From the NCBI GenBank assembly GCA_035533075.1, contig DATLUO010000235.1, forward strand, positions 1 through 33,163: a DNA stretch of 33,163 nt, given 5' to 3'. The DNA comes from Pirellulales bacterium. GTDB taxonomy: Bacteria > Planctomycetota > Planctomycetia > Pirellulales > JAICIG01. Below are positions 1 to 33,163 of this stretch, one piece after another. The notes beneath the pieces are model-generated. The model was not told where the DNA came from. It saw nothing but the letters and a program-made list of their open reading frames with translations, and did no database searches. Positions within the stretch are counted from its first letter, which is position 1, and every line of letters begins with the position of its first letter. The translations under genes were made by a program, and so were the position numbers.

Positions 1-3000
1 GTCACGTTGGCGCTCTCGACCGGCTTGTTGAGATAAGCGAACAGGTCGGCGATCTCGTCCAACGTGAGCGAGTTCAGCAGCCCTTCGGGCATGGCCGACT
101 TCTTGCTCGGCGCGCTCTCGCTGATGTCGACTTCGTCGATCGTCACCTTTTCGCCGTTCGATTGCAGGACCGTCACCGCGCCGTCGCGCACCGCTGCCGC
201 CAGGCCGGTGTAGGTCATGCCGTCGTTGGTCACGATCGTCTTGCTGGCGTACTGGTCGGAAATCACCTGCGAGGGAAAGAGAATCGATTCCAGAATCTCC
301 TTCCGCTGAAAACGTTGGCTGAGCTTGGAGAGATCCGGCCCGACGCCCTCGCCGCGCCCGCCAAAGCGGTGACACTTGGCACACTGCGCCTTCTGAAATA
401 CCTTGGCCCCGTTGCCGGCGTCGCCCGACAGCCCTTCGGCGCTGGTCAGGTAGCCGACCAGCTCCTGGTAGCTCCATTGCGTGCCCGGCGCTTCTTCGGG
501 CAGCCGCGCGGGGGTCTGGTCGGGATACTTCTCTTCGAACCAGGCCTGCCAGGCCGCCAGCGCGGCGTCCCACGAGTCGCCCGGCTGCGAGACGTCGCTG
601 CCGGTCCACTTGCCCAACAGCTTGACGGCGACCGGGCCGCCGTTTTCGCCCAGCCGCAAGCCGCACAGGATCACCTGCCGCAACGGCTCGGGGTCGTCGG
701 TGACGCGATTGGCCGCAATGAGCTGATTGAGCACTTCTTGAGCGGCCACGCCTTCGACGATCGACAGCGACCGCAGCAGGTAGGGCCAGTTCTCGCCGGT
801 GGGCGACTGGGCCAGCCCCATCGCCAGGTCTTCGCGACGCTCCGGCCGCTCGTCGTATTGACGCCGCAGATGGGCCATGGCCCGCGGGTCGCGGCTGCGG
901 GCCAGCACCGCCACGATCGCGGTGCCCAGCCGCTTTGCCGACGGCGAATCGAGTTCGAGCAGCTTTTCGTCGAGCGCCATCAGCTCGCCGATCGTTTCTT
1001 CGCCCGGATCTTCGGGCAACGCGGCCAGCGCCCAAACGGCATGGTGCGGAAAGCGCGTGGCCTGAGCGATGACCGCGGCTTTCTCCTCATCGGAAAAATC
1101 GGCCACGAAATCGCGGGCAAAGTTGTCGATGTAGCCGGCGAAGCTGTGGCCGCCTTCGACCGCGTGGGCCTCTTCGTAGAACTCCAGCAGCTTCAGCTTT
1201 TGCTCGCTCGTCCAGCCATGTTTGAAAAACCGGGCGTAGGCGGCCAAGTATACGCGCTCTTCGATCGGCAGGTTGCGTTTCAGCTCCGACATCAGCCGGG
1301 GCACGACGCTGTCTTCCTGCAAATGAACCAGCAGCCGCAGCAGCTCGCGGTTGATGCGTTGCTCGCGGTCGAGCGGCTCGCGGGCCGGGAACTCGTCGGC
1401 GAGTTGCCGGCAGAGGTCGGGCACGTTGTCGCGGCGCAGGTGGCCGCGGTCAAGGCCAAGCTGCATCACCCGCAGCAGACCCACAAAATCGGGATCGCTC
1501 ACGTCGCCGTGCATGAAGTCGGCGGCCCGCGTCAACACCGCGTCGAGCACCTCGTCGGGCGGTTGCACGGCCAACAAGGCCGGTGCCCCGTGCAAGAAGG
1601 CCGTCAAGTTCTGAGCCTCGACGACATGCTGTTGCCATTGTTCGATCGGCAATTGCTGCAAGGCCCGCGCGGCAGACCAGGCCACCGAGCGATTGCCGTC
1701 GGCCAGCAGCCGGGCCAGCCCGTCGGCCGACGGATGGTAGCCGCCGCGCACCAGCGATTCGCAGGCGATGCGGCGCACGCGCGGCTCGGCGTCGCCCAAA
1801 AGTTCCGCCAGACGGGCCCCGGTCGATTCGTCGGTGTGAATGCCCATCAGGTAGGCCGCCTTGGCCCGCAGCTCGGCTTGCGAATCCTTCGACAGCGATG
1901 CGAGCAGCGTCGTCGTCGGGAAGGGGCCGACCAACTGCATCAGGTCCAGCGCTCGGGCGCGATCGGCCAGCGAGTAGCGGGGCGATTCGGCGACGGCGAC
2001 CAAGTGCCGGTCCCATTCGTCGCCGAGCTTCTGCTGCACGGTGGCAATCTTCTGCCGTGCCCAGGCGCTTTGCAACTGCGGCTGGCGGATGGCTTCCATG
2101 ATGCCGGTCAGCTTGGGCTGGAGCGGAACGCGGCCGGTCCAGACGATGCGATAGACGCCGCCTTCCGTCCCGCGGCCGCCCGTGCAGAAATAGAGCCAGC
2201 CCTCGGGTCCGACCGCCAGGTCGGTGGCGTTGAGCGGATGGCCTTCGAGAAAGACTTCGCTCTTGCCGGTGTAGGAACCTTCGCCGGGCGTGGTGCGGAC
2301 GGCGAGAATGCGGCCTTGCGACCAATCGCAGGCGAACAGCGCGTTGTGGTAGCGGGCCGGATACTGATGGTGATTGTAAAACGCGATTCCAGCCGGCGAG
2401 CCGCGCCCGGTGTCGACCACCGGACCGAGACTATCGACATAATAATCCGGCCACTTGGCCCAGCCGCTGCGCCAGCCGAACTCGGCGCCGGCGATCACGT
2501 GATTCACTCGCGTGGGACGATACCAGGGCAGGCCGACGTCCCACTCCATGTCCGCATCGTAGGTGAACAGCTCGCCCTCGCGATTGAAGGCGATGTCGTA
2601 GGGGTTGCGCAGGCCGCCGGCGAAGATCTGCACGAAGCTGCCGTCGATATTGGTGCGCAGCACGGCGCCGCCTGGGGCCTTGACGCCGGTCGCGTGCCCG
2701 TTGGCGTCTTCGTAACGGGGCTGCACCAGGTCGCCTTCGTAGTAGTGATGATAGGGACTGTTCGGCTCGTATTCGGTCTTGGGCGTGGCGTGGTTGCCGA
2801 TGACGAGATAGATCAGGCCGTCGGGTCCCAACACCGGCGAGTGGGCGCCGTGCTCGACGACCGACTGCTTGAAACCGACGAGCAGCTTCACGTCGTCGAT
2901 GGCGCCGTCCTGGTCTTCGTCGGTCAGCCGATAGAAGCCGCTGCCCTGCGGTCCCTCGCCGACGACAAACACCTGGCCGTTGAGCGCCAGAATCCCGTGG

Positions 3001-3791
3001 CTGCTCTTCACCTTCTCGCAATAAGTCGTGACCGTCTCCACCAGCCCGTCGTCGTCTTTGTCGACGATCAGCAACAGCGGGCCGCCTTCGCGCGAGGCGA
3101 TGATTTCGCCCCATTCGTTGAAGGTCATGGCGATCAGCGAACCGGCCTCGTCGGGGCCTATGACGGATTCGACGCGAAAATCGGCGCCCAACAGAAAGCG
3201 GCCGACCGCCCCGTTATCGACCGCGACCTGGCCGGCCCAGGGAGCGGCGGTGCCGAACGGCCCGAAGCCGCGGGCGGGCACCCAGCGCACGTCGTTGAAA
3301 TCGATCCGCTCCCAGCCGCGCACTTTTTTGAGGCTGGTTTTCCAGGTCGTATCGGACAACAGCCGTTGTTCGACGCCGCCGGGCGCCAGCAGCTTGAGGC
3401 GCACGGTCAGGCCCGCCGACGGGCCTTTCTTGTTGACCGCCTCGACGGCCACCACGTTGCGCCCGGCGACCAACTGTTCGCTGATATCGTAGACCTTCAT
3501 CAGCCGCCAATCGGCCCCCTGGCTGAAGTGCCGGCCGTTGACGAACAGCTCATACTGGTCGTCGCAGGCGATCTCCAGCGTGCCCTGATAGCCCTCGCTC
3601 AGCGTGAACGTTTTTCGGAAATAGCAAGGCCCGGCCGGCACCGCGTCTTTGGCATGAGCGGGCGACCAGATCCAGTTCGCTTCGGCGTTCTTGGCCGGCG
3701 GCGCGGCGAAGGCCCGTGTGGAAAATGCCGCAACGAAGATCAGCGTGGTACACAGCCGGACGACGGCACGCACGCGGGCAAGCACATCCAT
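1..3791 (-). CDS. PVC-type heme-binding CxxCH protein with beta-propeller and HEAT repeats (C-terminus cut by window edge)
   Basis: Read from the minus strand, the frame is open from ATG at 3791 to the window edge (1263 codons). Residues 1 to about 28 form a signal peptide ending in AFAAPP, so the protein is exported. Residues about 35-140 look like a galactose-binding-type beta domain (WIWSPAHAKD..., ELFVNGRHF). Residues about 180-555 form a propeller of the 'putative membrane-bound dehydrogenase' type (PYDIAFNREGELFTYDADME, NATDLAVGPEGWLYFCTGG). A long helical HEAT-like stretch follows (GARLAELLGDAEPRVRRIACESL). The C-terminal cytochrome-like domain carries C1137-A-K-C1140-H1141 and ends in LDEIADLFAYLNKP, the usual family end, so only a few residues are probably missing. 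By family knowledge this is a covalent-heme redox protein linked to sugar or alcohol oxidation; the substrate is unknown. A 1222-codon plus-strand ORF over the same region is an antisense artefact of GC bias. Confidence 0.93.
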   Translation of the reverse strand, partial: MDVLARVRAVVRLCTTLIFVAAFSTRAFAAPPAKNAEANWIWSPAHAKDAVPAGPCYFRKTFTLSEGYQGTLEIACDDQYELFVNGRHFSQGADWRLMKVYDISEQLVAGRNVVAVEAVNKKGPSAGLTVRLKLLAPGGVEQRLLSDTTWKTSLKKVRGWERIDFNDVRWVPARGFGPFGTAAPWAGQVAVDNGAVGRFLLGADFRVESVIGPDEAGSLIAMTFNEWGEIIASREGGPLLLIVDKDDDGLVETVTTYCEKVKSSHGILALNGQVFVVGEGPQGSGFYRLTDEDQDGAIDDVKLLVGFKQSVVEHGAHSPVLGPDGLIYLVIGNHATPKTEYEPNSPYHHYYEGDLVQPRYEDANGHATGVKAPGGAVLRTNIDGSFVQIFAGGLRNPYDIAFNREGELFTYDADMEWDVGLPWYRPTRVNHVIAGAEFGWRSGWAKWPDYYVDSLGPVVDTGRGSPAGIAFYNHHQYPARYHNALFACDWSQGRILAVRTTPGEGSYTGKSEVFLEGHPLNATDLAVGPEGWLYFCTGGRGTEGGVYRIVWTGRVPLQPKLTGIMEAIRQPQLQSAWARQKIATVQQKLGDEWDRHLVAVAESPRYSLADRARALDLMQLVGPFPTTTLLASLSKDSQAELRAKAAYLMGIHTDESTGARLAELLGDAEPRVRRIACESLVRGGYHPSADGLARLLADGNRSVAWSAARALQQLPIEQWQQHVVEAQNLTAFLHGAPALLAVQPPDEVLDAVLTRAADFMHGDVSDPDFVGLLRVMQLGLDRGHLRRDNVPDLCRQLADEFPAREPLDREQRINRELLRLLVHLQEDSVVPRLMSELKRNLPIEERVYLAAYARFFKHGWTSEQKLKLLEFYEEAHAVEGGHSFAGYIDNFARDFVADFSDEEKAAVIAQATRFPHHAVWALAALPEDPGEETIGELMALDEKLLELDSPSAKRLGTAIVAVLARSRDPRAMAHLRRQYDERPERREDLAMGLAQSPTGENWPYLLRSLSIVEGVAAQEVLNQLIAANRVTDDPEPLRQVILCGLRLGENGGPVAVKLLGKWTGSDVSQPGDSWDAALAAWQAWFEEKYPDQTPARLPEEAPGTQWSYQELVGYLTSAEGLSGDAGNGAKVFQKAQCAKCHRFGGRGEGVGPDLSKLSQRFQRKEILESILFPSQVISDQYASKTIVTNDGMTYTGLAAAVRDGAVTVLQSNGEKVTIDEVDISESAPSKKSAMPEGLLNSLTLDEIADLFAYLNKPVESANV

Positions 3792-3928
3792 GTTTCCGCT
3801 CGCGATAGGGGGACGATGACTGAAAATTGAGCCATAAGGTAGCGAGATTGGCGGGTCGGGGCAACGCGAGCTTGGCGGGCGTCGCAAATACTGTTGTGCC
3901 AAGGCCTTAGCCCAGGTCGTAACTGCGC

Positions 3929-4216
3929 CTTCACTCCCCGATCGTCATCGAGCGAAGGGTCGGCGACCTCAATCACGAGGAAGACTTGGTCGGCGCCGCG
4001 GGAGTCAGTGTCTGCCACTGGCTTCGCGATCCACGACATATCCGGCTGCGGAGAAATCGCCTGTTCGGGAAGACGAATTGGGCTTTGAATCTGAACGGTC
4101 ACCTTCGCCCGAAAGTCGGCGGTGCTCTGCGCCATAACCCAGTCGTTCGTCAGGACGTTGACCGCATCACGATGGGGATCGCCGATCGGGCTCATTTCAC
4201 GCAGCTCACCGTAGAA
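3929..4216 (-). pseudogene. Remnant of a Uma2-family (DUF820) restriction-endonuclease-like gene
   Basis: About 96 codons read as the middle of a Uma2-family protein: GELREMSPIGDPHRDAVN, then IQSPIRLPE, SPQPDMSWIAKP, then VFLVIEVADPSLDDDRGVK. These match the family's usual order, including the PD and E-V residues of its PD-(D/E)xK-like fold. The family start is missing upstream. After DRGVK the frame runs into unrelated sequence (AQLRPGLRPWHN...) where the family continues with about 60 more residues. Uma2 proteins are normally about 180-200 residues, so this is a 5'- and 3'-truncated relic. It lies between the 3' end of the PD40/toroid gene and the start of the heme protein, directly beside a hairpin repeat. 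Family assignment rests on motif recognition. Confidence 0.72.
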
Positions 4217-4235
4217 CGCCCAACGCCTTAAGACA

Positions 4236-4275
4236 TGGTGGGCCGGCGCTCGCAAGCTCGCTGGTCCCACCCTAC
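4236..4275. repeat. 40-nt GC-rich hairpin repeat, copy 1
   Basis: This 40-nt unit is repeated at 14558-14597 with one mismatch, same orientation. It folds on itself: GGTGGG pairs with CCCACC, and CCGGCG pairs (one G-T) with CGCTGG, around a loop of about 12 nt. It starts 20 nt past the stop codon of the minus-strand gene ending at 4296, a position compatible with 3'-end processing or termination. It resembles REP-type elements in size and shape. Confidence 0.85.
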
Positions 4276-4295
4276 ATACCAAGCGGAGTTGCCGT

Positions 4296-7200
4296 TCATT
4301 CCCACGACTGATAGAGCGGCAGATGGCGGTAATAGACCTCCAGCATCAACAGGCGAAGCGACGTGGCGTAGAGGCGTCCGCCCGATTGCTCCCACCCGTC
4401 GTGCGGATCCCAGGTGCCGGCCGTGTGCCCCTCCTTGATCTGCGACGATACGAGCAGGTCGCGGAGCCGCTCGTTCCAGGCCGTCCAATGGTCGCCTTGC
4501 AGGTGATACATCACCTGCGTGGCGTAGTACCAATAGTAGCTCGTCTCCTGGCCGGCCTGCGGCAGACGGTCGAGCAGGAACTTCGCGCCGGCCAAAAGCG
4601 CCGGGTCGTTGCGGCGGATGCCCAAAAACTGCCGGCAGAGGAGCCCTTCGGCCGTCATCGCCGGGCTGGATCCGGGGCCTTGGTAGCCGAAGGTGCCCAA
4701 CGCCTGCCCCGTGCCGGCCGACGCGTCGAGCCACTTGCTCGCCAGATCGAGCGCGGCCTTGGGAACGGTCAGCCCGGCCATCTCGCCGCTCTTCAAGGCC
4801 ATGACCTGCCAGCCGACGACCGACGTGTCGCCCGCCTCGCCCGGCTGATAACGCCAGCCGCCGGTGCCGGCATGCTGCGCGGCGACGATGAAATCGAGCG
4901 CCCGCTGGGCCGGCCCGCGCAGCCGTTCGTCCTGGCTCATGCCGTAGGCTTCGCAGAGCGCAATGGCGGCAATGCCGTGGCTATACATGAAAGCGTTCGA
5001 GGCCCCGTCGACAAACAGGTTGCCATCGGGCTTTTGCCGGCCGATGAGCCACTCCACCGCCCGCGCGACGGTGGGCCGATAGTCGCCCGCAAGCTGCGTG
5101 TGCCCGGCGGCCAGAAACGGCAGCAGCCCAAGACCGGTGGCCGCGGCGTCGCTGACGGTGTTGCCCGCTCCACTCGTGGCGGGCAGTTTCTTTTCCGGCG
5201 GATCGAGCTGGTGCAGGCTCCAATGGCCGTCGGTGTGCTGGTGCTCGGCCAGCCAGACGAGACCGCGCTTGACCGCCTCTTCGGTCTGCTGGTTGCCGCC
5301 CACCAGGTCGATGAACTCGCGCCGCGTGTCGCCCTGCCGCAGGGCAAACATGGCCCGCATGCCGACGTTGTCATCGGCAACCGCCACCGGCATGGCACGG
5401 GCGGCGGCACGCTGTAACTGCGTGGCCAACGGGCTGAGCGAAGGCGGCGCCTCGACGGCCTGCTCGGCCAACGTTCCCACGACCGTCCCCTTCTTGCCCG
5501 CCAGCCGCGGGCCGCCGGCTTCGAGCATTTCGTCGATCGGCCGCGGCACGCTCGGCGGCGCCGCTGGCGACATGACCGTGGCTGGAGCAATGGCCTTTTC
5601 CGGCGTCGCATCGACTCGCGTCAGGTTCGGCGGTGGTTCATCCGGCAGTTTCGCCGGCAGCTTTGCCAGAGCGACTTCGCGCGGCACGTCGATCTTCGCT
5701 GGCTGTGTGGATTGCGGCTCGGCCGGCACCGACTTGATTTGCCGGATCGTGACTGCCACGCGCGTCGATGCTGGCATGGCCTCGTCGGCTGACAGCTTTG
5801 GAGGCGCGATGACAGTAACTGCCGAAATGACTTCGGGCCGCTCGCGTTCCAGCACCTGCTTTTCCGCTGCCTTTTCGACCGTCGCGAGTGGGACGACTTC
5901 CGGATCGAGCTGCGCTGCCGACAGCATCGTATCGGCGCGGCGCGGCGGCAGCGCGACGACCGAAGCCGAGCCGTCTGTGGGCTCGGCGTACGCGGGCTGC
6001 GTCGCGACCGGCCCCTTCACCGGCCCCGGCAGTGGTTGCTCCGTCGCCGGCGCATCGCGGATCGTCATCAGGGCAGACGCGGCGCGCTCGAGCTCGACCT
6101 GCTTTTGAATTGCTTGCTCCTGGGGCGATGCGACCTTCGGCGGCGGCCCGGCCACTTGGGGATCGATTTGTGCCACCCGCACCGTCGCTTCAAGACGGCG
6201 CTCGACCTCCGCCGCCGCGTTCGACGCGGCTCTTGGAGGCGGCACAAAAATGACGCGGTCGGCGGGCAGGCGCCGCGCCAACTCGACGGGCAGCGTCGGC
6301 GCCGGCGTGTCGGCGTGTAGCGGGATATTCGTTGGCGCCGTCACCCGGCGTTCCACCGGCGGCACGAAGGTCGCCTCCACGCTCTTGAGATCGGCCACCT
6401 TCTCATAGACTTGCTCGCCGGGCAAGTGCGATTGGTGCAGGTTGTCGTCGAATAGTTCCGCTGCGCTGGTGACGCGAATCTCTTCGATCCGCTTCACGAT
6501 CTCCTGGCTGAGAGGCACCAGAAACATCAGCCACAACACGACCGCGTGCAACAGCAGACTGGCGGCCAGGAAACGGGCCATCGACGCCCGCCGCCGCACC
6601 CAGCCGGCCGAGAAGTAGACGACCGCGATCAGGGCCACCAGTGCGGCGGTCGCCAACAGCGCTTTCCACCACACGGCCCGCAGCGCTTGCCAGCGGCTGG
6701 TGTCCCAGACGGCAATCCGTTCGACTTCGGCCAGGCGGCTTTGATAGATCGAGGCCGAGCGGCCTTCGCTTCTGGCGAACGTGACGCGCAGCCCGTCAGG
6801 CGAAACCGCCGGATCGGTTTCATCCGCCACCGTGTTGATGCCCTGCCCCAGGCTCTCGACAGCGGCAGCATCGTCGTGCAATCGCAGGCGATAAAGATCG
6901 AAGTCTTTCTCGCCGCGGCGGTGCTGACGGTCGGAGCTGAAGTAGAGCACCGCACCGTCTTCGGCCAGGCACGGCGAGCGTTCGTTGACGGGCGAATTTG
7001 CCCGGACGAGCGGGGCGGCTTCGGACCATGCTCGATTGCTGGCTGTTCGGCGAGCGACGAACAGATCGGTCGTTGCTGTTTGCGTCCCGCGGTCGGAGGC
7101 GAAGTAAAGCTGCCGGCCGTCGGCGGCCAGCGCCGGATCGTATTCATTGGCCGGCGTGTTGACGGCATCACCCAGGTTCTTGGGCACGCCCCAGCCGGAT

Positions 7201-7673
7201 GCCCGTCGCTGGGAGACGTAGATATCGAACCCACCCTTGCCGCCGCGGCGGTTCGAGGCCAGATAAAGCTGCTTGCCATCGGCACTGACGGCCACACCGT
7301 TTTCGTCCCACGGCGTATTGAGTTCGGTGACGGCCGCGGCCGGTTGCCAGCGGCCGTTCTGCCAATGCGAGCGGTAGATGTCGGCATCGCCCTCCGCTCG
7401 CCGCACGGTGAGGTAGAGCGTCGCTCCATCGTCGGCCAGGCTGGGATGGCTGACCTCGTCGGGCGGACTGCGCGGCGGCAGCAAGTCGCTGAGCGCTTCG
7501 CCTGGCTGCCAGGCGAACAGCCGCATGGGTGCGGCGTCATCGAGCAGCCAGCGCTCTCGGCCGTCGAGCGTGACCAGCGCGTCGGTCCTTCGCGGCCGCG
7601 CCCAAATCGCCAGCGCGATCACCGCCCCGCAGGCGAGCCACAGCGGCCAGTGGCGAAGTCGAGGGCGAGGCAT
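4296..7673 (-). CDS. Membrane protein: PD40 propeller, TonB/TolA-like SxxxH helix, Pro-rich spacer, squalene-cyclase-like alpha/alpha domain
   Basis: Encodes 1125 residues. TM1 (about 9-25) anchors the N-terminus. Residues about 55-320 hold four or five PD40/WD40-like repeats (SADGKQLYLASNRRGG, AADGRQLYFASDRG, AEDGAVLYFSSDRQ, SPDGLRVTFARSEG). TM2 lies at about 337-358, then a positive RRRASMAR loop, then TM3 (about 368-388). TM3 contains S372-LLL-H376, the SxxxH pattern of TonB and TolA helices. Residues about 400-770 are a Pro/Ala-rich, low-complexity spacer. Residues about 810-1125 are a prenyltransferase/squalene-oxidase-type repeat domain (GLVWLAEHQHTDGHWSL, AVEWLIGRQKPDGN, ALDFIVAAQHAGTGGWRY). 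Inferred topology puts the PD40 and toroid domains outside the cytoplasm. The function is unknown; a terpene cyclase role is unlikely because no DxDD motif was seen. Confidence 0.9.
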   Translation of the reverse strand: MPRPRLRHWPLWLACGAVIALAIWARPRRTDALVTLDGRERWLLDDAAPMRLFAWQPGEALSDLLPPRSPPDEVSHPSLADDGATLYLTVRRAEGDADIYRSHWQNGRWQPAAAVTELNTPWDENGVAVSADGKQLYLASNRRGGKGGFDIYVSQRRASGWGVPKNLGDAVNTPANEYDPALAADGRQLYFASDRGTQTATTDLFVARRTASNRAWSEAAPLVRANSPVNERSPCLAEDGAVLYFSSDRQHRRGEKDFDLYRLRLHDDAAAVESLGQGINTVADETDPAVSPDGLRVTFARSEGRSASIYQSRLAEVERIAVWDTSRWQALRAVWWKALLATAALVALIAVVYFSAGWVRRRASMARFLAASLLLHAVVLWLMFLVPLSQEIVKRIEEIRVTSAAELFDDNLHQSHLPGEQVYEKVADLKSVEATFVPPVERRVTAPTNIPLHADTPAPTLPVELARRLPADRVIFVPPPRAASNAAAEVERRLEATVRVAQIDPQVAGPPPKVASPQEQAIQKQVELERAASALMTIRDAPATEQPLPGPVKGPVATQPAYAEPTDGSASVVALPPRRADTMLSAAQLDPEVVPLATVEKAAEKQVLERERPEVISAVTVIAPPKLSADEAMPASTRVAVTIRQIKSVPAEPQSTQPAKIDVPREVALAKLPAKLPDEPPPNLTRVDATPEKAIAPATVMSPAAPPSVPRPIDEMLEAGGPRLAGKKGTVVGTLAEQAVEAPPSLSPLATQLQRAAARAMPVAVADDNVGMRAMFALRQGDTRREFIDLVGGNQQTEEAVKRGLVWLAEHQHTDGHWSLHQLDPPEKKLPATSGAGNTVSDAAATGLGLLPFLAAGHTQLAGDYRPTVARAVEWLIGRQKPDGNLFVDGASNAFMYSHGIAAIALCEAYGMSQDERLRGPAQRALDFIVAAQHAGTGGWRYQPGEAGDTSVVGWQVMALKSGEMAGLTVPKAALDLASKWLDASAGTGQALGTFGYQGPGSSPAMTAEGLLCRQFLGIRRNDPALLAGAKFLLDRLPQAGQETSYYWYYATQVMYHLQGDHWTAWNERLRDLLVSSQIKEGHTAGTWDPHDGWEQSGGRLYATSLRLLMLEVYYRHLPLYQSWE

Positions 7674-7848
7674 TTTTCAGGGCCGGGGTTGAGAGATCCA
7701 TTGGTGGCTGGCTCAGAGCCTGGGCCGCCATCGTTGCATAAAGAATACTCTTAGCGAAGCGATTCCGGCTATATGGAGCAGCGTCACGAGAGCCAGGCAT
7801 GCCGGCCTACCGTGATCGGCGGATCCAACGCGGGCGGTGGCCCACCTC

Positions 7849-7879
7849 TTGACCCGCCGCGCGCGGCGGCATCTATTAA
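7849..7879 (+). promoter_or_regulatory. Candidate promoter for the DUF1501 gene with a palindromic spacer
   Basis: TTGACC at 7849-7854 and TATTAA at 7874-7879 are 19 nt apart, slightly wide for sigma-70. The spacer region holds a perfect 16-bp palindrome, CCGCCGCGCGCGGCGG, at 7854-7869, a possible operator. The DUF1501 start codon is 48 nt downstream. The hexamers are reasonable, but GC-rich palindromes arise easily by chance here. Confidence 0.35.
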
Positions 7880-7927
7880 CACACGTTGATGCGTTGACGC
7901 ACGAAGCACAGACCATCGGAGACATGA

Positions 7928-9313
7928 ATGCGAACATCGGGTGCGAAACTCAGCCGGCGGGAACTGATTGAAGTCGGCTTCTCGTCCGCGTTGGGAGCGG
8001 GAATCGCCGCCTTGCCGCGGCAGCCCGTGGGAGCCGCGGAGTTGCCTCGCGCCAAGTCGGTACTGTTTCTGTTCCTGTTCGGCGGCCCGAGCCATCTTGA
8101 CACCTTCGATCCCAAACCGGAGGCGCCGGCGGAAGTTCGCGGAGAATTCCAGACGATTGATACGGCCGTCAGCGGCACGCGAATCTGCGAGCACCTGCCG
8201 ATGTTCGCCCAACGCATGAACCGCTGGGCGCTGGTCCGCTCGATGACCTGCAATCCCAGCTTTGGCGACCATCGTTTGGCGGTGCATGGCTTGCTGGGAG
8301 GCATCGACGAGTTGCCCGCCGGCGCTGGACTGGCGGCCTCGCGGCGCGATTGGCCCTCGTGGTGCGCGGGCGTGGAATTTGCCCGCCGCGGCGGCGACGG
8401 TCTACCGGCCAGCGTCGTGTTGCCCGGCGAAGTGGTCGATCCGGGCACGGGACTCTATCCGGGGCAAAGCGGCGGTTTGCTGGGACCGCAATGCGATCCT
8501 TATCAGGTCCGCGACAACCCGGCCGATCCGAAGTATCTGGTCGACGCCAGCCTGCGGATGCCGCCCGGACTGACGATCGAACGGATGGCGTCGAAGCAGT
8601 CGCTGCTGGCCGATCTTCAGCGGCAACAGTCGGCGCTGGCGGCGGCGCTGGAAGCCGGCGCTTACGAGAACCGGCGCCGCGAAGCCTTCCGCGTGTTGAC
8701 CAGCGGCCGCTTGTCGCAGGCGCTGGATGTGTCGCAGGAACCGCCGGCGGTTCGCGACCGTTACGGCCGGCACGTGTTTGGCCAGTCGATGCTGATGGCG
8801 CGGCGGCTGATTGAGGCCGGCGTGCCGATCGTGCAGGCCAACATCAGCTATCAGGCCCTCTGGGACACGCACTACAACAACTTCGTCGCCTTGCGCGGTC
8901 TGCTGCCGCACCTCGACCGCGCGGCCTCGAATTTGATCGACGACATGCAGGCCAGCGGGCTGCTCGACGAGACGCTGGTGGTGATGATGGGCGAATTCGG
9001 CCGCACGCCGAAGCTGGCGATGCCCAACGGATCGGTCTCGTTCTTCACCAGTCCCGGCCGCGACCACTGGATGACGTGTTTTTTTGGCCTGTTTGCGGGC
9101 GCGGGAGTTCGCGGCGGCCAGGTCATCGGCCGCTCCGACGCGGTCGGCGGCTGGCCGGTGACGCTTCCCTATCGCCATTCCGACGTTGCCGCCACGGTCT
9201 ACTCGGCCCTGGGTATCGATCCCGCGCTGGAAATACACGGTCCCCAGGGACGTCCCTTGCGTCTCAACAGCGGCCGCGTGATGGAGGCCTTGTACACGGG
9301 ACGGGAAGCTTGA
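7928..9313 (+). CDS. DUF1501 (sulfatase-like clan) protein with Tat signal
   Basis: Encodes 461 residues. The N-terminus has a twin-arginine motif (SRRELIEVG) and a hydrophobic stretch ending in VGAAELP, indicating folded export. The next segment, VLFLFLFGGPSHLDTFDPKP, is the typical start of DUF1501 proteins, which belong to the alkaline-phosphatase/sulfatase superfamily. Further family landmarks are ICEHLPMFA, YGRHVFGQSMLMARRLIEAG and MMGEFGRTPK, with GRDHW before the end. The length is normal for the family. A GGAG about 8 nt upstream supports the ATG at 7928 over an out-of-frame ATG at 7924. In planctomycetes these genes are usually paired with a DUF1549/DUF1553 cytochrome partner; none is adjacent here. 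The substrate is unknown. Confidence 0.95.
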   Translation: MRTSGAKLSRRELIEVGFSSALGAGIAALPRQPVGAAELPRAKSVLFLFLFGGPSHLDTFDPKPEAPAEVRGEFQTIDTAVSGTRICEHLPMFAQRMNRWALVRSMTCNPSFGDHRLAVHGLLGGIDELPAGAGLAASRRDWPSWCAGVEFARRGGDGLPASVVLPGEVVDPGTGLYPGQSGGLLGPQCDPYQVRDNPADPKYLVDASLRMPPGLTIERMASKQSLLADLQRQQSALAAALEAGAYENRRREAFRVLTSGRLSQALDVSQEPPAVRDRYGRHVFGQSMLMARRLIEAGVPIVQANISYQALWDTHYNNFVALRGLLPHLDRAASNLIDDMQASGLLDETLVVMMGEFGRTPKLAMPNGSVSFFTSPGRDHWMTCFFGLFAGAGVRGGQVIGRSDAVGGWPVTLPYRHSDVAATVYSALGIDPALEIHGPQGRPLRLNSGRVMEALYTGREA

Positions 9314-9406
9314 GGCGTCTCAGGCGGGACATCTCCTGCGGAGTCAGCACTTTGGAAATAGTCGCCATCGTAAGCACCCTCATCGTTTGCAACCGAGTTC
9401 GAGGCC

Positions 9407-9826
9407 ATGGACTCAATCGCGAACAAACCTTTGCCTCACTGCAAAGCGTTTTTAATCTGTAAAGAGGTCACAGAGGACGAGGAAACAGGCGAAATCAGCC
9501 TCTACGCCCTGATTGAGACCTTTCGCCAGCATACTTTCCCGGGTCCAACCGCTCCGTTTGTCGTCTTTCTCCAGGTGTATGATGGGATTGGTCGATACCA
9601 GATGAGCATTGAGGCAAATGCACTCGACGACGATGCGAGCGTCGCCAGGGCTACTGTCGCTGACTTGGACTTTCCGGAACGCTTGGCTAAGATTGACATA
9701 GCGATCCCAGTCGACTCCGTTTACCTGCCGCGGCCGGGGCGTTACGAACTTCTGGTGTTCGTCGACGGGCAGGAACTTGCCCGCCAGTATTTCAACGCAG
9801 AGATTCAAGATGTCGAACAGCAATGA
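9407..9826 (+). CDS. DUF6941-like protein
   Basis: Encodes 139 residues without signal peptide or membrane segment. The order HCKAFLICKEVTEDEETGEISLYAL, PFVVFLQVYDGIGRYQMSIE, then LPRPGRYELLVFVDGQELARQYF suggests a compact beta-sandwich in which a short cargo-like N-terminus precedes paired strands. This pattern is that of the DUF6941 family, whose function is not established. It sits 93 nt after the DUF1501 gene. A small ORF overlaps its stop codon by 17 nt, so the two may be translationally coupled. The codon composition is less GC-rich than that of its neighbours (for example atgagcattgaggcaaatgc), a weak hint of a different origin. Confidence 0.75.
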   Translation: MDSIANKPLPHCKAFLICKEVTEDEETGEISLYALIETFRQHTFPGPTAPFVVFLQVYDGIGRYQMSIEANALDDDASVARATVADLDFPERLAKIDIAIPVDSVYLPRPGRYELLVFVDGQELARQYFNAEIQDVEQQ

Positions 9827-10019
9827 CACGCCTGGCCAACCGAGTCCAGGACGACCTGGTGATTCTGACAAGCCGGAGTCATCGGGCAATCGAGAGCATG
9901 TGATCACGGCCAAGGACGCCGGTTGGCGATCGCCCGGTTTCTTCGTCGCGCCGGCCAAGTTCGTCACACTCGATCCCCCCGAACCAAAAAACCGCCGAAA
10001 GTCCAGCGATGGCGAGTAA
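9810..10019 (+). CDS. Small hydrophilic hypothetical protein
   Basis: Encodes 69 residues (start MSNSNDTPGQPSPG) and overlaps the end of the DUF6941-like gene by 17 nt in another frame. The N-terminal half is Pro/Ser/Gly/Asp-rich and probably disordered. The C-terminal half (AKDAGWRSPGFFVAPAKFV) looks more structured. An in-frame ATG at 9777 would give 80 residues, but the first codons then mirror the upstream gene, so 9810 is preferred. No family was recognised. The overlap and strand suggest an operon with the DUF6941-like gene, but the ORF could be spurious. Confidence 0.45.
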   Translation: MSNSNDTPGQPSPGRPGDSDKPESSGNREHVITAKDAGWRSPGFFVAPAKFVTLDPPEPKNRRKSSDGE

Positions 10020-10072
10020 GGTTGTTTTGTTCTATCGGACTGGAACAGGAAACCGAAAGCCGCGCGGCGGAC

Positions 10073-13000
10073 TTATTGCTCGTCATCGCGCGCATCCGGA
10101 TCGCGCAGGCCGGTCAATTCATAAGGTTTGTGCCACCAACTTTTTTCCGACGGCGCCAACGCTTCGGCCACACACCGGCGGGCCACATTTTTCGCGCTTC
10201 TCAAGTCCAACGTCGGCGGATCCGGCAACGTGTCAACAAGCGACTCCGCCCATGTTGCGTCGACGACAGCCAACGATCCCCAGGCGAGACGCGAAGTCCA
10301 ATGCTCTCCGCCGGCGGTGAGCAGCGGTCCGCGCTCGGCGATCGGCGCCGCCAGAGCGCGCGCCGCCGCACGATCGTAGCGGCTCAAAAACATCGCCAGC
10401 GCGGCGGTCACGATCGCTCCGTCATGATTGGCCTTCGTCCGCGCCGCGCGGGGCGAACGCAAGGCCATCGCTCGCCACAGACAGTCCTCCAGCGACAACG
10501 CATCGACGCGCTCGACGACCGGCAGCAGCGCCGCAGCCAAGACCGCGGGATGCTCCCGGGCAGAGGCGGGGCCGGCACCCTCCGCGGCTGCGCGCTCGAA
10601 CAAGCCGAAAGCCTCGTCCAAGAGCGTCCTTGCCCGTGCGGCATCGCCCTGAACGAGTCCACTGGCCACGATCCCCAGAGCGTATCCGCGCTCGCTGATC
10701 TCCTCGCACTTCGGCGCCAAGCGGGCGGCGCGGTCGGCATCGGCGCCGGCCATGCGGTAGAGAACCGGCAATGCTTGCCAGTAAAGCGCTGTGGAAAACT
10801 CCAACTCATCGAGCAGGCGCTCGGCGGCGGTGGGGTCGTAGCCGGCAAGCCCACGGGCGACCCCAGCCCAATAGCGATCGGCAAACTGGCCGGTGAAGCC
10901 GGCGCTCAACTTGATCGCCGCCGGGCCATCGATTCTCGCCAGCGAGCCGGCGAAGCGGGCGCGGAGGTGAGGGGCGAGCTCGTGGGCGCGCTGGGCCGCC
11001 TCGCTGGGCACCGGAAGCTGCTCGGCCAATTTTTCTCCTTCACGCAACAACGCCGTGCCGCGCTCGACCTCGCCCAGATCGAGCCAAGCCTCGGCGATTT
11101 TCCCCATCAGCTCCGCTCTCTGCGCGACGTCGGGCTCGGCACGCGCGTGCAACAGCGCGCTGGCGAGCAGGTCCTCCTTCTGCTGACGCTCTTCGTCGGT
11201 CAAGCTGGCGCTGGCCGCAAGATAGAGCCGGCCTCGATGGTGTGGCGAGCTAATCGCCTCGCCCAGCGCCAACGCTTCCGCCAGGTCCTCCGGAAGCATC
11301 GCCGCCGCCGCCTGAAAGCGGAATTGTTCCGCGAAATCCGCCGCGCCCAGCAGCTTGAAAATCGCGAGGCCGGCAAAGTCGGAGATGCGGCTTGGGTCGA
11401 GCGTGGCCAGCGTTGCCATCAGCCAGATTTTTTCGGGCTGCACGCCGACCTGCTTTACGCTCGCAGCGATTGGCTCGACCAAACGCAGGGCCGCGGCGCG
11501 CCGCTGGGCGCGAGTGAGCGGCTCTTCGAGCGAACTCAGCCGGTTCATGGGAGGCTCGCTTTCTCGCCTCACCGTCAATTCGACCGGCTTCACGTCGCCG
11601 GCCAGCAAGAATCCTTGCAGTGGGTAACCATCGCCGCTCGCCAGCAGAAAGACCGGACCCAGGTTCAGACCCGGCAGTCGGAAGCGTCCCTCTTCGTCCG
11701 TCACCGTTTGCGTGCATCGCGGACCGTCGCCCGTTTGAAACACCTTTAATCCGGCGACCGGCTCGCCTCGCCGATCGATGACGCGGCCGTCGATCGCGCG
11801 CAGCGCCGGTACGCGATCCAGCACCAGGTTACCCAAGGCCGGCGTTTTCATCCGCGTGGGGTCGATGAATTCGGTGACGGCCGGCAACATGCCGCCGGCG
11901 AAGGCTTCCACGCGGTACTCGCGGCCCCGCGCGAGCACTGCCGGCGTGCGGAACCGGCCGTCGGCATCGGTCAAGAGCCGTTGGCCGCCACCGAACTCGA
12001 CGTAGCCCTCGTCTTCGGCCCGCCCCTCGGCGCCGCGCCGCTGCCAGGCAATCCGCACGACGGCGCCGGCAATCGGCCGCTTTTCCGTGTCGACGACCCG
12101 GCCTTCGAGATACGTCGTGTTGGACGGATCGACCACCAACTCCAGAGGCTTTTGCGCGGCGGCATGAACTGCCACCGCTTCCCTGGTCGTACCCTGTGCG
12201 GAGAAGGCCGACAATTTGAGTTGTACGTTGGGCGCGACCCCCTCGAGCGTAAAGCCGCCGTCGCGGTCGCTGCGACCATGCGCCGAATTCTCCCCGCCAG
12301 AGGCCAAATCCCAACGTGCTTCGATTTCCGCTCCGCCAACGCCCTTTCCCCGTCGGTCGACGACTCGGCCGCGAACCGCGACGCCTCGCGCCAATCGCAG
12401 CGGCCTCAATTCAACACGCGCGGCCCCTTCGGGCACGGGCTGCGAGTCGAGCGTGTACTCTGGAAAGTAATAGTTCCGCGGTATGCGCCGAAACGACGGT
12501 GAAGCCTGGCCGGGCAGCAAAAGCGCGCCATAGCGGCCACGTTCATCGCTGCGGGGGTCGTCGTCCGGCGACACGAAACGATCGAGCCACACGGCTGCGC
12601 CGGCAAGCGGTTCGCCGCTCTCACGGTCGCGCACCACGCCTTCCACGCGCACGGCACGCTCCAGGTTGATCGTCAACTCGCTCGCGATCCCCTCGGCAAC
12701 CGGCCGCCCGGTCACTTGATGACAGCGGAAGGGCAACTCGGCGCGCAACTGCGGAACCACGGAGAGCGCGCCGGCGGCAATGGCCGGCACTTCAAAGCGT
12801 CCCTCGGCGTCGGTGATCGTTTCGGCCAGTCCGCCGCCCGCCAGGTCGTCGCCTGCCGTCAACCAGGTCGCCAGTCGGATCGGTATGGCGGCGATGGCGC
12901 GCGGGTCGTCGCCGGTCAGACGACCGCGGACCACTGCCACCGGTAACAGTGCGACCCGCCGCGCGCCTCCTGCGTCGGCCGCCGGCAGGCTGGCCCATTG

Positions 13001-13594
13001 AACGCCGTATTCGGGAGATTCGACGCGGACGAGGTCGAGGCCGGGCGGCGCGACGCCGTGCAAAGTGACGCGGCCCGCATCGTCGGTCGTCGAGGCCAAT
13101 TGCTCGGCAAGCTCGCGCGGCAGGCGGAGGCCGTTCACCTGCTCGGGCAGAACGCGCGCCTTCGGCAACGGCCGTTCATCGGGCCCGACGATCACCAGCG
13201 GCAACGACGGTGCAGCGGCCAGGCGTACTTCCACCGGCGCGGCGCGAGGGGGCCAGTCGCGTCCGACAGGGTACGTTGACAGGGCCGAACCGGCATGCCG
13301 CACCCAAAGCACCAACGACCTTCGCGCCCAGTCGCTCTCAGGAACCTCCTCCGGCAGCCCGATGGCGAAGCTGCCCGTGTCATCGCTCCGGGCGCGGGCC
13401 ACGATCTTGGGCCGAGCCGGCACGTCGCCTTGGCGGAGTGCCCCGACCCGCGAGTTGATCGTCGGCCCATCCGCGAGGAACAACTCCGCGCCGCCCGCCG
13501 GCTTGCCGTCCGTGTCGACGACCGTGCCCGATAGGGTGACTTCCGGGTCGCTGGCGGCAAGCGTGAGGACGAATAGAAGAGCGGTGTGGAGCAT
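10073..13594 (-). CDS. Large secreted protein, carboxypeptidase-regulatory-like domains plus helical C-terminal half (paralog 1)
   Basis: Encodes 1173 residues with a signal peptide (MLHTALLFVLTLAAS). The N-terminal 670 residues hold about six Ig-like carboxypeptidase-regulatory-type units, each starting like VTLSGTVVDTDGKPAGGAEL, VRVEGVVRDRESGEPLAGAA, VRGRVVDRRGKGVGGAEI or LEGRVVDTEKRPIAGAVV. The last unit (about 605-665: GRVIDRRGEPVAGLKVFQTG then DGRFRLPG-type) is shared with the genes at 16234 and 19786. Residues about 690-1173 are helical and TPR/HEAT-like (AELMGKIAEAWLDLGEVERG). They end in a block around residue 1039, CLWRAMALRSPRA then LAMFLSRYDRAAARALAAP, also shared by all three. It probably sits outside the cytoplasmic membrane; function and partner are unknown. 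A weak GGACGA precedes the ATG. Confidence 0.92.
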   Translation of the reverse strand: MLHTALLFVLTLAASDPEVTLSGTVVDTDGKPAGGAELFLADGPTINSRVGALRQGDVPARPKIVARARSDDTGSFAIGLPEEVPESDWARRSLVLWVRHAGSALSTYPVGRDWPPRAAPVEVRLAAAPSLPLVIVGPDERPLPKARVLPEQVNGLRLPRELAEQLASTTDDAGRVTLHGVAPPGLDLVRVESPEYGVQWASLPAADAGGARRVALLPVAVVRGRLTGDDPRAIAAIPIRLATWLTAGDDLAGGGLAETITDAEGRFEVPAIAAGALSVVPQLRAELPFRCHQVTGRPVAEGIASELTINLERAVRVEGVVRDRESGEPLAGAAVWLDRFVSPDDDPRSDERGRYGALLLPGQASPSFRRIPRNYYFPEYTLDSQPVPEGAARVELRPLRLARGVAVRGRVVDRRGKGVGGAEIEARWDLASGGENSAHGRSDRDGGFTLEGVAPNVQLKLSAFSAQGTTREAVAVHAAAQKPLELVVDPSNTTYLEGRVVDTEKRPIAGAVVRIAWQRRGAEGRAEDEGYVEFGGGQRLLTDADGRFRTPAVLARGREYRVEAFAGGMLPAVTEFIDPTRMKTPALGNLVLDRVPALRAIDGRVIDRRGEPVAGLKVFQTGDGPRCTQTVTDEEGRFRLPGLNLGPVFLLASGDGYPLQGFLLAGDVKPVELTVRRESEPPMNRLSSLEEPLTRAQRRAAALRLVEPIAASVKQVGVQPEKIWLMATLATLDPSRISDFAGLAIFKLLGAADFAEQFRFQAAAAMLPEDLAEALALGEAISSPHHRGRLYLAASASLTDEERQQKEDLLASALLHARAEPDVAQRAELMGKIAEAWLDLGEVERGTALLREGEKLAEQLPVPSEAAQRAHELAPHLRARFAGSLARIDGPAAIKLSAGFTGQFADRYWAGVARGLAGYDPTAAERLLDELEFSTALYWQALPVLYRMAGADADRAARLAPKCEEISERGYALGIVASGLVQGDAARARTLLDEAFGLFERAAAEGAGPASAREHPAVLAAALLPVVERVDALSLEDCLWRAMALRSPRAARTKANHDGAIVTAALAMFLSRYDRAAARALAAPIAERGPLLTAGGEHWTSRLAWGSLAVVDATWAESLVDTLPDPPTLDLRSAKNVARRCVAEALAPSEKSWWHKPYELTGLRDPDARDDEQ

Positions 13595-13659
13595 GGCAGT
13601 CGTCCGTTGTGAGTGGTCTGTGGTTTCGCGGCTTGGGTGCCACTTGTACCTGCGCCTCG

Positions 13660-13686
13660 ATTATAAGCTGACGGAACGTTCCGCAA
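13660..13686 (-). promoter_or_regulatory. Candidate promoter of paralog 1 with palindromic spacer
   Basis: On the minus strand a consensus TATAAT lies at 13665-13660, 65 nt before the start codon at 13594. A TTGCGG 15 nt upstream (13686-13681) is a poor -35. Between and overlapping them is the perfect 12-bp palindrome CGGAACGTTCCG (13672-13683), a possible operator. The -10 is convincing and the -35 is not. Confidence 0.45.
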
Positions 13687-13688
13687 CA

Positions 13689-13718
13689 TTGACCACCGAA
13701 CCCGCGCCTCGATACCAT
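13689..13718 (+). promoter_or_regulatory. Candidate promoter for the 13768 gene
   Basis: TTGACC (13689-13694) and TACCAT (13713-13718) are separated by 18 nt, about 50 nt before the ATG at 13768. It is divergent from, and nearly abuts, the paralog 1 promoter, so the palindrome at 13672-13683 could affect both. Confidence 0.35.
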
Positions 13719-13767
13719 AGAATTGTTCGATCTGTTTGGCTCACCCTTTCTTAGCCGTGTTTGTGAA

Positions 13768-14256
13768 ATGCTGCTCGACAACCTCGCCTTTCGAACGGCC
13801 CGTGCGTGGGTGCATAGTTTCACCGGGGAATACGACGAACTGGCGGCACGCCACCAGGCAGCGATGGATTGCCTGCACTGTGAGGCGTTTTTGCAACTTG
13901 GCATCGATGCCTTCCATTGGCTGAACCGCGCCGACCAGCAATTGCGGCAAGAGATCTACGCCGGCCGATTGGAGTACGACGCGGAAGTCGACGAGGCCCT
14001 GGGCACGCTCTACCGGCTTTGGCTTCGTCCCTACGAAGACGCGGAGAAATGGGTTGCCATACAGGAACGGCGCGGTTACAAAATCGACAACCTTGAATTG
14101 TTTCGCGACTGTTTCCGCGAGGTCAGGTCGCTGGTCGATTCCGGCGACGAAATCGCCGGCGAGCTAGCTGCTATCCGTGACCAAGCCATCGAAGCCCACC
14201 GATCCGGCGACAGCACCTGCTGGGAAACCGGCGAATCGCCGCAGCCCGCAGTTTAA
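13768..14256 (+). CDS. Hypothetical protein upstream of a RelE/ParE-type toxin remnant
   Basis: With the ATG at 13768 it encodes 162 residues (MLLDNLAFRTARAWVHSFTG); the frame is open 15 codons further up to a TTG. It is soluble, acidic and probably all-helical (HCEAFLQLGIDAFHWLNRAD, LRQEIYAGRLEYDAEVDEAL). The last 25 codons overlap the start of the toxin-like frame at 14177. That overlap is typical of toxin-antitoxin or similar two-gene units, so it could be the cognate antitoxin or an accessory protein. This is inferred from position only. No DNA-binding motif was seen and no named family was recognised. Confidence 0.7.
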   Translation: MLLDNLAFRTARAWVHSFTGEYDELAARHQAAMDCLHCEAFLQLGIDAFHWLNRADQQLRQEIYAGRLEYDAEVDEALGTLYRLWLRPYEDAEKWVAIQERRGYKIDNLELFRDCFREVRSLVDSGDEIAGELAAIRDQAIEAHRSGDSTCWETGESPQPAV

Positions 14257-14515
14257 CGAACTGTTCGCACGTCTTCCCGCCCACATACAAGAGCTGGCCA
14301 AGGGAGCGTTCAAGCTGTTCTGCGACAACCCCTTGCATCCGTCCTTGCGTCATCACGCCCTTGGCGACACGAGGCGGGGCAGCCAAGTTCCTGGCAGCTT
14401 CTCTGTCTCGGTAACGATGCAGTAGCGCGCCATTTACTATGTGGAGGAAGGCGTCAACGTCTGGTACTGGATCGGCACGCACGCGGAATACGACAAGCTC
14501 ATCGAAAAGAGATAG
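14177..14515 (+). pseudogene. RelE/ParE-type toxin gene with in-frame amber stop
   Basis: From a GTG at 14177 the frame reads 82 residues (FNELFARLPAHIQELAKGAF, NPLHPSLRHHALGDT, PGSFSVSVTMQ) to a TAG at 14423-14425. The same frame then continues as RAIYYVEEGVNVWYWIGTHA and EYDKLIEKR before the TAG at 14513. Together the two parts give the whole RelE/ParE fold order: helical N-terminus, NPxHPSL, a beta strand with SVSVT, then Y-R-A and the WxWIGTHxEYDxL end. The internal TAG stands where the family usually has Tyr (TAT or TAC), so a single base change explains it. Translation to the first stop would lose the last strands and probably all activity. It overlaps the upstream gene by 80 nt. Confidence 0.75.
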
Positions 14516-14557
14516 CAGGCTCGCCGGCAGCCGTTCCCGTTAGCGGCAGTCATTCCG

Positions 14558-14597
14558 TGGTGCGCCGGCGCTCGCAAGCTCGCTGGTCCCACCCTAC
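14558..14597. repeat. 40-nt GC-rich hairpin repeat, copy 2
   Basis: Matches 4236-4275 at 39 of 40 positions (C instead of G at 14563), same orientation. It lies between two convergent genes, the toxin remnant ending at 14515 and the minus-strand gene whose extended frame ends at 14614. This placement suits a bidirectional 3'-end hairpin, although no U-tract follows. Confidence 0.85.
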
Positions 14598-14604
14598 GAT
14601 GCCC

Positions 14605-14632
14605 GTCAACCGTCTACTGTCGACCGTCTACT
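14605..14632. repeat. Two tandem 14-nt units
   Basis: GTCAACCGTCTACT is followed directly by GTCGACCGTCTACT (13 of 14 identical). The pair overlaps the last codons of the extended minus-strand frame and places its stop (TAG at 14616-14614). Confidence 0.7.
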
Positions 14633-14775
14633 GAACTTTTCGGCGGCACCACCTCGAACGTCGTCTCGGCCCGCAGCAGCCCGGCGAGCGGGCCGCTGTC
14701 GAACTCGACGCTGGCATAGACCGGACCGCCGGACAACTCGCGGGGCACTCGCACGGAGTGCGCGCAGAACGTGCC
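14614..14775 (-). other. Coding-like extension beyond the in-frame TGA of the 16185 gene
   Basis: After the TGA at 14778-14776 the same frame stays open for 53 codons to a TAG at 14614. It reads like the natural end of the protein: GTFCAHSVRVPRELSGGPVY, then ASVEFDSGPLAGLLRAETTF, then EVVPPKSS. The codons keep the local GC-rich third-position pattern, so the TGA is either a recent nonsense mutation or a recoded codon. Confidence 0.7.
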
Positions 14776-16185
14776 TCAGGCGAAGCCCGACTGGGCCGTC
14801 GCCAGCAGCGTGCCGTCGCTGGTCGCCAGCTTGATCGTGGCGCTCGCGCCGTCGCGGCCCGTGTCGTGCGTGCCGCGGTAACAGGTGTTGATCAACAGGC
14901 CATCCGCCGTACACAGCTTCGGCTGAAAAGTCAGGTCGTCTCCCGGCCGGCACTTGCCGTCGGTCTGCCACGGCCCCGTCGAAAAGTCGAACTTCTCCAG
15001 CGGGTCGATGGCCAGGGCGGCGTCTTTTTCGAGCTTGTACCAGCGTTTGGCGTCTTGTCCTTGATTGTCGGAAAAGACGAAGTTCCACCGCGGCCCGCCG
15101 GCCGGGTCATCGAGCGAGACGGCGACCGCGCTGACGCGATAGTCGCCGACGGGCACGGTGGCTTTGGCGTCGGCCCCGCGCAGTCCGACCGCCGAGCCGT
15201 CGCGGCCGACGAGTGTGACGGCGATCTCGGCGATGCGGCCGAGCGTGCCCGGCTCGCTCGAATTTTTTCCCGGCTTCTGCCGCACGGCAAGCTGGATGGT
15301 GCCCGTGCCTTCCAGCTTCGCCAGCGTCAACATGGTTCCACGTTCGTCGGAGCGGAGGGCGTAGCGTTGGCCGGCGAGAGTCAGGATGGTGGCGTACAAG
15401 AATTGTTCTTCGACCGCATCCCAACGGCCGTCGCGGTTGAGGTCGATCCACAGCCGGTCTTGCGGGTCGGTGAAGAAGCCGTTGGCGTCGCCGTCCATCC
15501 GCCGCACGGCGACCAAAGTTCCCTCTCCCTTCGGGAGAGGGCTAGGGTGAGGGGACGTGGCGTCGTCTCGAGGCTCTCCATCCGCGCCGGCCGGCTGCTG
15601 TTTCACTGCGCCCTCACCCCGGCCCTCTCCCGGAGGGAGAGGGAGTTTGGCACCCCGGCCCTCTCCAAGGAGAGGGAGCTTGCCTTCAAGATAACCGGCG
15701 GCGGCATAGCTCAGCGTGCGGCCGGTGCTGCCGAGGCGAAACACCAGCTCGCGCGGGAACCGCTTGAACACTTCGCCCTCGGCATATTCGACGTTCAGCG
15801 GCACGCGCCACAGGCGTCCTTCGCCCGCACAGCGTTCCTTCGGCTCGATGGTGCGGTTGCGGTTGGCGTCGACATAGAGATCGACTTCGCCCGGCGACAC
15901 TTGATCGACGACAATCGCCACTCGCGCCGCGCTCCGGCTGCCGTAGCGCAACTGGGCGTAGCGGCGCGACGAGCCGCGATATTCGGCTTTTTCCGTGACA
16001 TCGTCGGGCTTCTCGCCGGCCAGCGGAATCGCCCGCAACGGCGGGTATTCGTGCTCCGCCCCCGGTTCGGGCAAAAGGAATCGCCAGTCCTCGTCGGCCA
16101 GGGCAGACAAACATCCAGACAAACACAATGCTAAAGCCAGGACAAGGCGCCCGACCGTTGCTCGCCATCGCTCATTCACGGTCAT
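14776..16185 (-). CDS. Exported hypothetical protein interrupted by an in-frame TGA and carrying a repeat-derived insertion
   Basis: Encodes 469 residues to the TGA, or about 523 if that codon is read. The ATG at 16185 is chosen because a perfect AGGAGG ends 5 nt before it; a GTG two codons earlier overlaps the SD. A hydrophobic stretch ending at a cysteine (LALALCLSGCLSALA) could be a lipoprotein or ordinary signal. The mature part has two DLYVDANRNRTIEPKER / DLNRDGRWDAVEEQF segments, which resemble dockerin-type Ca-binding loops (DxNxxGxxD) and are typical of planctomycete proteins listing values such as 'velocity' or 'length' type records. Residues about 170-222 are encoded by palindromic repeats and look alien (SPHPSPLPKGEGT). 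The gene lies 48 nt downstream of paralog 2 and is probably co-transcribed with it. Function unknown. Confidence 0.85.
   Translation of the reverse strand: MTVNERWRATVGRLVLALALCLSGCLSALADEDWRFLLPEPGAEHEYPPLRAIPLAGEKPDDVTEKAEYRGSSRRYAQLRYGSRSAARVAIVVDQVSPGEVDLYVDANRNRTIEPKERCAGEGRLWRVPLNVEYAEGEVFKRFPRELVFRLGSTGRTLSYAAAGYLEGKLPLLGEGRGAKLPLPPGEGRGEGAVKQQPAGADGEPRDDATSPHPSPLPKGEGTLVAVRRMDGDANGFFTDPQDRLWIDLNRDGRWDAVEEQFLYATILTLAGQRYALRSDERGTMLTLAKLEGTGTIQLAVRQKPGKNSSEPGTLGRIAEIAVTLVGRDGSAVGLRGADAKATVPVGDYRVSAVAVSLDDPAGGPRWNFVFSDNQGQDAKRWYKLEKDAALAIDPLEKFDFSTGPWQTDGKCRPGDDLTFQPKLCTADGLLINTCYRGTHDTGRDGASATIKLATSDGTLLATAQSGFA
15521..15676. repeat. Cluster of three CCCTCTCC/GGAGAGGG palindromic elements inside a coding sequence
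   Basis: Three hairpins share one core. 15521-15541: CCCTCTCCC, 3-nt loop, GGGAGAGGG. 15623-15643: the same 9-bp arms with loop GGA. 15659-15676: 8-bp arms with loop AA. The first is followed by TAGGGTGAGGGG and the second is preceded by CCCTCACCCC, so these two are inverted copies of the same longer unit. All keep the host gene's frame open. Confidence 0.88.
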
Positions 16186-16190
16186 GTTCA

Positions 16191-16196
16191 CCTCCT
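16191..16196 (-). promoter_or_regulatory. Strong ribosome binding site for the 16185 gene
   Basis: AGGAGG on the minus strand with 5-nt spacing to the ATG at 16185. It decides the start codon against the GTG at 16191, which overlaps the site. Confidence 0.7.
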
Positions 16197-16233
16197 CAGG
16201 AACGGGCCGCCGTAGCGGCTATTCTCGCGACAA

Positions 16234-18918
16234 TCAAAACTCTATTTGCAGCTCGTTATCAGGTCCACCGGGCAACCAATAGGCATACCACAGATACTTC
16301 CCTAGAAGAATGCGAGTGCGGATGGACGGCTGAATGGCAAGTGCGTGAGCGAACTCATAGCGCCAGGAGAAATAGTAGCGATGGTCGTCGATATCTTCTT
16401 GTTCAAACACCCTGGCCGCCCATTTCGGATCGATGGCGCAAGCGGCGTCAACCGCCGCACGAACACAAACGCTCGTCTGGTCCCGAGAGCGGCGTTTTAG
16501 CCGATCGACGACCGGTTCAAGCACCAGCCGCGCCACGTCGCGGTCGTATTGCGCCAGCAAGAGCGCCAGCGTGGCTGCTTCAGCCAGCCGGTCCTGCTGA
16601 TCGTCGTGCGGGTATGAGCGGCGAAACGAAACCGCGCGCCAAAGGTATTCGCGCACCAACTGCGGGTCGATGGCTTCGACAACCGGCAGCAACGCGGCCG
16701 CGGCCACGGCGGCGCTCTGCGGTCCGTAGAACCGCCCCTCGTCGGCCTCAACCAGAGAGTGGAGTATGCCAAAGGCCTCGTTAAGCATGGAACAAGCACG
16801 GCGACGATCGGAGATTGCGAAACCGCGGGCCGTCCAACCGAGCGACAGGGCACGCAAGTAGGGACTGGTGAGGCGCCCGGCCAACTTGCGCGCTCGCTCG
16901 CCATCGACGGTGGCCATGCGATAGCAGACCCGCACGGTAGAAAATCCCAGGCGGTACTCGTCGCCGATCATGGCGAGCACCCGCTCCGCTTCGGCCGGCT
17001 GCTGGGCGGCCACGCGATAGGCGATCTTGCCGAAGATGAGATCGCGCTCTTTTTCTTCGGCCACGTCGGTTACCAGGGACAGCGCGGCCGGCAAGTCGGT
17101 GCGAGCGAGGATATCGGCGGTTTTGCGACGTATCATCGCGCCGTCGCCGGCGATTGGCAGCGTCGCCGCCATGACGCTTGCGTCAGCCAGCAGCGCCCGC
17201 GCACGATCGGTCTGGCCCAAATCAAGGAGTCCATCGGCCACGCAGGCTTGCCAAAAAGAGCGCAAATTGTCATGCGTCGAAGCCAAGAGCGCTTCATCGA
17301 GCAGCGCGCGCTTGGCCGCAGGGTCGGCGGTCGGCAGAGCGCCCGCCAGCTCAAACAACGCCCGAGTACGGCGGCCGGCGCCCTCGATGGCGTGGGCGAC
17401 CGCCGCCGCCTCGTCGGGATGGTCGTGTACGAGCAGCCTGGCGATTTGCGTAAGCAAAAAGTCCTTGTCATCGACGGTCAAATTGGGGATGGCGCCATTG
17501 TCGATCCGTTCCAGAGCGTCGGCCGGATCGATCACCGTCCAATAGTAGAGGGCAGTCCAGCGCTCGTCGCGGTTGCCCGACCGCAGCGTGCGCTCGACAT
17601 CGGCGCCGATCACCTGTCTGCCCAGTGCCAACTCTTGTTCGCGATCCAGCACGTTCGCCCTGAGCAAAGTTAACGGCGCAACGGTCTCGTCGTCATGCGT
17701 AAGGACCAACTTGGTGTCAGCGGATTCGGCGATCGGCTGGCCAGTGAAGCGATAGCCGTCAAGCTCCGCAAAGACGAACGCCGAGTTTTCAGCGACATCA
17801 GGCAGCGTAAAACGCCCGTCGGCGCCGGTGATGGATGTGGTCCGCCGCACGCCGTCACCCGACTGGTAAAGCCGCACACCGGCCAGCGGATGGCCTCGGC
17901 GATCGACGACGCGCCCTGCCACGGTCCGCAATCGTCGCAAGCAAATGTCTGGAGCGTCTGCGACCTTGTTCTCTGGCCCGGCGGGCTGAAACCACGCGCC
18001 GCGTGCCGGGATAAATCCGTCGCAAGACACAAGCAGCGAGTATTCGCCCTTGCAACTCAGCACCGGCGGCGTTTGAAAACGGCCGTCCGAATCCGCGGCG
18101 ATGTCGCCGAGGGTTGAAACGAAAAGCGGCGTTTGAACGAGAACGAAGCCATTCGCGTGGCGCCATCGAGTCCAAGTTTGAACCTTTGCGCCGGAAACGG
18201 CGTGGCCGGCGCCGTCGACCACGCGACCCGAAAGTGAAACCATGCCGCTCGGCGACAGTTTCAACTCGACCGCAGCATCCGCATCGGGCGGCGGGGCCAC
18301 GAACGCTTCGGTTGCCATGTCGCCGCCCGCAGCCCAAAAACGCACCCCTCGGTCGAGCGCGTTCGGATTATCGACCGGGTCGATGCCCGTGAACGCGAAG
18401 TCGCCACGCTCATCGCTCCGAGTCGTGATCCATTTGGTGCCGTGCGCATAACTTTCCAGCCACGGCTCATGGGCTGGCCACGACGCCTGTACCAAGGCGC
18501 CGGCGACGGGCTCGCCTTCGGCGTTGACGACTCGCCCGCGCACGCTACGGCCGGGGCGCACTAGAATCGGTGGCAACGATTGCTCGGGTTGGTTGGCGTC
18601 CAACTCGAGGGGGGCACGAAACGCTCGCAACGGTTTCACCAACGGCGGGGGCAATTCGATAACCTGGCCAGTAATAACACCGGGGCCGATTCGACACTCA
18701 TATCGACCGTCCGTGCCTGATTCGACACGTGCTTGGGTTTGGCCGTTCGACAGCACCACGACGGCACCGGCAATCGGGCGGTTTGTGCCATGTTCACGAA
18801 TCAAACCGGTAACGCGGACCGTCTCCGCAGCGCCAGCCAAGCCGGCGAGCAACGGCCCCGCCGGAAGCAGACAAGACGCCGCAATCCATGCACCGCCGAG
18901 AATCAACAACCGTCGCAT
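16234..18918 (-). CDS. Large secreted protein, carboxypeptidase-regulatory-like domains plus helical C-terminal half (paralog 2)
   Basis: Encodes 894 residues. The signal peptide is MRRLLILGGAWIAASCLLPA followed by GPLLAGLAGAAE. Ig-like regulatory units start at VRVTGLIREHGTNRPIAGAV, VRGRVVNAEGEPVAGALVQA, VSLSGRVVDGAGHAVSGAKV and VAGRVVDRRGHPLAGVRLYQ. The last is the QSGDG unit (about residue 333) shared with the other two paralogs. The helical half runs from about 430 to the end (ALLDEALLASTHDNLRSFWQ, EAERVLAMIGDEYRLG). It contains the shared block near residue 756: YLWRAVSFRRSY then TLALLLAQYDRDVARLVLEP. It has fewer beta units than paralogs 1 and 3, which explains its length. A GGAG about 8 nt before the ATG supports the start. 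The 469-residue gene follows 48 nt downstream. Function unknown. Confidence 0.92.
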   Translation of the reverse strand: MRRLLILGGAWIAASCLLPAGPLLAGLAGAAETVRVTGLIREHGTNRPIAGAVVVLSNGQTQARVESGTDGRYECRIGPGVITGQVIELPPPLVKPLRAFRAPLELDANQPEQSLPPILVRPGRSVRGRVVNAEGEPVAGALVQASWPAHEPWLESYAHGTKWITTRSDERGDFAFTGIDPVDNPNALDRGVRFWAAGGDMATEAFVAPPPDADAAVELKLSPSGMVSLSGRVVDGAGHAVSGAKVQTWTRWRHANGFVLVQTPLFVSTLGDIAADSDGRFQTPPVLSCKGEYSLLVSCDGFIPARGAWFQPAGPENKVADAPDICLRRLRTVAGRVVDRRGHPLAGVRLYQSGDGVRRTTSITGADGRFTLPDVAENSAFVFAELDGYRFTGQPIAESADTKLVLTHDDETVAPLTLLRANVLDREQELALGRQVIGADVERTLRSGNRDERWTALYYWTVIDPADALERIDNGAIPNLTVDDKDFLLTQIARLLVHDHPDEAAAVAHAIEGAGRRTRALFELAGALPTADPAAKRALLDEALLASTHDNLRSFWQACVADGLLDLGQTDRARALLADASVMAATLPIAGDGAMIRRKTADILARTDLPAALSLVTDVAEEKERDLIFGKIAYRVAAQQPAEAERVLAMIGDEYRLGFSTVRVCYRMATVDGERARKLAGRLTSPYLRALSLGWTARGFAISDRRRACSMLNEAFGILHSLVEADEGRFYGPQSAAVAAAALLPVVEAIDPQLVREYLWRAVSFRRSYPHDDQQDRLAEAATLALLLAQYDRDVARLVLEPVVDRLKRRSRDQTSVCVRAAVDAACAIDPKWAARVFEQEDIDDHRYYFSWRYEFAHALAIQPSIRTRILLGKYLWYAYWLPGGPDNELQIEF

Positions 18919-18972
18919 GAGAGGATCTCCGCACTGAATGCGTAAAGCGACCGACCGGTGTGCCCGACGCTT

Positions 18973-19001
18973 ATCATAGCCCGCCTCCGGCGGATGGCCA
19001 A
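18973..19001 (-). promoter_or_regulatory. Candidate promoter of paralog 2 with palindromic spacer
   Basis: On the minus strand TTGGCC (19001-18996) and TATGAT (18978-18973) are exactly 17 nt apart, about 55 nt before the ATG. The spacer holds the inverted repeat CCGCC-TCC-GGCGG (18981-18993). The hexamers and spacing are good for a sigma-70-type promoter. Confidence 0.5.
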
Positions 19002-19049
19002 CCCGGCCGGTGCGCCGGACACACTTTCGCCGCGAACTCCCATATCCAA

Positions 19050-19079
19050 TTCGATGACCGGGCTCGCGTTTGCTATATT
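19050..19079 (+). promoter_or_regulatory. Candidate promoter for the small-protein/retropepsin pair
   Basis: TTCGAT (19050-19055) and TATATT (19074-19079) are 18 nt apart and end 37 nt before the ATG at 19117. The -10 stands out in GC-rich surroundings. The -35 is weak. Confidence 0.35.
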
Positions 19080-19116
19080 GAAACGTGGGTATTCCAATTC
19101 GTGGAGGATTGTGGTC

Positions 19117-19326
19117 ATGCCTTTGGCCGAGGTTTTACCGGAGGTGCAATTACTTTCGCGGCTCGACAAGATTCGCCTGATTCAGTTCCTTGCGCAGGAA
19201 CTCGAGCGGGACGCCGGCAACCTGATTGAACCGGGGCTTTCCTATCCGATTTCATCGCCTGACCGAGCGTTCTCCGCCGCCGCAGCTCTGCTGCAGGCCT
19301 TGGAGGAACACGAGGGCCAGCCATGA
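19117..19326 (+). CDS. Small helical protein paired with a retropepsin-like protease
   Basis: Encodes 69 residues (MPLAEVLPEVQLLSRLDKIR LIQFLAQELERD..., ending AAAALLQALEEHEGQP). GGAGG at 19103-19107 gives good spacing to the ATG at 19117; the frame is open upstream but that part is not coding-like. The sequence is two amphipathic helices with a Pro-containing link (EPGLSYPISSPDRAF). The stop overlaps the next start (ATGA), so it is coupled to the retropepsin gene. Similar short proteins (LP.V..L...DKLRLI.FL..EL) are known upstream of retropepsin-like or toxin genes in cyanobacteria and planctomycetes. That is recalled, not tested. It may be an antitoxin-like partner or a protease substrate. 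Confidence 0.75.
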   Translation: MPLAEVLPEVQLLSRLDKIRLIQFLAQELERDAGNLIEPGLSYPISSPDRAFSAAAALLQALEEHEGQP

Positions 19327-19748
19327 GTGCCGCAGCACAGCAATTTCGCTATGTGCCGCGCGAGCCGTCGCTGGGCCAAGCGAGTCTGGCCCCGATGCTG
19401 ACGCTCACCTTGACCGGCGCTCGGAGCGCCACGATATCGGCCCTTGTCGACAGCGGCGCCGCAGTCAATGTTCTGCCGTTTTCGCTGGGAGTCGACCTGG
19501 GACTCGACTCGGATCTGCAAACGCAATCGGTCGAGTTGTCCGGCAATTTGGCCTCTGTTGACGCCCGCGTAGTCGTATTATCGGCGGCGGTCGGGAGATT
19601 TCCTCCAGTGACCCTTGCGTTCGCTTGGGCGCGTACTGACGCCGTCTCCGTGATTTTGGGGCAAGTGAACTTCTTTTTGGAGTTCGATGTTTGCTTCTTC
19701 CGCTCGCGAAGTGTCTTCGAGGTCGGGCCTAAACCGGGCAAGCCATAA
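19323..19748 (+). CDS. Retropepsin-like aspartic protease
   Basis: Encodes 141 residues, the size of one retropepsin monomer with short extensions. The catalytic-type motif is ALV-D43-S-G-A, followed by VNVLPFSLG, the usual flap-side strand. The C-terminal VILGQVNFFLEFDVCFFRSR corresponds to the family's ILGRxxFFxxFxVxFD segment. Family members act as homodimers with one Asp per subunit. There is no signal peptide or membrane helix, so it is cytoplasmic. It starts inside the stop of the small 19117 gene. No viral or transposon genes lie nearby, so it is a cellular family member. The substrate is unknown; the linked small protein is an obvious candidate. Confidence 0.82.
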   Translation: MSAAAQQFRYVPREPSLGQASLAPMLTLTLTGARSATISALVDSGAAVNVLPFSLGVDLGLDSDLQTQSVELSGNLASVDARVVVLSAAVGRFPPVTLAFAWARTDAVSVILGQVNFFLEFDVCFFRSRSVFEVGPKPGKP

Positions 19749-19785
19749 GGCCATCGCCAGCGCAGGCATCCTCAGTCCGTCGTTT

Positions 19786-22700
19786 TCACTGAATCCCCTG
19801 CCACATCATCGGCATTCGCAAGTAATCCGAGGCGGCCCGCCAGCGGGCCTCGCCTTGCTTCGACAGAATGTCGACCAGCCCGCCGCGCGCACGCGCTTTG
19901 GCGACGTTGGGGGCGCCGTTCGGGGCATCGTTGGGCAACATCTCAAACTGCGCGACCCCCCACGCGGGGTCGATCATCGCCGCCGCGGCAAACAAGCCCT
20001 TATATTCCCCCGGTGAATTCAGCTTCCGGTACGCCTCGTCGAGCAGATCGCCATAGAATTTGCGGGCCAAATCGCGGTCGTAACGTGAGAGGAACATCGC
20101 CAGATATGCCCGTGACAGCAGAATCGGCTCCTCGCGATCGCCCTGCTTCGCCAACGGCAAACGCAGCGAGATGGCCCGCCAAAGATACTCCTCCACGCGG
20201 TCGGGCTGAAGCTTCTCGACGATCGGCAAGAACCACGCCGCCAAAACCGGCGCGGTGTCGTAGTTATTGAAATGCGGCTCTTCGCTCTTAGCCAATTTCA
20301 CCAGCAGGTTATATGTCCGCTCAAGCTGGGCCATGGCCGCCGCCGCGTCGGTGTCGACGAGTGCCTCCGCCGTCAGTCCTTCGGCGTAGGCCCTGAGCCG
20401 AGGAGTCGCGATCAGCTCGACCACTTCGTTCGCTCGCGTGAGATCCACGGGCGCCATGAGATACGCCACTCGAACAGCGAGCCACTCGCGCCCAGAATCG
20501 TTGCGCATCAGTTTGAGCACGCGCACGGCATCGGCCGGATGGGCCGCCGCCAAGATGCGCGCGATATTGCCGTGATGCCGCTCGTATTCGCGGTCGTCCT
20601 TAACGTCCTTGATCAGCGCCAGCGCGGCGGGCAGGTCGACCGTGGCCAACGCCTCGGCGGTGACCCCGCGCACATAGGCGGCCACGTTGTCGAGCGGCAG
20701 CGCGTCCACATCCGGCTTGATCGTGGCGATCAGCTTCCGCGCACCGTCCGCATCGCCACTTTCTGTCATCAACCGCGCGATGTAACCGGTCAGCGCCATC
20801 CGCATCGTCGGATCGCCCGCGCCCCGCAGGTGCAGGCGCGCTTTCTCCAGCCAATCGAGCTTGAGCTCCCGTTGCAAGGCCGGCAATCCGTCGGCCGACA
20901 GCACATAGCCGGCCGCCCGCGAGTAAGCATCGTCGAGCGCTTCGATAATCGCCATGGCGTCGTCGGGATGTTCCGCCGACCAGTGCTTGGCAACCTCGAC
21001 CCGCAGCATGTCGGCCATGTCTCCCTTGACGCCCAGCGCCTCCAGCCGATCGAGCGCCGCGGCTGGGTCGACCTTGACCAACTCACGCAACACCGCCCCA
21101 CGATCGCGGTCGTCTATTGCCTTCGGCAGAGCATCGAGCGCGGGCTTCAGCACGCGCCTGGCCAAGGCGAGATCGGCCGCCGGATCGACGTCGGGCAGCG
21201 TGGCCAAACGGCGCTGGGGCGGTTCGCTGGCCCGCGTGAGCACACTCTCGACATCGTCGCCGGCTTTCAGCGGTTGCCCGTGAAAGCGGAAGCCTTCCTT
21301 CTCGACGAACACGAAGGCGGCTTCGTTTTGATAACCCGACAACTCGAAACGTCCGTCGTTGTCCGAGGCGGCTTGCGTGCGTTGCGGGCCGTCGCCCGAT
21401 TGAATGACCGTCGCGCCGGACACCGGCCGGCCTTGGCGATCGACAACGCGCCCGGCGATTGACCGCAGCGAGTCGATCACGACGTCTGGAAAGACAGGCG
21501 GCTTGTCCGCGGCGAACTCAACCCACTCGGTCCATTGCGGCGTGTGGCCCTCGGTGCCGATTTGAACGCGGTAGGGGGCGCCGACTTCGATCCACGCGCG
21601 GTACTCGCCGTTGGCGTCGGTCGACAGTTCTCGCGGCTCGCTATACCAAACCACGGGGTTTTCCACCGATTGTCCCTGGAAATCGACCTTGGTCACGGCT
21701 TTTTCGATCTTCGCCCCCGCCACGGTACGGCTGGCGCCATCGACCACTCGGCCGCGGGCGAGCGCGAGCTCGATGGGTGGCAGTTCAAAACCGGCTTTGC
21801 CGCCGGGCACCTGATAATTGTGATGGAGAAACCAGGCCGGCGCCCCGCGCGACTTGCTGAACTGCAGATACATATTGAACAGTCCGGGCAACCGCAAGAA
21901 ATCGAAGTGTCCGTCTTCGCCGGTGGCGGCCGGAGACGACGAAGAACCGTTGTTCTCGTTCACACCCACCATCACGTCGGACAGCGGCTTGCCAGTGGCC
22001 GCCTCTCGCACCACGCCCTGCACGCGGACTGCCGGCTTGAAAGGAATGGTGATTTCGGCAGTTTTGCCGACTGCGACGGCAACCTCATTGGGCACCGCGG
22101 GCAGAAACGGCCGTTCCGGTTTGCGAACGACCGAGATGTAGCGGATCGTGCCCGCCGCGATGACCGGAATCTGAAACCCTCCTTCTTTGTCGCTCGTCGC
22201 CGTCGCTTCGGCCAGCGTCGAGTCGGGGCTTGGGTTGTTATCGCTGGGATAGCTCAAAAGCCAGATGCCGACACCATCGACCAAATCTTTTTCCGGCGCA
22301 ACAAACCGCCCGTGGACACGGCCAACCGGTCTGAGCGCAATCCTGATCTCCGCCGGTTCTCCAGCCGTCGACGGCCTTAAATATCGCGATTGAGTACCGT
22401 ACTGGTCGGTGACCACTCGGACCTGCGAAAGCTCGTCGCGGCTGAAGGCCGAAATCGTGGCCTTGCCTTCGCGATCGGTGGTCGCCGCGGCACAGAGCTG
22501 CGATGCTTCGGGCAAGAGCCGGCTGCCGCCTTCGTGATAAGTGATTACCGGCAGCGTTACTTGCGCCTCCGGCACCGGCTTGCCGTCCGGCCCAACGACA
22601 AGGACAGGCACATTCGCGGCCTCGGGCAGCACGAGCCGCACTTCTTCCGCCCGCGGCTTGCCGTCCTCAAACAGCAGCTTATGAGTCAGGCGTCGACCGC

Positions 22701-23004
22701 GGACGCCCGCCCAAATCTCTCCGCGTGGCCAAATGGCCGCCCCAACATCCGTGGGCGGTTGCAAAGTGAACCGCCCCTGTTCATCACTCTTGGCGTCGAG
22801 GGTCTGGTTCTTGCGTTCTTTGTTCCGCCAGGAATAGACCACGTCGGCCGCGGCGATCGGCTGGCCTTTCTCATCGACTACCACGCCCGACAGCGGCTTC
22901 ATCGCTGCCTCGTCTTTCCCTCGTTGGGCAGGATCAGCGGCCAACGTCGGCCACGCGGCGGCGAGAACAAGTAAAAGAACAACACGGCCGATCAGCGCTT
23001 TCAT
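19786..23004 (-). CDS. Large secreted protein, carboxypeptidase-regulatory-like domains plus helical C-terminal half (paralog 3)
   Basis: With the ATG at 23004 it encodes 1072 residues. This start is preferred to one 14 codons upstream because GGAGG lies about 8 nt before it and the signal peptide (MKALIGRVVLLLVLAAAWPT LAAD) begins there. Ig-like units include MKPLSGVVVDEKGQPIAAAD, VRVQGVVREAATGKPLSDVM, ALARGRVVDGASRTVAGAKI and SIAGRVVDRQGRPVSGATVI. The last leads to QSGDGPQRTQ (about residue 525) and GFRFHGQPLKAGD, closest to the family pattern. The helical half (about 590-1072) has repeats such as VRGVTAEALATVDLPAALAL and the shared block near 938: YLWRAISLRLPL then YLAMFLSRYDRDLARKFYGD. 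It is a single gene with its own strong promoter. Function unknown. Confidence 0.92.
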   Translation of the reverse strand: MKALIGRVVLLLVLAAAWPTLAADPAQRGKDEAAMKPLSGVVVDEKGQPIAAADVVYSWRNKERKNQTLDAKSDEQGRFTLQPPTDVGAAIWPRGEIWAGVRGRRLTHKLLFEDGKPRAEEVRLVLPEAANVPVLVVGPDGKPVPEAQVTLPVITYHEGGSRLLPEASQLCAAATTDREGKATISAFSRDELSQVRVVTDQYGTQSRYLRPSTAGEPAEIRIALRPVGRVHGRFVAPEKDLVDGVGIWLLSYPSDNNPSPDSTLAEATATSDKEGGFQIPVIAAGTIRYISVVRKPERPFLPAVPNEVAVAVGKTAEITIPFKPAVRVQGVVREAATGKPLSDVMVGVNENNGSSSSPAATGEDGHFDFLRLPGLFNMYLQFSKSRGAPAWFLHHNYQVPGGKAGFELPPIELALARGRVVDGASRTVAGAKIEKAVTKVDFQGQSVENPVVWYSEPRELSTDANGEYRAWIEVGAPYRVQIGTEGHTPQWTEWVEFAADKPPVFPDVVIDSLRSIAGRVVDRQGRPVSGATVIQSGDGPQRTQAASDNDGRFELSGYQNEAAFVFVEKEGFRFHGQPLKAGDDVESVLTRASEPPQRRLATLPDVDPAADLALARRVLKPALDALPKAIDDRDRGAVLRELVKVDPAAALDRLEALGVKGDMADMLRVEVAKHWSAEHPDDAMAIIEALDDAYSRAAGYVLSADGLPALQRELKLDWLEKARLHLRGAGDPTMRMALTGYIARLMTESGDADGARKLIATIKPDVDALPLDNVAAYVRGVTAEALATVDLPAALALIKDVKDDREYERHHGNIARILAAAHPADAVRVLKLMRNDSGREWLAVRVAYLMAPVDLTRANEVVELIATPRLRAYAEGLTAEALVDTDAAAAMAQLERTYNLLVKLAKSEEPHFNNYDTAPVLAAWFLPIVEKLQPDRVEEYLWRAISLRLPLAKQGDREEPILLSRAYLAMFLSRYDRDLARKFYGDLLDEAYRKLNSPGEYKGLFAAAAMIDPAWGVAQFEMLPNDAPNGAPNVAKARARGGLVDILSKQGEARWRAASDYLRMPMMWQGIQ

Positions 23005-23051
23005 GGGCGTAATCCTCCAACGGTTCGCCCCCGTCGCCGACTTCACTGCTG

Positions 23052-23080
23052 AGCATAAGACGCAACGTCTTGACAGTCAA
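23052..23080 (-). promoter_or_regulatory. Strong candidate promoter of paralog 3 with palindromic spacer
   Basis: On the minus strand TTGACT (23080-23075) and TATGCT (23057-23052) are exactly 17 nt apart, 48 nt before the ATG. The spacer holds a perfect inverted repeat, AAGACG-CAA-CGTCTT (23057-23071), a possible repressor site. This is the best sigma-70-type promoter in the window. Confidence 0.6.
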
Positions 23081-23159
23081 CCATCGGGCGACGGGCCGCA
23101 AATCGAGAGATTGAGCCACTCGTTGCGGTCGATGGGTGAAATGTCCAGCATAGGCGTGC

Positions 23160-23537
23160 ATGATATTCAAACGACCCGCCCTTCGGCATCGGCGGTTTCA
23201 ATTAAGCTTGGCAACGCTGCTGGCTTGCACGGGCATCGCCGCATTCGCCTCACATTGGTTCGCTCAATGGAGGCGGGCGGCAGCGGCTAATCAGGAGTTT
23301 GAGGCAACGATGGCAGGATTCGAGGTAGGAGCGGCCCGCCCAACCCAAATCCGCGCGGCGTCGCTTAGGCTACTTCACGCTCAGTTGGCCATTCCTTTTG
23401 CTACGCTTGCTCGGATAGCCGCTGCCGCGCCCAGGCGTAATCGGCCTCGGCGAGCGGCGGATGAGGCGGCAATTCATAGTCGACGGCCCCGCGCTGGTAC
23501 GGCCCGCGTCGTAGGCCCGATTGCAAACGTGCCGTAG
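23160..23537 (+). pseudogene. N-terminal fragment of a planctomycete 'RRF-x-LSL-x-TLL' membrane-anchored protein
   Basis: From ATG at 23160 the frame reads RRFQLSLATLLACTGIAAFA, the N-terminal anchor typical of many planctomycete proteins, then a helical stretch (QEFEATMAGFEVGAARPTQI, RAASLRLLHAQLAIPF). That stretch resembles a common helical unit ending in ASRRLLEAELAVPF. Similarity stops at about 23400, exactly where the natural end of the opposite-strand DUF4058 gene begins. The remaining 45 codons are arginine- and proline-rich antisense translation. It is probably a truncated gene, about 80 residues of real sequence; a short intact protein cannot be excluded. Confidence 0.45.
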
Positions 23538-24188
23538 ATCGAGCGGGATCTCAGGTTCGTTGACGCGCAAGGGCACCGCGACGACGGGCAACATCCGCCG
23601 AAGCAAGACCGGAAACACCTGCCAGGTGCCCCGTCCTTCACCACGCGTCCAGGCGCGGCTCACGAGCACCAAATAATCCGGCGGCGGCTTGAGCTTGCTC
23701 ACCTTACGCCTGACGCGCGGGTTCGGCAGCAGTCGCCGGCCGCCGCGCAACAGGTCGATTTCCATCAGGCTGGCGTCGCTGGCGAAAACCTCTTCGTGCT
23801 TTTCCAAATAGCTCTCGCGGTCGGCGCCGATGATTTTATTGGCCGGACTGACAATTTCGATGAACGTCACCAGCCGATGCCGGCGGCGCGGATCGCGGAC
23901 TTCGATCGACAGATGGCGGCCCGGCTCATCGGGAACAGTGATCTCAAGGTAATCGGAAACTTCCGTCCTGGGCAGTGCCGCCGTCGCAGTCGACCCGCCC
24001 CTGCCGGCTTGCGGACGGCGGACTTCGGCCACGGCCACGTCAGGTACGACTCGGTGCCGATACGCCGTGCCGGTGTCGCCGTCGACCACCCCGATTTCGG
24101 GCCGCATTTGCAAACGCGCGTAGTAGGGCGGCGGCAACGTGGTGTTGAGCACCGCGCTCATCTCGTAAGGTAGTTTAAACGAAGCCAA
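23401..24188 (-). pseudogene. DUF4058-family gene, N-terminally short and frameshifted near 23503
   Basis: The frame from TTG 24188 (or ATG 24161) shows DUF4058 landmarks: LPPPYYARLQMRPEIGV, RHLSIEVRDPRRRHRLVTFI EIVSPANKIIGADRESYLEK, SLMEIDLLRGGRRLLPNP, DYLVLVSRAWTR, WQVFPVLLRRMLPVVAVPLR and CNRAYDAG. Two defects are visible. The family's start (MPSPFPGMDPYLE and about 20 further residues) is absent. Right after RAYDAG the true end continues one frame over as PYQRGAVDYELPPHPPLAEA then WARQRLSEQA, with a stop at 23403-23401. One missing G in GCGGGCCG at about 23502-23506 explains it; the unshifted frame runs to 23370 as non-family sequence. It begins 7 nt after the metH stop. Function of the family is unknown. 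Confidence 0.78.
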
Positions 24189-24195
24189 TTCTACT

Positions 24196-27894
<3,699 letters not shown>

Positions 27895-27998
27895 CGACGT
27901 TAGGGCTTGCGTAACAAGTGTTTATATTCGACCTTCAGGCCTCAAATATGGCACAGCCGGCCGTGTGGCTCAAGGCGAGGTCTGCGGCGGCTCCAGGG

Positions 27999-28026
27999 TT
28001 ACGGGCAGCGTCGGGCGCTGTATATT
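27999..28026 (+). promoter_or_regulatory. Candidate promoter for the small-protein/nucleotidyltransferase pair
   Basis: TTACGG (27999-28004) and TATATT (28021-28026) are 16 nt apart, ending 44 nt before the ATG at 28071. It is plausible for sigma-70. Confidence 0.4.
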
Positions 28027-28070
28027 GGAGGGCGGTTAGGTCACTGCCCCGCTTTTATTCTCACCGCCCC

Positions 28071-28307
28071 ATGCAGCCCACGAAGCAACTCATCGACGAA
28101 TTGTATCTCGACAAAATACGGGCGGCCCGCGAAATGTCGCCGGAACAGAAGCTTTTGGCCGGCCCGCGGCTGTTCGAACGTTCGTGCCGCATCATGCTTG
28201 ACGGCTTGCGCCATGAAAACCCGGGCGCGAACGAAGAGCGCTTAAAGGAACTGCTCCGAGAGCGATTGACGCTAGTGCGGCGAGTGCGAGGCAGAGATGC
28301 AAGGTGA
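28071..28307 (+). CDS. Small helical protein paired with a nucleotidyltransferase
   Basis: Encodes 78 residues from ATG 28071 (MQPTKQLIDELYLDKIRAAR then EMSPEQKLLAGPRLFERSCR). The frame is open further upstream, but those codons are not coding-like. It is charged and helical with no membrane segment; the C-terminus is very basic (RLTLVRRVRGRDAR). It overlaps the next gene by 11 nt. The LYxxK...A...SPEEKLLAGPRLF pattern recurs in short planctomycete and cyanobacterial proteins placed just before DUF6036-like nucleotidyltransferases. This is recalled, not tested. It is likely the antitoxin-like or accessory member of the pair. Confidence 0.8.
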   Translation: MQPTKQLIDELYLDKIRAAREMSPEQKLLAGPRLFERSCRIMLDGLRHENPGANEERLKELLRERLTLVRRVRGRDAR

Positions 28308-28860
28308 TGAAGCCGTCGTCGCCGTCGTCGATGCACTTGATGCGCTCGGCGTCGAATACATGCTCGTTGGATCGTTATCCAGCAACTTCTATGGGATTCC
28401 GCGATTGACCGAGGACGCCGATATCGTCGTCGAGCTAGGCAAAGTCTCGCTTCATGACCTTATGCAGCGGCTGGGACCGGAATTCCGTCTGGAGCCGCAA
28501 GCGTCGTTCGACACGATTACGATGACGACACGCCACATCTTGAGGGTACCCTCGAGCGGATTCACCATTGAGCTGTTCCAGCTTAGCGACAACGACCACG
28601 ATCAAGAGCGATTTCGGCGACGCGGCCCAGTTTCGCTGTTCGGACGCACGATTGCCATTCCGACCGCCGAAGATGTCATCGTCACCAAGCTGTACTGGGC
28701 ATTGACGAGACGGCACCCCAAGGACCGGGAGGACGTCCGCGACGTCATTGCCGTTCAGAACGAGAAACTGGACTGGGACTACATCCATTCCTGGGCCGAT
28801 CGGCACGGCACGCGGGCCTTGCTCGACGAGATTCGTCGCGAAATCCCGCCGGGTGTTTAG
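28297..28860 (+). CDS. Nucleotidyltransferase-fold protein (DUF6036/AbiEii-like)
   Basis: Encodes 187 residues. The N-terminal polymerase-beta-like core has G25-S26 (MLVGSLSSNFYGIPRLT) and the metal-binding D40-x-D42 (EDADIVVEL). A later RVPSSGFTIELFQLS strand could supply the third acidic residue (E in TIELF). The C-terminal part is helical (AEDVIVTKLYWALTRRHPKD, REDVRDVIAVQNEKLDWDYI). This order is typical of the DUF6036/AbiEii-like group found in toxin-antitoxin and abortive-infection pairs. Its start overlaps the small 28071 gene, supporting a two-gene unit. Possible activity: nucleotide or CMP transfer to tRNA or protein, inferred from the clan only. Confidence 0.87.
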   Translation: MQGDEAVVAVVDALDALGVEYMLVGSLSSNFYGIPRLTEDADIVVELGKVSLHDLMQRLGPEFRLEPQASFDTITMTTRHILRVPSSGFTIELFQLSDNDHDQERFRRRGPVSLFGRTIAIPTAEDVIVTKLYWALTRRHPKDREDVRDVIAVQNEKLDWDYIHSWADRHGTRALLDEIRREIPPGV

Positions 28861-28921
28861 CTGTGGGCCACCGTTGCCGCGTCGCGTGTGGGAACGCGTT
28901 TGCGCCTCGCGCGGGCCAAGA

Positions 28922-29015
28922 CTCTGTAGGGAACGGACTCCGTGCCGTTCCGCCGATTGCCGATTGATGATCGTTCGGTGCGCGCGGAACGGCACGGAGT
29001 CCGTTCCCTACAGAG
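28922..29015. repeat. Perfect 32-bp inverted repeat within a 167-nt palindrome
   Basis: The arms at 28922-28953 and 28984-29015 are perfect complements with a 30-nt loop. An outer pair (28886-28895 with 29043-29052, and 28898-28903 with 29035-29040) extends the symmetry imperfectly to 167 nt. Each inner arm is also a small hairpin (GGAACGG, 8 nt, CCGTTCC). It fills the 193-nt gap between two convergent genes, so it may act as a two-way terminator. It has no ORF and no transposase. Confidence 0.92.
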
Positions 29016-29053
29016 ACCGTTCGCGAGCCCTCGTGCAAACCGGTTCCCACACC

Positions 29054-31552
29054 CTACCGCGTTTTCGTCTTCGCCTTCGCCCTGGCGGTTGCGGGCGCGG
29101 AACTGTCGGCCAGCCAGCGGAGCACGAAACGGGCCTGAATTTCCAGTCCGCCCGACCAATAGTCGTCGAGCAATCCGGCCAACACGACGTCGGTCGGGGC
29201 ATCGGGCAAGGTACGCTGCCGCTCGACGAAATCGCCCAAGAACGAGGCCAAGGGCTTGGGCAGCACGCTGATTGCCGCCTGCGTCTGGGCCGGATCGAGC
29301 CGGGCCAACTGGCCCAGACCCTTGAGTGCGGCATCGACGGCCGGCGCGCGGCTTTCGAGCACCAAGGAGTAATCGCGGCGGAAGTCGGCGATGCTCAATT
29401 TCTCCAGCCCGGCCGCGGCAAAGCGATTGACCAGCGCCGGCTCGATCATGCCGGCCAAGAGGGCCGCTGCCAGGTGCCCCAAGGGACCGGTCGAGGCCGA
29501 GTCGAGCCGCATCAACTCGCGCTGCGCGCCGCGGTCGTCGCTGGCGTAATAGAGCACGGCCGCCCGTGCCAGGCGACAGGGCCAGCTCTCGGCGGGAAAG
29601 ATTTCGCGGCAGGTGTGCAGCGTTTCGGCCGCCAGCCAGAGCGAGTTGTCGCTGCGCGGGGGATGGCCCGGCCGGAGCGGCTCGGCCGGAATAAAGTAGT
29701 GATCGGCCTCGCTCGCCGGAGCGGCTTGCCCATCCAGGTCGGGCAAGAAGTACGCCGCCAGCAACCCCTGCCAGACATGGAAACCTTGCTTGTCGCCGGC
29801 CAGCGCCACACCTTCCCAGGCCCGCCAGAGATGGGCCAGCTCGCAGATGCCGAAGGCCGTCATGGCCGTCACCGGCCGGCGCGGGTCGTGGTCGTTGCGA
29901 TCGCCGCTCGTGATGCGCCGCATGTCGGCGATCGAGTTTTCCAGCCGTCGCGGGGCGGCCGAGAGCGTCGCCTCTTGTTCGTGCTTGGCGTCGAACACGG
30001 CGGCCTTCAACAACCGGCCGGTGGCCGCGTCGGCTTCGAGCAATGCGTTTTTCGTTTTGATCCGCAGCACCCCCTGCTCGACCTTGCAAGCGGCGTCGGG
30101 CACGTGGGCCAAGGCGATGAACGCGGCCGGGGCCAAATCGGCATCGACGAGTACGGGCTGGGCGGGCTTCGATGCGTCGGCCCGTTTCACCTCCGGGTCG
30201 AGCGAAAGGGCCAGCTTGCGCGGCTGCCGCGGATCGGGGTGCAGCTTCAGGCGGAGCGACAATTGTTTCTCGCCCGGTGCGGTGGCGAACAGCCGGTCTC
30301 GCATCGGCGAAAAGATGGCAATTTGCTCGGCGGTGATTTCCAGTCCGGCCAGACAGCGCAGCGTTTCAACTTTGGGCGGTGCCGTCCCGGCCAGGCTCCG
30401 CAACTTGAACAACACGCCTCGCGTGAGCGCCCGACTGGGATCGCTCACGTCGGCACGCACGAAGACGCCGCGGGCCGACACCACCGTTTGCACCGTCCGC
30501 ACGCCCAGCGAAGCGTCGCGGAGCGTCAAAACCAAATCTTCCTTCCCGGTGTGGAACTGTTCGGTCAGCCAGCCGCGCAGCCGCAGCAACGCCTGCTCTT
30601 CGGCCGAGAACGGTTCGTCCAGCAGGGGACCATCGGCGGCCTCGATCAGCTTGAGGGTCAACTTCGGCGGCTGGCCCGCTTGTTTGGGCATTTCGGGAAT
30701 CGCGGCGGAGAACGCGAAGCGGCCAGATTCATAGAGCCGCGTCTGGAGGTTCGACAGCCGATTGCGGTCGAACGGCTGACCGGGCGCGACGTTCAAGAAG
30801 CGGCCGATCGCCTCGGCCGCATGCCTTTGAGCGCCGACCACTTCGACCGCGCCGAACACGCCCGGCGGCCCTTCGTCTTCGACTTCGACGACCAGTTCGG
30901 CGAACCCGCGCCCTTCGAGCGGCACCACGTGGACATCCAGCTTGGGAAAAAAATAGCCATGCTGGGCAAAAGCCAGGTAGACCTGACGCTTGAGCTGCTC
31001 GCGGGACCAATGGTTGAACCGCGCCGGCTGGCCGGCGATCCAGATCGGCTTCTCGCCGAAATCGTCGATCGCGACCAGGTCTTCGGTGGCCTTCCAGGCA
31101 ATCCGGGCGTCGTCGCGATCGACCGGGTGCGCGGCGGCCAGCCATTCGGCGAGGTCGGCCGGGGCGATGTGCGTCGCGCCCACCATTCGCACCGGGCCGG
31201 CTCGATAGCGCGGACCCTCCTGCGCCACCACGACGATGCGCCGCGACTGCAAATTGGGCCGGACTTCGACGACGGCGTTGGCAAAGCCTGCCCGGCGGTA
31301 GCCGGCTTCCAGGCGGCGGCCAATGGTCTTCAACAGCGGATCGAGCGCGGCCGCCGGTTCGGCCGCCAACAGGTATTCCAGGTCGCTGGCCAGGGCCTCT
31401 TTCAATTGGTCGGGCGTGGTGAACCGTGCCCCGGCGATATCGAGCCGGTCGACGGATCCCAGGTCGCCGACGGTGGGCGGCGCCGCGCCGGCGGCAGCGG
31501 CGCAAGAGTACGATAAAACAAAGTACAGCAAGGAGTTAAAATCACGGCGCAT
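29054..31552 (-). CDS. Exported POTRA-domain protein without a BamA/TamA barrel
   Basis: Encodes 832 residues. The signal peptide is MRRDFNSLLYFVLSYSCAAA followed by AGAAPP. Residues about 30-270 read as POTRA-like units: LDIAGARFTTPDQLKEAL, then RRLEAGYRRAGFANAVVEVR, IVVVAQEGPRYRAGPVRMVG, VYLAFAQHGYFFPKLDVHVV, and FGAVEVVGAQRH...FLNVAPGQPFDRNRLSNLQT RLYESGRF. These are the family's beta-alpha-alpha-beta-beta pattern. The next stretch (about 300-530) is mixed, with LALSLDPEVKRAD, and the C-terminal third (about 580-832) is helical. No 16-strand outer-membrane barrel or C-terminal aromatic signature follows; the protein ends in TARAKAKTKTR. By POTRA knowledge it may bind outer-membrane or secretion partners in the periplasm. 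A GAGG about 8 nt upstream supports the start. Confidence 0.87.
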   Translation of the reverse strand: MRRDFNSLLYFVLSYSCAAAAGAAPPTVGDLGSVDRLDIAGARFTTPDQLKEALASDLEYLLAAEPAAALDPLLKTIGRRLEAGYRRAGFANAVVEVRPNLQSRRIVVVAQEGPRYRAGPVRMVGATHIAPADLAEWLAAAHPVDRDDARIAWKATEDLVAIDDFGEKPIWIAGQPARFNHWSREQLKRQVYLAFAQHGYFFPKLDVHVVPLEGRGFAELVVEVEDEGPPGVFGAVEVVGAQRHAAEAIGRFLNVAPGQPFDRNRLSNLQTRLYESGRFAFSAAIPEMPKQAGQPPKLTLKLIEAADGPLLDEPFSAEEQALLRLRGWLTEQFHTGKEDLVLTLRDASLGVRTVQTVVSARGVFVRADVSDPSRALTRGVLFKLRSLAGTAPPKVETLRCLAGLEITAEQIAIFSPMRDRLFATAPGEKQLSLRLKLHPDPRQPRKLALSLDPEVKRADASKPAQPVLVDADLAPAAFIALAHVPDAACKVEQGVLRIKTKNALLEADAATGRLLKAAVFDAKHEQEATLSAAPRRLENSIADMRRITSGDRNDHDPRRPVTAMTAFGICELAHLWRAWEGVALAGDKQGFHVWQGLLAAYFLPDLDGQAAPASEADHYFIPAEPLRPGHPPRSDNSLWLAAETLHTCREIFPAESWPCRLARAAVLYYASDDRGAQRELMRLDSASTGPLGHLAAALLAGMIEPALVNRFAAAGLEKLSIADFRRDYSLVLESRAPAVDAALKGLGQLARLDPAQTQAAISVLPKPLASFLGDFVERQRTLPDAPTDVVLAGLLDDYWSGGLEIQARFVLRWLADSSAPATARAKAKTKTR

Positions 31553-31581
31553 GCGTATCCCTCACCAGCGGTTGGGCCGTA

Positions 31582-31610
31582 AAGATAATCGCCGGCTCGG
31601 AAAACACCAA
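31582..31610 (-). promoter_or_regulatory. Candidate promoter of the POTRA protein gene
   Basis: On the minus strand TTGGTG (31610-31605) and TATCTT (31587-31582) are 17 nt apart, about 30 nt before the ATG at 31552. Confidence 0.35.
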
Positions 31611-31664
31611 TGGCGGTTCGCGTCGGGACGGCTCGATTACCAAACTCCGGTGATCGACAATGGC

Positions 31665-32069
31665 CTATGGCCCCGTTTGCCAATCTTCCAACAGCAATCC
31701 TGGAACCCGCGAGAACTCTGCCGTGTTATGTGTCACGAGGCGAAGCCCCGCCGCCTTTGCCTGGCCGGCCAGCAGAACATCGTAGGGGCCGATCATCTGG
31801 CCCTGCGATTCGAGCTGCGCTCGAATACGGGCCGCCTCCTTTGCCGCCTGAGCGTCAAAGGTCAACTCGTTGACCGCGGCCAGCAGCCGACTTACTTTGG
31901 ACTGCTCGCGAGTTGGATCGGCGCACTTTTCAACTCCCGTGTAAAGCTCGTAGACCGTGATCGTCGAAACCGCGCATGCCGCCGGGGCCACGGATGACAT
32001 TTGCGCGACCACCGACGGATGGTTTTTCATGGCGGCAATGCACGTGTTTGTATCGAGCAGGTATTGCAA
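31665..32069 (-). CDS. vapC: VapC-type PIN-domain toxin
   Basis: Encodes 134 residues, normal for VapC, a Mg-dependent ribonuclease that cleaves tRNA or rRNA. The start MQYLLDTNTCI gives D6; VYELYTG gives E41; GPYDVLLAGQA gives D97. VTHNTAEFSRVPGLLLEDW is the usual C-terminal strand with the T-x-N motif. All catalytic positions visible to me are intact. It lies 30 nt downstream of the VapB-like antitoxin on the same strand, the standard order, and VapBC would autoregulate. No upstream promoter was picked out. Confidence 0.93.
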   Translation of the reverse strand: MQYLLDTNTCIAAMKNHPSVVAQMSSVAPAACAVSTITVYELYTGVEKCADPTREQSKVSRLLAAVNELTFDAQAAKEAARIRAQLESQGQMIGPYDVLLAGQAKAAGLRLVTHNTAEFSRVPGLLLEDWQTGP

Positions 32070-32099
32070 TGTCGGGCAAGCAGGACGTCGGAGAAACGA

Positions 32100-32333
32100 T
32101 CAGCCGAGCGCGGGAACGGGCGGCATCTCGCCCTGAGGGGGCCGAGCAAATGCCGGATCGTCGATGCGTATCTGCTGAAAAAAACCTTCGGGCCAATTCA
32201 TCGCCTTAATTGGCTCAAGGATGATTGCCTCACCGTCCTTGCGAATGGAGAGGGCTTCGCCGGAAACGCGGAACTCCGGTGGCAGTTTGATCGCCTGTTC
32301 CCCCTCGAAGCTGACTACCTGTGCGGTTTTCAC
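32100..32333 (-). CDS. vapB: VapB-type antitoxin (AbrB/MazE-like fold)
   Basis: Encodes 77 residues from a GTG at 32333, preceded by GGGAG with 7-nt spacing. The longer frame upstream (20 codons) is not coding-like. The N-terminus KTAQVVSFEGEQAIKLPPEF RVSG-E-ALSIRKDGEAIILEP is a swapped-hairpin AbrB/SpoVT domain, which binds the operator as a dimer. The C-terminal NWPEGFFQQIRIDDPAFARP is the toxin-neutralising tail typical of VapB partners of VapC. It is directly upstream of the toxin gene. Confidence 0.9.
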   Translation of the reverse strand: MKTAQVVSFEGEQAIKLPPEFRVSGEALSIRKDGEAIILEPIKAMNWPEGFFQQIRIDDPAFARPPQGEMPPVPALG

Positions 32334-32414
32334 GTTGGGCTCCCAGAAAACGCCGACATCTACCAGAATGGCCGCGGGAACTCGCGGAGTCAATGGCGGG
32401 GTGTCCGCGTTATT

Positions 32415-33023
32415 TCACCGGCGGCACTCCCTATGCCCAGCCTGACGATTCATTCGCAAACCTTCTTCCAATTGCTCGACGAACCGCTGACGCAACTCGA
32501 TGGGCTTGATGACCTCGGCAAAGCCCGTCCACGGCAACAGCCACCACAGGATTTCGTCGAGGCCGTCGACGCGGAACTGGAGCGTAACGGAGCCATCGCG
32601 GTGCCGCTTGACTTTCTGCGTGTGGTGCCAACGGGTCTCCGTTACCTGCACCGCCGCCTCTTTTGCGAAACGAATCTCGACATCGTGGCTCGGTTCGCCG
32701 CGAAAGATGTCCCAGGCATTGCCCAGGTGGGCGCGCAGATCGAAATCGTCGGGCACCTCCGCCGCTCGCTCCAGCAGCCGCAGTCCGCGGAAACGCACCA
32801 CTCGCAGATTTCGCGGCGCCGTTTCTCCTTCTGCTCTCGCAATCAAGTACCACGCCTGCCGCGCCAGGCAGAGCCGATAGGGGTGCAGCGTTACGCGCCA
32901 CGGCTTCTCTGAATAAGGGCTGCGATAGCTGCCGCGAAGTTGCCTCCGCTCAACGAGTGCCCGTTGAATCGTCGCGATCGTTTCGCGGTGCGCGCTGTGA
33001 TCGACCATCTTCAGGCCCAGCAC
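32415..33023 (-). CDS. WYL-domain regulator lacking the N-terminal helix-turn-helix
   Basis: Encodes 202 residues from a GTG at 33023 (or 197 from ATG 33008, MVDHSAHRETIATIQRALVE). It contains a complete WYL module: the Sm-like fold with RVTLHPYRLCLARQAWYLIA, then RNLRVVRFRGLRLLERAAEV, and the C-terminal extension (AVQVTETRWHHTQKVKRHRD, ILWWLLPWTGFAEVIKPIEL). Full-length family members are about 300-330 residues, with an N-terminal HTH that is absent here. The upstream 140 nt on this strand hold no clear HTH in any frame. It is either a ligand-sensing fragment of a broken regulator or a standalone WYL protein. WYL proteins often regulate defence loci. It is next to VapBC, but with an 81-nt gap. 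Confidence 0.78.
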   Translation of the reverse strand: MLGLKMVDHSAHRETIATIQRALVERRQLRGSYRSPYSEKPWRVTLHPYRLCLARQAWYLIARAEGETAPRNLRVVRFRGLRLLERAAEVPDDFDLRAHLGNAWDIFRGEPSHDVEIRFAKEAAVQVTETRWHHTQKVKRHRDGSVTLQFRVDGLDEILWWLLPWTGFAEVIKPIELRQRFVEQLEEGLRMNRQAGHRECRR

Positions 33024-33163
33024 TTAAGTTTAGCCGACTTTTCTTTGCTTGCATTCGAGGCGGGCTCCAGTGACCAGTAGCTGCAGCGCCGTCCAGCCAC
33101 GCCACAATACCATCCAGCCGGGACGTTTGTCGCCGCGACGGTTTTGGTGGCCTCCAAGACGCG
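33024..33163. other. Window end without recognised gene
   Basis: This 140-nt stretch holds no supported coding or RNA feature. It is the place to look for the lost HTH part of the WYL protein in the flanking sequence. Confidence 0.5.

Follow-up and report, generated by a model that had tools for sequence, protein, structure and literature searches.

A propeller-toroid protein of a Pirellulales bacterium as a putative proton-driven envelope transducer comparable to TonB and TolA

Ser28 of TolQ and Ser34 of ExbB contact His22 of TolA and His20 of TonB, respectively, in cryo-EM structures (PMC12215075). This histidine has been argued to be part of the binding interface and not of proton transfer (PMC8928145), and its replacement by Asn in TonB is reported as fully functional, to judge from the title of Swayne and Postle (2011) as cited in PMC8928145. 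The Ser and the His belong to a longer motif, SHLS (S-x3-H-x6-L-x3-S), of which the Leu and the second Ser are less conserved in Ton (PMC12215075). Force transducers that end in something other than a TonB domain are already known: vWA-tipped ones, also present in Planctomycetes, were described by Williams-Jones et al. (2025; PMC12204202).

The window analysed here is a stretch of 33,163 nucleotides from a Pirellulales bacterium (assembly GCA_035533075.1, contig DATLUO010000235.1). It contains, at 4296..7673 of the (-) strand, a gene with its ATG at 7673 and its stop at 4296, which encodes a protein of 1125 amino acids. This protein is read as a proton-motive-force-driven trans-envelope transducer that would work like TonB or TolA, with a probability of about 0.77, on the basis of sequence comparison and structure prediction and without any experiment.

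Domain order, toroid fold and predicted topology

Translation, Pfam and AlphaFold show directly the following domain order: a first transmembrane segment (TM1), a PD40 propeller, TM2, TM3 with the SxxxH motif, a Pro/Ala-rich spacer and an alpha/alpha toroid, all encoded on the (-) strand. TM1, or uncleaved signal-anchor, covers residues 13-28 (7590..7637), is preceded by the Arg-rich N-terminus MPRPRLRHW and matches an AlphaFold helix (residues 6-24); it falls under the hydropathy cut of 1.5 and is detected in homologues. The TolB/PorE-type PD40 beta-propeller, residues about 60-324 (6702..7496), is supported by four Pfam stretches (PF07676, E 3.5e-28) and by the modelled strands. TM2, residues 339-358 (6600..6659), identified by hydropathy and an AlphaFold helix (326-362), is predicted to run from outside to inside, and is followed by the Arg-rich loop RRRASMAR, residues 359-367 (6573..6599), predicted to be cytoplasmic. 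TM3, residues 368-388 (6510..6572), has the sequence RFLAASLLLHAVVLWLMFLVPLS, lies just after the basic stretch WVRRRASMAR and is covered by an AlphaFold helix (365-385). It contains S372-LLL-H376, with the S372 codon at 6558..6560 and the H376 codon at 6546..6548, and alignment and motif controls make it the predicted motor-docking helix. The spacer, residues 392-768 (5370..6500), comprises 377 residues with 31% Pro plus Ala; Pro alone reaches 14.1%, against 4.9% elsewhere in the protein, and pLDDT is mostly <50. It contains a conserved island, YEKVADL, residues 423-429 (6387..6407), 47 residues past H376, which is found 47-49 residues C-terminal of the His in seven distinct PD40 members of the order. 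Its position is motor-box-like and its role is unproven. The full-length AlphaFold model shows propeller strands, transmembrane helices, an unstructured spacer of ~370 residues and the toroid.

The toroid, residues 771-1122 (4308..5363), has a squalene-hopene-cyclase-like fold. AlphaFold, run with a 74-row family alignment, gives a pLDDT of 95.5 for residues 771-1125, and the best structural match is squalene-hopene cyclase 2sqc (Z 27.0, 285 residues, rmsd 3.0 A); Pfam gives a weak match to SQHop_cyclase_C (2e-6). A reading of the sequence alone had placed in this one chain a PD40 propeller, an S372-LLL-H376 helix behind a positively charged loop, a long Pro/Ala-rich spacer and a squalene-cyclase-like toroid, and the four elements are confirmed. 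The alpha/alpha toroid fold is common to squalene-hopene and type II terpene cyclases, and the resemblance to the former in both sequence and structure would suit an ordinary membrane-tethered hopanoid or terpene cyclase bearing SxxxH by chance. Such an enzyme is scarcely credible: the toroid fold is present, but residues 771-1125 lack DxDD, the acid motif of cyclases, and the candidate was rejected on that ground. Unlike those enzymes, the protein has a single toroid, tethered by a spacer to a predicted motor-docking helix; moreover, the family-wide conservation of the His within an otherwise hydrophobic helix and the ExbBD operon, both described below, argue against a cyclase.

The topology is inferred. 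Because the N-terminus and the TM2-TM3 loop are Arg-rich and there are three transmembrane segments, the spacer, together with the propeller and the toroid, is predicted on the periplasmic side. The sequence-only reading had set the propeller on the same side as the toroid, in agreement with this prediction; a cytoplasmic spacer, which would have refuted that reading, is not predicted.

Three large neighbours of the gene in the window, at 10073-13594, 16234-18918 and 19786-23046 (-), encode proteins of 1173, 894 and 1086 amino acids, which have CarboxypepD_reg repeats and long C-terminal regions that resemble one another; they are apparently paralogues. Another gene, at 29054-31552 (-), encodes a protein of 832 amino acids in which a surface-antigen repeat of the POTRA type is the only Pfam match.

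The SxxxH helix and the motor side

The PD40 class contains 28 intact non-redundant PD40-toroid homologues from across Planctomycetota, after removal of near-identical entries. The motif His is present in all 28, and the H376 column is invariant in a full-length alignment of 27 rows; the position of S372 is occupied by Ser in 21 proteins and by Ala in seven, so the conservation on which the sequence-only reading depended holds entirely for the His and partly for the Ser. The sole PD40-class exception listed is a split open reading frame in locus L195, the other half of which carries SVMAH. In the long class without PD40, 47 of the 52 proteins show [SACG]xxxH; two of the five exceptions have Asn and two have Tyr in place of His, and one (L057) is an error in picking the transmembrane segment. 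Short members with a single transmembrane segment show [SACG]xxxH in 79 of 94 cases, and Asn replaces His in 10 more. Labels of multiple or single transmembrane segments were assigned by hydropathy only and mislabel some proteins (TM3 of L057 and TM1 of the window protein), and class counts were therefore taken from the deduplicated set.

Among the family members with several transmembrane segments, SxxxH is present in 66 of 91 last transmembrane windows and in 3/165 earlier windows of the same proteins, and the transmembrane windows of other genes at the same loci show it in 64 of 1374. The motif is thus far above chance, and these internal and background controls led to the rejection of a chance occurrence. 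Of the complete SHLS motif, the window protein has only the first Ser and the His, with M383 and P387 at the positions of the Leu and the second Ser.

On the motor side, the profile of the associated ExbB-type proteins matches the solved TolQ and ExbB structures, with its best score to TolQ. The Ser of motor TM1 that aligns with TolQ Ser28 and ExbB Ser34 is invariant, by direct observation, in 34 of 34 sequences. These motors do not conserve the Trp four residues after it (Trp32/Trp38), the partner that completes the contact with the His. The Asp pattern of the ExbD transmembrane segment is kept in 52/54.

If the His serves a binding interface and not proton transfer, as argued for TonB and TolA in PMC8928145, the SxxxH helix could be a mere assembly anchor for ExbBD, in a structural or sensory protein through which no force is transmitted. 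This is quite improbable, given that every long member has a long Pro-rich spacer before its terminal domain (median of 426 residues in the PD40 class and 798 in the long class), which is the anatomy of a transducer.

Family distribution, gene order and effector exchange

The toroid family is present in 245 of the 246 sampled genomes of the order and in 178/199 of the phylum, and the genome of the window contains about a dozen toroid paralogues. Several nearly complete planctomycete genomes of the phylum sample (families f62, f93 and f94) lack it. A scan of genome contigs with a single protein as query gave no match, and the alignment-based scan gave 80 loci, all with planctomycete titles except one MAG.

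Gene order was observed directly, at loci for which 2 kb or more of upstream sequence is available. Of the 27 such loci in the PD40 class, 26 have ExbB and/or ExbD immediately upstream in the same orientation, and 25 have a TPR gene, which usually precedes ExbB/ExbD. The long class shows the same ExbB and/or ExbD arrangement in 38 of 43 loci and a TPR gene in 32. The linkage of ExbBD to toroid genes spans several classes of the phylum, and the N-termini of a subset of the operon TPR proteins, inspected by eye, have signal-like hydrophobic segments. In the short class ExbBD is adjacent in only 12 of 80 loci, although most members carry SxxxH; those without adjacent ExbBD may share motors in trans. 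At locus L126 (G171), an in-frame TGA apparently interrupts the PD40-toroid gene (7235-9301, +) upstream of the part encoding TM3 and the toroid, and the motor genes are still adjacent. At L190 and L194 the open frame runs past the toroid into an extra segment that is PDZ-like by eye. At L091 (contig C144 of the genome of the window), a gene at 6330-7508 (+), directly upstream of one ExbB and two ExbD genes, encodes a 393-amino-acid protein with an SxxxH-type transmembrane helix, SSLAIHVLLVLLLLL, and no Pfam match, possibly another transducer of unknown kind.

The expectation of ExbBD genes beside homologues was borne out in the PD40 class; it fails for the window gene itself, the sole exception (1/27), and tblastn finds neither ExbBD nor an ExbBD remnant in the window. 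Contig C11 of the same genome contains an orphan TPR-ExbB-ExbD set, which shares 75% (ExbD), 56% (ExbB) and 53% (TPR) identity with the set preceding the closest homologue of the window gene (G010, L038); the next paralogues of the genome share only 28-35% with the G010 set. The six best matches of the C11 ExbB among the collected motors all come from PD40-toroid operons, and tblastn detects no toroid gene or remnant beside the C11 motor. The window protein and the G010 protein are sisters (support 100/98) in a clade with otherwise motor-linked members. Because the orphan C11 motor is most like the G010 set and no toroid lies beside it, this looks like a split operon, with the transducer on the contig of the window (C235) and its TPR-ExbB-ExbD set likely on C11, although a misassembly of the draft genome is not wholly excluded. 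A paralogue of the same genome (L060, contig C135) keeps TPR-ExbB-ExbD and toroid together. Between its ExbD and toroid genes, at 6246-8721 (+), lie a DNA methylase and a Bpu10I-type restriction endonuclease (PF09549, E 3e-90).

Three loci of genus g120 keep the operon, the PD40 propeller and the SxxxH helix, and a beta-rich C-terminus containing CarboxypepD_reg replaces the toroid: L184 (6321-9104, -), L186 (6164-9109, -) and L188 (7999-10782, +). This is an effector swap in one genus, and it bears on whether the toroid could be a motor-coupled enzyme acting on a glycan or lipid, where the motor would position it and the output would be catalysis and not pulling. The nearest folds of the toroid are enzymes (squalene-hopene cyclases, cellobiose 2-epimerases, GH76 mannanases and AprG), and aromatic and polar residues, Y897, H899, W940, Y942 and D949, are invariant. 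However, besides the lack of DxDD, no catalytic set was identified, and the exchange of the C-terminus in g120 suggests binding rather than one fixed chemistry. An enzymatic output is accordingly held to be unlikely.

Proposed working and comparison with described systems

Docking and force transmission are inferred from the parallel with TonB and TolA, and coupling to an ExbBD motor from sequence and gene order. In the transducer reading, H376 (and S372) would let TM3 dock on TM1 of a pentamer of the ExbB/TolQ type, with an ExbD/TolR dimer in the pore of the pentamer. Proton flux would move the motor and so pull on or reorient the TM3 helix, and the Pro/Ala-rich spacer would relay this movement across the periplasm to the C-terminal toroid, which would grip a periplasmic, cell-wall or outer-membrane ligand, as yet unidentified. 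The secreted TPR protein would probably act as a partner or regulator, as would the PD40 propeller, which lies on the side of the toroid and is held in place by TM1 and TM2, one at each end. Counting against the transducer reading are the absence of ExbBD next to the window gene and most short-class genes, the Ala in 7/28 proteins, the Tyr in two long-class proteins, the missing Leu and second Ser of SHLS and the unconserved motor Trp. The earlier proposal of an energised envelope protein with a toroid as its effector end is nevertheless supported by motif conservation and gene order, and the family points to an undescribed proton-powered machine of the cell envelope.

No match to the TonB_C domain was found in the genome of the window, and none to TolB_N (PF04052), for which control genomes were positive; the possibility that this genome encodes a canonical TonB or TolB at another locus was rejected on these grounds. 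One TonB-dependent receptor barrel (L284, C131:40357-41961; PF00593, E 1.3e-19) is present despite the lack of a detectable TonB_C. The absence of both domains supports a guess, at somewhat less than even odds, that the protein helps to hold or remodel the envelope in a Tol-like way. A more specific proposal is a replacement of Tol-Pal, in which TPR, ExbBD and the PD40-toroid protein would be the planctomycete counterpart of CpoB-TolQR-TolA-TolB (Pal is not covered), acting in outer-membrane constriction, with propeller and transmembrane helix fused into one chain. The missing domains, the best motor score to TolQ, the recall of CpoB and TolB by the TPR gene and the propeller, and the presence of the toroid family, not of the complete operon, across most of the phylum sample agree with it, but PD40 propellers are widespread and the toroid is unlike TolA domain III, and the proposal remains tentative, with the balance leaning against it. 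Equally speculative is the broader claim that canonical Tol-Pal and TonB transducers are replaced in Planctomycetota by a TolQR/ExbBD-powered machine of their own, composed of TPR, ExbB, ExbD and a propeller/toroid transducer, and that an enlarged set of SxxxH-toroid paralogues serves as alternative effectors on a few shared motors. Culturable strains offer a way to check it, for example Blastopirellula marina, in which an ExbD-linked member of the family (L276) occurs.

The outer membrane and very wide periplasm of Planctomycetota have long been debated. If the transducer reading is true, it provides testable genes for the coupling of inner-membrane energy to the outer envelope in Planctomycetota without TolB or TonB_C, a role for a large family that usually carries no other annotation than prenyltransferase/squalene oxidase repeat protein, and, for proton-driven 5:2 motors, one more non-TonB effector class besides vWA. 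The literature searched, whose coverage was partial, contained no toroid end, fused propeller or phylum-wide operon of this kind, and the words squalene and toroid are absent from the main text of PMC12204202.

The window protein shares with TonB and TolA an SxxxH helix after a basic segment, predicted to be cytoplasmic, a Pro-rich spacer (domain II), whose periplasmic side is here a prediction, and, in its homologues, adjacent ExbBD/TolQR-type motor genes with the conserved TM1 Ser. In contrast to them, it has three transmembrane segments, a PD40 propeller in front, a spacer of ~377 residues and a toroid in place of TonB_C or TolA III, without the Leu and second Ser of SHLS and with a motor lacking the Trp; since the tests for the C-terminal domain and for the full SHLS motif fail, it is not a member of the TonB or TolA family. 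The vWA transducers (PMC12204202) likewise show an SHLS-type transmembrane helix, a linker and a non-TonB C-terminal domain, with TPR and tolQR-like genes next door, but their effector is a vWA fold and they have no propeller, whereas the window protein has a toroid and no vWA domain. As in Tol-Pal, a PD40 propeller, a TPR protein, a TolQR-like motor and a transducer are encoded together; in contrast to Tol-Pal, the TolB_N domain is absent, and the propeller and the transducer of this family form one polypeptide.
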